Of a stretch of DNA of 64,000 nucleotides, positions 1-64,000 are shown piece by piece (position 1 is the stretch's first letter; each line of letters begins with the position of its first letter). The translations under genes and the position numbers were made by a program. Source of the stretch: Verrucomicrobiaceae bacterium (GTDB taxonomy: Bacteria; Verrucomicrobiota; Verrucomicrobiia; Verrucomicrobiales; Verrucomicrobiaceae); NCBI GenBank assembly GCA_016795485.1, contig JAEUHM010000041.1, positions 310,001 through 374,000 on the forward strand, read 5' to 3'. A model generated the notes under the pieces. It was given only the letters and a program-made list of their open reading frames with translations, ran no database searches and was not told the origin of the DNA.

Positions 1-507
1 TCGCTAAACAAGCGTGGCAACCTCGCGGCACCCGCAGTGGGCCGCTTTCTCGCCACCACCTACTTTGGCAAGGGCGGCGGTGCCCAAATCGTCGTCCCTC
101 CAGATCAAATCATAGCCAGTACCGCTACCAGAGCCACCTCCACTGCCGAACATCTAAGAGCAGCCTTTGGATTGGAGCGTGAGCGCGTCTTGCTAGCATC
201 CAGACTCTACCTTGCCGAGAAGCAGGTGATTCTGGATGTCGTGCGTGGACTTGATGAAAACCTCGTTCATGGCGTCATCGTGGGTCACAATCCAGGCATG
301 CATGACTTTTGCGATTCCATCCTCTCCCGTGCTTCCATCCCCAAAATGCCCACGTGCGCGGCAGTCATGATAAGCCTCCCCCACGCTTACTGGGGTCTTG
401 CAGATTGGGGTGAAGCACAACTCCTCGCTTACGTCACACCGAAAGCACTCGAACGCAGATTCCCCTCAGATTATGCCGGCATTTCAAGCCTGGGCGACGA
501 TGATTGA
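1..507 (+). CDS. Histidine phosphatase family protein (SixA-like), 5' end missing
   Basis: The reading frame is open from the first base of the window, so the gene begins upstream. The first visible residues (SLNKRG, then a PAVGRFL-like helix) match the part of SixA-type phosphohistidine phosphatases that follows the N-terminal RHG catalytic motif, which lies outside the window. The second conserved histidine is visible in VGHNPGMHDFC around position 285. SixA proteins are small histidine phosphatases that remove phosphate from phosphohistidine in signalling proteins; this role is inferred from family resemblance. A GTG at 37 could serve as a start but would cut away the catalytic histidine, so I treat it as internal. 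Confidence 0.75.
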   Translation, partial: SLNKRGNLAAPAVGRFLATTYFGKGGGAQIVVPPDQIIASTATRATSTAEHLRAAFGLERERVLLASRLYLAEKQVILDVVRGLDENLVHGVIVGHNPGMHDFCDSILSRASIPKMPTCAAVMISLPHAYWGLADWGEAQLLAYVTPKALERRFPSDYAGISSLGDDD

Positions 508-562
508 ATAACCTGGAGAGGTCTTCGTCTGTGCAGAAGAGACTCAATCGTCTCACACAGAC

Positions 563-1117
563 ATGAAAAACATCATTCGCTCATTGGCGCTCGCTGTCAT
601 CAGCAGCATCTCTCTCACCCCAGTCGCTGCAGACGCGGCATGCCGCAGCGATATGATCCGGCAGGCAGCCGTTCTCGACTACAAGAGTGATGCGGTCAGG
701 AGAGAGTTTCAGCAAGAATACGGTGGCCGCAGACTCTGTGGTATCGAAGCCGATTTAAGCCGGGCAATCTGCTCGCTCGAACGCCTAGCTGACGATCTCC
801 GGAGCAGCATTGAAAGCGGCGAGAGCTGTTCATGTCAGGAGCGCATCTTCCGCTCCCTGAAGAGCGCCCACTGCACCGTCGTCCATCTTGCCGACCGCGC
901 TCGGGTGTGCAGGCATTTGCGAGAGACCATGCGGGACTTTGGCCATGCGGTGAATCTAATGGAAGCCATCGGCTTCGCTCATGACATTGCCCCAACTAGG
1001 CCTCACTTTGAGCCGCACAGACCCGTCTCGCGCCCTAGCCACTACGATAGGCCACGCACCATGCGCCCAGAAGACCTTATCATCGGAGGCATCATCGGCC
1101 TACTGGGCTCCAGGTAG
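563..1117 (+). CDS. Secreted cysteine-rich protein of unknown function
   Basis: This 184-residue protein is not recognised. It has a clear Sec signal peptide (residues 1-26, ending in an Ala-rich VAADA site). The mature part has seven cysteines at about 27, 59, 70, 89, 91, 104 and 116, in a largely helical, Arg-rich region. The C-terminal third is rich in Pro, His and Arg and ends in a hydrophobic Gly/Ile segment (about 172-181) that might associate with a membrane. The cysteines suggest disulphide bonding in the periplasm, which is inference. It is followed by an intrinsic terminator. Confidence 0.6.
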   Translation: MKNIIRSLALAVISSISLTPVAADAACRSDMIRQAAVLDYKSDAVRREFQQEYGGRRLCGIEADLSRAICSLERLADDLRSSIESGESCSCQERIFRSLKSAHCTVVHLADRARVCRHLRETMRDFGHAVNLMEAIGFAHDIAPTRPHFEPHRPVSRPSHYDRPRTMRPEDLIIGGIIGLLGSR

Positions 1118-1148
1118 TCCCCTTTTGCCCTATCAGCTCATCGCCTGA

Positions 1149-1802
1149 CTACGCCCTGCGAGTTTTCGCAGGGCGTTTTCGTTCTGGGAAACAGGTAGTG
1201 CAGATCTCGCAGACGGTGCCGTCACAACCACGAGCGGTGCAGTACTCACGCCCGTAAAAAATGATCTGCAGGTGCAGCTTATTCCAGGCGGACTGGGGAA
1301 AGAGTCTCTTCAGATCACGCTCAGTCTGCACGACGTTTTTTCCACTGCTGAGGCCCCAGCGTTGTGCTAGCCGATGGATATGCGTATCGACTGGAAACGA
1401 CGGCACACCAAAGGCCTGGGCCATCACCACTTGAGCGGTTTTATGCCCCACCCCTGGAAGCTTTTCCAACTCCTCCAATGACTTGGGAACTTGCCCCCCG
1501 TGATGTTCTACCAGCAGTCGAGAGAGCTCTTTGATCGCCTTAGACTTCTGCGGTCCTAGTCCACAGGGTTTCACAATCGCTTCTATCTCCTCAACTGACC
1601 GTCCAGCGAGCTCAGCGGGTGTTTTTCCAAGATTCCAGAGCTTGGGAGTGATCTGATTCACGCGAACATCAGTGCACTGGGCAGAAAGAAGAACTGCAAC
1701 CAGCAGCGTGTAGGGATCCGTGTGGTCAAGTGGGACAGGAGTCTCTGGGTAGAGTACCTCCAGATGCCGTTGGATAAACTTGACGCGCTCCGCCTTTGTC
1801 AA
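1149..1802 (-). CDS. nth: Endonuclease III (DNA glycosylase/AP lyase)
   Basis: Nth removes oxidised pyrimidines and cleaves at the abasic site in base excision repair. The helix-hairpin-helix with catalytic lysine (LPGVGHKTAQ) and the catalytic aspartate (FPVDTHIHRL) are both present, and 217 residues is the usual length. The C-terminal cysteine cluster is unusual. E. coli Nth uses C-X6-C-X2-C-X5-C; here cysteines are at 188, 193, 198, 201 and 204, so three canonical positions (188, 198, 204) are kept and the residue at 195 is Gly. Cluster binding through C193 or C201 is possible but unproven. The gene lies 17 bp downstream of the 3D-domain lipoprotein gene on the same strand. Confidence 0.93.
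   Translation of the reverse strand: MTKAERVKFIQRHLEVLYPETPVPLDHTDPYTLLVAVLLSAQCTDVRVNQITPKLWNLGKTPAELAGRSVEEIEAIVKPCGLGPQKSKAIKELSRLLVEHHGGQVPKSLEELEKLPGVGHKTAQVVMAQAFGVPSFPVDTHIHRLAQRWGLSSGKNVVQTERDLKRLFPQSAWNKLHLQIIFYGREYCTARGCDGTVCEICTTCFPERKRPAKTRRA
1152..1179 (+). terminator. Intrinsic terminator of the Cys-rich gene, inside the nth 3' end
   Basis: A perfect 9-bp stem (CGCCCTGCG at 1152-1160, CGCAGGGCG at 1167-1175) with a 6-nt loop is followed by TTTT on the plus strand. It lies within the last codons of the minus-strand nth gene, so those bases serve both as terminator and as coding sequence. Confidence 0.75.
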
Positions 1803-1819
1803 ATGCGAAGACCTCCCTC

Positions 1820-2323
1820 TCAGATCGAGCGGCGGATACGCTGAACCATCCGACGGATGTGATTGTTGTCCTGCCGGGGTTGCATGATGCTAAGGCTCTT
1901 GCGGAACGAACCCCACTTGAGCACTTGGATGTTCACTTTGCGGCTTCCCCATTGATTCATGGAACCTTTTGAGGGGCGATAGAGATCAATCGTGTTGGTC
2001 CCTACGAGAGCTGAACCATAATCGTCGACTTGATAAACACCTGGCTGACCTTCGATCTTGAATACTGTCCCAACCGGATACACCGACCAGTCCGCAGCCG
2101 CGCTGTTGACGTTACCGTACTTCAGCGGAGTGCCCACAGCAGACTTGGCTCCGTAAACAATGTGATCAGACTCCGAGTGGGTGTAAGCAGTTGTCTTGAC
2201 CGAGGCAATCCTCATTCTGCCGCCTTTGATGGAAGAACCACCGTCCGTGAAACTGCCTGGCGCATTGCAAGAAACAAGACCGATGGCAGCGACTGCGGAT
2301 GCGACGAAAGGAAGAAGCTTCAT
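1820..2323 (-). CDS. 3D-domain (double-psi beta-barrel) lipoprotein
   Basis: This 167-residue protein starts with a lipoprotein signal peptide whose lipobox ends at Cys19 (GLVSC). The mature part carries TAYTH near residue 46, VGTVFKIEG and VDDYGSALVGTNTIDLY, the pattern of the 3D domain found in MltA, YuiC and resuscitation-factor-like enzymes that act on peptidoglycan. The conserved aspartates are in VDDYG and IDLY. The C-terminus is Arg-rich. A role in cell-wall turnover is inferred from the fold. It is the first gene of a two-gene transcript with nth, divergent from ftsK. Confidence 0.75.
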   Translation of the reverse strand: MKLLPFVASAVAAIGLVSCNAPGSFTDGGSSIKGGRMRIASVKTTAYTHSESDHIVYGAKSAVGTPLKYGNVNSAAADWSVYPVGTVFKIEGQPGVYQVDDYGSALVGTNTIDLYRPSKGSMNQWGSRKVNIQVLKWGSFRKSLSIMQPRQDNNHIRRMVQRIRRSI

Positions 2324-2506
2324 GTTGTTTAGTTGCAGTTAAATATTAATGTTTCCCAACCGAAGGCCTTCATGTTGACCCCATTGGCGGCCAAAATCAA
2401 CTCCAGATTCTTCTCCGGCTCACGGCGGCAAGATTAAGCGCGTGGAGCACAAGTTACGATGTGGCTTGTTGAAGATAGCCAAATAATATGTTATTCTTTA
2501 TATTCA

Positions 2507-5149
2507 ATGTCTGAACAGCTTTCCTCATCCCGGTCAAACCTTGCTACGGCAAGGGCTGTCGGCTCTCCTGCCATCGAGTCGCGGGCGACTAGCCCTGCCC
2601 CTCGGCCGGCAAAATCCCGCTCCCGATCCACCATGCAGGAGCCCGAGCGAGCGATCACGGACGTTCAAGGAGCACTTTTTTTGCTCGCTGGCATCATTTA
2701 TCTCCTGGCTCTTTACTCTTTTGACCCTCACGATCTTCCTTCCTGGTTCTTTCTGAACCCCACCGACTCGCAGAACGTCGATCCAGTCAACTTCATCGGA
2801 CGGACGGGTGCGATGGGCGCTGCTGTGTCGATTGCACTGATGGGGGTTTGCACTTTTCTCATCCCGCTGAGCTTCATCTGGTTCGGAGTGGGAAAGATCG
2901 CCAACAAAAGCCGAGTCACTGGTCGTTCGTGGCTGGGCCTCGTACTCATGGTGCTGAGCGGATCTGCGATTCTTGAGCTCACAGGCATCAATTTTGGTCA
3001 GGACGCGATCACGCCACATGGGGGAGGCGGTGCTATGGGTCATTTAATCGGTGGAGTTATCTTCCACAATCTCCTTGGGCAAGTTGGTTCCATGCTAGTG
3101 CTAGGCACACTTTATTGCATTGGAATCATCTTCACCACAGGCTTCCACCCGCTTGATGTATTAAGCGGTGCACGTGCCGAACTACCCAATGCCATGGAAG
3201 CACTTGGCACCTGGTGGAAACAGTTTCGCAGTGGCGACTCACACGTTGAAGTCCCAGAACCCGTGCCTGTCATCGCCAAGCGCAACGCGAAAAGCAAGCA
3301 GCCGATACCGTCTGCCATCGGAGCATCCACTGCCACGGTGCCACCGAGCGCTGAGACGTTAGAAACCCTTGAATTGGATCTGAAGTTCCCACCTCCTGAG
3401 CCGAAGATCATCGATGCTTCGGCACCCAAAATGCCCGAGAAGGACGACTCTAAGCCAGCATTGGCGGAAGTCTGGGCCCAGAAACGAGCGCAGAAAATCA
3501 AACAAACGGGTGCTGCACCAATGGGGAGCCTAACGGATCGCTACAAGGAGTATAAGTTGCCCTCGTTGGATTTGCTGTCCTGGCCTGATCCCGAAATGGT
3601 AGCACCCACTGACCCCGCAGAGCTCAAAGAGATGCAGGAAGTCATTGTTCGCACGCTTTCGAGCTTTGGAATCTCAGTGAGCAAAGGCGACATCACTCGA
3701 GGTCCTGCCATTACCCGGTACGAAGTGCGTCCGGTCGACGGTTTGCGGGTCAGTCGCATCGCTCAACTGGATGCCGATTTGGCACGCGCCACAAAAGCTG
3801 AACGCATCAACATCCTAGCGCCGATCCCAGGCAAAGACACCGTGGGCATTGAGATCGCGAACAAAAACAAGGTCGTCGTTCCCATTCGAGAACTACTAGA
3901 AGACGATCTCTTCCAGAACGGCAAAGCCCGATTACCGCTCGCACTAGGAAAAGACGTCTACGGCAAGGCAATCATCGCTGATCTTGCCGCCATGCCACAC
4001 CTGCTGGTAGCGGGCGCCACAGGGTCCGGTAAATCGGTGTGCATCAACAGCATTATTGCCAGCCTCATTTGCCGATTCGCTCCCGATGAACTGCGCTTTG
4101 TGCTCGTCGATCCAAAAGTCGTGGAGATGCAAGCTTATGCTGATCTGCCGCACTTGGCATTGCCTGTTGTTACCGATCCGAAGAAGGCTCTCCTGGCCTT
4201 GCGTTGGGTAGTGAGAGAAATGGAGACACGCTATCAAATCTTTGCTCAAGAGGGCTGCCGTAACTTCGAGACGTTCAATAATCGAAATCGCAAAAAAAAG
4301 GCTGCTAATCGCGACACTCCACCTGAGCCACCACCGATCCCTGAGAACTTCCTCCCCGAAGTGAAGTCAGACGGTGCAGCAGAAGTGGACCCTGATCTTT
4401 ATGATTCAAATGGCCAATGGGCCGGCGATTCGTTGCCGCCTTCTGTGCCGCATCGGAGCCAGGAACAGATCATTCCTGACACCATGCCTTACGTTGTGGT
4501 GATCATCGACGAGTTGGCTGATCTCATGCAGACGGCACCCGCCGACATTGAGGGTGCGATTGCCAGAATCACTCAAATGGCACGTGCCGCAGGCATCCAT
4601 CTCATCCTCGCAACACAGACTCCTCGTGTGGACGTCATCACAGGTGTCATTAAAGCGAACGTACCCTCCAGGATTGCCTTTCAAGTGGCATCCTCCACCG
4701 ACAGCCGAGTGATATTGGATCGCAAAGGTGCTGAGAACCTCGTGGGCAAAGGAGATATGCTCTACCTTCCACCTGGAACAGCATCTTTTGTGCGGTCCCA
4801 AGGTGCCTTGGTAACTGATGATGAAATCCATGCCCTCATTGAGGCCTGTGTCAGTCAAGGCAGGCCTATGTTTGATCAGGAAGGCGAATCGATGGCCACC
4901 AAAGGCGGTTTTGCTTTCGGTGACGAAGAGGACGCTGAAGAGCAAGTGAGCCCAGAGGACGAGCGGACGCTTGAGCGCTGCTTGGAAGTCATCAGGCAAG
5001 AGAAAAAGTGCTCCACGAGCCTCCTTCAGCGGCGACTTGGGATTGGCTATGGCAAAGCTGCACGGATGTTGGACATCTTGGAAGACCGAGGAATCATCGG
5101 ACCCGGAGACGGTGCCAAACCGCGGGAAATCCTTGTGCGGATCGATTGA
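2507..5149 (+). CDS. ftsK: DNA translocase FtsK
   Basis: FtsK pumps chromosomal DNA through the division septum. The N-terminal third holds several hydrophobic segments (for example FLLAGIIYLLALYSF and VLGTLYCIGIIFTTG), followed by a Pro/Lys-rich linker and the motor. Walker A GATGSGKS is near residue 503, Walker B VVIIDELADLM near 665, and the C-terminal gamma winged helix (LLQRRLGIGYGKAARMLDILE) ends the protein. A Pro/Asp-rich stretch of roughly 75 residues sits between the Walker motifs and looks longer than in E. coli. I chose ATG 2507 (880 residues) over ATG 2459, because the 16 extra residues are encoded by the AT-rich stretch at 2477-2503, which looks like promoter DNA. It is convergent with gpsA, 8 bp away. 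Confidence 0.93.
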   Translation: MSEQLSSSRSNLATARAVGSPAIESRATSPAPRPAKSRSRSTMQEPERAITDVQGALFLLAGIIYLLALYSFDPHDLPSWFFLNPTDSQNVDPVNFIGRTGAMGAAVSIALMGVCTFLIPLSFIWFGVGKIANKSRVTGRSWLGLVLMVLSGSAILELTGINFGQDAITPHGGGGAMGHLIGGVIFHNLLGQVGSMLVLGTLYCIGIIFTTGFHPLDVLSGARAELPNAMEALGTWWKQFRSGDSHVEVPEPVPVIAKRNAKSKQPIPSAIGASTATVPPSAETLETLELDLKFPPPEPKIIDASAPKMPEKDDSKPALAEVWAQKRAQKIKQTGAAPMGSLTDRYKEYKLPSLDLLSWPDPEMVAPTDPAELKEMQEVIVRTLSSFGISVSKGDITRGPAITRYEVRPVDGLRVSRIAQLDADLARATKAERINILAPIPGKDTVGIEIANKNKVVVPIRELLEDDLFQNGKARLPLALGKDVYGKAIIADLAAMPHLLVAGATGSGKSVCINSIIASLICRFAPDELRFVLVDPKVVEMQAYADLPHLALPVVTDPKKALLALRWVVREMETRYQIFAQEGCRNFETFNNRNRKKKAANRDTPPEPPPIPENFLPEVKSDGAAEVDPDLYDSNGQWAGDSLPPSVPHRSQEQIIPDTMPYVVVIIDELADLMQTAPADIEGAIARITQMARAAGIHLILATQTPRVDVITGVIKANVPSRIAFQVASSTDSRVILDRKGAENLVGKGDMLYLPPGTASFVRSQGALVTDDEIHALIEACVSQGRPMFDQEGESMATKGGFAFGDEEDAEEQVSPEDERTLERCLEVIRQEKKCSTSLLQRRLGIGYGKAARMLDILEDRGIIGPGDGAKPREILVRID

Positions 5150-5157
5150 TCTCCGGT

Positions 5158-6144
5158 CTACTCCGTCTCCCGCCCAGCATCACGGGCAAACAACTCTTTG
5201 AGGACCTCCTGGGGATTACGTCCCTCATGAACGACTGCATACACGGCGTCCAACAAAGGGGTGCGGACACTTACCTTACGCGCTGCTTGGTAAAGACTTT
5301 GTGAGTTACCCACCCCTTCAGCGATCATGCTTGTCTCAGCTACGATGTCCCCCAGTCTCTGGCCTCTGCCTAAAGCCAAACCCACTCTGTGATTGCGACT
5401 GTGGCTGCTGAAACAAGTGGCTACCAAGTCTCCCACGCCACTTAAGCCGTAAAAAGTCTCGGTTTTGCCACCCATCACAGTGCCCAGCCTCACCATCTCG
5501 GCTAGCGCCCGCGTCACAAGTGCCGCCACAGCATTGTCGCCCAGCTTCAGACCTTCGGCTATGCCAGAGGCGATCGCGTAAACATTCTTCAGTGCTCCCG
5601 CCCACTCTACTCCGATGACATCGGTGGTGCGATAGCTTCGGAACCAAGGCACCGCGAACAGACCTTGGAGTCGGCTTCCCAACTCTTCGTCTGCACACGC
5701 AACGACCGCAGCTGTGGGCAATTGCTTTACCACTTCTTCAGCGTGATTTGGGCCAGAGAGCACCGCCACCGATGCGTTAGGACAAGCGGCACTCATGAGT
5801 TCGCTCATCCGAAGCCCAGAATCGAGCTCGATCCCCTTCGTGCAGGACACCAACACGCCGAGGTCTAAGTCAGCGACCGATTTCATGACTGATCCGAAAC
5901 CCTTGGACGGCACAACAACGAGCGCCGCATCTGAAGGTTTCAATGAGCCGAGGTCGCTGGTGACCAGCACGCTCTCGGGCAACTCCACTTCTGGCAAATA
6001 TCGGTCATTTCGGCGAGAGACTCGAATCCTCGACATCAACTCCTCGTCCCTACCCCAAAACTGGACATCCACGCCACGGGAGCCCAGCAAACTGGCCAAC
6101 GCAGTGCCCCAACTGCCTGCACCTAGCACGGTGACGCGATTCAT
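5158..6144 (-). CDS. gpsA: NAD(P)-dependent glycerol-3-phosphate dehydrogenase
   Basis: GpsA makes sn-glycerol-3-phosphate from dihydroxyacetone phosphate for phospholipid synthesis. The dinucleotide-binding motif GAGSWGTALA is at residues 8-17, and the catalytic-lysine region reads EWAGALKNVYAIASGIAEGL. At 328 residues it has the family length. Its ATG overlaps the plsY stop codon (ATGA at 6141-6144), which implies translational coupling with the next enzyme of the same pathway. Confidence 0.96.
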   Translation of the reverse strand: MNRVTVLGAGSWGTALASLLGSRGVDVQFWGRDEELMSRIRVSRRNDRYLPEVELPESVLVTSDLGSLKPSDAALVVVPSKGFGSVMKSVADLDLGVLVSCTKGIELDSGLRMSELMSAACPNASVAVLSGPNHAEEVVKQLPTAAVVACADEELGSRLQGLFAVPWFRSYRTTDVIGVEWAGALKNVYAIASGIAEGLKLGDNAVAALVTRALAEMVRLGTVMGGKTETFYGLSGVGDLVATCFSSHSRNHRVGLALGRGQRLGDIVAETSMIAEGVGNSQSLYQAARKVSVRTPLLDAVYAVVHEGRNPQEVLKELFARDAGRETE

Positions 6145-6776
6145 TTTCGGCCCACCTTAAGTTCAGTGCCCGCCATGAGCCGCCCGATGTTGGCTTTATG
6201 GCGATAAATGGTCAGCACACAAAGTACGATGCCGAAGCCAAGAAGGATTACGTTCCATGCTCCAGAGGACGCCATTTGAACCGCCATCGTGATAGGAACA
6301 GCGACCGCAGCACCCATGGACGCTACCGAAGAGTATCGAGTCACAAAAAACAATGTCGCCCAAGTGACCAGAGCAATACCGATCACCAACGGAGCAAGCG
6401 CAAGCAACACTCCAGCGGACGTTGCAACACCCTTCCCGCCCCTTCCGCTCAGCCAAAAGGTGTAATTGTGGCCCAAAACTGAGGCAAAACCGGTCAGCAT
6501 CGCCCCCAGTGTCGTTAGCTCTATGCTGGCCTGTTGCCCAGTCCACCACACCAAGGCGAGCCATGTCGGCAACCAACCTTTGAGAGCATCAAGCAGAAAC
6601 ACCGGCAAACCGAAACCACGACCCATCACGCGCCAGACATTCGTCGCACCGATGTTCTTGCTGCCGTGCTCACGGATATCGATTCCCTTTAGCTTTCCGG
6701 CGAGGTAGCCAAAGGGCGTAGCACCAACAACATAACCGCCTGCGGCACCAAGGATAAGAGCTAGAGTGACGGTCAT
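6141..6776 (-). CDS. plsY: Glycerol-3-phosphate acyltransferase PlsY
   Basis: PlsY transfers an acyl group from acyl-phosphate to glycerol-3-phosphate in the inner membrane, the first step of phosphatidic acid synthesis. The 211-residue protein has the multi-pass hydrophobic pattern and the three conserved family blocks: SKNIGATNVWRVMGR near the N-terminus, GHNYTFWLSGRGGKGVATSAGVLL in the middle, and IYRHKANIGRLMAGTE near the C-terminus. It overlaps gpsA by 4 bp, so substrate supply and acylation are co-expressed. Confidence 0.96.
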   Translation of the reverse strand: MTVTLALILGAAGGYVVGATPFGYLAGKLKGIDIREHGSKNIGATNVWRVMGRGFGLPVFLLDALKGWLPTWLALVWWTGQQASIELTTLGAMLTGFASVLGHNYTFWLSGRGGKGVATSAGVLLALAPLVIGIALVTWATLFFVTRYSSVASMGAAVAVPITMAVQMASSGAWNVILLGFGIVLCVLTIYRHKANIGRLMAGTELKVGRK

Positions 6777-6815
6777 GAAGCCTTCCGCTTGCCTGTCTTT
6801 CGCTAATGCTCAGCC

Positions 6816-7565
6816 TTATTTGGATGCCTCGCCCGCTGCCTGGCCATCGGCCTCTGGGATATCGACGGAGTGAATGTAGTGAGCCTCCAAGAGCGAATCC
6901 AAAAAGGCCGCAGTGTCGGGTTTCTTGAAGATGACTTGCGCCTTAGCTAGCCACTCGTTGCTCAGGCGGTCTTGCTTATCCTCCATGGCCAACACCGCTT
7001 TGGCAAAGTAATAAGCGGGGGTGTCGTCCATAAACGTGAAGTTCTCCTTCAGGTAGCTCTCGGCTGCAGATCGCTGCCCTTGCTTCACCTTGCAGATGAA
7101 GATCTTAAACTTGAGCAGGTGGCGCATCGATACCGGCATGCGGTCAAACTTGCTTGTCAGTCCCTCAAACCCTTTCTCCGCCTCAGAGAAGTTTCCTGCC
7201 ACAAACTCTAGTTCAGCGAGGTTGAACTGCGGTGGCACCGCGTCAGGTGCCAGCTCCTTCGCTTTATTGAAATCGGAGCGCGCCTTGTCGAAATCCCTCA
7301 ATTGAGCGGCGAGGTATATCGAACCACGAACATTGAATATCTCGGGGTTATCAGGGCTAAGGGCTTCAGCCTCTGTTACTTTAGCGAGCGCATCGACATA
7401 CCGCTTTCGGCCTTGAAGATCATGCGCTTCGGTGAGCAGTTTCATCACGCGCTTTTGACTTTCTGTAAGCTCCTTCTTCTGCCCCTCACCGTCCTGAGCA
7501 CGAAGGTCCGCCACTAGTGTGAAGGCGAAGATTGCCCATACGTAGCTCTTGATAGTCCGATTCAT
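6816..7565 (-). CDS. Secreted TPR-repeat protein
   Basis: The 249-residue protein has a Sec signal peptide (residues 1-23, ending LRAQ), then helical pairs typical of tetratricopeptide repeats. These include YVDALAKVTEAEALSPDNPEI, FDKARSDFNKAKELAPDA and NFSEAEKGFEGLTSKF. It is probably a periplasmic protein-interaction scaffold; the partner is unknown. It lies 39 bp upstream of plsY on the same strand and is probably first in the TPR-plsY-gpsA transcript. Confidence 0.75.
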   Translation of the reverse strand: MNRTIKSYVWAIFAFTLVADLRAQDGEGQKKELTESQKRVMKLLTEAHDLQGRKRYVDALAKVTEAEALSPDNPEIFNVRGSIYLAAQLRDFDKARSDFNKAKELAPDAVPPQFNLAELEFVAGNFSEAEKGFEGLTSKFDRMPVSMRHLLKFKIFICKVKQGQRSAAESYLKENFTFMDDTPAYYFAKAVLAMEDKQDRLSNEWLAKAQVIFKKPDTAAFLDSLLEAHYIHSVDIPEADGQAAGEASK

Positions 7566-7663
7566 GATTTCTCAGTCTAAATCCCTGGCGCGCAACATCA
7601 AAGGAAACCTTTCCTGGGTCTTCCACGTATCACTGCCGCTAAGCTTCCGTTTATCTATCCATC

Positions 7664-8704
7664 ATGAAACCCGATAACCGCCTTCGTCACTTTGTTTTCG
7701 CTCTGGGTATCGCTGTGGCACCCACTGTGGCATCCGCAGCCGAACTCGCCGATGCTTTCCTTCCGCTCTTTCAGCCGCTGCCAGCTGAAAAGCCTGCTCC
7801 CGATAACGAGCTCACTGAAGAGAAGATCGCTTTGGGACGCATGCTCTACTACGACAAGCGCTTCTCCAAGAATCACGACATTTCCTGCAACTCCTGCCAT
7901 AGCCTTTCGGACTACGGCACGGACCGCTCGCCAAACTCATCTGGACACAAAGGACAACGAGGCGGCCGCAGCGCCCCTTCGGTCTACAATGCGGCACTTC
8001 ATATCGCTCAGTTCTGGGATGGCCGTGCGCCATCGGTCGAAGAGCAAGCAAAAGGCCCGCCTCTCAATCCGATCGAGATGGCAATGGCAGGCAAGGATGC
8101 CGTGGAAACCGTCCTCAAGTCAATCCCCGGCTACGTAGATGCCTTCAAGAAAGCATTCCCCAATGAGGCAAACCCCGTCAGCTACGACAACTTCGGCAAA
8201 GCCATTGGAGCTTTTGAGCGCAAGCTCATGACCCCTTCTCGCTGGGATAAGTATCTCAAGGGTGACAAATCCGCTCTGACCGACGAGGAGAAAAAAGGCT
8301 TTGAAACCTACGCGTCCGTTGGTTGCGCCAACTGCCACAACGGAGTGGCTGTGGGTGGTATGCTCTATCAAAAACTCGGTCTCGTGAAGGCGTGGCCCGA
8401 TCTGAAAGACCTCGGACGCTACGAGGCGACCAAGAAAGAGGAAGACAAATACTTCTTTAAGGTCCCCAGCCTTCGTAACATCGGCGAAACTGGCCCCTAC
8501 CTGCATGATGGCTCGGTGAAAGATCTCCCCGGCATGGTCAATATGATGGCAGAGCATCAACTTGGCAAAACACTGAGTGAGGACCAAACCAAGTCCATCA
8601 TTAGCTTCCTAAGTTGCCTCAAGGGAGAAATCCCCGCTGACTACATCAAAGAGCCCGAACTCCCAGCAAGCGGCCCAGACACGCCCAAGCCGGATCCGAC
8701 CTAA
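7664..8704 (+). CDS. Di-haem cytochrome c peroxidase (CcpA/MauG family)
   Basis: The exported 346-residue protein has a Sec signal peptide (cleavage after about residue 25) and two haem-c sites, CNSCH at 75-79 and CANCH at 221-225, in the spacing of bacterial di-haem peroxidases. The motifs FWDGRAPSVEEQAKGP, NPIEMA and VPSLRNIGETGPYLHDGSV are characteristic. These enzymes reduce hydrogen peroxide with electrons from small cytochromes; MauG-type homologues instead modify proteins, and the sequence does not separate the two. It is followed by a strong terminator. Confidence 0.92.
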   Translation: MKPDNRLRHFVFALGIAVAPTVASAAELADAFLPLFQPLPAEKPAPDNELTEEKIALGRMLYYDKRFSKNHDISCNSCHSLSDYGTDRSPNSSGHKGQRGGRSAPSVYNAALHIAQFWDGRAPSVEEQAKGPPLNPIEMAMAGKDAVETVLKSIPGYVDAFKKAFPNEANPVSYDNFGKAIGAFERKLMTPSRWDKYLKGDKSALTDEEKKGFETYASVGCANCHNGVAVGGMLYQKLGLVKAWPDLKDLGRYEATKKEEDKYFFKVPSLRNIGETGPYLHDGSVKDLPGMVNMMAEHQLGKTLSEDQTKSIISFLSCLKGEIPADYIKEPELPASGPDTPKPDPT

Positions 8705-8722
8705 CCATTCGATTTTCGTCAA

Positions 8723-8758
8723 GCGGAGGCTGCTTCCATGCGGCCTCCGCTTTTTTGT
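8723..8758 (+). terminator. Intrinsic terminator of the peroxidase gene
   Basis: Stem GCGGAGGC (8723-8730) pairs with GCCTCCGC (8743-8750) around a 12-nt loop and is followed by six T residues. It shows that the following amidohydrolase gene is transcribed separately. Confidence 0.88.
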
Positions 8759-8811
8759 TGGTAGCGAACTGGCAAAACCTGCTCCTGCTCGTCGTTGGTG
8801 TGTCCATGCCC

Positions 8812-9789
8812 ATGAATCGCAGATCGTTTCTTCAGTCCACCGCCGCGGCTTCGGCCTCGTTGCTACCTGGATGTGCCAGTCTGAGCTCCGGCGCACCTGA
8901 CAGCCTTGTGATCGATACCCATCAGCACCTGTGGGACCGCACGCACCTGAACTTACCTTGGCTTTCGGGCGCACCTGAGGTGTTGAGGCATGACTTCAAA
9001 GACGCTGACTACGTGAAGGCCAACTCTAGCGTCAACGTAAAGGCCATCTACATGGAGGTGGATGTTGATCCTACAGATCACATCAAGGAAGCAGACTGGA
9101 TCGCTGCCAAATGCGCGGAGGGCACCTCTCCCACCATCGCCGCCACTATCGGTGGGCGTCCGGACAGCGAAAAGTTCGAGGACTACATCACCCGCTATGC
9201 AGGCAACAAACATGTCAAAGGCCTACGACAAGTGTTGCACGGTGCTGGAACACCAAAGGGGCACTGCTTGAGCAACAACTTCATCCGCGGCGTGCAGGCA
9301 CTGGGCAGACACGGCATGAACTTTGAAATCACGATGCGTCCCACAGAACTGAAGGACGGTGCGGAACTGATTCGGCGCTGCCCGGATACCAACTTCGTGC
9401 TCGATCACTGTGGCAACGGCGATCCAAAAGCCTTCTGGCCAAAACTCGCTCCTAACGAGAAGCGTGGGTGCACCGCTGACGGGTGGAAACGTGGGATCGA
9501 CGCCATTGCCGCCATCCCTCGTGTCATGTGCAAGATCTCGGGGATTGTCGCCTTCGTTCCACCGGGAAAGTGGCAGCCAGAGCACCTTGCGCCCGTCGTC
9601 AATCATTGCCTGGAAGCGTTTGGTCCTGAGCGAGTGTTCTACGGTGGTGATTGGCCCGTCTGCCTCTTGGGCGGCCCGCTTTCGGCTTGGTTTGGTGCTC
9701 TGAAACAGATCGTTTCGTCTAGGCCAGAGCGTGAACAACGTGCCCTGTGGTCAGGCAACGCACGGCGGTTCTACGATCTGCACGCGTGA
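8812..9789 (+). CDS. Tat-exported lipoprotein amidohydrolase (amidohydrolase_2 family)
   Basis: The N-terminus MNRRSFLQ carries a twin-arginine motif, followed by a lipobox LLPG-Cys21, so the protein is probably Tat-exported and lipid-anchored. The enzyme part is a TIM-barrel amidohydrolase of the 2-pyrone-dicarboxylate hydrolase/L-fuconolactonase type. It has the metal-binding HQH at about 37-39, the strand VLDHCGNGD and the C-terminal FYGGDWPV. The substrate is unknown; a lactone is a reasonable guess from the family. I chose ATG 8812 because longer versions begin inside the upstream terminator and lack the Tat start; ATG 8806 is equally possible. Confidence 0.85.
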   Translation: MNRRSFLQSTAAASASLLPGCASLSSGAPDSLVIDTHQHLWDRTHLNLPWLSGAPEVLRHDFKDADYVKANSSVNVKAIYMEVDVDPTDHIKEADWIAAKCAEGTSPTIAATIGGRPDSEKFEDYITRYAGNKHVKGLRQVLHGAGTPKGHCLSNNFIRGVQALGRHGMNFEITMRPTELKDGAELIRRCPDTNFVLDHCGNGDPKAFWPKLAPNEKRGCTADGWKRGIDAIAAIPRVMCKISGIVAFVPPGKWQPEHLAPVVNHCLEAFGPERVFYGGDWPVCLLGGPLSAWFGALKQIVSSRPEREQRALWSGNARRFYDLHA

Positions 9790-9833
9790 AACCATTTGCC
9801 GGGGCTTTAGCGCACGCTTAATCCACAGGTCTC

Positions 9834-10148
9834 ATGCAGTTCTCCAACGTTACCGCTGTAGCCAAGGCCAACGTCTATTTCGATGGCAAAGTCGTTTCTC
9901 ACAGCATCTTGTTCGCCGATGGCAGCAAGAAGACCCTCGGTTTGATCTATCCAGGCACCTATCACTTCGGCACGGATGCTGCCGAACGCATGGAGATCAC
10001 AGATGGAACATGCGAAGTAACATTGGACGGCCAAACTGAGAAGAAAACATACGCCAGCGGCACCTTCTTTGATGTTCCAGCCAAGAGCGGCTTCACTATC
10101 AGCGTGAGCGAGGGCATCTGCCAGTACGTTTGCTCATTCTTGAGCTGA
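9834..10148 (+). CDS. ppnP: Pyrimidine/purine nucleoside phosphorylase
   Basis: This 104-residue cupin-fold protein matches PpnP (formerly YaiE, DUF1255) in length and pattern: NVYFDGKVVSHSILF at the start, LGLIYPGTYHFGT, MEITDGTCEVTLDG and the final YVCSFLS. PpnP phosphorolyses a broad range of nucleosides to base and ribose-1-phosphate. Its 3' end overlaps the 3' end of the convergent cyclase gene by 15 bp. Confidence 0.9.
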   Translation: MQFSNVTAVAKANVYFDGKVVSHSILFADGSKKTLGLIYPGTYHFGTDAAERMEITDGTCEVTLDGQTEKKTYASGTFFDVPAKSGFTISVSEGICQYVCSFLS

Positions 10149-11807
10149 ACCCAGCGCCCACACCACGGGATACAGTTTCTCGTGGTACCACAGACGGGCA
10201 AAGTAGAGGCCGATCGGGCTTGCAGGGAACTCCGTACCCTCATTGGTCGCACGCTTTAGCCACTCGCTGCTTGTGATTCCAAGTGCCGTCATGGCCACCG
10301 CCGTTTCTTCGATGCAACCCCAGCTACCGTCTGGCTTCTGCTGTCGTTTCAGCCATTCGGTGGCGCCATCGACCAGCATTCCGCTAACTCCGGCCTGCTT
10401 CAGGTAATGGAGAACCATGGATGTGCCATAGATGAGATTGATCTCTCCAGGAGCATGCTCGTTTCCAAACCATAGCGGCTCCCAGCACCACTCTCCGGCA
10501 TGGCGCGCGCGCTCAAGGTAGCGCAAAGCTCGCGCTTTAGCTGAAGCGATCCGCCCCTGGATCTCGGAACACAGTTTGTCACTCCACACAGTCCACGCCC
10601 ACAAAGCATGACCTGTGATTTCTGGCGTGCTCCGATCAAATGGGAGCGTTCCCCATCCCCGGCAAAAAGTGGGTACTCCCCCATCGCGATTCTGAAGGTC
10701 TAGGAGCCATCTCACCCCGCGTTCGGCCGCTTCAACACACTCGGGACCGATGATGCTCAGCGCAATCAGTGCGCCGCTGGTGTCATCGGCATCCGGCACG
10801 CCCCCGGGAAGGTCTGTCCAAGCCCATCCGCCCGGTGCAGCATTCGTGAACGGATGCACGCTTTTGTATTGTTGATCCAGAAGCCATTTTTTGACTCCGT
10901 CCACGCTGTCAAAGTCGGAGCCGAGGGCTTTGACCGCGAGTGTCGTTCCCCACGTGGCCAGATTGGTATCAATGGGCCAACTTCCATCCACGCGCATCGA
11001 CTCTTTGAGAAACCGAACAGCTTCAGGCACGCAAAGGTGGTCTTTCTGGCCTGAGCTGGCGAGCGCCATCGTGACGAAACTCGTGAGTGGTGTTGCCTCC
11101 AGATAACCACCAGTAGAAGGCTGAAGCACCTTCAGCAGCGGACCCGTTCTGCCCCAAGAAAGTGCCCGCAGCCATCGCAACGGATTCAATACTGACGGAG
11201 GCGCATGATGAAACCGAGCATACCCGATAGCGATGAGAGCTGGGAGAGCGTAGCTGACCACTGGCAAACCAACCGCACCGAACCATGTACGAGGCAATGC
11301 AGCCAACTCAAACGGCAGCGGCAACACACGAAGCCATCCATCAGGCCCTAACCGCCCGCAAATCGCCGCCAACATCAGAATCGGCACCGAGAACGTCTTG
11401 TCTTTTCCGTATCGGCCAATCACTGCCGCAGCGATGTCGCTCGGGTCCAGAGTCTTCGTGTGCGTGCGAATGTAGTCCTCCGCACTCCGCTCTGGCGTGC
11501 CTCCAACGAGACCTAGGGCAGACCAAACCAGCAGACTCGTGGACAGGTTGCTCTTGCTAATGGGAGTATCCCCCCAACCTCCATCCCCATTCTGATGTTG
11601 GATCAACCAATCCCGACCCTGATGAATCCACGAAGCATGCGCCCGCTCGTCCACCAAATGCAGCGCCACAATCGCGGTGGCTGTAGACAAGGCGCTACTG
11701 GAAAGCTCGCCCTCCCACCAGCCTTGCTCATTGCGGAAGCTGAGGAGGTGGTTTCGGGCATTGGAGCGGAAATCTGACATTGCTATCAACTTGGAGCGAT
11801 GCGCCAT
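10134..11807 (-). CDS. Squalene-hopene-cyclase-like class II terpene cyclase
   Basis: The 557-residue protein is built of prenyltransferase/squalene-oxidase alpha-barrel repeats with QW-type motifs (QNGDGGWG near 72-79, DGSWPIDTN near 274, QKPDGSWGCIEET near the C-terminus). The acid motif of class II cyclases, DxDD, is present as DADD at 339-342 inside GGVPDADDTSGAL; in squalene-hopene cyclase this aspartate cluster protonates the substrate. It is shorter than typical squalene-hopene cyclases (about 630 residues). No other isoprenoid gene lies nearby, so the substrate is open. ATG 11780 is an alternative start. Confidence 0.75.
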   Translation of the reverse strand: MAHRSKLIAMSDFRSNARNHLLSFRNEQGWWEGELSSSALSTATAIVALHLVDERAHASWIHQGRDWLIQHQNGDGGWGDTPISKSNLSTSLLVWSALGLVGGTPERSAEDYIRTHTKTLDPSDIAAAVIGRYGKDKTFSVPILMLAAICGRLGPDGWLRVLPLPFELAALPRTWFGAVGLPVVSYALPALIAIGYARFHHAPPSVLNPLRWLRALSWGRTGPLLKVLQPSTGGYLEATPLTSFVTMALASSGQKDHLCVPEAVRFLKESMRVDGSWPIDTNLATWGTTLAVKALGSDFDSVDGVKKWLLDQQYKSVHPFTNAAPGGWAWTDLPGGVPDADDTSGALIALSIIGPECVEAAERGVRWLLDLQNRDGGVPTFCRGWGTLPFDRSTPEITGHALWAWTVWSDKLCSEIQGRIASAKARALRYLERARHAGEWCWEPLWFGNEHAPGEINLIYGTSMVLHYLKQAGVSGMLVDGATEWLKRQQKPDGSWGCIEETAVAMTALGITSSEWLKRATNEGTEFPASPIGLYFARLWYHEKLYPVVWALGSAQE

Positions 11808-11909
11808 GATTCAAGTCGTATCCGTCAGGTCAGGAGGACATTCTAGTTCCAAACCGAGAGTTGGTGCAACTTACGCACAAGCAGCGCGTTAAAGCGCCAT
11901 TACACCACT

Positions 11910-13997
11910 ATGAAAGCCACAGCCTGTCTGTTCTTCGCCTTGTTTGCCGGCTCGATTGTAGCCGAGGAAGTGTTTCGGACCTGGACAGACACTCAAGGAC
12001 GCAAAGTGGAGGCAACTTTCCGTGGAGTTGAGGGTGGTAACGTCTTCCTACAGGCAAAAAATGGCTATGTGTATCGTCTGCCACTGGAACGTCTGAGCGC
12101 GGAAGATCAAAAAGTGGCCGCCACCTTGAAGCCTGAGGGCCTGGGCATTCCGGCGGACCCAAATCTTGCTCAAGCAGCTGCAAAGATCGACATGCTGGTG
12201 AACGCCGGCCTCACCAAGGCCAACCAAAAACCAAACCCGCTCGCTTCTGACGAGCAGTTCTGCCGCAGAGTCTATTTGGACATCGTGGGCCGCATTCCGA
12301 CACGCGAAGAAGCGCTGGCATTCATGAACGATACCAGTTTGTCAAAGCGCGCAAAACTCGTTGATAAGTTGCTGAACTCGCCCGGCTACAACAGCCACCT
12401 TTTCAACTACCTAGCCGACATGATGCGGATGGCCGACGTGGCCAATAAGGGCCGCTTCTACACCTACCAGGAGTGGCTCAAGGGTGAACTCAACAAGGGC
12501 ACCACCTGGGACAAGATTGTTTACCAGATGATCACAGCCGATGGACGTCTACTGGACAATGGCGCTACTGGCTATCTGCTCAGAGATGCTGGGATGAGAT
12601 TGGACAATCTCTCCCTCACTCTCTCAACCTTCCTCGGTGCTAATGTGGCTTGCGCGCAGTGCCACGATCACCCATTTGCCGACTGGACACAGATGCAGTT
12701 CTACCAAATGGCGTCCTTCATGGGGGCAACGGACACGATTGGCTACCGAAATGCAGGCAGCCAAAAATCACCTGAAATGATGGCGATCCGCCAGGCGCTC
12801 AAAGATGAGGATCGCAAGTTTCAGCAACAGGCCCGCAATGTGATTCGTGCTAATGCCATGGCCGTGCATGACACATCGAACAACGACCTCGTGCTTCCAG
12901 ACGACTACAAATACAAAGACGCGAAACCTGGAGACAAAGTGCAGCCAAAACTCGTCACATGGGACAAGAGAGACACGTATCTTCGCTCCTATCAAGACAC
13001 CAAAACGAAAGAACCAGAAGCGTTGCGGAAGGAGTTCGCTGAGTGGCTTACCGCACCGGACAATCCACGCTTTGCTATGACGATAGCCAACCGTATGTGG
13101 AAGCGGGCCTTTGGTGTTGGGGTGAAAGAGCCAGTCACTGATATTGATGACCCCGAGACAAGCGTGAATCCGCCGCTGCTTCACCACCTCACCGCAGAAA
13201 TGGTGCGTCTGAAGTTCGACTTAAAAGCGTTCATGCGTCTAGTCTACAACACCCAGGCTTATCAGCGTGAAGCTACCAGCTTTGAGTTCGAAGCTGGCAC
13301 ACCCTATAACTTTCCCGGCCCCATTCTCCGCCGCGTCACCGCTGAGCAAGCATGGGATTCGTGTGTTACCCTTGCCGTAGGCGACAAAGTAGACGGTTTC
13401 ACGAATCATCGCGGTGAGAAGTACGCGAGTGCCATGAATATAGACATCTCCAACCCAGAAACGATTGCCGACCAAGTGCGTGGAGCTCTCATGGCGGTGC
13501 GTCAGGCCGGAACTGCCGCTGGCAATGGCAAGAAGGTGAAAGGCAAGAAGAAGGCCGCTATGATGCGGCGCATGGAGGAGTCTGACGATGAGGAGGGCGT
13601 TGCTACCCGTCCGCCTACACTCGGCGGGCTTGTTCTCGCCCGAGCCAGCGAGTTACCTCAGCCAGAAAGGGACCAGCACTTCCTCCGTCAGTTCGGCCAA
13701 AGTGACCGGCAGATTGCTGACAGCAGCAGTGATGAAGGAAACATTCCCCAAGTACTCATGCTGATGAACGGAGACGCGCAACGCGTCATTGGCAGTAGCC
13801 AAAGTCTAGCCGTGCAGTCCGCAAGCACACTCGCCAATCCTGAAGAGCAAATCGAGGCCCTCTATGTCAGTTTCTTTACCAGAAAGCCCTCTGCTGAAGA
13901 AGTCGCGGCTGCCAAAGAAGCCATCACTGGCGGCGTGACCCTCAGCGACCTCGCGTGGGTCCTGTTCAACACCCGCGAGTTCGTCTTTGTGGAGTAA
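11910..13997 (+). CDS. SHD1-DUF1549-DUF1553 exported protein (pair 1)
   Basis: After a signal peptide (residues 1-18, ending VAEE) comes an SHD1-like beta domain (about 20-73: FRTWTDTQGRKVEATFRGVEGG). Then follows DUF1549 with CAQCHDHPFADW near 248, and DUF1553 with FAMTIANRMWKRAFGVGVKEPV. The usual N-terminal planctomycete cytochrome C domain (PSCyt1) is absent and SHD1 takes its place. A Lys/Met/Glu-rich charged insert lies near 533-560. The CAQCH motif could bind haem. Function is unproven; the family is abundant in polymer-degrading Planctomycetes and Verrucomicrobia. The DUF1501 partner starts 18 bp downstream. Confidence 0.85.
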   Translation: MKATACLFFALFAGSIVAEEVFRTWTDTQGRKVEATFRGVEGGNVFLQAKNGYVYRLPLERLSAEDQKVAATLKPEGLGIPADPNLAQAAAKIDMLVNAGLTKANQKPNPLASDEQFCRRVYLDIVGRIPTREEALAFMNDTSLSKRAKLVDKLLNSPGYNSHLFNYLADMMRMADVANKGRFYTYQEWLKGELNKGTTWDKIVYQMITADGRLLDNGATGYLLRDAGMRLDNLSLTLSTFLGANVACAQCHDHPFADWTQMQFYQMASFMGATDTIGYRNAGSQKSPEMMAIRQALKDEDRKFQQQARNVIRANAMAVHDTSNNDLVLPDDYKYKDAKPGDKVQPKLVTWDKRDTYLRSYQDTKTKEPEALRKEFAEWLTAPDNPRFAMTIANRMWKRAFGVGVKEPVTDIDDPETSVNPPLLHHLTAEMVRLKFDLKAFMRLVYNTQAYQREATSFEFEAGTPYNFPGPILRRVTAEQAWDSCVTLAVGDKVDGFTNHRGEKYASAMNIDISNPETIADQVRGALMAVRQAGTAAGNGKKVKGKKKAAMMRRMEESDDEEGVATRPPTLGGLVLARASELPQPERDQHFLRQFGQSDRQIADSSSDEGNIPQVLMLMNGDAQRVIGSSQSLAVQSASTLANPEEQIEALYVSFFTRKPSAEEVAAAKEAITGGVTLSDLAWVLFNTREFVFVE

Positions 13998-14015
13998 TCT
14001 AACCCAACTAACGCT

Positions 14016-15269
14016 ATGATTTCTGAACTCTCACGTCGTCGTTTTGTGGAGAACCTGGCAGCCTCCACTCTCGGTGTTACCGTTCTCCACAACACGTCTC
14101 GCTTTGGCTTCTCTGAGGAGACGGCAGCAGCAGCCGGCAAGGCGAAGAATGTCATTTTCCTCCAGATGATCGGCGGGATGACTCACATCGACACCTTGGA
14201 CCCAAAGGAAGGTCCCACCCAAGGACCCAAGGCACCGCTCAAGACCAATGCAGACTTCATGCTAGGCGGAACGATGGAGAACCTTGCCAAGCACGGCGAC
14301 AAGATTTCCATCATCCGCAGCATGACCTCAAAGACGGGTGTTCACGCTTCCGGGCAATACATTATCCGCACTGGTTACGAGCAACGCGGCACTATCAAAC
14401 ACCCAGCTATGGGCGCTTGGGCCGAGCACTTCCTTGGAGCCAGCCACAAGACGCTCCCAAGCTCCGTCTGCGTCAATCGACAGCCGAACAATGGGAATGG
14501 CTTCTTCCCCGCAGCGCTTTCACCACTGCCCATCCTCGACCCCGAAGCTGGCCTCCAAAATGCAACGCCTGAAGTTCGCCAAGAGACCTTCAGTAAACGT
14601 CTAGCGCTCCTCGATAAGTTAGACGCAGGATTTCGTTCACGATTCCAAACAGCCGGAGTGAAGAGTTACACTGAGTTCTACGAGAATACAGTGCGCATTA
14701 TGTCCAGTGAGGACTTGAAGGCTTTCGACATCTCCGATGAACCAGAAGCCCTCAAAGAAAAATACGGCCGAAACCAGTTTGGCCAGGGATGTCTCCTCGC
14801 CCGCCGCCTCGTCGAGAAAGGTATTCGCTACATCGAAGTGGCAAGCAATGGATGGGACATGCACAACAACATCGACGAAGAGCTAGAAGACAAAGGGGTC
14901 GAGCTAGATATTGCACTCTCCACCCTGCTGGATGACCTCAAGGAACGCGGACTCCTTGCGTCGACACTCGTTGTTCTTTGTTCAGAGTTTGGCCGAGGTC
15001 CCAAGGTGAATCAAAACGGCGGGCGCGATCATCATCCGAAGGTGTTTTCCACTTTGCTGGCGGGAGGAGGCGTCAAAGGAGGCTTCATTTACGGTGCGAG
15101 CGATAAGGGAGGCTTTGAAGTGGCAGATAAAGGGACCACCATCCAGGACTTCCTGAGCACCATCGGATTCGCTATGGGACTGCCCGTGGACGAAGTTGTG
15201 ATGTCACCCAGCAACCGCCCATTCACGGTCGGCGACAAAGGAAAGCCCATCATGGAACTGTTTGCCTAG
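14016..15269 (+). CDS. DUF1501 exported protein (pair 1)
   Basis: This 417-residue protein begins with a Tat-like start (SRRRFVENLAASTLG). It carries the DUF1501 signatures KNVIFLQMIGGMTHIDTLDPK, GCLLARRLVEKGIRYIEV, LCSEFGRGP and GGRDHHPKVFSTLLAGGGVKGG. DUF1501 belongs to the alkaline-phosphatase/sulphatase-like superfamily, so a hydrolytic role in the periplasm is likely but the substrate is unknown. It is the shortest and most divergent DUF1501 protein in the window (SEFGRG where the others have GEFGRT). It is convergent with pair 2, 10 bp away. Confidence 0.87.
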   Translation: MISELSRRRFVENLAASTLGVTVLHNTSRFGFSEETAAAAGKAKNVIFLQMIGGMTHIDTLDPKEGPTQGPKAPLKTNADFMLGGTMENLAKHGDKISIIRSMTSKTGVHASGQYIIRTGYEQRGTIKHPAMGAWAEHFLGASHKTLPSSVCVNRQPNNGNGFFPAALSPLPILDPEAGLQNATPEVRQETFSKRLALLDKLDAGFRSRFQTAGVKSYTEFYENTVRIMSSEDLKAFDISDEPEALKEKYGRNQFGQGCLLARRLVEKGIRYIEVASNGWDMHNNIDEELEDKGVELDIALSTLLDDLKERGLLASTLVVLCSEFGRGPKVNQNGGRDHHPKVFSTLLAGGGVKGGFIYGASDKGGFEVADKGTTIQDFLSTIGFAMGLPVDEVVMSPSNRPFTVGDKGKPIMELFA

Positions 15270-15279
15270 CGCGAACGCT

Positions 15280-16683
15280 TCAGGCGAGCACAGGCTTGAC
15301 CAAGTTGCCGTGGATGTCCGTGAGACGGAAATCACGGCCCTGATACCGATAGGTGAGTTTAGTGTGTTCCAGTCCCATCAGATGCATGATGGTAGCGTTC
15401 AAATCATGCACGTGCACCGGATCACGCACAATGTTGTAAGAGTAGTCATCTGTCTCTCCGTGCGTGTAGCCTTTGCGCACCCCGGCACCTGCCATCAGCA
15501 CTGTGAAACAGCGCGGGTGGTGGTCGCGACCGTAGTTGGTAGCTGTTAGTGCTCCCTGGCTGTAGATCGTCCTCCCGAACTCACCACCCCACACGATCAA
15601 AGTATCGTCCAGGAGTCCGCGTTGCTTCAAATCTTTGATGAGAGCTGCCGTTGGCTGATCGGTGTCTCGGCATTGGCCCTTGATCGCGTTTGGCAGTCCG
15701 CCGTGGTGATCCCAGCCCATATGGAAGAGCTGAATGAAGCGCACGTCTCGTTCTGCCAGTCTCCGCGCGAGCAGACAGTTGGCAGCATAGGTTCCAGGCT
15801 GATTCACTTCCGGCCCATAGGCCTCCAAGACGTGCTTTGGTTCCTTAGAGATGTCCGTTAAATCAGGAACGCTGGCCTGCATGCGAAACGCCATCTCATA
15901 CTGAGCGATCCGCGTCTGAATCTCTGGGTCGCCCACTGTAGAATGACGAAAGCCATTGAGCGCATTGATCTCATCCAGCGTCTCGCGCCTTGCCTGACGA
16001 TCAACTCCCGGTGGGTTGCTGAGATAAAGCACCGGGTCACCTGTGTTTCTGAACTTCACGCCCTGATGTTGAGATGGGAGAAAGCCAGCACCCCAAAGTC
16101 GATCATACAGCGGTTGGTCTTCCTTTCTACCACTGCCAAAGCTCGTGAGCACCACATAGGCTGGCAGGTCACGATTCATGCTGCCTAGGCCATAGCTGAC
16201 CCAGGCTCCGATGCTTGGACGTCCAGCAAGCTGAGAGCCCGTTTGGAAGAAGGTGATGGCAGGATCATGATTGATCGCTTCCGTGTGCATGGAACGGATC
16301 ATGCACCATTCATCGGCGAGCTTGCTCATGTTTGGCATCAAATCGCTAAACCACATGCCTGACTCACCGTGACGGGCAAACTGGAACATCGACGGAGCTA
16401 CCGGGAAGCTCTTTTGTCCACTCGTCATCGTGGTGAGCCGCTGTCCCATGCGGATAGATGCTGGGAGATCTTCCCCACGATGTGCTTCCATCTGCGCCTT
16501 GGGATCAAACAAGTCCATTTGGCTGGGTGCACCCGATTGGAACAGATAAATGATCCGCTTGGCCTTGGCGGGGAAGTGCGTGGAGGTGTTCTCAGCCAGC
16601 AACTGGCTGGCGAGGGCCGCAGCGCCAATCTGCGTGCTGTGCTGGAGAAAAACGCGTCGATTCAAATGGAGAGATGGGATCAT
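15280..16683 (-). CDS. DUF1501 exported protein (pair 2)
   Basis: This 467-residue protein has an N-terminal LNRRVFLQHSTQIGAAALAS Tat-like signal. The DUF1501 core follows: [66 protein letters not shown] and [13 protein letters not shown]. It overlaps the upstream DUF1549/1553 gene by ATGA (16680-16683), so the two products are translationally coupled and probably act together. It is very similar in layout to the DUF1501 protein at 49.97 kb. Confidence 0.9.
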   Translation of the reverse strand: MIPSLHLNRRVFLQHSTQIGAAALASQLLAENTSTHFPAKAKRIIYLFQSGAPSQMDLFDPKAQMEAHRGEDLPASIRMGQRLTTMTSGQKSFPVAPSMFQFARHGESGMWFSDLMPNMSKLADEWCMIRSMHTEAINHDPAITFFQTGSQLAGRPSIGAWVSYGLGSMNRDLPAYVVLTSFGSGRKEDQPLYDRLWGAGFLPSQHQGVKFRNTGDPVLYLSNPPGVDRQARRETLDEINALNGFRHSTVGDPEIQTRIAQYEMAFRMQASVPDLTDISKEPKHVLEAYGPEVNQPGTYAANCLLARRLAERDVRFIQLFHMGWDHHGGLPNAIKGQCRDTDQPTAALIKDLKQRGLLDDTLIVWGGEFGRTIYSQGALTATNYGRDHHPRCFTVLMAGAGVRKGYTHGETDDYSYNIVRDPVHVHDLNATIMHLMGLEHTKLTYRYQGRDFRLTDIHGNLVKPVLA

Positions 16684-19600
16684 GGCCGAGTAACAACTTC
16701 ATCGAGGTTGAGCAATACGTTAGCAGTCAAGGTGTAAGCGGCGAGTTCCGGCAATGCCGGGCCAGCGTCCGACTTCCAAGCGCCAAAAGACGTAAGCTTG
16801 GAGGCTTCATCTGGATGCCTATGGTAGCGCTGAAGCCGCGCCTCCAATCCTTTCACCAATACCACACGCTCTTTGTCAGAAATAGGCCGTCCCGTAACAC
16901 GCTGAAACGCCCAACTGATACGATCCTCTTTGGATGAGCCCCCGTGCTTCAACATCTGTTCTGCAAGAGCACGCGCGGCCTCAACAAATGTCACTTCATT
17001 CAACAGCGCCAATGCCTGAAGCGGGGTGTTCGTCCTGCTTCTCTTCACGGTGCATATCTCGCGAGTTGGTGAATCAAAGAGCAGCATTGTGGGAGGTGCG
17101 GCCGTTCGCTTCCACACGGTATACATCGTCCTACGATACAAGCCCTCACCTGTGTCTGGCTTATAGCCGCGCATATCGCCATATTTACTCGTCTCGTCCC
17201 ATACTCCCTCTGGCATGTAGGGCCGCACACTTGGGCCACCCACCTTGGGCACCAGAAGTCCACTCACAGCAAGTGCTTGGTCACGCACGACCTCACCAGC
17301 GAGACGAACCCTGGAGGCTCGGGCGAGATATTTGTTCTCCGGATCAGTCGCGAGGTGCTCCGGGCGCACATCCGATGACTGACGATAGGCTTTGCTCATA
17401 ACCATCAGCTTTTGGATCGCCTTCATGTCCCACTTCAGACGCACGAACTCCGTAGCGAGCCAATCCAACAACTCCGGATGCGAGGGATACTCGGACTGCA
17501 TTCCGAAGTTCTCCACGGTTTTGACGATACCCACACCAAAGTAGCGCTCCCACTGACGATTCACCCACACGCGAGCTGTCAGCGGGTTTTGCGGGCTCAC
17601 GATCCACTGAGCAAGATCCAAACGGTTCAGCTGCTCTTTTTTGTTCGGCGCAAGTGCCGCAGGAAGTGCGGCGACTACTTTGTCGCGTGGCTTATCATAT
17701 TCTCCACGGTAGAGAATAAACGCATCTCTGGGCTGCGGCTGCTCCTGCATAACCATCACTGTGGGGAGAGCAGATTCGAACCTGTCACGTGCGGCTCTTG
17801 CAGAAGCTAGTTGAGCGTCTGCCTTTTTAATTGGGCTATCGACGTTGGCTCGATAGAAGCTGTGCAATACTTTGACCTGTGCGGGCTTGCGTTTGTCAGA
17901 AGCAGTCGCCAATGCCTCAGTTACTTCTTGGGGCACACTGCCACCATCCAGTTTCAAGTTTGTGCCAGACACTGCGGTAGCCGACAGCCTAAAGCGGCCG
18001 ATGTTGTGCCCATCCAGTGCCTCATGACGAAGCCGAAGCAGCAGTTTGCCCCCTTTTTGGGGCGGTATGGGCTTTTCGAGCACAAACATGGCCTTGCGTG
18101 GCTCTTTCTTGGTCGGTCCATCCACTGCCCAACCGCCACGCTTGCCTTTCTTCAATACATTGTCGATCGACCAACCGCGCTGTGAGTAATCAGCCACTGC
18201 TCGCACGACTTTGAGTTGTTCGCGCTTCTTCCCAGGGATCTCGGCGTAGACGTCGAAGTCAGTGAGGGCGAAGTTGCTGTTGCCGTATCGCCCCGGCCCG
18301 CCACCCGGCAATGTGGGGTCAGTAAGGCACTCTAACAAGAAAGCAGATGCCCCAGCATCCGGTAGCGGTGCATCAAAGACATACACATCGCGCGGAGGAT
18401 TCGTCCCAGTGGCGAGAACACTGCCATCCTTCTGGGGATTGAGCGTAGAGCCCGCTTTGGATTCCAGATTGAATGGTTTCAAAAGTGTCCACGGTGACTC
18501 CAAGTTGGCCAACGTCTCTTTTGCACGAGGTTCCCACGCTGCCACCAGCCTTGGCAGGTCACCTTCGAGTGCACGGACAGCATTCTCAGCACTTTTCACC
18601 TGCTCATTCAGACGAGCCAGTTCCGTTTCCTGCTGCTGGTTTGGCACCGTGAGCAATGGCGGGCTGTTACCTCCTGAGCGATTGCTCGCCCCTTGGATTG
18701 TCCCGCTCTCAGGCACGTTGTTGAAGAAGGCGAAGAGCGAGTAGAAGTCTTTCTGCGAGACGGGATCGTATTTGTGATCATGGCAGCGAGCGCAATTGAG
18801 TGTTAGTGCCAGCCAGGTGAGGCCCATGGTCTCCGTGCGGTCGATATTGTTCTCGATCCGCCACTCTTCCGCGATGATACCGCCCTCACCATTGAGGCGG
18901 TGATTGCGATTGAATCCGGTGGCAACGACAGCCTCTCGCGGTGCTCCCGGTAGTAGGTCCCCAGCGAGTTGTTGAATGGTGAACTGATCAAACGGCAGGT
19001 TCGTGTTAAACGCCTTGATCACCCAGTCCCGCCACGGCCATTGCGAGCGACTGCTGTCAGTCTGGAATCCGTGGCTGTCGGCATAGCGGGCGTAGTCCAG
19101 CCACTGCATCGCCATACGCTCACCGTAATGCGGACTCTGGAAGAGTCGGTCCACAAGCTTCTCATAAGCATCAGGGGAGGCATCTTGCTCAAACGCTGCA
19201 ATCTCAGCCTGGGTTGGCGGCAGTCCGGTAATGTCCAGAGTTGCACGGCGGATCAAGGTCGCCCGGTCCGCCTCCGGGCTCATCGTGAGGCCCAATGTTT
19301 TCTGCTTTGCCTCCAGAAAGGCATCTATGGGACCTGATGGAGATGGAGGAGGCTGCGGACGACGGGCCGGGACAAATGCCCAGTGGTCTTCATACTGAGC
19401 GCCCTGGGCTATCCACTGCTCTAGCCTCTTCTTTTCTGCTTCGGTGAGGGACTTTCCACTCTCTTCAGGCGGCATGGAATCACTGTCATCAGCATGAAGG
19501 CGGATTCGCTTCATGATCTCGCTCTCGGAAGGCTTTCCTGGAGTGATCGCCACAGCTCCAGACTCTGCAGGGGTCGTCGCGCTCTTCCGCTCATCTAAGC

Positions 19601-19751
19601 GCAAGTTCCCTTTGCGGTGGTTAGCGTCCGTGCCGTGGCAGAAGAAGCACTTATCAGAGAGGATCGGCCGTATGTCCCGATTGAACTGCAAAGGTTCTGC
19701 CTGGGCCGACACAACAAGGAGTAGCGAAACAAAGCGGCTGGCAGCTCTCAT
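16680..19751 (-). CDS. PSCyt1-DUF1549-DUF1553 exported cytochrome-like protein (pair 2)
   Basis: From ATG 19751 the product is 1023 residues. It has a Sec signal peptide (MRAASRFVSLLLVVSAQA), an N-terminal planctomycete cytochrome C domain with CFFCH at 35-39 (FNRDIRPILSDK before it), DUF1549 ([36 protein letters not shown]), a beta-rich middle region and a C-terminal DUF1553 ([50 protein letters not shown]). The longer start at 19838 is rejected because it overlaps the divergent protease gene and hides the signal peptide. It probably binds haem and partners the coupled DUF1501 protein. Confidence 0.9.
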   Translation of the reverse strand: MRAASRFVSLLLVVSAQAEPLQFNRDIRPILSDKCFFCHGTDANHRKGNLRLDERKSATTPAESGAVAITPGKPSESEIMKRIRLHADDSDSMPPEESGKSLTEAEKKRLEQWIAQGAQYEDHWAFVPARRPQPPPSPSGPIDAFLEAKQKTLGLTMSPEADRATLIRRATLDITGLPPTQAEIAAFEQDASPDAYEKLVDRLFQSPHYGERMAMQWLDYARYADSHGFQTDSSRSQWPWRDWVIKAFNTNLPFDQFTIQQLAGDLLPGAPREAVVATGFNRNHRLNGEGGIIAEEWRIENNIDRTETMGLTWLALTLNCARCHDHKYDPVSQKDFYSLFAFFNNVPESGTIQGASNRSGGNSPPLLTVPNQQQETELARLNEQVKSAENAVRALEGDLPRLVAAWEPRAKETLANLESPWTLLKPFNLESKAGSTLNPQKDGSVLATGTNPPRDVYVFDAPLPDAGASAFLLECLTDPTLPGGGPGRYGNSNFALTDFDVYAEIPGKKREQLKVVRAVADYSQRGWSIDNVLKKGKRGGWAVDGPTKKEPRKAMFVLEKPIPPQKGGKLLLRLRHEALDGHNIGRFRLSATAVSGTNLKLDGGSVPQEVTEALATASDKRKPAQVKVLHSFYRANVDSPIKKADAQLASARAARDRFESALPTVMVMQEQPQPRDAFILYRGEYDKPRDKVVAALPAALAPNKKEQLNRLDLAQWIVSPQNPLTARVWVNRQWERYFGVGIVKTVENFGMQSEYPSHPELLDWLATEFVRLKWDMKAIQKLMVMSKAYRQSSDVRPEHLATDPENKYLARASRVRLAGEVVRDQALAVSGLLVPKVGGPSVRPYMPEGVWDETSKYGDMRGYKPDTGEGLYRRTMYTVWKRTAAPPTMLLFDSPTREICTVKRSRTNTPLQALALLNEVTFVEAARALAEQMLKHGGSSKEDRISWAFQRVTGRPISDKERVVLVKGLEARLQRYHRHPDEASKLTSFGAWKSDAGPALPELAAYTLTANVLLNLDEVVTRP

Positions 19752-19836
19752 TTTTGATTTTTGGGGGAGGATAATACGTGGCGCGCGGGGATATTTTTCT
19801 GTGCACGGTGGCGCGCTCCGTGCATCATAGACGCGC

Positions 19837-21372
19837 ATGAGGGCCGCATTTCACATCTTTCTGGCACTTTCAGCCTGTAGCCTTGCCGAGGCACAGGTGA
19901 AGGCACCTGCCAGCAAACCGCCCGCCACAAAACCAGCCGCGACTCCACCGGCGGCCACCAAACCAAAAGCTGATCCTCCGGCCAAGCCCCAATCCAGCCC
20001 TCAACCCGTCAAACCCACCCCTGCGGCACCTGCTACTCCTGCGCCAAAGCCAAAAAATGACGCGGACGACCCGTACATTCAGTTCCAGACGCTCACAAAA
20101 GCGATGGACATGATCCGGGAGCACTACGTGGATGAAAAACGGGTCACGTACAAGGAACTCGTCGAGGGCGCTCTGGAAGGCATGCTCAGCCGCCTAGACC
20201 CACACTGCGAGTACATGGGCAAACAGTTGTTTGAGGACATGCAGCGCGAGCAGTCGGACACTTCAGAAGGCGTGGGCATCACCATTGCGCTCAAAGAAGC
20301 AGGTTTGATGATCGTCACCGTGCGGGATGACGGCCCGGCATCCAAAGCTGGTGTGCTTCCAGGCGATCTCCTTGTGCGGATCGGTGAGGTGCTGACGGAT
20401 TCCGTGGGTGTGGCAGAAGCCTTGCGTCTTTTGAAGGGCAAAGCGGGCCAACCGGTCTCGCTGACGATCAACCGCCCCGGCACGCGTCAGTTCCTTGAGT
20501 TCACCATCGTCCGGGAGGTGCTTCAGGAGTCCTCCATTTACGACCCTATGCTGGTGCACGCCAAAATCGCGTCACCCTGGAAGATCGGCTACGTCCGCAT
20601 ATCCGAGTTCACCCAGTCCAGTGCCAAGGATCTGGCGAGGGCATTGGACAAAATGGAAGCGGAGGGCATGGAGGCCCTCGTTCTCGATTTAAGAAACAAC
20701 CCAGGTGGCCTTCTCGACAGCGCGATCGCGGTATGCGGTGAGTTTTTGCCGGAGAACACCGTGGTCGTGACCACGGAAGGGCGTTCCTCCGTTGAAAACG
20801 CCCCTCCCTACCGCACGCCCAAGCGGGACGGCAAACCACACCGCACGTACCCTCTTGCGGTGCTGTGCAATCACTCCTCTGCTTCCGCCGCAGAGATCAC
20901 GGCTGGCGTTATGCAGGACCTTCGGCGCGCGATCATCGTAGGCACCACCACTTTTGGGAAAGGTTCCGTCCAAACGATCCTACCCATGGAAGATGGCACC
21001 GCACTCCGTGTCACAACGGCCAAGTATTACACCCCCAGCCACCGCACTATCCATGAGCATGGCGTCACTCCTAACATCATTTCAACCCTCACCACCGAGG
21101 AGGAGCAAAAAGTGGCGCGCTTCCGCAGTGCGGCGCGCTCAGGTGAGGCCGCCGCGCTGGAACTGGCCAACCTCGGTGACCGGCAGTTTGAGCGCGCGGT
21201 AGATGCACTGAAAGGCATCCTCATTTACCGGGAGTTTAGCAAGCCTACCACCCCTGCCCCATCACCCGCAAACGTAGCCAAGCGCCCGGAGGCACCTCCT
21301 CCGAAGCTCGATGCCCTGCTAGCTCCTGCTGAAGTCAAAGGTGAGCCTGTGGCCCCGCCCAAGAAAAAGTAG
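19837..21372 (+). CDS. C-terminal processing peptidase, S41 family (CtpA/Prc-like)
   Basis: The exported 511-residue protease has a signal peptide (to about residue 20), a Pro/Ala/Lys linker (22-75), a PDZ domain (about 140-225: GVGITIALKE, GPASKAGVLPGDLLVRIGEV) and an S41 catalytic domain. The catalytic Ser348 (NHSSASAAEI) and Lys375 (TFGKGSVQT) dyad is complete, and DLRNNPGGLLD is present. S41 proteases cleave near protein C-termini in the periplasm. The C-terminal tail is again Pro/Ala-rich and ends in five charged/Pro residues. The Pro/Ala/Lys linker may span peptidoglycan, which is inference. Confidence 0.93.
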   Translation: MRAAFHIFLALSACSLAEAQVKAPASKPPATKPAATPPAATKPKADPPAKPQSSPQPVKPTPAAPATPAPKPKNDADDPYIQFQTLTKAMDMIREHYVDEKRVTYKELVEGALEGMLSRLDPHCEYMGKQLFEDMQREQSDTSEGVGITIALKEAGLMIVTVRDDGPASKAGVLPGDLLVRIGEVLTDSVGVAEALRLLKGKAGQPVSLTINRPGTRQFLEFTIVREVLQESSIYDPMLVHAKIASPWKIGYVRISEFTQSSAKDLARALDKMEAEGMEALVLDLRNNPGGLLDSAIAVCGEFLPENTVVVTTEGRSSVENAPPYRTPKRDGKPHRTYPLAVLCNHSSASAAEITAGVMQDLRRAIIVGTTTFGKGSVQTILPMEDGTALRVTTAKYYTPSHRTIHEHGVTPNIISTLTTEEEQKVARFRSAARSGEAAALELANLGDRQFERAVDALKGILIYREFSKPTTPAPSPANVAKRPEAPPPKLDALLAPAEVKGEPVAPPKKK

Positions 21373-21376
21373 AAGC

Positions 21377-21907
21377 CTACATCAGCACGCTGATCGGCTC
21401 CACGGGGTCCAAAACCTCATCTCCTGGCGGCCCAGGGAAGTTTTCATCCCGGAATCGTCGCCAAGTATCTTTGGTGTGTTTGGAGAGCAGTTCCTGCGTG
21501 CGTTCACCGCACTTTCCGCACACCATGATGCCGTGCAGCAGGCGATCACCCTCACAGACACCCGTCAAAACGAAGTCTGACTCATTGAGGGCATTCTTCT
21601 CTCTGTTACAGACCGAGCAGCGATCAAGCCCGCCCATAAGATTCACATTTTCGTCCTGAAACCGAGCCAGGCGCTCCTTGGACTCCTTGGAGAACTCCTC
21701 CATCAGCGCGGTCCGGCAGTGATCACACAAAGCGTACTCAAAGACGCACTCACCCTTCTTCCAGGCCTTGGAAATCTGAAAACCTCCCGGAAAGTCTGCC
21801 AAGCTCTCGCCACAGCGAGTGCAGTTTTTGAACCGAGTATCGAGATACTCCGACTCCAGTTCTCTTGGAATCGGTGGTGGTTGGTCGTCTCCACTCAGGT
21901 CGTGCAT
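21377..21907 (-). CDS. Zinc-ribbon protein of unknown function
   Basis: This cytoplasmic protein (176 residues, no signal peptide) is not assigned to a known family. It has four CxxC pairs, at 29/32 (CTRC), 61/64 (CDHC), 97/100 (CSVC) and 130/133 (CGKC), enough for two zinc ribbons. The two halves look related: each has a CxxC, a Glu/Lys-rich helix and a second CxxC (KESKERLARFQDEN and KHTKDTWRRFRDEN), which suggests an internal duplication. It is convergent with the S41 protease (4 bp gap) and divergent from the beta-propeller gene. Confidence 0.6.
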   Translation of the reverse strand: MHDLSGDDQPPPIPRELESEYLDTRFKNCTRCGESLADFPGGFQISKAWKKGECVFEYALCDHCRTALMEEFSKESKERLARFQDENVNLMGGLDRCSVCNREKNALNESDFVLTGVCEGDRLLHGIMVCGKCGERTQELLSKHTKDTWRRFRDENFPGPPGDEVLDPVEPISVLM

Positions 21908-21965
21908 ATCGTTCTATCGAAACCATTCGCCTCCCCAGAGCGTTTGTCAGGGGAAAAGATCGCCC

Positions 21966-23120
21966 ATGAACCCCTGTCGACTCACTTTCGTTGCCATTTG
22001 CTTGTCCGCGGCTTGCCCTCTAAGCGCCGACTGGGCCTATACTCGCGCCAATCCAGAGATGACCGGGGCCACCAGCACGGAGTTGAAGCTCCCATTAGAA
22101 CTGGAGTGGCAATACAAGTCCATGGAGCAACCAAAAGGCCAAGCCGAGATGCTCGTGACCTCCGCTGTGGTCAAGAACGGCAAAGTTTACGCCGGCAACA
22201 AGGATGGGAAGTTCTTCTGCCTAGACCTAGCTACCGGCAAGCCCGTTTGGACTGCTACGGCCAACAAAGCATCCTTTGACGGCGCGGCTGGCTTCAGCGG
22301 CGATCTCGTCATCGCTGGCAGTACGGATTGCTTCGTTTACGCTTGGAACGCCACCACCGGTAAAGAAACGTGGAAGTTCGAGACCCACGGAGAAGTCCAC
22401 GCCGCCGTCAATGTTTGGACCGATCCAAAGAGCAATAAAGACTACGTCTACATTGGCTCCCATGACAACAACCTCTACTGCCTGACAGCCGCCGACGGAA
22501 AAAAGGTCTGGGAGGCACCCACTGGCAACTACGTCAATGGCGGCTCAGCCGTTGCTGATGGCAAGGTCGTCTTCGGCGGGTGCGATGCCGTCCTCCATAT
22601 CCACGACGCCCTCACCGGCAAAGAGCTCCGGCAGATTGACGTCGGCAACTACATTGGCAACAACGTCGCCATTGCCGCCGGCATCGTCTACGTGACCCAC
22701 TACGGGGGTCGCGTGGGAGCCTTTGACATCCAGACTGGCACAAAAGTGTGGGAGTACGGCGAGCGCGATTTTGAATACTACGCCGCCGTGGGCATCGCGG
22801 ACAAAATGGTTGCCGCCGCAGGCCGCGACAAACGCATCCACGGCATCGACCGCGCTACTGGAGAAGGAAAATGGGAGTATCGCACCAAAGACACCATCGA
22901 CTCCAGCCCCCTCATTTGCGGGGGAAAGGTAGTCCTCTGCGGTTCCAGTGACGGCTACGTCTACGCACTCAATCTCGCCGATGGCGAGGAGTTGTGGAAA
23001 TACGAGGTCGGAGCCGCCGTACGCACCAGCGCGGCCATGGCGGGCGACTTCATCCTCTTCGGTGCCGATGACGGCGTCCTGTACTGCTTCAAGAACTCCC
23101 AACAAACCAAGAGTCCGTGA
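21966..23120 (+). CDS. PQQ-repeat beta-propeller protein (BamB-like), exported
   Basis: From ATG 21966 the protein has 384 residues with a signal peptide (MNPCRLTFVAICLSAACPLSA). About eight PQQ-type blades follow, each of the form G-x-V-Y-x-G-s-x-D-x-x-x-Y-x-L-d-x-x-t-G-x-x-x-W, for example FCLDLATGKPVWTA and VYALNLADGEELWKYE. Such propellers occur in BamB of the outer-membrane assembly machine and in quinoprotein dehydrogenases. No catalytic quinoprotein residues are evident, so a BamB-like scaffold is the better guess. Upstream in-frame codons from 21819 encode no signal peptide and overlap the divergent gene. Confidence 0.8.
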   Translation: MNPCRLTFVAICLSAACPLSADWAYTRANPEMTGATSTELKLPLELEWQYKSMEQPKGQAEMLVTSAVVKNGKVYAGNKDGKFFCLDLATGKPVWTATANKASFDGAAGFSGDLVIAGSTDCFVYAWNATTGKETWKFETHGEVHAAVNVWTDPKSNKDYVYIGSHDNNLYCLTAADGKKVWEAPTGNYVNGGSAVADGKVVFGGCDAVLHIHDALTGKELRQIDVGNYIGNNVAIAAGIVYVTHYGGRVGAFDIQTGTKVWEYGERDFEYYAAVGIADKMVAAAGRDKRIHGIDRATGEGKWEYRTKDTIDSSPLICGGKVVLCGSSDGYVYALNLADGEELWKYEVGAAVRTSAAMAGDFILFGADDGVLYCFKNSQQTKSP

Positions 23121-23158
23121 AGAACTAACCTTCACTCTCCGACCTTCAGAAATCCCAC

Positions 23159-23198
23159 CGCCGCCATCTTCCCATCCGGAAAGTGGCGGCGATTTGTT
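23159..23198 (+). terminator. Probable intrinsic terminator of the beta-propeller gene
   Basis: An 8-bp stem (CGCCGCCA at 23159-23166, TGGCGGCG at 23184-23191) with a 17-nt loop is followed by ATTTGTT. It lies in the 76-bp gap between the convergent beta-propeller and CPBP genes. Confidence 0.55.
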
Positions 23199-24582
23199 AG
23201 GGCCTCATCCACAGCCAGTCGAATGGAGCAATCAGCAGATTGACCCAACTGTGAACCATGATGGCGAGTGCGAGTCGGTTCGTGCGCTCATAGACCAAGC
23301 ACAGCAAGACTCCAATACCCCAAATCATCACGAATCCCCATGCGGAATAGCCGTGGATGAGCGCGAAGACGGCGCTTGATGCGGCGGCTGCCCAAATCGG
23401 CGACAAAGTATTTTTGAATGCCGGGTAAAGAAAGCCGCGGAACATGATCTCCTCCGAAACTGGTGCCACCAAGCACCCCCAGAAAAGGTGAAGCAGCAAA
23501 GACCACTCACCCCACGCCCAGAAGGAGCGCGAAAGCGAATCCAGCAGGTCGATCGTGCCGCCTGCTTTACTTAAAAGCAGCATGAAAGCTGTTTGGATGG
23601 TGAAGGCTAGTGCGGCGATGCCAAATGACTGCAAGATGAGGTGGCCGCTCTGAAAATCCCGCCAGTTCAATTGGATTGCAGACCAATACCAGCGCCTCTT
23701 CCTCACAAATGAATGGAGTATCCAAAGCAAGGGGAAGCAAAGCTGAAGGGCCGCACCGCCAAGCGAGTAAACGATGAGTTGACTGTAAAAGGAGTAACTC
23801 ATGGCCGCCACCGCGAGGAGGTGATTCGTGAGGAACAGCACCACCATGGTCAGGAAGATGCACAGGATGACTCTCTCTGGCCGCCAGAGTTTTGGCACCG
23901 CGGTTCCGGCTCGGGTTTTCGGCGCAACAACAGTCCCTCTTCCCCTAGCAGCCGCCAGCAAGTACACGAGGGCTGCAACCGCGATGCCTATCTCCAAGCG
24001 AATGAGCCAACTTGCATGCTGCATGGCACTTTGACTGACACTCTCTGCGCTAGGGGACACGTCGTTGACCTCCAGGTTGGCCAAGCGCGTCAAGTGCATG
24101 ATGGACCAGGACCTCGGCCACTCTTTGCGTAGTGCGCTCAAGTCATTGGCCTCTTTGGCGGAGAGCTTCTCGTCCTTCAGAAGGCGCACTGCAAACGGAG
24201 CATGGGCGGTGGCTGAAACAGGCCACCTCAGGTTCGTGACCAATGACCTAGCTTCAGCCATGAGGCGCTGCTTTTTGTCAGGGTCTGATTCCTGGTCACC
24301 AAGCCAACGTACGAGGACGGCTAACTCGAGGTCCTTCGTGCCGTCGAACCGCTCATAGGCAGCTCGCAAGATGCGGATCTCATCGGTTTCTGCTGCTGTG
24401 GAGCCTTCAGCTTCCGCACACCACATGGTCCGGCTGGCGTGGACCGCCAGCGCGTCAGGCAACGAGGATTTTAAGTCCTGCTGATGCTGGACGTAGAGGA
24501 ACGCCAATAGGCACCAGCCAGCGATGAGGCTGGGTAGCCAACGTGAGAGCTTGGCTCGTTGTCCAGACAGCGAAAGAGACAT
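23197..24582 (-). CDS. CPBP-family intramembrane metalloprotease
   Basis: The 461-residue membrane protein has an N-terminal anchor (about 15-30), a soluble helical region (about 40-190) and then a run of transmembrane segments ending in the CPBP (CAAX protease/Abi) domain. The three active-site motifs are intact: EEIMFR at 377-382, FALIH to His410, and HSWVN at 444-448. CPBP proteins are glutamate intramembrane proteases; bacterial ones act in prenyl-protein or peptide processing and in bacteriocin immunity. The large N-terminal region is atypical. The start codon sits in a strong hairpin. Confidence 0.87.
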   Translation of the reverse strand: MSLSLSGQRAKLSRWLPSLIAGWCLLAFLYVQHQQDLKSSLPDALAVHASRTMWCAEAEGSTAAETDEIRILRAAYERFDGTKDLELAVLVRWLGDQESDPDKKQRLMAEARSLVTNLRWPVSATAHAPFAVRLLKDEKLSAKEANDLSALRKEWPRSWSIMHLTRLANLEVNDVSPSAESVSQSAMQHASWLIRLEIGIAVAALVYLLAAARGRGTVVAPKTRAGTAVPKLWRPERVILCIFLTMVVLFLTNHLLAVAAMSYSFYSQLIVYSLGGAALQLCFPLLWILHSFVRKRRWYWSAIQLNWRDFQSGHLILQSFGIAALAFTIQTAFMLLLSKAGGTIDLLDSLSRSFWAWGEWSLLLHLFWGCLVAPVSEEIMFRGFLYPAFKNTLSPIWAAAASSAVFALIHGYSAWGFVMIWGIGVLLCLVYERTNRLALAIMVHSWVNLLIAPFDWLWMRP

Positions 24583-24604
24583 CCTGCTAGGTTTTAGCAG
24601 GATG
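24580..24604 (-). promoter_or_regulatory. Perfect hairpin covering the CPBP start codon
   Basis: A perfect 10-bp stem (CATCCTGCTA at 24580-24589, TAGCAGGATG at 24595-24604) with a 5-nt loop includes the ATG of the CPBP gene at its 3' foot. On the minus strand it lies 12 nt after the stop of the upstream unknown gene. It could act as a terminator for that gene (only TCTCTTTC follows, a poor U-tract) or hide the CPBP start codon until opened. Confidence 0.5.
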
Positions 24605-24615
24605 CCCGGCCTTTG

Positions 24616-25476
24616 TCACCCCACCACGACGCTGACTTCGGCGCTCCATTGGCCTACTTGGGCGTCGTCTATGCGGTAGATGGCGCGGTATTTCCACTGG
24701 GTGAGCACGGCGGGGAAGGGCTCGGTGTCGTTGTAGCCGGGGGTGGTGTCGAAGGTGAGGACTTGCCAGCCGTTCCCGCGGTCCACGTGGATTTCGCACT
24801 GGTCCAGCCACTGCCTGAAGCCGCTCCAGCCCCAACCGAGCTCGACTTTGTTGCCGGCGATGACGGCGGTGAGTTCGGGTGCCAGGGTGTTGAAGTCGGG
24901 TACTCCGTGCTCGCTGCCGATGATGCGGAGATCGCTGCACATGATGTCCGTGCAGGCGTCGTTTTCTTTGATCTCGGCCACGCGGTCAAAGATGAAGTCT
25001 AGGGCGCCTTCATCTTGGGCGGTGACGCCTGATGGCAGGGCGGGCGGGGTGAAGGTGGGTAGGACGACTGGGCCGCCGGTGCCGGTTTCGGCGAGTTTGA
25101 GGGCCTGGGTGCAGGCTAGGTTCCAGGCGCGGACGGCAGGGAGCCAGGAGCCGATGAGATAGATGAGCCAGCGGCACCTTACCACGAGGGCGTCTACTTC
25201 CTCGGTCTCTAGCCCGAGCGCGGTGGCGTAGGCGCCGATTTTGTTGCGGAAGTTCTCTAGCCAGACGAGTTGATCTGCCTGGCGGGACGGGTAGTAGCGT
25301 TGGCGTTTCATGCGTTTGCGTGTTTTGGTTTGAGGTGGCGTGGAGACAGATGGCGGGGTGTAGCCAGGGTCACCTGGTTCTAGTACGTAACTGGGGCTTC
25401 CCCAGCGTAAGTTCTTGTTGTCCCATCGGTAGGGCTGGCCGTTGGCGTCTACGGAGTCCCAGGTGAGCGGTTTCAT
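24616..25476 (-). CDS. Hypothetical protein with KRQRYYPSRQADQ motif and C-terminal fibronectin-like domain
   Basis: This 286-residue protein is not functionally recognised. It has no signal peptide. A Pro-rich N-terminus is followed by a basic stretch (TRKRMKRQRYYPSRQADQ, about 52-69) and a helical domain (LVWLENFRNKIGAYATALGLETEEVDAL and beyond). The C-terminal part (about 195-286) alternates strands ending in WKYRAIYRIDDAQVGQWSAEVSVVVG, which resembles a fibronectin type III fold. I have the impression of a multi-copy family in Verrucomicrobia, but this needs a search. The gene is GC-rich like the kinase gene and lies downstream of a GGAGAC/GTCTCC repeat field. Confidence 0.6.
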   Translation of the reverse strand: MKPLTWDSVDANGQPYRWDNKNLRWGSPSYVLEPGDPGYTPPSVSTPPQTKTRKRMKRQRYYPSRQADQLVWLENFRNKIGAYATALGLETEEVDALVVRCRWLIYLIGSWLPAVRAWNLACTQALKLAETGTGGPVVLPTFTPPALPSGVTAQDEGALDFIFDRVAEIKENDACTDIMCSDLRIIGSEHGVPDFNTLAPELTAVIAGNKVELGWGWSGFRQWLDQCEIHVDRGNGWQVLTFDTTPGYNDTEPFPAVLTQWKYRAIYRIDDAQVGQWSAEVSVVVG

Positions 25477-25499
25477 ACAAAAATGGGCTTGTCCCTTCG

Positions 25500-25765
25500 G
25501 GTTGGAGACGGTTTTTCTGTGCCTGGAGACGGATTTTTTGCGCCTGGAGACGCGGTTTTAGCTCCTTGGGGGCGTGTCTCTTGCGCCGGGGGGCATGGCT
25601 TTTGCGGCTGGAGACTGGTGTTTTTCCGCTGGAGACGTTGCTTTTGCGAGAAGGGACGTGTCTCCAGCGTGGGGGGTGACTGGTCTCCCGTTCCAAGGGA
25701 CAGGTCTCTCGCGGCTGGAGACACGTCTCCTCTCGCAAAAACGGTGTCTCCTCTCGCTGGGGAAG
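25500..25765. repeat. Degenerate 21-bp repeat field built on GGAGAC/GTCTCC
   Basis: This non-genic stretch holds about a dozen copies of GGAGAC or its complement. On the plus strand GGAGAC starts at 25504, 25525, 25546, then 25610, 25631 and 25718; the 21-bp spacing (64 bp between the third and fourth) shows an underlying period. Between copies the sequence is typically a short T-run followed by GCGCCT or GCGGCT. From about 25575 the motif also appears inverted, with adjacent inverted pairs near 25718-25729. Minus-strand frames through it encode a low-complexity heptad (RLQAQKx) but I do not call a gene. The whole gap between genes is 25477-25885; I see no other signal in it. Confidence 0.7.
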
Positions 25766-25885
25766 TGGCTCCCAGGTGAATCCGCGCTCCCTGAGGGGCG
25801 GAAACAAGGGGTTTTGTAGCCAGAACGTCATGCTACGGGTGCTTACCGTAGGGGAGTGCCGTCGGTGACAGTGCTGGAGTGTTTT

Positions 25886-28800
25886 TTATTTTGTCTCCTG
25901 CTCTGGGGGCGCGCTGTTGGGGTCTGGGGTGCTGTGCCGTTGCGCTAGGAGACTGGTCATGCCGCTGAGGAGGGCGGGGCTGCAGGGGTAGTCGTTGCTG
26001 GCGGGGGCGGTGGGGTCTGCCCAGGCGCGGAGGTAGCTGTGGAGATGGCTCATGGTGAGCCGTGGGTTCATGGCCATCTCGGTGACGAGGTTGTCTACGA
26101 TGCGGCGGACGAACCGGAGCTGGTCTACGGTGCCCTGGGGGTAGGCGGTGGTGCGGAAGTGCTGCTCAAAGAGGAGACGGTAGAACTGGAGGGTGAGCTC
26201 TCTGGGGGGCTGGCGGCAGAAGACGTAGTCTTGGGTGAAGGCTTGCCCGCGCTCGCTGTGGAGGACGTGGTTGAAGGTGGTGATCCAGGCGGGGTCGGTG
26301 AGGAAGGTCTGGTGGATGGCTACTTTGGCGGCGGTGCGCTCTTGGGAGCGGAGGTGCTTGGTGAGGAGGTCTGGGAGGATATCTCCAAGGCGCTGGAGGT
26401 CCCAACTGCGGGTGAGGCAGTGGAGCATGACGTTGTCCATGAGGTGCAGGGGGTGCCTGAAGTTGACGGTGCGGGCGATGGCTATGCCCTTCAGCCAGCC
26501 GTCCTGGGCGCGGTCTTGGGTGCCCTGGAGGTGGTAAAGGGTGCCGGCGAGGAGCCAGAGGCTGGTCTGGAGGCGGTCGTCCATGCCTTTGGCGGGGATT
26601 TCCCGGGCTTTCTGGATGGATGTGATGGCGGCGCGGAGCTGTCCGGCGCGTACGGCGATGCGGGCGTTTTCCATGTGCCAGATGGCCTGCACGGTGGGGT
26701 CTGTACGGCGTTTTTTCTCCCACAAGCGTAGCATGGTGGTTTGGTCTTGCCTGGTCTCACTGGGGCTGATGCGGCACCACTGGTCAAGGCAGTTGGTGAG
26801 GGCTACGAGGGCTTCTGGGGTGAGCCGGGAGGTGAGGGCATCATAGAGGCCGTCTTGGTAGAGGTTGTGGGCTTCTTTGTCCAGGCGGGCGGAGTGGTGG
26901 GCAAGGGCAAAGCGGTTGGCGAGCTGCACTGGGGAGGTGCGGAGGATGCGGAGCGCTTTGGTGGCCTCCATCAAGCCCTGGCTGTCTACCCTGGGAAGGG
27001 CGGCGTTCATGCCGAAGGCGGCATACCAGTAGGTGAGTTGATCGATGTCGGCCGGAGTGAGCTTGGTAAACAGTCGGTCTGGGAGGGGATCTGGCAGGCG
27101 GGCGAGGTGCCGAGGGGAGTCTGCCTGCTGGGTGATAACACTTTGGACCCAGAGCTGGATGCGGCTGCGGTCCTGCCAGTCTGAGGGTGGCCCTTCGGCG
27201 ATGCTTTCCCACAGGCGCATGGCGGCAGCGTGGTCTCCGATGCGCAAGTAGCACTGGGCGCTCTTGTAGCTGGCCTCGATGCCGCACTGGGGGTCGCCCC
27301 GGAGCTCCTCATACAGCCGGATGGCGTGCGCATACCGCTGGTGGATGGCCTCTAGGTCTGCTGCTTCTAAGGGACTGGCGACGTCTGCCCGGCGGCTACG
27401 GAGGGCTAGGTGCTTGAGGCCTACTTGCTCTGGCCAGGTGATGCGCCACAGGTTGTCTACCCGACCGCTGCCAAAGCTGAAGGGGGCTTCTACCCGGAGC
27501 TGGGGGCCGCCGTTGAGCGTAAAGACGGCCCACTCCCGCTCTACCCGCACGGTGAGCTGAAAGGGCTGGCTGAGGAGGTCTGTCTCTGGGATGTGGGAGA
27601 GGAGGTTGTCTTCATTGTTGAGTTTGAGCACGAGCACATAGCTCTCTGGGTCTGGGGAGATGACGGGCATCTTCTGGATGACGTTCTGGCTGAGGTGCCG
27701 GACTTTGTAGAGGCCTGCGGCTAAGCGGGTGCCCTGATTGTAGTAGACGAGGGTGAGGGGCTCGTAGCTGGCTGCCTCTGCCACGAAGGTGGCGTCCAAC
27801 TCCATGGGGACTGAGACGGACTTGGTGACGGTGATGTTGGGCATTTCCCCAGGGTCATACAGGGGGTAGAGGAGTCCCTCGCCTTCGGTGGCGACCTTGA
27901 GGCGGGAGACGGGAAAGAGGCCCTGTTTGTCGGTGAAGGGTGCCTTTACCTCAGCAACGGTCTCCCAGCGGCCAGCGCGCTCGTTAATGAGGTCGCTCAG
28001 TCGGCGGGCCTCGTCTGGCTGGCGGGTCTGCAACCAGCCGGCCATGGCTCGCAACCAAGTGTAATCCTCGTCCCGGAGGAGTTTTTGCTGAAGGCGGACC
28101 TCACTGTCGCGAGAAACGTCGTCGTAGAGCCGCTGGCGGAGTTGCTCAGCAAGGGGGACGTTGTAGTCCCGGAGGGCGGTGAGGTTGGCCTCGGCCTCGG
28201 CGAGCTTCTGCAGGTCCCACAGGCTCTGCTGCATGGCGTTGGTGAGGCGGGATTGCAGCGCAAAGCGGTTCCGCTGGGCCGTCTGGCGCGGCACACTCCA
28301 TAGGATGAAGGCTCCCAGGGCTAAACACGCCGCCAGAGCAGCCGTGAGAGCTGGCTTACGCCGCGCACGCCTGAGTGCGCGGGTGAGGCGTGACACGGGA
28401 CGCGCTAGCACGGGCTCCCCGGCCAAAAAGCGATCGAGATCTGCCGCGAGTGCGGCTCCATTTTCATACCGCTCTGCGGGACGGTGGGAGAGGGCCTTGA
28501 GCAGGACGCACTCGAGGTCGCGCGGGATCTGGGGATTGAGCGCTGAGGGCGGGGCGGGCTGGATTTCCTCTGCATGACGCCGCACGATCTGGGTAAAGTC
28601 GCCCGGATGCGGATGCACATGGGTGAGCAGCTCGTAAAGGGTGGAACCCAGGGAGTAAACATCTGTGGCGGGCGTAACCGGGGCCAACCGACGGTCAATC
28701 TGCTCCGGGGCCATGTAGGGCGCGGTGCCAAGGGCCTCCCCGGTGAGCGTGAGGGGCAGCAACTCATCGAGTTTAGCAATGGAAAAGTCCACCAACACGG

Positions 28801-29317
28801 GCTCACCCGTGGCGCTGTGGACAAGGATATTCGCGGGCTTGAGATCGCGGTGAACGATGTTGTGCTGATGGCACCAACCTGCGGCATGGGCGGCTTTTGT
28901 GAGCAACTCCACCCGCCGCCGCAACTCTAGCCGATGGGTTTCACACCAGGAGCGGAGGTCCTGCCCAGGGATGTACTCCATGACAAGGCCCGCCGTTGTC
29001 TCGGTGATGGCAAAGTCCAGGATGGGCACGATGCCTTCGTGGTGCCCAGCATCCCGCAAGGTGGCGAGCGCGGCCGCCTCAGTATCCAGCCGAGCCAACA
29101 AATGCTCGTCACCCGCACGGGTAGGGTCCAGGATCTTGATAGCGACATTGCGAGGAGCGCTGGAGGTGGAAATCTCCTCCGCGCGCCACGCTTGCCCCAT
29201 GCCGCCGGCACCTAGACGCTCAAAAACACGATAGCGCTGCTCCCAACCAAGATCCGCCAGCCAGAGGTGGCGAGATGGAAGTGGATCAGTGGATGGCGGG
29301 GGCTCGTCCAAGGGCAT
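25886..29317 (-). CDS. Transmembrane Ser/Thr protein kinase with large C-terminal sensor/TPR region
   Basis: The 1143-residue protein starts with a PknB-type kinase domain (about 30-300): glycine loop LGAGGMG at 35-41, Lys61 (VAIKIL), HRDLKPAN at 156-163, DFS at 177-179 in place of DFG, and GTAPYMAPEQ at 197-206. The catalytic lysine and both aspartates are kept, so it should be active. One transmembrane helix follows (about 323-341). The outer part has a beta-rich, concanavalin-like section (about 480-660), then TPR-like helices (YAHAIRLYEEL; CYLRIGDHAAAMRLWESIAEG). The divergent sigma-factor gene 99 bp away is the likely target or partner. The gene looks more GC-rich than the flanking housekeeping genes. 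Confidence 0.9.
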   Translation of the reverse strand: MPLDEPPPSTDPLPSRHLWLADLGWEQRYRVFERLGAGGMGQAWRAEEISTSSAPRNVAIKILDPTRAGDEHLLARLDTEAAALATLRDAGHHEGIVPILDFAITETTAGLVMEYIPGQDLRSWCETHRLELRRRVELLTKAAHAAGWCHQHNIVHRDLKPANILVHSATGEPVLVDFSIAKLDELLPLTLTGEALGTAPYMAPEQIDRRLAPVTPATDVYSLGSTLYELLTHVHPHPGDFTQIVRRHAEEIQPAPPSALNPQIPRDLECVLLKALSHRPAERYENGAALAADLDRFLAGEPVLARPVSRLTRALRRARRKPALTAALAACLALGAFILWSVPRQTAQRNRFALQSRLTNAMQQSLWDLQKLAEAEANLTALRDYNVPLAEQLRQRLYDDVSRDSEVRLQQKLLRDEDYTWLRAMAGWLQTRQPDEARRLSDLINERAGRWETVAEVKAPFTDKQGLFPVSRLKVATEGEGLLYPLYDPGEMPNITVTKSVSVPMELDATFVAEAASYEPLTLVYYNQGTRLAAGLYKVRHLSQNVIQKMPVISPDPESYVLVLKLNNEDNLLSHIPETDLLSQPFQLTVRVEREWAVFTLNGGPQLRVEAPFSFGSGRVDNLWRITWPEQVGLKHLALRSRRADVASPLEAADLEAIHQRYAHAIRLYEELRGDPQCGIEASYKSAQCYLRIGDHAAAMRLWESIAEGPPSDWQDRSRIQLWVQSVITQQADSPRHLARLPDPLPDRLFTKLTPADIDQLTYWYAAFGMNAALPRVDSQGLMEATKALRILRTSPVQLANRFALAHHSARLDKEAHNLYQDGLYDALTSRLTPEALVALTNCLDQWCRISPSETRQDQTTMLRLWEKKRRTDPTVQAIWHMENARIAVRAGQLRAAITSIQKAREIPAKGMDDRLQTSLWLLAGTLYHLQGTQDRAQDGWLKGIAIARTVNFRHPLHLMDNVMLHCLTRSWDLQRLGDILPDLLTKHLRSQERTAAKVAIHQTFLTDPAWITTFNHVLHSERGQAFTQDYVFCRQPPRELTLQFYRLLFEQHFRTTAYPQGTVDQLRFVRRIVDNLVTEMAMNPRLTMSHLHSYLRAWADPTAPASNDYPCSPALLSGMTSLLAQRHSTPDPNSAPPEQETK

Positions 29318-29416
29318 GTCGGGAGGGTTCGGGAGACCAAATGTGTGACCAGAGGTGTCACAGGCATCAGGTTAAACGGGTAATCGGCACAAAATCTGCC
29401 AAGCCAATACCAAAAC

Positions 29417-30226
29417 ATGCCCGAAGACCGCAACCAGCGCTTGCCTACCAAGCCGAACGACTCAAAGGAGACTAAACTCATCGCCAATACACAGCGCTTG
29501 TTCCCCGCCACCTCCAGCACACTGATCCATCACATCCAAAAAGGAGACCCTACAACCAGGGAGAGCTTTGTGGCGCGGTTCTGTGTGGTCTACTACCCAG
29601 CCATCTACAGCTTTGCGAGGATGAGAGGCCTGGATGTGGGAGATGCAGAGGACAGGACCCAGGACTTCTTCATGGAGGTGATCAAGGATGAGTTGCTGAT
29701 GAAGTTTGATCCAGCGCACGGCTCCCGTTTCAGCTCGTGGCTGATGACTTGCTTCCGCAACATGGAGCTGAATCACCGGGCAGCCCAATCCGCAAAAAAG
29801 CGCGGCGGGGACCAGGAGTTCGTGTCCTACGACACGGACTTTGCCGAGCGCTGCCACCAACATGCCCAAATGGCGCAACTGTCCGAAGCAAGCGCCGTAG
29901 ACTTGGCGTTAGCACGCAGCCTCTGGCGCTCAACTCAAGCACGACTCCGCGCACGCCATCTGGGCACGATGAATGAGGTGCTGGTGCATGAGTTGATGCC
30001 TCAACTGCTGCTAGACCGCTGGCCAGACCCGCCCGCGCTCACCCAAGACCAAATGGCCAAAAAACACGGTACCACAGCGGTGCGGCTGAAAGCGTTCTTT
30101 AACCGCACGCTAAAGACTCAAGCCGAGCGCTTCTTCCGCGAGGAGGCCATCTTTGCCAATCCTGGAATCAACGATGAGGAAATCGCGGAACTCTGGTCGC
30201 TGGTGAGAACCCACCAGCAAGGGTGA
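29417..30226 (+). CDS. ECF-type RNA polymerase sigma factor paired with kinase
   Basis: The 269-residue protein has a sigma region 2 at about 50-125: FVARFCVVYYPAIYSFARMRGLDVGDAEDRTQDFFMEV, with the DAED core-binding motif at 76-79 and the -10-binding part KFDPAHGSRFSSWLMTCFRN. A degenerate helix-turn-helix (LTQDQMAKKHGTTAVRLKAFFNRTLK) may serve as region 4. ECF sigma factors next to Ser/Thr kinases are typical of Planctomycetes and Verrucomicrobia, and some kinase-linked ECF groups are activated by phosphorylation. No anti-sigma gene is visible, which fits kinase control; that control is inference. It is divergent from the kinase gene and convergent with atpC. Confidence 0.8.
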   Translation: MPEDRNQRLPTKPNDSKETKLIANTQRLFPATSSTLIHHIQKGDPTTRESFVARFCVVYYPAIYSFARMRGLDVGDAEDRTQDFFMEVIKDELLMKFDPAHGSRFSSWLMTCFRNMELNHRAAQSAKKRGGDQEFVSYDTDFAERCHQHAQMAQLSEASAVDLALARSLWRSTQARLRARHLGTMNEVLVHELMPQLLLDRWPDPPALTQDQMAKKHGTTAVRLKAFFNRTLKTQAERFFREEAIFANPGINDEEIAELWSLVRTHQQG

Positions 30227-30251
30227 GTATCGGCTAACAATCCGCTACGGG

Positions 30252-30674
30252 TTACACTGTGCGGCGCTTGCGCTTGACGTGAAGCTGGGCGGTGGAGCGC
30301 TGGATCATGGCCATGGTAGCGGCGATTTCATCATCGCTGCTGCCGTGGGCAGACTTGAGGTTCTCCAACGCGGCTTTTGCACGAGCAAGGGCTTCTTCCA
30401 CAGCTTTCTCGTCGATTGCATCGGCTTCGATGGCCATGTCGGTGAGAACGCGGGCGTGTTCGCCAGTGATTTCGACGAGGCCTTCACCAACGGCGAGGTC
30501 GGTGGTCTTGCCGCCTTTGGTGTAGCGCAACTCGCCGGGTTGAAGAGCTGAAACGAGCGGTGCGTGCGCGGGCAGGATGCCCATTTCACCCTCTGATCCA
30601 GGCAACACAACGGACTCCACCTGATCTGAGAAGATCCGGGCTTCAGGCGTGACGATTTCGAGTAGAAGGGGCAT
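30252..30674 (-). CDS. atpC: F1F0 ATP synthase subunit epsilon
   Basis: The 140-residue protein has the epsilon beta-sandwich (LLEIVTPEARIFSDQVESVVLPGSEGEMGILPAHAPLVSAL) and a C-terminal helical hairpin rich in Ala/Glu (EKAVEEALARAKAALENLKS). Epsilon links F1 to the c-ring and regulates ATP hydrolysis. It is last in the operon, 82 bp after atpD; that gap carries a stable stem-loop. The Lys/Arg-rich end (HVKRKRRTV) is typical of bacterial epsilon tails. Confidence 0.95.
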   Translation of the reverse strand: MPLLLEIVTPEARIFSDQVESVVLPGSEGEMGILPAHAPLVSALQPGELRYTKGGKTTDLAVGEGLVEITGEHARVLTDMAIEADAIDEKAVEEALARAKAALENLKSAHGSSDDEIAATMAMIQRSTAQLHVKRKRRTV

Positions 30675-30704
30675 GACAGTAAGGTTTGCTCGTTAGCTGT
30701 TTTC

Positions 30705-30743
30705 CGTGTTCCGCTTTCCGCTTCAATCGGAGCGCGGAACACG
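30705..30743 (-). promoter_or_regulatory. Stem-loop between atpD and atpC
   Basis: Perfect 10-bp arms (CGTGTTCCGC at 30705-30714, GCGGAACACG at 30734-30743) enclose a further 4-bp TCCG/CGGA stem (30717-30720, 30728-30731) with a 7-nt loop. No U-tract follows on the minus strand, so it is an mRNA stability or processing element rather than a terminator; this role is inferred. Confidence 0.55.
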
Positions 30744-30756
30744 AGCAAACGTCTGG

Positions 30757-32256
<1,500 letters not shown>

Positions 32257-32745
32257 TTAGAGGCGGACGAGTTTTGCGCGGTCTTGTTCGGGCACATCGG
32301 ACAGGGCCACGATGTGGAGTTGCTGATCATTTTGAGCGGCAGACGACAGGACCGGACCGCCTTCACTCACATGGGCGGACTTTGGCATCTTCCACATGGC
32401 ACCCGTGATAGGATCTACCACCACCATGCCGATAAGGCCACCCAACAAAAGATTGCCAAAATACCATGGCGAGAGGCCGGGAGACATGTCAGCCGAGCCA
32501 ATCTGACGTCCCTGACGATAGACGGTGAGCGTGTAAGTCTCACCGCGGAAGTATTGACGCTTGCCGGGCAGGGACACGATGGCAGGGGTGACTCCCTCAC
32601 GGACGATCACGCCACCGGAGTTAACAATCTTGAACGACAAACCCGAGGGTGTGGAGTCCACGCGAGTCCGCACAGGCATTTGCACGAAAGTTGCGCAACT
32701 GGAGACCAGGAGCACAAGAGCAAGAGCGGCGGTAAGCGTTTTCAT
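32257..32745 (-). CDS. Lipoprotein of unknown function inserted in the ATP synthase operon
   Basis: This 162-residue protein has a lipoprotein signal peptide with lipobox LVSS-Cys17. The mature part starts with a PEGA-like beta region (VRTRVDSTPSGLSFKIVN, REGVTPAIVSLPGK, GETYTLTVYRQG). It then has a hydrophobic motif WYFGNLLLGGLIGMVVVDPITGAM (about 94-117) of a kind seen in small envelope lipoproteins, and ends in a Gln/Asp-rich tail. It lies 23 bp after atpG and 42 bp before atpD on the same strand, so it is almost certainly in the atp transcript. It is not a known ATP synthase subunit. A role in assembly, or a simple insertion that uses a strong promoter, are the alternatives. Confidence 0.75.
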   Translation of the reverse strand: MKTLTAALALVLLVSSCATFVQMPVRTRVDSTPSGLSFKIVNSGGVIVREGVTPAIVSLPGKRQYFRGETYTLTVYRQGRQIGSADMSPGLSPWYFGNLLLGGLIGMVVVDPITGAMWKMPKSAHVSEGGPVLSSAAQNDQQLHIVALSDVPEQDRAKLVRL

Positions 32746-32768
32746 GGCGGATCGGCAGTTCAGCGTGG

Positions 32769-33662
32769 CTATTCAAGCGCCATCTTGGCAGTGGTGATCT
32801 CCAACAACTCGTTGGTGATGCTAGCTTGACGAAGTTTGTTGTACTCCAGGGTGAGATCTTTGATGATCTGCTTGGCGTTGTCGGTAGCGTTCTTCATGGC
32901 CACCATCCGCGCAGAGTGCTCAGAGGCGCGGGCCTCAAGCAGCATCTGGAACAAGGTATTGTTCACGTATTGGGGCAAAATGGATTCAAACACAGCCGCT
33001 GGATTTGGCTCAAAGGTGTACTCCGGCACATCAGTGCTGGTTTCCTTCACTTCCAGAGCGGAACCCATGCCTTCATAACTGCGCTTGCCACCGAGTTTGA
33101 CTTTGTCGACTGGCAACAGCTGCTCCGCCGTAGGAACGATGGTGACAGTGTTGATGAAGTTGTTGAACACTACGACCACTTTCTTGTAGTCGCCACTGCG
33201 GAACTTCTCCTGAGCGAAAACGCCAACCGGACGAGCTTCAGCAAACTTGGCGGGATCCTTCACCGGGAAATCAGCGATGACGTTCTTGCGCAAACGAGTC
33301 AGCGCCTGAGTGGCTTTTCTGCCGATGGTGACGTAGTCCACTTCACCTTCGAGATTGGCATTGAGGAGCTTCTTGAACAGGTTGGTGTTCAAGGCACCGC
33401 AAAGGCCCTTGTCACTGGCGATGACGATGCAAAGCGTCTTATCACCTTTGCCCTCGACGAAGTAGGGGTGAGAACCTTCCTCCGCCGCATCCCGAAGGGC
33501 GACGAGGATCTTGTTCATCAACTCGGCATAGGAACGGCCATTGGTGGCCAAGTCCTGAGCTTTCTTCATCTTGGCAGCCGCAACGAGCTGCATGGCCTTG
33601 GTGATTTGGGCCGTGCTTTTGACCGATTTGATTCGGCGGCGGATGTCGCGGGTGGAAGGCAT
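32769..33662 (-). CDS. atpG: F1F0 ATP synthase subunit gamma
   Basis: The 297-residue rotor subunit has the conserved N-terminal coiled coil (STRDIRRRIKSVKSTAQITKAMQLVAAAKMKKAQ), the central IVIASDKGLCGALN strand and the C-terminal helix (ASEHSARMVAMKNATDNAKQIIKDLTLEYNKLRQASITNELLEI). Gamma transmits rotation of the c-ring to the catalytic sites. It follows atpA after 40 bp. Confidence 0.97.
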   Translation of the reverse strand: MPSTRDIRRRIKSVKSTAQITKAMQLVAAAKMKKAQDLATNGRSYAELMNKILVALRDAAEEGSHPYFVEGKGDKTLCIVIASDKGLCGALNTNLFKKLLNANLEGEVDYVTIGRKATQALTRLRKNVIADFPVKDPAKFAEARPVGVFAQEKFRSGDYKKVVVVFNNFINTVTIVPTAEQLLPVDKVKLGGKRSYEGMGSALEVKETSTDVPEYTFEPNPAAVFESILPQYVNNTLFQMLLEARASEHSARMVAMKNATDNAKQIIKDLTLEYNKLRQASITNELLEITTAKMALE

Positions 33663-33702
33663 TGGAGATTCCTGAGGTTAGGGTCCGGGTGAGGCGCGGA
33701 GA

Positions 33703-35232
33703 TTACTTCCAGCTGCTCTTGAAGTCTTCGAGAGCGGCTTTGATTTCGTCCTCGCACTTGTCGATGGCTTTTTCGTTACCGAGTTGCTCCAGAAGAGCGG
33801 CCTTGCGCGTGCCGAGGTAGTCCTCAAGCTTGGTTTGGCACTCCTTGATGCGATCAACGGCCACGTTATCCAAGTAACCCTTCTGCATGGCATACAGACT
33901 GATAACCATGATAGGAAGGCTCTTGGGCTGATATTGCTGCTGCTTGAAGAGCTCAACGATGCGCGCACCACGATCCAACTTGGCCTTGGTAGCAGCATCC
34001 AGGTCAGAACCGAACTGAGCGAACGCTGCAAGCTCACGGAACTGTGCCAAGTCGAGCTTGGTAGTGCCTGCCACTTTCTTCATGGCCTTGGTCTGTGCGG
34101 CGGAACCCACACGAGAAACGGAGAGACCTACGGAAATAGCAGGGCGGATACCTTGATAGAAGAGGTCGGTCTCAAGGAAGATCTGACCGTCAGTGATCGA
34201 GATCACGTTGGTAGGAATGTAAGCCGAGACGTCACCGGCTTGGGTCTCAATGATGGGCAGAGCGGTCAAAGAACCGCCACCGTAGCTCTCATTGACACGG
34301 GCGGAACGCTCAAGAAGACGACTATGGAGGTAGAAAACGTCTCCAGGATAAGCTTCACGACCGGAAGGACGCTTCAGAACGAGTGCAACCTGACGGTAAG
34401 CCACAGCTTGCTTGGAAAGGTCATCAAACACGATGAGCGCGTCCATTCCCTGATCCATGAACCACTCTCCAACGGCGCAACCAGTGTACGGAGCGAGGTA
34501 TTGGTTAACCGCGCTGTCAGAAGCCGAGGCGCTCACGATAACGGTGTATTCCATGGCACCAGCCTCTTCGAGAGTCTTAACCACGCGAGCAACGTTGGAC
34601 TGCTTCTGTCCCACGGCAACGTAGATACAATAGAGAGGCTTGTGGCCCTGAAGCTTGCCTTGCTCAGCAAGCTTGTTCTGCTGAGCTTGAGCAATGATGG
34701 TGTCCACGGCAATGGTGGTCTTACCCGTCGAGCGGTCACCGATGATCAACTCACGCTGTCCACGACCAATGGGAATCATTGCGTCGATCGGCATAATGCC
34801 GGTCTGCACTGGAACGGAAACCGACTTACGGGAAATAATACCAGGAGCAATCTTCTCTACAGGGTACTGAGCCTCGCCTTTGATCTCGCCTTTGCCATCA
34901 AGGGCCTGGCCCAGTGTGTTCACCACGCGTCCGAGGAGGCTTTTGCCAACAGGAACAGAAAGAAGACGACCCGTGGTGCGGCACTCATCGCCGGCCTTGA
35001 TGTTCTCACCAGAGCCAAGCAACACGCAACCGACCTCGGTTTCTTCAAGGTTGAGCGCGAGGCCATAGACACCGCCGGGGAACTCAATCATCTCGTTGAG
35101 CATCACGTCGGAAAGGCCTTCCACGCGTGCGGCACCGTCACCGATCTCACGAACGATGCCGACGTTGGACTTCGTCACGGCGGTCTTAAGGCCGGCGATC
35201 TGGGATTCGATCTCTTGGAGGATGTTGCTCAT
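33703..35232 (-). CDS. atpA: F1F0 ATP synthase subunit alpha
   Basis: The 509-residue non-catalytic hexamer subunit has the P-loop [15 protein letters not shown] (Ser where GDRQTGKT is usual), the [15 protein letters not shown] block, and the signature [22 protein letters not shown]. The N-terminus ([15 protein letters not shown]) is the delta-binding helix. It sits between atpH and atpG as in most bacterial operons. Confidence 0.98.
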
Positions 35233-35292
35233 TGCTGATTTTGGATTTGAGAATGTGGATTGTCGATTTGGCTCTGCCTACTTACTACCGGT

Positions 35293-35688
35293 TCAGGCGA
35301 GCGCGTTTTGGAGTGCTTCGAGACGGGCTTTCACGCTGCCGTCCCATACATCGGAGCCGACTTTGATGCGAACGCCGCCGAGGAGTTCAGGATTAACGGT
35401 ATAACTGAGCGCAAGTGGGCGACCATACTTGGCGTCTAGACCGCTCTGCAATTGGCTGCGGGTAGCTCCGTCGAGCTCGGTAGCGCTCTCTACCACCGCA
35501 ACGCTGCGAGCTTGCTCGTTGGCGATCAGGTTTTTGAAGTTCTCCAAAATGCCAATATAGCCACGGGGTTTGGCTTCACCCACTTTGGCGACAATGGTTC
35601 GCACACGGCTCTCGTCCAGCTTTCCCTCGACGAAACAAGCCTTGAACAGTTGTCGTGAAGTGCGGCGCGCTTCTTTGGAGATCTTCAT
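35293..35688 (-). CDS. atpH: F1F0 ATP synthase subunit delta, short form
   Basis: At 131 residues this is about 45 shorter than the usual 175-180. The C-terminal part is clearly delta (SGLDAKYGRPLALSYTVNPELLGGVRIKVGSDVWDGSVKARLEALQNAL), and position in the operon confirms it. The missing part falls in the N-terminal six-helix domain that binds the alpha N-terminus. I believe related bacteria have the same short form, so this is probably a lineage trait and not a truncation. Confidence 0.9.
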   Translation of the reverse strand: MKISKEARRTSRQLFKACFVEGKLDESRVRTIVAKVGEAKPRGYIGILENFKNLIANEQARSVAVVESATELDGATRSQLQSGLDAKYGRPLALSYTVNPELLGGVRIKVGSDVWDGSVKARLEALQNALA

Positions 35689-35712
35689 GGCGACTACGTG
35701 ACTGAGGCTGCG

Positions 35713-36273
35713 TTAGGCCGAGACTTCTGCTGCGGCTTCTTTGTTGATGCGCGCCTGATCGTCGGGATTGAGGACCTTGCCTGTCACGCGGCTGGTAGCG
35801 TCTGCCACCATGCGGCCAAACTCACGCTTGAGCTGGCTCATGAGTTGTTCGTGCTCAAGGCGGGCAGCTTCACGAGCCTTGGCCATGATTTGACCTGCCT
35901 CATGAACTGCTTCCTGCTGCTTGCGCTCAGCAAGAGCCTTGGCGCTTTCGCCAGCTTCGGTCACGAGGCGACTGGCATCTGCATTGGCCTTGTCGACGAT
36001 GGCTTGGGCGTTTTTCTCGGCCTCAGCGAGGTCTTTGGCGATCTTCTCGAGCTTTGACTCACCATCGGCGATACGCTGCTTGCGCTGCTCCAGCATGGCG
36101 AGGATAGGGCCGAAAGCGAACTTGTTAAGAACGTAGTAGACGGCCAGGAAAATGAGGACTTGCGCCAGGAACTTGGGCCAAGCCAGACCGAACTTCTGAA
36201 TCATGTCGCCAACGGGACCAGAAGCAGCGAGCACTGGTGCGACATTACCAAAGAGGGGCGATACTAGGTTCAT
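35713..36273 (-). CDS. atpF: F1F0 ATP synthase subunit b
   Basis: From ATG 36273 the product is 186 residues: one membrane helix (FGLAWPKFLAQVLIFLAVYYVLNKF) and a long charged coiled coil (EQRKQRIADGESKLEKIAKDLAEAEKNAQAIVDKANADASRLV) that forms the peripheral stalk. A longer frame to 36420 is rejected since it overlaps atpE and runs through the intergenic hairpin. Confidence 0.95.
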   Translation of the reverse strand: MNLVSPLFGNVAPVLAASGPVGDMIQKFGLAWPKFLAQVLIFLAVYYVLNKFAFGPILAMLEQRKQRIADGESKLEKIAKDLAEAEKNAQAIVDKANADASRLVTEAGESAKALAERKQQEAVHEAGQIMAKAREAARLEHEQLMSQLKREFGRMVADATSRVTGKVLNPDDQARINKEAAAEVSA

Positions 36274-36317
36274 AGAGAAGTCGGGCGAAAGAAAGAAACT
36301 GTAAAAGGAGATGGGAA

Positions 36318-36344
36318 GTGGCGGTTGGACTATCCAACCGCCAC
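36318..36344 (-). promoter_or_regulatory. Stem-loop between atpE and atpF
   Basis: A perfect 12-bp stem (GTGGCGGTTGGA at 36318-36329, TCCAACCGCCAC at 36333-36344) with a 3-nt loop starts 12 nt after the atpE stop. No U-tract follows. Hairpins just after atpE are known ways to stabilise atpE mRNA and give the excess of c subunits; this one is inferred to do the same. Confidence 0.65.
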
Positions 36345-36355
36345 CCCCAGAAGGC

Positions 36356-36610
36356 TTACTTAGCGACGAAGAAGGCAAGAATACCCAGACCTTCAGCAAG
36401 GGCCATGGCGATAATGCCAAGGGTCAGGATGTTACCAAAAGCGCCTGGGTTGCGGCCGACTGCTTCCACAGCCTTGGAGCCGATCAGACCCACGCCAATA
36501 GCAGCACCAGCACCGGCAACAGCCTGGGTGATGTTGCCGGAAACGCCGGTAGCAACTTCAGCACCATGTGCAGCAGCAGCCTGAGCGGTAAGAAGGATTT
36601 CGTTGATCAT
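36356..36610 (-). CDS. atpE: F1F0 ATP synthase subunit c
   Basis: The 84-residue proteolipid has two membrane helices joined by the polar loop GRNP. The ion-binding carboxylate is Glu in MALAEGLGIL. It is followed by Gly, and the residue where Na+-type c subunits carry Gln in helix 1 is Val, so proton coupling is more likely than sodium. The N-terminus has an Ala/Gly/His-containing extension of about 25 residues ahead of helix 1. Confidence 0.96.
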   Translation of the reverse strand: MINEILLTAQAAAAHGAEVATGVSGNITQAVAGAGAAIGVGLIGSKAVEAVGRNPGAFGNILTLGIIAMALAEGLGILAFFVAK

Positions 36611-36687
36611 ATTTAGTGTCTTGTTTGGTGTGTTTCAGGCCCACATCCACACGTTGCGCATGGTCCTGCGAGCCAAATTGGCGTCGT

Positions 36688-37563
36688 CTAGTGATGGGAA
36701 TCCCCTTCTTCATGGCCATGATCATCATGAGCCGTGGAGAGCTGAATGTAGACGGAGCAAAGCAGTGTGAAAACGATGGCCTGAAGCAAACCGACCAGCA
36801 GTTCCATGAAATAGAATGGGAAAGGAATGAGCACGCTGCCTATGAAGTCCCACGGGGCTCCCATTTTGTCCAGAAGCCCAGCCAGCGTGTGAAGCACGCT
36901 CTCACCGGCGAAAATGTTGCCGTAGAGTCGCACCGACAAAGTCATCGGGCGCAAAACAATGGAAACGATCTCAATGACACCCACGAAAAGGAAGACAAGC
37001 GCCACCACGAAACCCATCAAGCCCTTAAGACCACCTTTGGGACCGAAGGTGTGGACGATAAATCCCCAAACTCCCACTTCTCTGAGGGTCAGGTAGATCC
37101 AAACAAGAAATGCAGACATCGCGAGCGCGAGAGTTGCATTCAAATCAGCCGTCGGAGGACGGAAAAGAGGGTCGTGAGCCTCCTTCACAGATAGGGGACC
37201 CGTAGGCTCACCCCAACCAACAGTGCCAACGCCAGGGATCAGGCCAAACCAATTGGAAACGAGGATATAGATGAACAGGGTGCCTAAAAGAGGAAACGCG
37301 AGTTTGACTTGCTTCGGGCCAACGATTGCCTCAATGCGGTTGTAGAGAAACTCGACCAGAAACTCAAACAGGTTCTGAGCCTTATGTGGAATCAGCGACA
37401 TGTTCTTCGTCGCTTTGCCCGAAAACCAAAAGACGATGCCAAGCACACACAGGCCCACAATCACTGAGTTGGTGATGAAGCCAATGTTGCCAAGCTCGGA
37501 GGCAGCAGGTTGTACACCAAGAAGCAGTGGCGTAGCGGCAAGCGAACTGTTCAGGAAATCCAT
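36688..37563 (-). CDS. atpB: F1F0 ATP synthase subunit a
   Basis: The 291-residue membrane stator subunit has the essential arginine in RPMTLSVRLYGNIFAGE and the C-terminal helix (FMELLVGLLQAIVFTLLCSVYIQLSTA). The tail is His/Asp-rich (HDDHGHEEGDSHH). It is the first gene of the operon; no atpI is visible upstream, and the operon is divergent from bamA. Confidence 0.97.
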   Translation of the reverse strand: MDFLNSSLAATPLLLGVQPAASELGNIGFITNSVIVGLCVLGIVFWFSGKATKNMSLIPHKAQNLFEFLVEFLYNRIEAIVGPKQVKLAFPLLGTLFIYILVSNWFGLIPGVGTVGWGEPTGPLSVKEAHDPLFRPPTADLNATLALAMSAFLVWIYLTLREVGVWGFIVHTFGPKGGLKGLMGFVVALVFLFVGVIEIVSIVLRPMTLSVRLYGNIFAGESVLHTLAGLLDKMGAPWDFIGSVLIPFPFYFMELLVGLLQAIVFTLLCSVYIQLSTAHDDHGHEEGDSHH

Positions 37564-37921
37564 AAGGGTCTGAGAGACCGCTATGTCCGGGTTGAAACAA
37601 GCGGGGTAGGATGCTTAGCGGGCAGCATATGCGAGGCAAGCCCTATTTGTGAAAAATTTCACAAAGTCGGAAATAGGCGGACTCCAGACCGAAAAACGCA
37701 AAAGACTGACCTCTTCAGCTAGCCAGGGAGGGTGCCAAATACCAAAAACAGGCACTCAAGGTCTCGTATCTAGGCAAAAATAGGGGTTTTTGGCACTTAT
37801 TGACACCTTGGTTGTGAATAACTCTCACTTATGCAAGTATTTCACCTTGACGCAGGGCCTCCTGTCCGACAGTAATGTGCTCGTTTTTGCCCGAGAAGTC
37901 ACCACTCCAAGACTCGTTCCC
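37564..37921. other. Divergent intergenic region atpB/bamA
   Basis: This 358-bp gap must hold the promoters of the atp operon (leftward) and of bamA-skp-lpxD (rightward). Besides the palindrome at 37646-37665, an inverted pair GTGCCAAA (37732-37739) and TTTGGCAC (37789-37796) and a TTGACA at 37804 are visible. None is close to a good -10 box, so I assign no promoter. No gene is seen. Confidence 0.5.
37646..37665. promoter_or_regulatory. Perfect CRP/FNR-type palindrome between atpB and bamA
   Basis: Nine-base arms TTTGTGAAA and TTTCACAAA are separated by AA. Inside lies TGTGA-N6-TCACA (37648-37663), the exact spacing of a CRP-type operator. It is 82 bp upstream of the atpB start and 256 bp upstream of the bamA start. 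A wider inverted pair CCTATTT (37642-37648) and AAATAGG (37671-37677) partly overlaps it. The binding protein is unknown. Confidence 0.55.
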
Positions 37922-40222
37922 ATGCGTATCCCCTATTTTGTCCTTTCTACAGCCCTGCTGAGCGCTACAATTTGCCTGTCCCCGCAACACTCGCATGCGC
38001 AAGACGCGCCAGTGAATGCGCCGGTAGCTGGCAAGATTGTCAAAAGCCTGAAGGTCGTGTTCAAGGGCCCGTCTTCCATCAGTGAAGCTCGAGTCCGTGC
38101 ACAAATGGCCACGCGTGAAGGTGAGGCATTCACAGACGAGAACGTGGAGCAGGACATCCGTAGCCTTTATGGCACCGGTGCTGTGGACAATGTCGACATC
38201 AGCTCATCTGATGTCGCTGGTGGCGTGGCAGTGACAGTGACTATCACCGGGCGTGGTGCTCTCGGAGATGTTCAGTTCGTTGGCAATACCGCCTATGATC
38301 CAGACAAGCTGCTCAAGGAGATTGAGTTGCGCATCGGTGAGCCAGTGGACGAGGCAAAACTGGCTGCTGGCCAGCAAAAGATCCGCGAACTTTATGAGAA
38401 GAAGGGCTTCTCCGGTATTTTGGTCAATTACTCCACCGAGCCAGACGCTCAGGGCTTCACCAAAGTCATCTACACCATCTCTGAAGGTGCAAAGGGCTTG
38501 GTGAGAAAGATCAACTTCGAGGGCAACAACTCCATCTCTGCCTCTAAGATTCGTGACAAGTTGAAACTGAAGCAAAAGTCTTTCTATCGCGTGTGGCGTG
38601 GCAAGTCCAAGACCATCACTGACGATGTCATGATGGAAGACCGCAAAGCAGTGGAGACGCTCTATCAAGACGAAGGCTTCGTATACATGCAAATCGTCGA
38701 TGTTCGCCGCGAGCAGGTCGACGGCAAGTATGTAGACATCACTTATGTGATCAACGAAGGCAATCGATACGATGTCGCTGAAGTTGCCCTTGATGGAACA
38801 ACCGTTTTCACCCCAGAAGAGCTCGCCAAAGGCCTCAGTTGTGTGGCCGGCTTCCCCTACTCTGGCAGCGATGTCCGCGCTGACGAGAAAATGATTGGAG
38901 ACTACTACGGTTCGCGTGGATACGCCGATGCTCGTGTGGACACCAGCATCGTGCCAGCCGAAGGAAATCAGGTCAAAATCCTCTACCGCATCACCGAGGG
39001 CGGCAAATCTCTTGTTCGCAAACTCAACATCTCGGGCAACGTCACCACACAGGACCGAGTCATCCGCCGCGAGCTTCCCATCTTCCCAGGAGATGAAGTA
39101 AACACCGTCAAGATTGACGCTGGCAAGAATCGTCTGCAAAACACAGGATACTTCAGCGCGGTCGACATCCGCACAAATGACACTGAGCAGGAAGGCTTTA
39201 AGGACATCGACGTTAGCGTTACCGAGCAATCCACCGGGACAGTCAACTTCGGTGCAGGCTTCAGCTCGATCGATAGCTTGGTTGGCTTCCTTGACCTCAC
39301 TCAAACCAACTTCAACATCGGCGGCAAAGGATTCCGCGGTGCAGGACAGCGCTTCCACCTCGGCCTCAAATACGGAACTCGCCGCCGCGACTTCCAACTC
39401 TCGTTCACGGAGCCTTGGTTCCTCGGTCAAAAGCTCGCATTCACCACTGAGCTCTTCTATCGCGATCTATTCTACCTCTCCGATGTATTCGATCAGCAAA
39501 ACTACGGGTTGTCACTCAACTGGAGGAAGCCACTGGGTGAGCACTCCTATGCTGAACTGACCTACACGCTTCAGAACGTGAAGATCCACAACATTGATGA
39601 AAATGCGTCCGACATCATCAAGGCCGAGGAAGGCGAGTATCTTCAGAGCAAAATCGATCTCTCATGGGTGCACGACACGCGCGATAGCGTTTACATCACA
39701 CGCAAAGGCCACAAGTTTGAAATCGGCGGCATGGTGTCCGCTGGTGGTGATGTGGACGTGTATGGCTTCACCTTGAATGCCGCTCAATACTTCCATCTGC
39801 CCTGGGACACGATCCTGAGTGTGGAAGGTTCCTTCCGCACAGTAGACGGCGGTGACAATGTGCCGATCTTTGAGCGTCTCTTCCTTGGTGGTGCTAACAA
39901 CCTTCGTGGTTTCGACTACCGTGATGTGGGTCCAAAAGATGAGTTTGGCGAGCCAATCGGCGGTCTGACATCAGCTTATGCCAGCATCGAATACACCTTC
40001 CCCATCATGGAGAAAGTGCGTGGAGCGGTGTTCTACGACGTCGGTATGGTGAGCGATAGCTCTTTCGACTGGGGTGGCGACATCAACTCCAACGTGGGTG
40101 TGGGTCTGCGTCTCTTCTTGCCTATCGGCCCCATCCGCATCGACTTCGGTATCCCGGTTCAATCGGACGAGTTCAACGACAACTCCGGTCAGTTCCAGTT
40201 TAACGTCGGCTACAAGTTCTAA
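37922..40222 (+). CDS. bamA: Outer membrane protein assembly factor BamA
   Basis: From ATG 37922 the product is 766 residues, with a signal peptide MRIPYFVLSTALLSATICLS ending HSHAQ. The periplasmic part contains successive POTRA domains, seen by their G-x-G-x-x-G-D-V-x-F-x-G-N-t-x-y and RxLYxxxGFxxxxV patterns. The Omp85 barrel carries ERLFLGGANNLRGFDYRDVGP and ends in FQFNVGYKF with a C-terminal Phe. BamA folds and inserts outer-membrane barrels. The upstream in-frame ATG at 37790 is rejected because it places 44 residues ahead of the signal peptide. It is followed by skp and lpxD, a conserved Gram-negative order. Confidence 0.96.
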   Translation: MRIPYFVLSTALLSATICLSPQHSHAQDAPVNAPVAGKIVKSLKVVFKGPSSISEARVRAQMATREGEAFTDENVEQDIRSLYGTGAVDNVDISSSDVAGGVAVTVTITGRGALGDVQFVGNTAYDPDKLLKEIELRIGEPVDEAKLAAGQQKIRELYEKKGFSGILVNYSTEPDAQGFTKVIYTISEGAKGLVRKINFEGNNSISASKIRDKLKLKQKSFYRVWRGKSKTITDDVMMEDRKAVETLYQDEGFVYMQIVDVRREQVDGKYVDITYVINEGNRYDVAEVALDGTTVFTPEELAKGLSCVAGFPYSGSDVRADEKMIGDYYGSRGYADARVDTSIVPAEGNQVKILYRITEGGKSLVRKLNISGNVTTQDRVIRRELPIFPGDEVNTVKIDAGKNRLQNTGYFSAVDIRTNDTEQEGFKDIDVSVTEQSTGTVNFGAGFSSIDSLVGFLDLTQTNFNIGGKGFRGAGQRFHLGLKYGTRRRDFQLSFTEPWFLGQKLAFTTELFYRDLFYLSDVFDQQNYGLSLNWRKPLGEHSYAELTYTLQNVKIHNIDENASDIIKAEEGEYLQSKIDLSWVHDTRDSVYITRKGHKFEIGGMVSAGGDVDVYGFTLNAAQYFHLPWDTILSVEGSFRTVDGGDNVPIFERLFLGGANNLRGFDYRDVGPKDEFGEPIGGLTSAYASIEYTFPIMEKVRGAVFYDVGMVSDSSFDWGGDINSNVGVGLRLFLPIGPIRIDFGIPVQSDEFNDNSGQFQFNVGYKF

Positions 40223-40258
40223 GCTGACCTAGCCAACCGGCACCATCGCATCTCGCAC

Positions 40259-40885
40259 ATGAGGCACCTTTTCATCATCGCCGCCCTGGCTGCTGCCGGA
40301 GCACTCTCTGCCGCCGACCTAAAGATTGGGGTCGTCGACATTGAGCGTGTCTTCCAGGAGTTCTACAAGACCAAGGACGCTAGCACCGTCATGAAAACCA
40401 ACCGCGACAAAGTCGCGCAGGACATGAATGAGCGCTATGCTGCATACAAAGCAAAGGTGGCAGACGTCCAGGCCAAACAGAAAACCATGCAGGACCCCAT
40501 TCTCACCGAGGAAGGGCGAGCCAAGGCCAAGGCGGAATACGATAACCTCGTGAAAGAGGTGCGCTTCATGGAGCAAGAAATCAGCGAGTTCCAACAGAGA
40601 CGCTCCATGCAACTCCGCCAGGAAGACATGGACCTCCAGAAGGGCATCTATCAGGAAATCGTCGATGTGGTTCAGAAGAAAAGCAAAGACGACGCTTATG
40701 ACTTCGTGTTCGACAAGTCGCGCACAGGTTTGAACGGCGTTCCCACCCTTCTGCATCATAAAGGAGCCACCGATTTCACTGACGAGGTCATCGTCGAACT
40801 GAACAAGGCTGCTCCCGCCGCTGACAGCGCCAAGAAGGAAGACGACAGCAAGGACGCGGACAAAAAGAAAGAGTCCAAGAAGTGA
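40259..40885 (+). CDS. skp: OmpH/Skp family periplasmic chaperone
   Basis: The 208-residue protein has a signal peptide (MRHLFIIAALAAAGALSAA), the start KIGVVDIERVFQEFYKTKD and long charged helices (about 45-140), which form the tentacles of the trimeric chaperone. A Lys/Asp-rich tail (KKEDDSKDADKKKESKK) is added at the end. Skp binds unfolded outer-membrane proteins and delivers them to BamA; the gene is 36 bp downstream of bamA. Confidence 0.92.
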   Translation: MRHLFIIAALAAAGALSAADLKIGVVDIERVFQEFYKTKDASTVMKTNRDKVAQDMNERYAAYKAKVADVQAKQKTMQDPILTEEGRAKAKAEYDNLVKEVRFMEQEISEFQQRRSMQLRQEDMDLQKGIYQEIVDVVQKKSKDDAYDFVFDKSRTGLNGVPTLLHHKGATDFTDEVIVELNKAAPAADSAKKEDDSKDADKKKESKK

Positions 40886-40935
40886 TGTGCCCGCCAAGAC
40901 GGCAGCACGTGATCCTTTGTTAAACATTCCATCCA

Positions 40936-40969
40936 AAACGGCGGCCCATCAGAGCCGCCGTTTCTATTT
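40936..40969 (+). terminator. Intrinsic terminator after skp
   Basis: A perfect 10-bp stem (AAACGGCGGC at 40936-40945, GCCGCCGTTT at 40954-40963) with an 8-nt loop ends in TTTCTATTT. It lies 24 bp before the lpxD start, so it may attenuate read-through into lpxD. Confidence 0.7.
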
Positions 40970-40992
40970 CACCCACTACGAACCCACACCCA

Positions 40993-42045
40993 GTGACTAA
41001 ATCCATCACCCTCAAGGCTCTGGCAGACCTCATTCAGGGAACGATCGTACAGGGAGATCCCGAAACCGTCATAACCGGGCTCAACTCGCTCTCAGAATCT
41101 CTGCCGGGCGATGTGTCATTCCTCGGCAACGCGAAATATGCTGCCCAAGTCGCCAAAACACAGGCTGCGGCAGTCATCATCGCACCAGACTTCACAGAAC
41201 GCCCGGAGCGAATCGCATTCATCGCGGTGCCCAACCCGACTCTGGCCTTCTCCGCGGTCATCAGCTACTTCGGGCATGAAAAGAAGAGTCGGCCGCCTGG
41301 GATTCATCCTAGTGCTGTCGTTTCCGTATCAGCCAAGTTGAACGCGGAAAAGGTTCACGTCGGTCCGCTTGCATTCATTGACGATGACGCCGAGATCGGG
41401 GATGGCTGCATCATCCACGCGGGAGCCTGTATTGGCCCAGGGGTAAAGCTTGGCCTCAACTGCATCATTCACAGCAATGCCGTCATCAAAGACTACTGCC
41501 AGTTGGGCGAACGTGTTGTCGTCCATAGCGGCACGGTAATTGGCTCAGACGGCTTCGGTTACGAGTTTGTCCAAGGACGGCACGTCAAAATCGACCAGGT
41601 AGGCATCGTCGAGATCGGAGATGACGTCGAGATTGGCTCCTGCACCACCATAGATCGCGCCCGATTTGGCAAGACCATTATCGGCACCGGGTCAAAGATC
41701 GACAACCTCGTCCAGATCGCGCACAACGTTGTAATCGGCCCGCACTGCGTGATCGTAGCGCAGGTAGGCATCTCCGGAAGCACCAAACTAGGCAGCTACG
41801 TAGTCATGGGTGGGCAGGCTGGGTCCGCAGGACATCTCAACATCGGAGATCAAGTGACCGTGCTTGGCCGAAGCGGAGTGACCAAGGATCTTCCCGGTCC
41901 AGGTCACTACACTGGCTTTCCAGCAAGACCTCTTCATGAGGGCAGAAAACTCCTTGCTGCTCCAGGTCTAGTCCCTGGGTTACAGACGAAATTGAAGGCC
42001 CTTGAAGCACGCCTCGCTGAACTCGAAAAACGTCTGCCGGGTTAA
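40993..42045 (+). CDS. lpxD: UDP-3-O-(3-hydroxyacyl)glucosamine N-acyltransferase
   Basis: LpxD adds the N-linked acyl chain in lipid A synthesis. The 350-residue protein has the N-terminal uridine-binding domain (LNSLSESLPGDVSFLGNAKYAAQ), a long left-handed beta-helix of hexapeptide repeats, and the catalytic histidine region NLVQIAHNVVIGPHCVIVAQVGISGSTKLG. A C-terminal coiled helix (LKALEARLAELEKRL) follows. The start codon is GTG. Its presence shows an LPS-type outer membrane. Confidence 0.95.
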   Translation: MTKSITLKALADLIQGTIVQGDPETVITGLNSLSESLPGDVSFLGNAKYAAQVAKTQAAAVIIAPDFTERPERIAFIAVPNPTLAFSAVISYFGHEKKSRPPGIHPSAVVSVSAKLNAEKVHVGPLAFIDDDAEIGDGCIIHAGACIGPGVKLGLNCIIHSNAVIKDYCQLGERVVVHSGTVIGSDGFGYEFVQGRHVKIDQVGIVEIGDDVEIGSCTTIDRARFGKTIIGTGSKIDNLVQIAHNVVIGPHCVIVAQVGISGSTKLGSYVVMGGQAGSAGHLNIGDQVTVLGRSGVTKDLPGPGHYTGFPARPLHEGRKLLAAPGLVPGLQTKLKALEARLAELEKRLPG

Positions 42046-42102
42046 GCCAAAGCCCCAAGCGGAATCCATTTGAAACCAGCATCTCGCCACTCACCTTCGG
42101 TC

Positions 42103-42606
42103 ATGATCTTTCGCCTCTTCCTTGCCGCCCTCGGTGCTGTAGTCCTCCTGACTTCGTGTGGCACCACTGGAGGCTCGGCGAATGCTTCTGCGCTCATGGC
42201 CGCGCGTGATGCTCAGATAGCCATGGAACCGCCAGGCGACTACTGGATCGGACGCCGCTTCCACATCGAACGAACCCACTTGTGGGGTTATGTGCGGCGT
42301 CCACGCCAGAGTTGGGATAAAGCACGACTCGTCGTCCTTTCTGAGCGCTTTAGCCGCCAGCCAGACCGCTTTGCCGAGAGTGAAACCGCAGACCAGCGTT
42401 ACGGCTACGACCACAACACCGAGTACCGGATCTGGGGCGACTTCTCTGGCAGACGCGTTTACGATCCCAACAGCAACCTCGTGCTCCCTGAGTTCTACAT
42501 TCGCAACTACGAGGTCATCAACACCTCCCCAGGCTTCCTTTTTCGCCCAGGAGAGCGCTTTACCGGCAATCAGTTACTGCGTGTCGAAGAAGGTGCTGAT
42601 CCATGA
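42103..42606 (+). CDS. Hypothetical lipoprotein
   Basis: From ATG 42103 (167 residues) the protein starts with a lipoprotein signal peptide, lipobox LLTSC. The mature part has no recognised domain; it is rich in Arg, Tyr and Trp (GDYWIGRRFHIERTHLWGYVRRP; YDHNTEYRIWGDFSGRRVYDPNSN). The upstream TTG at 42070 would place extra residues before the signal. Its stop overlaps the next start (ATGA at 42603-42606), so it is coupled to the flavin reductase gene, though the functions show no obvious link. Confidence 0.65.
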   Translation: MIFRLFLAALGAVVLLTSCGTTGGSANASALMAARDAQIAMEPPGDYWIGRRFHIERTHLWGYVRRPRQSWDKARLVVLSERFSRQPDRFAESETADQRYGYDHNTEYRIWGDFSGRRVYDPNSNLVLPEFYIRNYEVINTSPGFLFRPGERFTGNQLLRVEEGADP

Positions 42607-43205
42607 CCCTAGATCTCACCGGTCCTCACAAGGACGATGCCTACCTCATCCTCGCTGGCCTCGTCACTCCGCGGCCCATCGCCTTAGTGACTACGGTTGA
42701 CGGCGAGGGTCGTCCCAATGCCGCCCCGTTCAGCTTTTTCAATGTCCTCGGCGACTCACCGCCCATCGTTGGCTTTTGCCCTGGTGATCGCTCTCCAGGT
42801 GTGCCCAAAGACACCGCGATCAACATCCGCCTCACCCAGCAGTTCGTCGTCAATCTCGTAGACGAGACCATTGCCGAGAAGATGAATCTTTGTGCGGCCT
42901 CATTGCCACCAGGAGCCAATGAACTGCTTCACGCCGGCCTCACCGCTGTCGCATCAGACGTCGTGGTGCCTCCTCGCATCCTAGAGGCCCCAGCAAGCCT
43001 GGAGTGCAGGCAGCATACGACCGTCGAGATCGGAGAAAATCGACTGATCATCGGCGAGGTGCTCAGAGTCCACGTTCGCGACGATGTATTTGATCCCAAA
43101 ACGTGGTTGGTCCGCCCCGGCTCATACGTTCCCATCGGCAGAATGCAAAGTCCGCACTGGTATTGCAGAACGAGCGACATCTTTGAGATGCGCAGACCAA
43201 GTTGA
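42603..43205 (+). CDS. Flavin reductase family protein (FMN-binding split barrel)
   Basis: The 200-residue protein has the flavin-reductase-like pattern: RPIALVTTVDGEGRPNAAPFSFFNVLGDSPPIVGFCPGDR, then DTAINIRLTQQFVVNLVDE, and a C-terminal RPGSYVPIGRMQSPHWYCRT. Such proteins bind FMN and reduce it with NAD(P)H or act as small oxidoreductases; the substrate is unknown. It is translationally coupled to the lipoprotein gene upstream. Confidence 0.87.
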   Translation: MTLDLTGPHKDDAYLILAGLVTPRPIALVTTVDGEGRPNAAPFSFFNVLGDSPPIVGFCPGDRSPGVPKDTAINIRLTQQFVVNLVDETIAEKMNLCAASLPPGANELLHAGLTAVASDVVVPPRILEAPASLECRQHTTVEIGENRLIIGEVLRVHVRDDVFDPKTWLVRPGSYVPIGRMQSPHWYCRTSDIFEMRRPS

Positions 43206-43236
43206 CGTGTTATTGACTGGCTGCACACGCACCTTT

Positions 43237-43321
43237 GCCGGCATGGCGGAATGGTAGACGCAACGGACTTAAAATCCGTTGGGGAGCGATCCCCGTGCGG
43301 GTTCGAGTCCCGCTGCCGGTA
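43237..43321 (+). tRNA. tRNA-Leu (anticodon UAA)
   Basis: The acceptor stem GCCGGCA (43237-43243) pairs with TGCCGGT (43314-43320), followed by discriminator A. The anticodon stem ACGGA/TCCGT encloses loop CTTAAAA with anticodon TAA at 43270-43272. A long variable arm (GGGG/CCCC) and the T-arm GCGGG-TTCGAGT-CCCGC are present. CCA is not encoded. The stop codon of the convergent glycosyltransferase gene begins at the next base. Confidence 0.97.
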
Positions 43322-44932
43322 CTACTTTCCGCGTTGGAGCACCAAGAGTTCGGCCCAACTGCTCCTCGCGGCGTTAAACACTTCAACTGTGTGTGCGCTG
43401 AACTCAGCGTGCCGTGCGGCTAAAGCCTCCACGATCTTGGACTCATCGGTTGTTGCCCCCGAGCTCTTCAAAAGGCCAGCCAAAGTCCATTCGCGCTTTA
43501 GCACGATGGCAAATCTGGTTTCCGGCTTGCTGAGTTCACGTTCCAGATCGCGATGTTTGCTCGTGAACTTCCATGCATGATCAAAGTGGAATACGAGGCT
43601 TGGTTCATTGAATTGGCAGGAAACTAGACGGTCTGATGCATTCACGTCCATCGCTAGCTGTGCCCCGGCATGAACTGAGCGAATCGCCGCCGAAACCTCC
43701 TGGCATTGCCATGCAACCAACAGCACCATCGCTATCCACGCTCGGTACTGCTTTAGCAGCAGGAAGCCCATCATCGTCACTGCTGCGACAAGCATCGCGC
43801 CTTGTCGAAGGACCGTCCCAAGACCTGAAGGCCAGTGGAACCCAAAGGCCAACGCAGTTGCTGCGATTGAAATCAACACCCACAAGCCCATCACAAACCA
43901 AAACCATCTGCCAGACGCCTTCACTTTGGCTTGGGTCATCAACAGTATGGCAGCTGGGAATCCAGGCATCACGTAGTGAGGCAACTGGGTGGCATACAGA
44001 GTGAAGATCAAATAAGGGGCCGCGAACCAGCTCACCAGAAAGGCCTGCTGCACATCCCATTCCTTCCTAACGTGCCTCCACACATCGGGAAGTAGGGCCA
44101 TCCAAGGAAACAAGCTCAATAGAGCAGTCACTAGGTAGTAGCCAGGTAATGGCAGCCTGCCATTGAAGGCTCTGGTTCCGCGATCAATCACGTGTTCACC
44201 CATCCCGATGTTCCAGTAAGCACCATTGGTCTGAATCAGTGCAGGAACACCCCAAGCCGCCACGATGACAAGGGTCACCAAGGCCCCAGGAATGATCTTC
44301 ATTGCACCCCACGTCACTGGCTTTCTCCAGAAGGCAAAGCGGAACAGGATCAATCCAATCCCCGGCACCAACCAAGCGATGGGACCCTTTGCCAAAAATC
44401 CCAGTCCAAGTGACGCATAAAGCAACCCATGCCATCCACACCACGCGGCTCGTGGACTCTTCAGCAGTTCACTCAGGGCCCACATGGCGAGGGTGACGAA
44501 GAGAACCATCGGCATATCAGCGACCGCCAGTCGCCCATGCACGAACACTTGAAAGGTAACCAACCACGCAAGACCCGCTCTGAAGCCTCCCCAACGCAAG
44601 AGCACCAACGACACAAGCCACACGGAGAAGATCGTATGCAACCGCGCGGCGAGTTCACTCACCCCCATGAGCCGGTAATGCAGCGCCATCCACCAGTATG
44701 TCAGTGGTGGTTTATCGAACCGATACTCGTTGTTGAAATAGGGCACTGCCCAAGAGCCGCGCTGCATCATTTCCACTGTTGCGTGGGCGAATCGCGGCTC
44801 ATCGCGATCCATCATTGGCAGCGTACCTGAACCGGGCAAATAAAGCAGCGCCGTTAGCGCCAGCAGTAAGAACCATCCGTGCTTGTTCACCAGACGATCG
44901 AGAAAAGATGTCCTCAGTGTGTCAGCCATCAT
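43322..44932 (-). CDS. ArnT/PMT-like membrane glycosyltransferase (GT-C fold)
   Basis: The 536-residue protein has about 10-12 hydrophobic segments and the acidic DRDEPRFAHA motif at 42-51 in the first periplasmic loop, followed by NEYRFDKPPLTYWW; both are marks of the ArnT/dolichyl-phosphate-mannose transferase superfamily. These enzymes use polyprenyl-phosphate sugars to modify lipid A or proteins. The soluble C-terminal part (about 430-536) is less conserved. The exact acceptor cannot be told. Confidence 0.87.
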   Translation of the reverse strand: MMADTLRTSFLDRLVNKHGWFLLLALTALLYLPGSGTLPMMDRDEPRFAHATVEMMQRGSWAVPYFNNEYRFDKPPLTYWWMALHYRLMGVSELAARLHTIFSVWLVSLVLLRWGGFRAGLAWLVTFQVFVHGRLAVADMPMVLFVTLAMWALSELLKSPRAAWCGWHGLLYASLGLGFLAKGPIAWLVPGIGLILFRFAFWRKPVTWGAMKIIPGALVTLVIVAAWGVPALIQTNGAYWNIGMGEHVIDRGTRAFNGRLPLPGYYLVTALLSLFPWMALLPDVWRHVRKEWDVQQAFLVSWFAAPYLIFTLYATQLPHYVMPGFPAAILLMTQAKVKASGRWFWFVMGLWVLISIAATALAFGFHWPSGLGTVLRQGAMLVAAVTMMGFLLLKQYRAWIAMVLLVAWQCQEVSAAIRSVHAGAQLAMDVNASDRLVSCQFNEPSLVFHFDHAWKFTSKHRDLERELSKPETRFAIVLKREWTLAGLLKSSGATTDESKIVEALAARHAEFSAHTVEVFNAARSSWAELLVLQRGK

Positions 44933-44935
44933 TGC

Positions 44936-45811
44936 TCAGTTGAACGTATTCACCACTTCGGCCAATCCCGCATCTTTTCCAGCATTACGCAGCCTTGCAA
45001 GCGCCTCTGGATCGTTCTTCAGCACCGCTTTGAGAAAGTCCGTGGTGTAGTCGCGAAACAACACTGTCGTTTTGTGATCTTTGAACCCGCAAGCAAGCTG
45101 TCCAAGCAAGTCGGTGGGCTCTTCAGGCGCGAGGTGCTTGGAGCCTACGACTTTGAATGCGAGTTTCGGCGCCTTGATTGCTTCGATCATTGCATTGGCG
45201 TTGCCATGCATGTTCCACATTCCCGGCTCAGCTTTTAGAACAGCACAAGGGCTACGCAAACTGCCAGCAACTTGCCTGCCCATGCCATTCATATCGACGG
45301 GATCAAGTCCCACCCACGCCTGCACCTTCTCCTGCTTTGCTGCCAGCAACGTGGTGAGCCCTCCCATGGAGAAACCCACCAGTCCCACTGAGTTGGCATC
45401 TGCTGATCTGAGATTTTTTGTGCCTGCTCGGATGCTTTTCACAATCCCAGCCAGCGCTCTGCCGTTCCGGACGTGATTGGAGAAAAACGGCTGAGTCGGC
45501 ACCACCACCACGAATCCCTGTCTAGCCAAATGCACGCCCCAGCCTGCCATGTAGCGTCTGCTGCGGGTAAACCCATGCACCACTATCACCACAGGCGCAT
45601 CCTTGGGTAAGGCTGGATAGTAAACGTACGTCGACACATCGCCCTCGCTCGTCTCCCACTTCACATTCTCCTTGGTCACGCCATCCACCAGCGTGGGAGG
45701 CACCGTGCTGCGTGCGTGCTGGATCGCCACTCCCAGAAGGATGAGCAGAGAGGTGGCAAACAGAAGAGCGCGGTATCGTTTTCGCATGGCAGATATCACT
45801 CCATAGAGCAT
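44936..45811 (-). CDS. Exported or membrane-anchored alpha/beta hydrolase
   Basis: The 291-residue protein has an N-terminal hydrophobic segment (RALLFATSLLILLGVAIQHA) and an alpha/beta-hydrolase fold: oxyanion strand VVIVVHGFTRSRRYMAGW, nucleophile elbow GFSMGG with Ser148, and a likely catalytic His in VVGSKHLAPEEPTD. The pattern resembles PET-hydrolase/dienelactone-hydrolase-like lipases. The substrate is unknown. ATG 45787 is an alternative start that gives a cleaner signal. It is 3 bp upstream of the glycosyltransferase gene on the same strand. Confidence 0.82.
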   Translation of the reverse strand: MLYGVISAMRKRYRALLFATSLLILLGVAIQHARSTVPPTLVDGVTKENVKWETSEGDVSTYVYYPALPKDAPVVIVVHGFTRSRRYMAGWGVHLARQGFVVVVPTQPFFSNHVRNGRALAGIVKSIRAGTKNLRSADANSVGLVGFSMGGLTTLLAAKQEKVQAWVGLDPVDMNGMGRQVAGSLRSPCAVLKAEPGMWNMHGNANAMIEAIKAPKLAFKVVGSKHLAPEEPTDLLGQLACGFKDHKTTVLFRDYTTDFLKAVLKNDPEALARLRNAGKDAGLAEVVNTFN

Positions 45812-45861
45812 TCTCGCCCAGCTTTGAAGGCAGATTCACGGCTGAACGACGTAATAAACCC

Positions 45862-47094
45862 ATGCTCACACGCAGAAACTTCCTATCCACCGCCGCACTC
45901 TCTACCCTCGCTAGCCACGCTCAGGATACCTCCTTTCCTCCCACCCGTATCATCACCAAAGGCCCAGGCTTCCACTGGTTCGGTTATTACGACAAGTTCC
46001 AGTTTGATCCGACCAATCGCTTCGTGCTCAGCAACAAGGTCAATTTTGAGCATCGGTCGCCTGTAGCCGATGATGTCATTGAAGTCGGAATGGTGGACAT
46101 CGAAGACAACGACAAATGGATCCCCCTCGGCAAGACACGGGCATGGAATTGGCAACAGGGCTGCATGTTGCAATGGATCCCCGGCACTGAATCGAAGATC
46201 ATCTGGAACGATCGGGAAAAAGACCGCTTTGTGAGTCACATCATGGACGTGAAAACCGGAGAGAAGCACACTCTCCCCTCCGCGATCTACGCCATCGCCC
46301 CTAACGGCAAAGAGGCGGTCTCTTGCGACTTTTCGCGCGTGGCGGACTGCCGCCCCGGCTATGGTTATGCAGGCATCCGAGACAAAGTGTTCGATGAGAT
46401 GGCTCCCGCTAGCACCGGCGTCACCCACGTGAACCTCGAAACAGGCGCGGAGAAGCTCATCATCAGTCACAAGCAACTCTCCGATACCGGCGATGTCATG
46501 CAGAACCATCCAGACTCCAAACACCATGCGTATCACCTGCTGGTCGGGCCGGATGGCAAGCGCTTCATCATGCTCCATCGCTGGACACAACCAGGTGGTG
46601 GACATCTCACGCGACTCATCACAGCCAACATGGACGGCGGTGACTTGCGCATCGTCATTCCAAATGGCTACGCTTCACACTTCATCTGGCGAGACGCTAA
46701 CCATATCCTCTCTCAAGCCAAAGACTGGCTCGGGAACAAGGAGTGGGGTGACTTCCTCTTTGAGGATAAAGACTCCGGCATCGTTGAAGAGATCGGTCAC
46801 GGTGTATTGGATTCCGGTGGGCATCTGACATACCTGCACAACAACGAGTGGATTCTCAACGACACCTACCCCAAGGGCGTTCGGCGCATTCAGACGCCCC
46901 ACCTCTATCACATCAAGTCTGGCCGCCGCATCGACATCGGCCAATTTCACTCGCCGACGGAATACAAAGGCGAATGGCGAGTGGACAATCACCCACGCTC
47001 AAGCCGTGACGAGCGCTATGTCTGCATTGATGCCCCGGACGGTAAGAACGGACGTCAACTGCATCTAATCGACATCAAAGGTCTTATCACCTGA
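45862..47094 (+). CDS. Tat-exported beta-propeller protein (oligogalacturonate-lyase-like)
   Basis: The 410-residue protein starts with MLTRRNFLSTAALSTLAS, a Tat-type signal. The mature part is built of PD40-like blades, with HWFGYYDKFQFDPTNRFVLSNKVNFEHR at the beginning and HLYHIKSGRRIDIGQFHSP ... DNHPRSSRDERYVCIDAPDG at the end. The pattern resembles oligogalacturonate lyases, but I cannot confirm catalytic residues, so a carbohydrate-related function is only plausible. It ends 12 bp before the next DUF1549/1553 gene and is likely in the same transcript. Confidence 0.7.
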   Translation: MLTRRNFLSTAALSTLASHAQDTSFPPTRIITKGPGFHWFGYYDKFQFDPTNRFVLSNKVNFEHRSPVADDVIEVGMVDIEDNDKWIPLGKTRAWNWQQGCMLQWIPGTESKIIWNDREKDRFVSHIMDVKTGEKHTLPSAIYAIAPNGKEAVSCDFSRVADCRPGYGYAGIRDKVFDEMAPASTGVTHVNLETGAEKLIISHKQLSDTGDVMQNHPDSKHHAYHLLVGPDGKRFIMLHRWTQPGGGHLTRLITANMDGGDLRIVIPNGYASHFIWRDANHILSQAKDWLGNKEWGDFLFEDKDSGIVEEIGHGVLDSGGHLTYLHNNEWILNDTYPKGVRRIQTPHLYHIKSGRRIDIGQFHSPTEYKGEWRVDNHPRSSRDERYVCIDAPDGKNGRQLHLIDIKGLIT

Positions 47095-47106
47095 TGCTCC
47101 TCACTC

Positions 47107-49974
47107 ATGCTCGCGCGGCCAATCACTCTATTGGGCCTGCTAGTCACTACCACGACTGGCCTCGCTGAGCTGTCTTTTAACAAAGACATACGTCCACTGC
47201 TCTCAGATCACTGTTTCTCGTGCCACGGACCAGACGAGAAAGGCAGAAAGGCCAAACTGCGCCTGGATCAGCAGGGTGCTGACATGAAGGAAGTCCTGGA
47301 AAGGCTAGAGTCTCATGACCAAGACGAAATCATGCCGCCCCCAGAAGCTAACAAGCCACTCACGACTGCTCAGAAGGCCAAGATTCGCGAATGGATAGAC
47401 CAAGGTGCGGTCTATCAGCGCCACTGGGCGTTTGAACCACTTCAAAGTGGATCATTTCGCTCCATCGATGAGTGTGTTGCTGCCTCACTTCATGCGCGGG
47501 GCCTGGATTTTGCGCCCGAAACAGAGCCCGCTGTCTTATTGCGGCGAGTAGCATTAGACCTTACAGGGCTGCCCCCTCCAACTGAGTTGCTCGGCCTGCC
47601 CTATGAAGCTGCCGTGGACAAGCTCCTGCAATCTCCGCACTTTGGCGAGCACCTCGCCGTTGCCTGGCTGGACGCAGCACGATATGCCGATACCAACGGC
47701 TACTTTGGCGATAAACCTCGCCAAATGTGGCTTTGGCGTGACTGGGTGATCCACGCGTTCAACTCCAACATGCCCTATGATCAGTTCAGCACAGAGCAAC
47801 TCGCGGGAGATCTGCTGCCAAACGCCACCGTAGAGCAACGCATTGCTACCGCGTTCAATCGCAACCACATGGCGAATAACGAAAGTGGCAGCATCGACGA
47901 GGAGTTTCGCGTTGAGTATGTCGTGGATCGTGTAAACACGACCATGGGCACTTGGTTGGGCATCACAGCGGGGTGTGCGCAGTGCCATGACCACAAGTAT
48001 GACCCCATTTCACAGAGGGAGTTCTACAGCCTTTTCTCATTCTTCAATAACGTACCGGAACAAGGTCTCATCAAAGAGGATGATCCGCCCCCGCTGCTCC
48101 GTGTGCCGACAAAGGACCAGGAAGCAGCCATCACTGCTGCAGCCGCTGAACTGGAACAAGCCAACGAAGCATTTGTACCCGTGCAGAAGAAGTTACAGCC
48201 AGAGATCAGCGCTTGGGAGAAACGTGCAAAAGTCGAACTGGTTGCTCTGCCTGAGCCTTTGTTTCATGAATCTTTTGAACCAGAGGCCCCACGCCTAACA
48301 AAAGGGACCACCCTGAATCTTGAAAGCGGGTTACGAGGCAAGGCGGGGAGATTCGATGCCACGCAGCACGTTGAAACGCGCCTGCCAGCGTTTGACCCCG
48401 ACAAGCCTTGGCATCTCTCCTTTTGGATCTATGGCGAGGGTTCCTTGAGTTGTCCGCTTTCAATGATTCAGCCAGATGGGGCACGTCGAGGCCTAGAGGT
48501 GCTTTGGCAAAAAGGCCGTATTCAAATCAATCTCGTGCATGATTGGAGCGCCGAAGCCATTGAAGTCTCGACCATAGGAGCATTGCCAACGAAGAGTTGG
48601 CGTCATGTCATCGTTAGTTACGATGGTAGTCAGAAAGCCAGTGGGTTGAAGGTGTTTTTTGATGGCGTGACCACTGCCCTCGAAGTCCGCAGGGATACAC
48701 TTCTGGGCTCGACAAAGACCAGCGAACCGATGCGCATTGGCCGCAGAGATGACAATCTGGGCTTTTACGGCATGCTCGATGAAGTGCGCTTGGTGCAAAG
48801 TGAAGCCGCTGAAGTCGCCGAGCGTTTCTGGGCTGAACGCATCTCTGGCATCCTCGAAAAGGAGACTGCGGCACGCTCCACGAGCGATGAGGAGACGCTC
48901 CTGGACTACTATTTGACCCATCATGGTGCAGAGTCCGCAAAGAAAGTGCGGCAGCGGCTCAAGCTGGCTCAGTCGAAGGTCAAAACCGCTAAGGAAGCCG
49001 TTCCCACGGTGCTGGTGATGGAGGAGATGCCCAAGCCGAGGGTCGCACGTGTATTGGATCGGGGCCAGTACGACAAACCTGGAGAAAAGGTGAGCCCAGG
49101 TGTGCCCCCCGCAATCGCTCCGTGGCCTAGCAAGTCTCCGCGCACTCGCCTTGGGCTTGCTCAATGGATTTTCAGTGATGCTAATCCCCTCACGCCACGA
49201 GTCGCTGCCAACCGGTTCTGGTTACAGTGCTTTGGTGAAGGCCTGGTACGCACCGTGGATGACTTCGGCTCCCAGGGAGAGCCGCCGACTCACCCTGAAC
49301 TGCTCGACTTCCTCGCTGGGCGCTTCCGATCTAGCGGGTGGAATGTGAAGGCCTTGCTCAAAGAGATTGTCACATCGCGGACGTATCGGCAGAGGTCTAG
49401 AATGCGTGACGACTTGACCGATCCTGACAATCGTTTGCTCGCGCGTGGACCATCGGGGCGGCTATCCGCCGAGGTGCTTCGAGATCAGGCACTCGCATTA
49501 TCTGGTCTGCTAGCGCGGAAGATTGGCGGCCCAAGTGTGAAGCCCTTTCAGCCTCCAGGATTGTGGGAGGCGGTGTCATACAATGGTGAGGAGACGTATG
49601 TGGTTGGAAGTGGCGATGACCTTTGGCGCAGAAGCCTCTACACGTATGTGAAGCGCCAAGCGCCTCCACCGGGTCTACTCATCCTTGACGGTCCCACACG
49701 TGAAAAGTGTACGCTCAAGCGCCCAACAACCAATACACCTCTCCAGGCACTGATGCTCCTCAACGACGAGACTTTCGTTCACGCTGCCGAGAGGCTAGCC
49801 GATCAAGCAAGTCATGAAGCCAATGCCATTACCTGGATGTTCAAGCGTATCACTCAACGTGATCCCCTTGCCGATGAACTAAAGCTTCTCACAGATCTCC
49901 ACGCGCGGCAGCGCTCACTGGTGCTAGTGGCTCACACAATCCTGAATCTGGACGAAACCATCACCAAGAGATGA
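47107..49974 (+). CDS. PSCyt1-DUF1549-LamG-DUF1553 exported protein (pair 3)
   Basis: The 955-residue protein has a signal peptide (to about residue 20), a planctomycete cytochrome C domain with CFSCH at 36-40, and DUF1549 ([39 protein letters not shown]). A concanavalin/LamG-like domain follows (about 415-565: [42 protein letters not shown]), then DUF1553 ([46 protein letters not shown]). The LamG module suggests glycan binding and is absent from the other family members here. It overlaps its DUF1501 partner by ATGA (49971-49974). Confidence 0.9.
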
Positions 49975-51371
49975 GCTTGTCACTCGCACGCAGAGAGATC
50001 ATTCGCAATACAGGCGTCAGTCTGGGTGGTATGGCCTTGGCCAGTCTTCTGCGAGGTAATGTCTCTGCGCTTGGTCACATAGCGCCCAAAGCAAAGCGGA
50101 TCATCTACCTCTTCATGCATGGAGGGCCGTCCCAACTGGATCTCTTTGATCACAAACCAGGCCTTACCAAGATGCACGGCCAAGAGTTTCCAGCCTCAGT
50201 GATGGGAACTCAGCGCCTCACAGGCATGACTTCGTCTCAGAAGTCCAAACCCGTCACGTCATCGCTGTTCAAGTTCGCACGACACGGCCGAAGCGGTGCT
50301 TGGATGAGCGAGCTGCTGCCACACACGGCCAGAATCGCCGATGAACTCTGCATCATCCGTTCCATGAACACGGAGGCGATCAATCACGACCCTGCGGTGA
50401 CCTATTTGCAAACCGGACACCAGCAACCTGGTCGCCCGAGCTTTGGTGCATGGTTAAGTTATGGCCTCGGATGCGAAAGTGAAGATCTCCCGGCATTTGT
50501 GGTGATGGTGTCGCGAGGCAGTGCCGCTCGTCCGGCAGACCCTCTCTACGCGAGGCTCTGGGGTTCCGGTTTCCTGCCCTCCAATCACCAGGGAGTAGCT
50601 CTTCGAAGCACGGGTGATCCCGTTCTTTATCTCTCAAGCCCGTCTGGCATTGATCCAGCTGCAAGGCGTGATCAACTAGACGTCATCGCAGCGCTCAATC
50701 GCAAGCAGTATGAGCTTCACGGTGATCCTGAGATCACAACGCGCATCTCCCAATACGAAATGGCGTTTCGGATGCAAACTAGTGTGCCTGAGTTGACCGA
50801 CCTCCGCACTGAGTCAACATCCACGTTTGATGCCTACGGTCCACAAGCCAAACAACCTGGAACATTTGCCGCCAACTGCCTGTTAGCTAGGCGCATGGCC
50901 GAGCGCGGCGTGCGTTTCATCCAGCTTTATCATCGCGGCTGGGATCAACATTACAATCTGCCTAGCGATCTGCGCCTTCAGTGCCGCGACATCGACCAAC
51001 CGTGCGCTGCACTCATCCATGACCTCAAACAACGCGGCATGTTGGAAGAGACACTGGTGGTGTGGGGAGGTGAGTTTGGTCGCACCACTTATTCTCAAGG
51101 CAAACTGGAAGCCACGAATCACGGGCGCGATCACCACGGTGCCTGCTTTACCATGTGGCTAGCAGGCGGTGGAATCCAACCAGGACTTCAATACGGCGAA
51201 ACGGATGACTTCTGCTTCAACGTGCAGCGCGATCCTGTGCACGTTCACGACCTCAACGCTACCCTGCTCCACCAGCTAGGTATCGACCACACCAAGCTCA
51301 CCTTCCGCTCCCAAGGCCGGGATTATCGCCTGACGGATGTACACGGCAAACTCGTGCGAGGGATCTTGTAG
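49971..51371 (+). CDS. DUF1501 exported protein (pair 3)
   Basis: The 466-residue protein has an N-terminal signal ([21 protein letters not shown]) with a Tat-like arginine pair, then the DUF1501 core: [79 protein letters not shown] and [19 protein letters not shown]. It belongs to the alkaline-phosphatase-like superfamily; its activity is unknown. It is translationally coupled to the LamG-containing partner. Confidence 0.9.
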
Positions 51372-51461
51372 TTTCTAGCCGGCCCAAAAGAACTCATTCC
51401 CTACCCTGACAGTCATCTTTCAGCGCCAAGGGCCATGTTTTGGACGTTCCAGGGCCTCAAA

Positions 51462-51745
51462 GGGGGTGCCTTGGGGGTACGATGCCAGAGCCTTGGGGCA
51501 GGGTAATGGGACCCCTCGGGGTGGTGATAACCACCCTTGAGGGTGGCCAACGGGGGCCCTCAGGGTGCGATGCCAGAGCCTGGAGTCGGGTAATGGGACC
51601 TTCTGGGGTGGTGATCACCACCCTTTGGGGTGGCCAACGGGGGCCCTCAGGGTGCGATGCCAGAGCTTGGAGTCGGGTAATGGGACCCTTCGGGGTAGCG
51701 ATCACCACCCTTTGGGGTGGCCATCGGGGGCTCTGGAGGTTCCGT
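51462..51745. repeat. 87-bp tandem repeat with internal palindromes
   Basis: Two full copies start at 51508 and 51595, about 90% identical by eye; a third starts at 51682 and diverges after about 64 bp, and a partial copy lies upstream from 51462. Each unit carries GGGTGGTGATCACCACCC or a variant (a perfect 18-bp palindrome at 51606-51623 in copy 2) directly followed by CCACCC-TTTG-GGGTGG, so two hairpins compete for the same bases. The 87-bp length is 29 codons, so frames stay open on both strands, but I call no gene. The rest of the 51372-51818 gap shows nothing else. Confidence 0.85.
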
Positions 51746-51818
51746 GAACCACCCCGGAAGGTTCGCCTGCTCGCCGCTGGAGGCTTGTGATCGCGGGTCG
51801 TGTGCAAGACCATGAAGT

Positions 51819-54800
51819 CTACCGCATCAGATTCACGGCACCGCTTTGGCCGGTGTAGTCTTTTACTTTTGGCGTGGGACTGAGGAAGTAGCCCTGGCAG
51901 GGGGAGGTGTTGGTCTGTTCCTTGTTCAAGATGATGCCCTTGTAAGGTACGCCGGGGTGGGAGCCATAGTCAAAGGTGCCGCTGAAGATGCCCGTTTTCC
52001 GGTCGATCTTGATCCTGAGTCCAGCCGCCGGGGTGGCGATGTCTGCCGGGGAGATCAGCATGGGATGGAACTGATTGAGCCCAAGGGTTGCACTGGAGAA
52101 CTGAAGGGTGGCATTGCCGGTGCCGGGCAATCCGGGCACGATGCTGGTGCCTGCGGTGGCGGTGTATTTGGCTCCTCCGACGTCCACTCTGATGCTTTCT
52201 GGCCAGCCTGCGGCGTAGTGTTGGGTATCCAGCACAGGACGGATCCAAACGGAGTCCACCATGGTGAAGTCAAAGGTGGGGTCTGGAACAGGTGGGCCGG
52301 TAACGCCAAGCAACAGCCCCCTGGCTCCGTAAAGTGAGCTGAACAAGGTCCAGTTGTTGTGGATTTGCATCAGGGTGGTCATGCTGAAGGCGGTGCCATC
52401 TGCCAACTCGCCCTTCATGGTGATGGTGCCAGTGCGGCTGATCTTGGTGGTGAAGAACCCGGTGCCCTGCGGATACTCGTCATCATTGAAGCCGGCGTTT
52501 GGCTTTGGCATGATGACGGCGGTATAGATGCCATCAGTGCCATTGGCTCCCAAGTAGCTGCTGGGCACAGGATTGGTCTTGCTGTAGGGGCAGAGCTGGG
52601 CCTGAAAGAACAGGTTTCGTGGCATAGATTGCAAAATGCGGATGCCGCCCATGATCTCGCCAGCGAGCGGAGGGCTAATGTCGATACCGAGGGTTACTTG
52701 CAGGGCGGGCTTGTCCTTCCGTAGATGGGTGATGATCTCCTGCCTGCTAGCACCGAACCGCGCCACACCGGCACTATCAAAAATGCCGCTCAACGGGATG
52801 CTGTCACCGTCTAGCTTGAGCGTGCCAGTGAAGGCTCCGTTACTCTGCACCTTAATGGTGGTGTGCCCCAAGCTATCCAGTGCATAGACACCGCCAACGT
52901 TCGGGGCAATGAACCCAGTGTAAGTGCCCGCCACCTGAGGCGTGAAGGGGCTAAGCGCAAAGTTTGCCCGCAGCACGAGTCCTTCCCGTTGGATGAAGTT
53001 GAGCGTGGGCAGTTGCAAAGCATTGAGCGTGACGCCGATGTCGCCTGCTGAGTGTCCGCTGAGGATGGTCCAACCGGCAAAAAGGTATCCGCTGCCCGGT
53101 GTGGCGGTGAGGCTGTGGGGCTTGCCCACTTCACGGTAGGACTTGGGGAAGTAGCCCTTGGTCACGCTGCCGAAGCCGGAGATATTGACCAAGAGTGGAC
53201 GCAGCACTTTGAAGTTGTGCGGTGTGAGGGTGGATTGATTCTCCACGGGCTGACGGGAGTCTCCCGTGGAGAAAATAAAGGTATTGGCTCCAGTGCTAGG
53301 GGTGAGTTTGGTGGACCAGGTGGAAGTCTTGGCTCCAGGGAAATCTACCGTCACAGTGGTGATAAAAACGGCCAGAGCATTGAAGACATTTACATACCGT
53401 ACACCACGATTATCGGACGCAGTGCCAGAGATAGTCACCGCGCCTCCCACATCCACACCGACAGCGGCGTTGGCTTTGGGACTGAGGATTTTGGTCGTGC
53501 TGGGCGGGGTGGTGTCGCTGATGGCGGACTCATCCACGATGTAAATCTTGGCGGTGGAGATGGCTCCGAGACTGGTGCCGGGGCCGGAGACACTGAGCTT
53601 GACGGTGAAGAACTCGTCCGGCTCATTTCCATCCATGCCAGCACAGGTGAAGTTCACAGTCTTGGACACCTCGCCATCAGCAAAGTTGAGCGTCTGGGTG
53701 GTCAAGGTGTGGTCTGCACCGCTGGCACTGCCAGGGACAACGGTGAGCGTGACGGGACAGCTGTCCGAGAAGCCGCCACTGCGGGTCACGGTGATGCTTG
53801 CCATCTGGCCTTCATACCCAAGGTAACCTTTTTGGTTGAAGGCAAAAACACCACCTAGGTCCACCTCAAAAGCACCTACGTCCGGTGTGTCGATGATGCT
53901 CACTCCACGCTGGTCTTTGGTAAAAGTAGAGCCAGTGCCAGCATCACGCGCTGGGCTGTTAGGAAGCAGGGCGTGCGTCATGGTGGGGCCGCCGTTGTCG
54001 GCCAGTGGGGCCAATTGCGGATCACTAGTGCTGATGGTGCCGCTGCCATTGAGGGTTCCATTGTTCTGGAGCAAGGGGGAAAAACTGGTGCCTTCAACGT
54101 TCAAGACGCCTGAAGGTGCCGTGTTGAAGAGGTCTCCGCTCGCTGAAAATGCAGCAGCCGTGTTTCCAGATACGATGCTGCGGTTCAGGCTGACTGAGCC
54201 GAAGTTGAAAATGCCACCTCCGGAGCCATCGGTTGAGTTGCTCGCCAGAGTGCAATGCGTCAGTGTAAGGTTCCCTGCATTGGCTATGGCGCCGCCCGCC
54301 ACACCTACACCAGGCGCAGAGTTCCCGGACAGCGTACATTGGGTGAGAACTGCTGTGCTCGCATTGTAAATGGCTCCACCAGTGGCGTTTTGCACCGAGT
54401 TGCCAAACAGGGTGCAGCGCTCCAGATTTAGGGTGCCTGATAGGTGACGAATGGCCCCGCCCGAGCCACTGCTGACTCCTGTGCCATTCCCGCCGGTGAG
54501 GGTCAGGCCGCGCAGGGTGAATGGCGTGCCTACGGGGTTGGCCACGTAGAACAACCGGCTGTAGCCTGCGCCGTCCAGGGTTAAGCCCATCGGCAGGCTG
54601 CTTGCATCCACGACCACGCCGCCTGTGTCATTCACCTGGATCTCGCTGCCGAAGGTAATGGTTTGGCCGTTGAGCTTGGGGCTGAAATGAATCGTGTCTG
54701 GTCCACTCACTGCCGCTGCGGTGCGGAAGGCCTGGCGCAGGGAGCCGGGGCCGTCGTCCGCCGTGGTGGTGACTTGGATGGGGTCAGCTATGGTGACCGT

Positions 54801-56669
54801 GGCGGTGATAGGAGCGGTGACAATAGCCGAGCCATCCGTGACGCCAAAAAGACTGAGTTCAACGGTGAAGCTGTGGTCGCCCTCTAGCAGCAGGTCCGCT
54901 GTGGTAGGGATGCTCACCTGCATCGAGGCCTCGTTCTCTGCGAAGTCGATGTTGGAGCTGTTGTCATCCGCCCTTGGCGTGATGTCTGCGGCAGTGGCCG
55001 TGCCCGGTTTGGTGACGAGACGCACGGTGGTGAAATCGGCAATATCGGCTCCTCGCTTGATGGTGATCACCGCCGGTTCTCCCTCCCGCACTCTATAAGC
55101 ACTGGCGCTGAGCGAGAAGGTGCCAGACTGCAGCTCAAAGGCCCCCGCATCCGCCCCACCAAACAAGGGCCGCCCCCGCTGGTCTGTGGTGATCACGGAG
55201 CCCACTGCCGCGTTCCGCGCCGGACTGCTGGGGGCGATGGCCATGGTCTTGGTCGGCCCGCCGTTGTTAGCCAGTACCGACAGCTGGGCGTTCTGCCCGG
55301 TCAGGTCGTTTACGTTGAAATCAGCCGTGGCGTCTCCTCCGCCGATGATGTTGCGACCGCCGCTGGTGAAGCTGTTGGACAACGTATCAACGACGAGATC
55401 AACATCCGAGTTGTGGGCATTTCCGGTGATGATGCATCGATCCACAACGGTTTCAGTATTAGAGATTCCTGCTGAGGCGACTCCGGCACCATCTCCGACA
55501 TCAGCACTGTTGCCCGAGATGGTGCAGTGACTCAAGAAGGTGTGGCCAATCCCATTCTCAATACCACCCCCCACACCGGCGGCAATATTGCCAACGATGG
55601 TGCAGCGGATGAAAGTCGCGCTTTTGCCTGTTAAGTTGGTATTTGTTAGGATGCCCCCGCCCTCAATGGCAGAGTTTTCTGACACAGTGCAGGACCTGAG
55701 CGTGAGCGAGCCTTCGGAGTAAATCGCACCACCAAAAGCCGCGATGTTGTCCACCAACGAGCAGACTTGAAGAGTAAGGGAGCCTTCACTCAGCAAGATG
55801 GCTCCTCCGTAGCCTCCATTGACCGCTTCATTCCCACGTGTCAGCGTCAGCCGCCTCAAGTACATCCGTGTCGCTGCACCACTGACATCAAAAATGCGGT
55901 AATCATTGTCCCCGCCGTCGATGGTCAGACCATTGCTCAGCCCCGAGGCATCGATAGCCATGCCAGATGCATCATTCACCGCCAACTGGCTGTCCAACGT
56001 GATGGTGCCTCCATTCAATGCCGGAGCAAAGGTGATGATATTGAATGCTGGTGTGCCATCCGCCGTATCAAGAGTCGCCCGCAGCGAACCAGGGCCGGAA
56101 TCGTTCGTGTTCGTCACTACCAGAGGAGTGGCAGCCTCAATGCTGAACGCATCCACCAGTAGCGTGCTGTCCCCCGGCGTGGTATTACTAATCTCAAGGG
56201 TGGCAGTGGTGCCTGTGGCGGTGAAGAAGTCGCCAATCGTGATGTAGGCGTTGGCTCCACCCACCGGACGAACAAAAAACACGCTCGGTGCCTCGCCATT
56301 GATGCGGTAACTGCCGGTGGGAAACGTGGGATTGCTCCGCGCGTTGGCCCGGAACTTCAAGTGATACACCTTCCCCTTCGTCAGGCCCGTGATGGTGGTG
56401 CTCAAGGTCGTGGTGCTGCCCAAGCTCTGGATGAAGGCCACCCGCGATCCATCTGGAATGGCCCCATTGTCTGAGAAGGGGGAAAACGTAGCCCCTGGAT
56501 TCAATCCCACACGACCAGGGTCACTCGCCGTCCAGCCGTTGATCGGGCTATTGCCGTTGATGTAGCCGGGGAAGACGGTGAACACAGCGTTCGCCTCAAA
56601 GCTCGGGTTAGGGATGCTGGGAGCGGCGTGCAAAGCAACGGTGAAAAGAAGGAATCCAAGTGCTTTCAT
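51819..56669 (-). CDS. Giant secreted beta-helix/Calx-beta adhesin-like protein
   Basis: The 1616-residue protein has a short Sec signal (MKALGFLLFTVALHAA) and a jelly-roll domain (about 18-185: IPNPSFEANAVFTVFPGYINGNSPINGW). Two copies of a right-handed beta-helix module follow, each starting DSGPGSLR or DDGPGSLR and rich in LTHCT and SGNSA turns. Calx-beta domains follow each copy (YRVREGEPAVITIKR; YLGYEGQMASITVTR). A Big-like region, an InlB-like repeat (GYLFAGWTILSGHSAGD) and a C-terminal beta domain end it. It lacks an evident anchor or PEP-CTERM/Por sorting signal. A cell-surface or polysaccharide-contact role is inferred. Confidence 0.85.
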   Translation of the reverse strand: MKALGFLLFTVALHAAPSIPNPSFEANAVFTVFPGYINGNSPINGWTASDPGRVGLNPGATFSPFSDNGAIPDGSRVAFIQSLGSTTTLSTTITGLTKGKVYHLKFRANARSNPTFPTGSYRINGEAPSVFFVRPVGGANAYITIGDFFTATGTTATLEISNTTPGDSTLLVDAFSIEAATPLVVTNTNDSGPGSLRATLDTADGTPAFNIITFAPALNGGTITLDSQLAVNDASGMAIDASGLSNGLTIDGGDNDYRIFDVSGAATRMYLRRLTLTRGNEAVNGGYGGAILLSEGSLTLQVCSLVDNIAAFGGAIYSEGSLTLRSCTVSENSAIEGGGILTNTNLTGKSATFIRCTIVGNIAAGVGGGIENGIGHTFLSHCTISGNSADVGDGAGVASAGISNTETVVDRCIITGNAHNSDVDLVVDTLSNSFTSGGRNIIGGGDATADFNVNDLTGQNAQLSVLANNGGPTKTMAIAPSSPARNAAVGSVITTDQRGRPLFGGADAGAFELQSGTFSLSASAYRVREGEPAVITIKRGADIADFTTVRLVTKPGTATAADITPRADDNSSNIDFAENEASMQVSIPTTADLLLEGDHSFTVELSLFGVTDGSAIVTAPITATVTIADPIQVTTTADDGPGSLRQAFRTAAAVSGPDTIHFSPKLNGQTITFGSEIQVNDTGGVVVDASSLPMGLTLDGAGYSRLFYVANPVGTPFTLRGLTLTGGNGTGVSSGSGGAIRHLSGTLNLERCTLFGNSVQNATGGAIYNASTAVLTQCTLSGNSAPGVGVAGGAIANAGNLTLTHCTLASNSTDGSGGGIFNFGSVSLNRSIVSGNTAAAFSASGDLFNTAPSGVLNVEGTSFSPLLQNNGTLNGSGTISTSDPQLAPLADNGGPTMTHALLPNSPARDAGTGSTFTKDQRGVSIIDTPDVGAFEVDLGGVFAFNQKGYLGYEGQMASITVTRSGGFSDSCPVTLTVVPGSASGADHTLTTQTLNFADGEVSKTVNFTCAGMDGNEPDEFFTVKLSVSGPGTSLGAISTAKIYIVDESAISDTTPPSTTKILSPKANAAVGVDVGGAVTISGTASDNRGVRYVNVFNALAVFITTVTVDFPGAKTSTWSTKLTPSTGANTFIFSTGDSRQPVENQSTLTPHNFKVLRPLLVNISGFGSVTKGYFPKSYREVGKPHSLTATPGSGYLFAGWTILSGHSAGDIGVTLNALQLPTLNFIQREGLVLRANFALSPFTPQVAGTYTGFIAPNVGGVYALDSLGHTTIKVQSNGAFTGTLKLDGDSIPLSGIFDSAGVARFGASRQEIITHLRKDKPALQVTLGIDISPPLAGEIMGGIRILQSMPRNLFFQAQLCPYSKTNPVPSSYLGANGTDGIYTAVIMPKPNAGFNDDEYPQGTGFFTTKISRTGTITMKGELADGTAFSMTTLMQIHNNWTLFSSLYGARGLLLGVTGPPVPDPTFDFTMVDSVWIRPVLDTQHYAAGWPESIRVDVGGAKYTATAGTSIVPGLPGTGNATLQFSSATLGLNQFHPMLISPADIATPAAGLRIKIDRKTGIFSGTFDYGSHPGVPYKGIILNKEQTNTSPCQGYFLSPTPKVKDYTGQSGAVNLMR

Positions 56670-56861
56670 AAGGGATGGATGGCGGGAGGATTAGAAGCCT
56701 CGGGCACAACAAATCCCACAGACTCGCACTGTCTTAGCATCTGTCGAACCCAGTTACCAGAAGTCGTTCGTAAAGAAGCGATGGATGACGCCTGGAACGA
56801 AGACTATCCACCCGACCCTGACGCTCCAGAAAATGATCAGACAAATGGGGCGTGAACGTAT

Positions 56862-59183
56862 ATGTCATTACCTGTATCTATGCATCTCCCTGCCACGATC
56901 TCCTGTTTCCTCGCCTTAGCGGTTTCATTGCACGCAGCGGGCACGATTTCGTTTAACCGGGACGTGCGTCCCATCCTGAGCGAGAACTGCTTTGCGTGTC
57001 ACGGCTTTGACCCAAAGCATCGTGAGGCGGATCTGCGTTTGGATACTTTTGAAGGCGCCACCGAAGATCGGGAAGGTGCGCGGGGGATCGTTCCGGGCGA
57101 TGTTTCGAAGTCTGACATCTGGAAACACATCAACAGCACCGATCCTGATGAAATCATGCCGCCGAAGAAGTCAAATCGGCCTCCGTTGAGCGAGAGTCAG
57201 CGGGCGATCATTAAGCAGTGGATCGAACAAGGAGCAAAGTATGAGCGCCACTGGGCTTTCGTCCCGCCGTCTAAGGCTGAGGTGGCAAAGGGCGTCCATC
57301 CCGTGGATCATTTCATCCGCGCCAAGTTGGCCGAAGTTGGCTTGAAGCCATCTGAGCGTGCTGCTCCGGAAACGTTGCTGCGGCGGGTGGCGCTGGATTT
57401 GACTGGACTGCCTCCCAGCCCGGCGGATGCGGCGCGTTTTGCGGCAAATCCATCCACTTATGAGCAGGAGGTTACGCGCCTTCTGCAAAGCAAGCACTAC
57501 GGTGAACGCTGGGGCCGGTGGTGGCTGGATCAAGCTCGATATGCTGACTCCAATGGCTATTCCATCGATGCGCCACGTCAGATTTGGAAGTTCCGCGATT
57601 GGGTGGTCGACGCGCTGAACGCAAACATGCCTTTCGATCAGTTCACCATTGAGCAACTGGCAGGCGATCTGTTGCCAAAAGCGACTGAGGCTCAAAAGAT
57701 CGCCACGGGTTTTCACCGCAATACGCAGATCAATCAAGAGGGCGGGATCGACAAAGAGCAGTTCAGGATCGACTCGGTGTTCGATCGTGTGGGCACAACC
57801 GGAACGGTGTGGCTGGGACTAACGGTTGGTTGCGCGCAATGTCATGACCACAAGTTTGATCCAATCGAACAAAAGGAGTTCTACCAGCTGTTTGCGTTTC
57901 TGAACAACCAGGACGAACCCACGATGAAGGTGTTTGATCCGAACGTGGATGTGAAGGGCATGACGGCTGAGTTGAAGGAACTAGAAGCGAAGATGGCTGC
58001 CTACATGAAGGAGCACGATGCCGATTTGCGGGAGTGGGAACGCGGAATCACTCCAGCAATCAAGAAGAGTCTGAATGGTGCCGTGGTGAAGATCCTCTCC
58101 GCGCCGAGGGTAAAACGGAGTTTTGCACAGAATCAGACATTGTTTGCCGCGGGCATTGGCGGAGTGGGGCCATTCCGCGAGCTGAATGACCGGCACAAGG
58201 AATTGGACACGATTCTCAATCAGGGCGTGACGACGATGGTGATGAAAGAGTTGCCCAAGCCAAGAAAGACGACGGTTTTCATCAAGGGAGACTTCACCCG
58301 ACCGGCAGAAGAGGTCACTCCCGGCACACCAAAGGTGCTGCACGCCTTCAATGCCCCCAAGGGACGTCTGGCCAACCGACTGGACATGGCTCAGTGGCTA
58401 ATGAGCAGAGATAACCCGCTCACCGCTCGGGTGATCGTGAATCGCGTGTGGCAACAGTACTTCGGTCGAGGCTTGGTGGAGACGGAGAACGACTTTGGCC
58501 TTCAGGGCACGGTGCCGAGCCACCCAGAGCTGTTGGATTGGCTGGCCGTGGAGTTCATGGAGAAGAAGTGGGACCTCAAGGCACTGCATCGTTTGATCGT
58601 CACCTCAGAGACCTACCTACAGAGCTCCAAGTTGAGGCCGGATTTGAAAGAAAAAGACCCGAACAACTACCTGCTGGCTAGGCAATCACGTCTCCGGCTA
58701 GACGCTGAAGTGGTCCGTGACGTCTGTCTGTCCGCAAGCGGTCTGCTTTCGACAAAAATCGGCGGGCCTCCGGTCTACCCACCGATCCCAGATGGTGTGA
58801 TGGGGCAAGGGCAGGTGAAACGCGTGTGGGCGGTGAGTAAGGGGGAGGATCGCTACCGCCGAGGGCTCTACACGTTTGTTTATCGAGCTTCTCCGCCGCC
58901 ATCGCTCATTGTGTTTGATGCGCCGGATGGATTTAACAGCTGCACACGCCGCATCCGCAGCAATACGCCGCTCCAAGCACTGACCCTCATGAATGACACA
59001 TCATTCTTCGAGTGCGCGCAAGCCATGGAGAAGATCATCGTCAAAGAAGGCATGGAGATTGCCTTCAAGCGCTGCACTTCGCGTCAACCATCCGCCAACG
59101 AACTCGCAGTGCTCAAGAAACTGGACAGCCTCACCGCTGCCAGAGCCCTTCTGAACCTCGACGAAACCTTTACCCGCGAGTAA
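56862..59183 (+). CDS. PSCyt1-DUF1549-DUF1553 exported protein (pair 4)
   Basis: The 773-residue protein has a signal peptide (to about residue 26), a cytochrome C domain with CFACH at 43-47 (FNRDVRPILSEN before it), DUF1549 ([42 protein letters not shown]) and DUF1553 (NRLDMAQWLMSRDNPLTARVIVNRVWQQYFGRGLVETENDFGLQG; RSNTPLQALTLMND). It lacks the long beta-rich middle of pair 2 and the LamG of pair 3, which explains the shorter length. The DUF1501 partner starts 1 bp after the stop codon. Confidence 0.9.
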   Translation: MSLPVSMHLPATISCFLALAVSLHAAGTISFNRDVRPILSENCFACHGFDPKHREADLRLDTFEGATEDREGARGIVPGDVSKSDIWKHINSTDPDEIMPPKKSNRPPLSESQRAIIKQWIEQGAKYERHWAFVPPSKAEVAKGVHPVDHFIRAKLAEVGLKPSERAAPETLLRRVALDLTGLPPSPADAARFAANPSTYEQEVTRLLQSKHYGERWGRWWLDQARYADSNGYSIDAPRQIWKFRDWVVDALNANMPFDQFTIEQLAGDLLPKATEAQKIATGFHRNTQINQEGGIDKEQFRIDSVFDRVGTTGTVWLGLTVGCAQCHDHKFDPIEQKEFYQLFAFLNNQDEPTMKVFDPNVDVKGMTAELKELEAKMAAYMKEHDADLREWERGITPAIKKSLNGAVVKILSAPRVKRSFAQNQTLFAAGIGGVGPFRELNDRHKELDTILNQGVTTMVMKELPKPRKTTVFIKGDFTRPAEEVTPGTPKVLHAFNAPKGRLANRLDMAQWLMSRDNPLTARVIVNRVWQQYFGRGLVETENDFGLQGTVPSHPELLDWLAVEFMEKKWDLKALHRLIVTSETYLQSSKLRPDLKEKDPNNYLLARQSRLRLDAEVVRDVCLSASGLLSTKIGGPPVYPPIPDGVMGQGQVKRVWAVSKGEDRYRRGLYTFVYRASPPPSLIVFDAPDGFNSCTRRIRSNTPLQALTLMNDTSFFECAQAMEKIIVKEGMEIAFKRCTSRQPSANELAVLKKLDSLTAARALLNLDETFTRE

Positions 59184-59184
59184 C

Positions 59185-60600
59185 ATGACCATGCTGGACT
59201 CAAACAACATCCAAAGACGACACTTTCTGCGCCGCTGCTCCGTGGGACTGGGCGGAATGGCACTGAGTTCGCTCATGGCCAGAGACGCTGCTTTGGCACC
59301 AAAGAAGCCGCATCTGCCAGCCAAGGCGAAGAACGTCATCTTTCTGTTCATGGCGGGTGGCCCGTCCCAGTTGGACATGTTCGAGTACAAACCGCAGCTC
59401 CAAAAGCTAAACGGCAAGCCGATTCCCGAAAGCTACACGGCAGGTAAGCGCTTTGCGTTCATGGACAGCAGCCACAGAAACAATCTTCTGGGGTCGCGCT
59501 ACGACTTTAAGCAGCATGGAAGCTCGGGGATGTGGGTGAGCCACCTTTTGCCGCATACAGCTCGGATGGTTGATCAATTGACCTTCATCACGACATGCCA
59601 GACGGACTTGTTCAATCACGCCCCAGCCAAGATGTTCATGAACACTGGAAGCGGCCTTTTTGGCAGGCCCAGCATGGGTGCCTGGATCACTTATGGGTTA
59701 GGCAGTGAGTGCGATAATCTTCCAGGATTTGTCGTATTGCAGAGCGGACCACGTGGTCCGCGTGGCGGTGCCGTGCTGTGGGGCAGTGGCGTGTTGCCAA
59801 CGACTTACCAGGGCGTCCCACTCAGAAACCAGGGCGATCCGATCGTGAATCTCTCCTCGCCCAAAGAGGTGAGCGCGGCCCAACAACGAGAAGTGATTGA
59901 TGCCGTGCGCGCCTTGAACACCCAACGTCTACAAGCAACTGGGGACCAAGAGATCAATACACGGATCAACGCCTATGAGATGGCGTTTCAGATGCAGACA
60001 AGCGCCCCTGAACTGATGGACATCCGCGGCGAAAAGCAGAGCACGCTAGATTTGTACGGCATTAAGGACCCAAAAGAGACCTCGTTTGCTCGAAACTGCC
60101 TGCTTGCCCGAAGACTGGTGGAGCGGGGTGTGCGATTCGTTCAACTTTACGACACGAACTGGGATCACCATGGGGGCCCCACTGAAAATCTGGAGATGCA
60201 TCTCCCCGAAAAGTGCCGGGATATTGATCAAGGGTGTGCTGCCCTGGTGATGGATCTCAAACAGCGTGGCTTGTTGGAAGATACCATTGTCGTGTGGGGC
60301 GGCGAGTTCGGCCGGACCCCGATGGGCGAAGTGCGGGAGCGCACTGGGCGCAATCACCACATTGATGCCTTCACCATGTGGTTTGCTGGCGGTGGTTTCA
60401 AACCTGGCACTATCTATGGCACTACTGACGAGTTTGGGTTTGGTGCGGTGGAAAATCCGGCTCACGTCCGGCACATTCACGCTACACTCCTGCATCAGTT
60501 GGGGCTTGATCACGAAAAACTGACCGTCAAATCACAGGGGCTGGACTTCAGACTCACGGGCGTCAATCCCGCTCATGTGATCAAGGACGTTCTTGCTTAG
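59185..60600 (+). CDS. DUF1501 exported protein (pair 4)
   Basis: The 471-residue protein starts with IQRRHFLRRCSVGLGGMALSS, a Tat-like signal. The core follows: [80 protein letters not shown] and GRNHHIDAFTMWFAGGG. It belongs to the alkaline-phosphatase-like superfamily; its substrate is unknown. Its last 20 bp overlap the 3' end of the convergent gene. Confidence 0.9.
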   Translation: MTMLDSNNIQRRHFLRRCSVGLGGMALSSLMARDAALAPKKPHLPAKAKNVIFLFMAGGPSQLDMFEYKPQLQKLNGKPIPESYTAGKRFAFMDSSHRNNLLGSRYDFKQHGSSGMWVSHLLPHTARMVDQLTFITTCQTDLFNHAPAKMFMNTGSGLFGRPSMGAWITYGLGSECDNLPGFVVLQSGPRGPRGGAVLWGSGVLPTTYQGVPLRNQGDPIVNLSSPKEVSAAQQREVIDAVRALNTQRLQATGDQEINTRINAYEMAFQMQTSAPELMDIRGEKQSTLDLYGIKDPKETSFARNCLLARRLVERGVRFVQLYDTNWDHHGGPTENLEMHLPEKCRDIDQGCAALVMDLKQRGLLEDTIVVWGGEFGRTPMGEVRERTGRNHHIDAFTMWFAGGGFKPGTIYGTTDEFGFGAVENPAHVRHIHATLLHQLGLDHEKLTVKSQGLDFRLTGVNPAHVIKDVLA

Positions 60601-61297
60601 CACGCACGGCTCCGGGCTCGTAGACATCGCGATTGGAGGCATTGAACTCGGCTTTGAGCTGAAGTTTGAGGGTTGAGACATCCACGACTTTCCAACCGAT
60701 GAAATGCCAAGGCTTGCCTTTGCCATCATGAGCGATGCCCAAGATGAGATGATGGGCGTCATCATTGATTTTGCCAGTGCCCTCAGATGGCTCAAAATAG
60801 AAGGTGCGAAAGGAACTGCCTTCACTGTCAGCAGCATAGACCTTTGGATCCAAGTAGGTCACTCGGCCGGTTTCGAGGTGGACCAGTCGCAAATCGGGAT
60901 ACCCAGAGCGCATTTCTTTGCCCTGTTTGGTCCTTGGAATCGTGCATTGGAAGCCTGGAGTGGCATTGAGCACTTCACGCAGCCCGTCCTCAAAGAATCG
61001 GGATGTTTCGTTGATCCTAGAGACACGCCCCAGCGGACTGGTTGGCGAGTTGGCCCGCGACAGGACAGTGCGGAGGGCGTTGGTGACTGCGGCAAGTGTT
61101 CTCTGGGCCACTGCGTCTGTTTTCGTATCGAAACTTAGTGTCTTATGCCCGGTCGTAGCCTCAACGACCTCCGAAAGACTAACTTTGCCGAGCGCACTGT
61201 CGCCAGCCATGATCGATCGGATAATCTCCTTGCGCGTAGGCACCTGGGCGTTGGCGACCACACAAGCGAACAAGAGCAGCAACAGACGCATGATCAT
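60581..61297 (-). CDS. Exported PD-(D/E)XK-nuclease-like protein
   Basis: This 238-residue protein has a Sec signal peptide (MIMRLLLLLFACVVANAQ). In the mature part, GYPDLRLVH (Pro134-Asp135) is followed 14 residues later by YLDPKVY (Asp150-x-Lys152), with Glu103 and Glu108 upstream (FFEDGLREVL). This is the arrangement of the PD-(D/E)XK nuclease core: acidic helix, PD strand, DxK strand. I cannot confirm the fold by eye. An exported nuclease for DNA scavenging, or an inactive relative, are both possible. No immunity or modification gene is adjacent. Confidence 0.55.
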   Translation of the reverse strand: MIMRLLLLLFACVVANAQVPTRKEIIRSIMAGDSALGKVSLSEVVEATTGHKTLSFDTKTDAVAQRTLAAVTNALRTVLSRANSPTSPLGRVSRINETSRFFEDGLREVLNATPGFQCTIPRTKQGKEMRSGYPDLRLVHLETGRVTYLDPKVYAADSEGSSFRTFYFEPSEGTGKINDDAHHLILGIAHDGKGKPWHFIGWKVVDVSTLKLQLKAEFNASNRDVYEPGAVRAKQERP

Positions 61298-61329
61298 AGG
61301 TGACTAGTAAAGGATGGAGTTGGACAAAA

Positions 61330-61366
61330 TGAAACCTCCCGGCCTCTTCAAGAGAGACCGGGAGGC
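61330..61366 (-). terminator. Intrinsic terminator of the porin gene
   Basis: On the minus strand, stem CCTCCCGG (61365-61358) pairs with CCGGGAGG (61342-61335) around a 15-nt loop and is followed by TTTCATTTTG. It lies between the porin and the PD-(D/E)XK-like gene. Confidence 0.7.
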
Positions 61367-61424
61367 TCAACCAGAAATCAACTCAAACCGGTGAGCTGAT
61401 GTTTACTCGCAAAAAGGGTTGGGA

Positions 61425-62246
61425 TTAGAACTTGATGGTCACGGAAACACCGCCGTAGACCTGAGTGTCTTCACCAGCGTCATCGAGAGCGTCGATTGGG
61501 AGGTTAGCGGCGATGTAAGGGGTGATGGTAACGTTCTTGGCAACGGTGATAGGAGCGGCTAGGCTCACATTCACTGCGGTGAAGCCGTTCAGCTGCGCGG
61601 CGTCAGTGACCAACTGCCAGTCGTAGTCAACGGCGTAACCGATACCAACAGCAGGAACGAGTTTGAAGCCCTCGCAAACCTTGATTTCGGTTGCTGCCTT
61701 GGCCTCAAAATACCAGCCTTCGTTGGTGATGTCGTAGTAGGCACCCATACCAAGGTGAAGCGCGCCGATTTTCTTGCCGAGCGTCACTCCCACTTCATGG
61801 GTGTCTTCGAGGATGTTACCGAGGTCGCCGTCATGATGGTAGAAGCGATATCCCACGCCGAGTTCAACCGGACCGAGGTCAGTCACTAGGCCAGCGCCAA
61901 GTTCGAGGCGCTGATAGGAAAGGTCAGTGCCAACAAGTGAGTTGAGTGCGGAATCGTCACCAGCGAGGAATCCGTAGGACGCATCAAACACAAGTTTGGT
62001 CGTGTCGGTGAGGTCGTGCGTGTAGTCCACGCGGCCCTGAACCCAGTTTTCGCCAAACTCGACGCCACGGAAAATGTAGTGGGTGTTGTAAGAAGCGCTT
62101 ATGCCAAAGCCAAGGGTATCGGCTGCTGGTGTGGCACAGGCGTTACAGGAATTGCAAGCTTTGCCCGAGGGAGCCGGAGCGGAAGTGCCTGCGTTAGCCG
62201 CCGTGGCCAGCGCCAAAGCGGAGAGGATGGTAGTGAGCTTAGTCAT
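61425..62246 (-). CDS. Outer-membrane porin-like beta-barrel protein
   Basis: From ATG 62246 the protein has 273 residues with a signal peptide (MTKLTTILSALALATAANA). A short Cys-rich segment (ACNSCNACATPA) follows, then alternating amphipathic strands typical of a barrel of 12 or more strands (FGISASYNTHYIFRGVEFGENW; VELGVGYRFYHHD), ending in VYGGVSVTIKF with a C-terminal Phe for BamA recognition. The YIFRG start resembles TorF-type putative porins. The CxxCxxC segment just after the signal peptide is unusual for a porin and may bind metal or form a disulphide. Confidence 0.82.
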   Translation of the reverse strand: MTKLTTILSALALATAANAGTSAPAPSGKACNSCNACATPAADTLGFGISASYNTHYIFRGVEFGENWVQGRVDYTHDLTDTTKLVFDASYGFLAGDDSALNSLVGTDLSYQRLELGAGLVTDLGPVELGVGYRFYHHDGDLGNILEDTHEVGVTLGKKIGALHLGMGAYYDITNEGWYFEAKAATEIKVCEGFKLVPAVGIGYAVDYDWQLVTDAAQLNGFTAVNVSLAAPITVAKNVTITPYIAANLPIDALDDAGEDTQVYGGVSVTIKF

Positions 62247-62365
62247 GGTGGTTGGTTGTGCTTGGTTTGGTTTGTGGTTTTCCGGCAATAGCCAGAATGA
62301 GTTCAACGTTTCATTTTGAGCAGATTTTCACAATCTTCTCTAATGAATGTTGAAAGAATACTCAG

Positions 62366-62377
62366 TGAAATATTTCA
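62366..62377. promoter_or_regulatory. Palindrome in the AT-rich porin/LRR intergenic region
   Basis: TGAAATATTTCA is a perfect 12-bp palindrome within a markedly AT-rich stretch (about 62320-62420) between the divergent porin and LRR genes (gap 62247-62532). Such AT-rich DNA contrasts with the rest of the window and probably holds promoters; the palindrome may be an operator. Confidence 0.35.
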
Positions 62378-62532
62378 TTTTATCAGAAATATCAACAATA
62401 AAATGCTCCTTTCGCAGATTTTTTGCCTCGGTTGACTTCCGCGCGTATGGAAAATGCCATCCTTTCGTAAAAGGGTGGTGCTCGATCGGTCGTTCTTTCG
62501 ACTCAAATAAACCCACAACCTTCCTTCCAACC

Positions 62533-63591
62533 ATGAAACCGTGGCTTTCTGCCCTGACCCTCGCCACCTTTTCCCTGAGCGTATTCGCTCAAGATAAGAA
62601 ACCCACGCCAGCGGCTCCTCCACCGGCTAAACCTGCGGCTGCAACGGCGCCAGCCACTCCACCCGCGACGAAACCAGCCCCGGCTCCAGCGGCTAAACCC
62701 GCCACACCAGCTCCGACAGAGCCGAAAAAGCCAACCCCGCCGCCTCCGGCAGCTCCTAAGCCAGCTGCAGTAGATCCCAAGAAGCCCGCCACCCCTTCCC
62801 TAGCCGCAAAGCCCGCTCCAGCACCGAAGGCGGTATCGATCTTCCCAGACAAGGCGCTGGAGGAGGCTGTGCGGAAGCAGGTTTTTGCGAAGCGCGACAA
62901 CAAAGAACCCATCACGGCTGAGGACGTGGCGAACCTTGCGGTGATAGAAGGACGCGGGTTGGGGATCAAAGACCTCACGGGCTTGGAGAAGTGCCCTCAG
63001 TTGGCTTCAATCACCCTCCCCAAAAACAAGATTAGCAACCTCACGCCGCTGAAGGGCCTGGAACGTTTGCAGTTCGTGGACCTAGCTGAAAACGAAGTGC
63101 AGGACGTTACCGCTCTCGGCACTCTGAAAAGCCTCCAATTCGTGGATCTGAGCAGCAATAAAGTCTCAAACATCGCTCCCCTTGGCTCTGCTTTGACCCT
63201 CAACTCGCTTTACCTAGCCAATAACCAGATCACCGATGTGTCCAGCCTGTCGAAGCTCTCCAAGCTGTGGACTTTGCATTTGGATGGGAACAAAGTGGCT
63301 AAACTAGACGGTATCGGCCAACTGAAGTGGCTTTCTATGCTCTCTCTGGACAAAAACGAAGTCGTGGATCTCACTCCGCTTGAGCCACTAACTGATCTTC
63401 AGTTCCTCATTCTTACTGGAAACAAGGTCGCGGATCTTACTCCCCTCCAGCGCATGATGAAAAAGGACTTCGATGGAGCTAAAGAGTGGGCACCCTTTTG
63501 TGACGTGCGTCTCACGGGCAATCCTCTGAATGACGCCTCGAAAAAGATCGTTGAGGAACTAACGAAGTTAGGTGCGCGAATCACCCCGTGA
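62533..63591 (+). CDS. Exported leucine-rich-repeat protein (internalin-like)
   Basis: From ATG 62533 the protein has 352 residues: signal peptide (MKPWLSALTLATFSLSVFAQ), a Pro/Ala/Lys-rich linker (about 21-103), a short helical cap (FPDKALEEAVRKQVF) and six or seven 22-residue SDS22/internalin-type repeats such as LERLQFVDLAENEVQDVTALGT. LRRs bind proteins or glycans. The linker resembles that of the S41 protease at 19.8 kb and may span the cell wall. Upstream in-frame codons to 62347 run through AT-rich promoter-like DNA and are rejected. Confidence 0.88.
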   Translation: MKPWLSALTLATFSLSVFAQDKKPTPAAPPPAKPAAATAPATPPATKPAPAPAAKPATPAPTEPKKPTPPPPAAPKPAAVDPKKPATPSLAAKPAPAPKAVSIFPDKALEEAVRKQVFAKRDNKEPITAEDVANLAVIEGRGLGIKDLTGLEKCPQLASITLPKNKISNLTPLKGLERLQFVDLAENEVQDVTALGTLKSLQFVDLSSNKVSNIAPLGSALTLNSLYLANNQITDVSSLSKLSKLWTLHLDGNKVAKLDGIGQLKWLSMLSLDKNEVVDLTPLEPLTDLQFLILTGNKVADLTPLQRMMKKDFDGAKEWAPFCDVRLTGNPLNDASKKIVEELTKLGARITP

Positions 63592-63643
63592 AAAGCTGTG
63601 GCAACGCTCGGGTTCGCATCGCCGCCGACTCCGCGTCCCACAA

Positions 63644-64000
63644 ATGAATAAACTCACTTTTGTTGCATTCCTGAGCTTGGCGGCAGTTTCTGCTGCCCAA
63701 GATGACTTTCCACTCACTGCGGACTCCAAGCCGCAAGCCGGAGTGCCCAAGGGCGAAATCATCAAGGGAGTCTATGAGGCAGGAGAGGGTGGCGTTTTCC
63801 CAGGCACTAGCCGGGAATATCAAATCTATCTGCCTGCGGGCCATGACAAGCAACATGCTGCCCCGATGATGCTGTTTCAAGATGGGGTCATCTATCAGGC
63901 GCCTACCGTTTTTGACAATTTGATCGCAAAAAAGGAGATTCCTCCCCTGGTGGGCATTTTTGTCCGCCCGGGCGTTGTCCCACCAGCCGATGAGAATGCC
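63644..64000 (+). CDS. Exported esterase (IroE/enterochelin-esterase-like), 3' end missing
   Basis: The gene begins at ATG 63644 and runs off the window after 119 codons. It has a Sec signal (MNKLTFVAFLSLAAVSAAQ), then the N-terminal part of the esterase D/enterochelin-esterase-like fold: FPGTSREYQIYLPAG, APMMLFQDGVIYQAP, and PLVGIFVRPGVVP. The nucleophile elbow lies beyond the window, so activity cannot be judged. It is 52 bp downstream of the LRR gene on the same strand. Confidence 0.78.
   Translation, partial: MNKLTFVAFLSLAAVSAAQDDFPLTADSKPQAGVPKGEIIKGVYEAGEGGVFPGTSREYQIYLPAGHDKQHAAPMMLFQDGVIYQAPTVFDNLIAKKEIPPLVGIFVRPGVVPPADENA

What the first reader, a model, noticed from the sequence alone, without database searches (positions are those of the whole stretch)
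32257..32745. Unknown lipoprotein gene embedded between atpG and atpD
The atp operon has the standard order atpB-E-F-H-A-G-D-C except for a 162-residue lipoprotein between atpG and atpD, with only 23- and 42-bp gaps. It has a clear lipobox (Cys17), a PEGA-like region and a Gly-rich hydrophobic motif near 94-117. It could be an envelope factor co-produced with ATP synthase, or a recent insertion that exploits strong expression.
Basis: partly seen in the sequence, partly recalled or inferred. Interest (0 to 1): 0.6.

Follow-up and report, generated by a model that had tools for sequence, protein, structure and literature searches.

The report
Lipoprotein cargo inside ATP-synthase operon
Between two genes of the ATP-synthase operon this bacterium carries a small membrane-anchored protein, and a survey of about 100 relatives shows that exactly this gap, and no other gap in the operon, is repeatedly filled with unrelated accessory genes (several lipoproteins and a toxin-antitoxin pair).

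Summary
In detail: an intact 162-codon lipoprotein gene (32257-32745, minus strand) sits between atpG and atpD, with 23- and 42-bp spacers. It is not strain-specific. Homologues occupy the same junction in 14 surveyed genomes from two families of the order. They group as one lineage (93/94 support) apart from unlinked homologues. Yet most relatives, even one with about 95-97% identical flanking atpG/atpD ends, lack the gene. The junction is the larger finding. Of 100 Verrucomicrobiales operons measured, 18 carry a gene-sized insert at atpG-atpD. None of 590 other atp junctions carries an intact one. The cargo varies: this lipoprotein, DUF4410 lipoproteins, two further lipoprotein types, and YefM-YoeB toxin-antitoxin pairs. 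The protein has no accepted Pfam match. It has a transthyretin/PEGA-like beta-sandwich, an invariant hydrophobic Gly-rich segment and a short conserved C-terminus. It matches phage family phrog_6823. Viral relatives lie beside CI-like repressors, or in the P22 sieA-mnt interval. I conclude it is a moron-type envelope lipoprotein carried in a cargo slot and probably made from the atp transcript, not an ATP-synthase subunit. A protective, superinfection-exclusion-like role is inferred, not shown.

The parts
32257..32745 (-). lipoprotein gene (LP), 162 aa, phrog_6823-like / PEGA-like fold
32698..32745 (-). signal peptide, residues 1-16
   Evidence: sequence; helix 3-17 in model
32695..32697 (-). 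lipobox cysteine 17, invariant in 60 homologues; +2 residue Ala
32485..32670 (-). transthyretin/PEGA/CnaB-like beta-sandwich, residues 26-87
   Evidence: AlphaFold2 model, mostly pLDDT 86-97 over residues 21-90; VIA-align Z 5-7 to TTR/CnaB/pilin domains; PF08308 in 22/60 relatives
32395..32469 (-). hydrophobic Gly-rich segment PWYFGNLLLGGLIGMVVVDPITGAM, residues 93-117, family signature; helix 93-109
32260..32307 (-). conserved C-terminal motif, residues 147-162 (ALSDVPEQDRAKLVRL)
   Evidence: alignment A1, A3
32746..32768 (.). 23-bp spacer atpG-LP; no promoter/terminator-like site
32215..32256 (.). 42-bp spacer LP-atpD, degenerate period-7 array
   Evidence: period-7 in this junction class
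32769..33662 (-). atpG (gamma)
30757..32214 (-). atpD (beta)
33703..35232 (-). atpA (alpha)
30252..30674 (-). atpC (epsilon)

Best explanation
The gene is accessory cargo lodged in a recurrent insertion slot between atpG and atpD of the Verrucomicrobiales ATP-synthase operon. Its product is an exported lipoprotein of a widespread, uncharacterised family (phrog_6823-like): a lipid anchor at Cys17, a PEGA/transthyretin-like beta-sandwich, then a hydrophobic Gly-rich segment that probably docks on or in a membrane or oligomerises. It probably uses the strong, constitutive atp transcript for expression, without contributing to ATP synthase. Shown: the position, its conservation in 14 genomes, the slot's selective occupation by different cargo types, the family's presence in prophages next to lysogeny repressors. 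Inferred: co-transcription, envelope localisation, and a protective (superinfection-exclusion-like or surface-shielding) role, to which I give about 0.3 on its own.
For: 14 genomes with the gene at the same junction. Linked copies are one group (93/94; 94/88 for 13 of 14). Slot: 18/100 gene-sized inserts at atpG-atpD versus 0 intact of 590 other junctions, Fisher p about 2e-16 uncorrected for relatedness. Cargo differs: DUF4410 lipoproteins (PF14366, 2e-14 to 6e-19), YoeB (PF06769, 2e-38) plus YefM (PF02604, 2e-17), two further lipoprotein types. Occupancy is scattered on the atp gene tree (19 changes; shuffled mean 20.2), and one close pair (94.8% and 97.5% nt identity in the flanking 600 bp) differs in it. 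Homologues without atp linkage in Pseudomonas, Pasteurellaceae, Bacteroidota, plasmids and phages; 39 viral contigs, four read ones beside S24/HTH repressors; three Lederbergviruses carry it just before mnt, in the interval that holds sieA and orf59a in P22.
Against: The linked copies form one lineage tied to this site, which could also mean a function related to ATP synthase or an ancestral operon member lost many times. No transcription data. No PADLOC match. Chromosomal copies elsewhere have no consistent neighbours in the loci read, and no member with a known function was found. Cargo turnover by transfer versus loss is not resolved (f1 copies as one clade not rejected, p-AU 0.153).
Confidence: 0.55

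Rival explanations
1. LP is a lineage-specific accessory factor of ATP synthase (assembly, c-ring periplasmic cap, or coupling to the envelope), ancestral in the order and lost many times.
For: All linked copies are one group and sit at one site in two families; purifying selection; host-like composition.
Against: Absent from most relatives with otherwise normal operons; homologues are common in bacteria and prophages without atp linkage; unrelated lipoproteins and a toxin-antitoxin pair use the same slot; F1 subunits encoded on both sides are cytoplasmic whereas LP is exported.
Confidence: 0.2
2. The junction is simply the least harmful place for random insertions in the operon (neutral tolerance), and cargo identity has no functional meaning.
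For: Only this junction is occupied; cargo is diverse; presence changes between sister genomes.
Against: Cargo genes are co-oriented with the operon and intact in most cases; three lipoprotein types beside LP look like more than random genes would give (not tested formally); LP is under purifying selection.
Confidence: 0.2
3. The slot is filled by a site-specific mobile or repeat-driven mechanism linked to the period-7 / inverted-repeat spacers of the F1 junctions.
For: Spacers AG, GD and DC, but not BE, EF, FH, have lag-7 identity 0.43-0.44 against about 0.28; 20 of 28 GD spacers of 60-200 bp carry inverted repeats of 9 or more, 0 in shuffles; 23S_rRNA_IVP genes flanked by inverted heptamer arrays at GD/AG in two Opitutaceae-like operons.
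Against: LP itself is not flanked by inverted arrays; AG and DC have the arrays but no intact cargo within the order.
Confidence: 0.1

Closest known systems
phrog_6823 (phage epsilon34 gp15 and relatives), unknown function
   Same: N-terminal 126 residues match (E 8.1e-22); lipobox, beta-sandwich, Gly-rich segment; [quoted passage not shown]
   Different: The epsilon34-type phage members lack the C-terminal motif and lie in lysogenic-conversion regions, not in the atp operon
PEGA domain (Pfam PF08308)
   Same: Several family relatives match (best 6.8e-7); predicted TTR-like sandwich
   Different: The window protein itself scores no match; the family adds an invariant hydrophobic segment and C-terminus
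Superinfection-exclusion morons (P22 SieA, phi80/N15 Cor, TP-J34 Ltp lipoprotein)
   Same: Prophage location near repressors / in the P22 sieA-mnt interval; membrane-anchored
   Different: No sequence family match beyond the signal peptide (Cor E=0.23; PADLOC none); function untested
Extra gene between gamma and beta in the Rhodopseudomonas blastica atp operon (recalled from memory, Tybulewicz et al. 1984)
   Same: Same junction of the operon (from memory)
   Different: Not checked here; the paper was not found in the held library

Membership tests
phrog_6823-like lipoproteins | profile match over most of its length | tested here: met
   E 8.1e-22, residues 1-126 on profile 1-130/139
phrog_6823-like lipoproteins | lipobox plus conserved W/N/G/DP.TG segment | tested here: met
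   invariant columns in 60 homologues
PEGA domain PF08308 | score above gathering threshold | tested here: not met
   no hit for the window protein; relatives only
PEGA domain PF08308 | TTR/Ig-like beta-sandwich fold | tested here: inconclusive
   model residues 26-87 high confidence; PDB matches Z 5-7, no Foldseek E<=0.001
F1F0 ATP synthase subunit/accessory | conserved wherever the operon is | tested here: not met
   absent from most operons
F1F0 ATP synthase subunit/accessory | physical association with F1F0 | not testable with these tools
   needs co-purification
superinfection-exclusion protein | carried on prophages and expressed in lysogens | tested here: inconclusive
   relatives lie beside repressors or before mnt; expression not testable
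superinfection-exclusion protein | blocks phage infection | not testable with these tools
   needs a phage challenge

The most novel reading that the evidence does not exclude
The atpG-atpD junction of Verrucomicrobiales is a dedicated accessory-gene slot inside an essential operon, through which envelope-protective lipoproteins and toxin-antitoxin modules rotate, using the ATP-synthase transcript as a constitutive expression platform.
Probability: 0.35. Interest if true: 0.8.

Novelty: new variant of a known kind. Interest (0 to 1): 0.52.

Why it matters
Core housekeeping operons are usually treated as closed units. A single junction of the ATP-synthase operon that repeatedly takes up and loses lipoprotein and toxin-antitoxin genes would be a new type of small accessory-gene hotspot, and it gives a simple genome-wide test (which junctions of essential operons accept cargo, and what cargo). 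It also gives an uncharacterised, very widespread lipoprotein family a first set of functional hints.

Tried and rejected
Pfam, NCBIfam and PADLOC gave no family for the window protein. PDB sequence search gave nothing significant. Foldseek against PDB: no match at E<=0.001; the aligner's second look lists mainly TTR/Ig-like sandwiches at Z below 8; one viral model matched at 1.3e-10 (unnamed). Apparent inserts at other junctions were read by eye: EF in L236 and L251 is atpE itself picked wrongly, FH in L326 is atpF, DC in L287 (226 bp) holds only a 53-aa ORF, by eye a RelE-like toxin fragment. 'Present in only this strain' was rejected. The idea that the Roseibacillus copy is an independent occupation was suggested by the quick tree but not upheld by the careful ones. 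Epsilon34 gene 14 next to the homologue is not SieA by profile (phrog_5962). No Rfam family in the operon. Literature searches found no report of cargo at atpG-atpD.

Full report
Observation. The gene at 32257-32745 (minus) is real: 162 codons, ATG start, lipobox SSC with Cys17, 23 bp after atpG and 42 bp before atpD, in an otherwise standard atpB-E-F-H-A-G-D-C operon. It is single-copy in its genome. Its base composition matches the neighbouring atp genes, no promoter- or terminator-like site lies in either spacer, and linked homologue pairs show dN/dS of about 0.10-0.20 where it could be estimated.

Family. The protein matches no accepted Pfam or NCBIfam model but matches phrog_6823 over its first 126 residues (E 8.1e-22). 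An alignment of 60 homologues has invariant C17, P54, L59, W94, N98, G106, D111, P112, G115. Twenty-two of 60 members match the PEGA domain at E<=0.05, best 6.8e-7. The AlphaFold2 model (mean pLDDT 84.9) shows a signal helix, a high-confidence beta-sandwich at 26-87, a helix at 93-109 formed by the Gly-rich signature, and a less certain tail. Structure comparison gives transthyretin/CnaB-like sandwiches with Z up to 7.2, which only indicates a common arrangement. Homologues occur in Pseudomonas, Pasteurellaceae, Bacteroidota, Planctomycetota and others.

Position in relatives. In the window's own family, 28 of 28 fetched relatives in which the junction could be measured have only a 31-55-bp atpG-atpD spacer. 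A wider search found homologues between atpG and atpD in three other species of the family and in ten genomes of a second family of the order, 14 in all with the window. In the 26-row tree the linked copies form one group (93/94, 96% of bootstrap trees); a broader tree keeps 13 of 14 together at 94/88. Whether this reflects one ancient acquisition with many losses or transfer between relatives is open: holding the same-family copies together is not rejected (p-AU 0.153), but copies of the two families are mixed in one well-supported subgroup (97/97).

The slot. I fetched 100 operons of the phylum's order Verrucomicrobiales (order named from record titles of matching loci), nearly all chosen by their atpG hit and not by LP (the window, and G522 which was known to carry LP, are exceptions), and measured all junctions. 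Eighteen of 100 measurable atpG-atpD junctions hold 450-1100-bp inserts, 17 of them in the second family; no intact insert was found in 590 other junctions once four flagged cases were read. Fisher p is about 2e-16, but the genomes are related, so this is not a calibrated probability. Cargo: LP; DUF4410 lipoproteins; a 128-aa lipoprotein; a 106-aa lipoprotein; and YefM-YoeB. On a tree of atpA+G+D the occupied state needs 19 changes, against a shuffled mean of 20.2, so occupancy is as scattered as chance. In the closest pair (L249 with LP, L250 without; 94.8% and 97.5% nt identity in 600-bp flanks) the right spacer is shared, so the difference is a precise, recent gain or loss. Outside the order, two Opitutaceae-like operons carry 23S_rRNA_IVP genes at this junction, one of them also between atpA and atpG.

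Functional hints. Thirty-nine viral contigs encode homologues. In the ten read by eye, four have the gene next to or one gene away from a CI-like repressor (S24 peptidase and/or HTH domains), the usual place for prophage-expressed morons. In three Lederbergviruses the homologue lies just before mnt, in the interval that in P22 holds sieA and orf59a. The P22 SieA protein excludes superinfecting phages (PMC10883804). These are positional arguments only; no member of the family was found with a tested function.

Why this junction. Inference only: atpG encodes the single-copy gamma subunit and atpD the three-copy beta subunit, so atpD may have an independent, strong translation start that tolerates a gene in front of it, whereas other junctions may be translationally coupled. 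The period-7 spacers of the F1 junctions may also matter, but atpA-atpG and atpD-atpC have them too and carry no intact cargo.

Conclusion. The best reading is not an ATP-synthase factor but an accessory lipoprotein in a recurrent cargo slot, probably expressed from the atp transcript, with a protective envelope role as the leading but unproven guess.

Noticed in passing
window 32215-32256; atpA-atpG, atpG-atpD and atpD-atpC spacers of L232-L331: These three spacers, but not atpB-E, E-F, F-H, consist of degenerate period-7 arrays (lag-7 identity 0.43-0.44 against about 0.28); the longer ones (60-200 bp) often end in inverted repeats (20 of 28 at atpG-atpD). No paper on this was found.
   Followed up: partly
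L342 (atpA-atpG and atpG-atpD), L349 (atpG-atpD): 23S_rRNA_IVP (PF05635) genes flanked by inverted heptamer arrays; looks like an autonomous version of the short inverted-repeat spacers.
   Followed up: partly
L265, L266, L269, L277 (atpG-atpD): YefM-type antitoxin genes between atpG and atpD in four genomes; a YoeB frame is intact in L266 and L269.
   Followed up: partly
L038 and L101/L166: A second small lipoprotein gene (about 128-131 aa) lies next to LP homologues both inside and outside the atp operon, suggesting a two-gene module.
   Followed up: no
L069: The homologue in G435 lacks the conserved C-terminal motif, possibly early decay.
   Followed up: no
L287 atpD-atpC spacer: 53-codon ORF that looks like a RelE-type toxin fragment, perhaps the scar of a decayed insert.
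   Followed up: no
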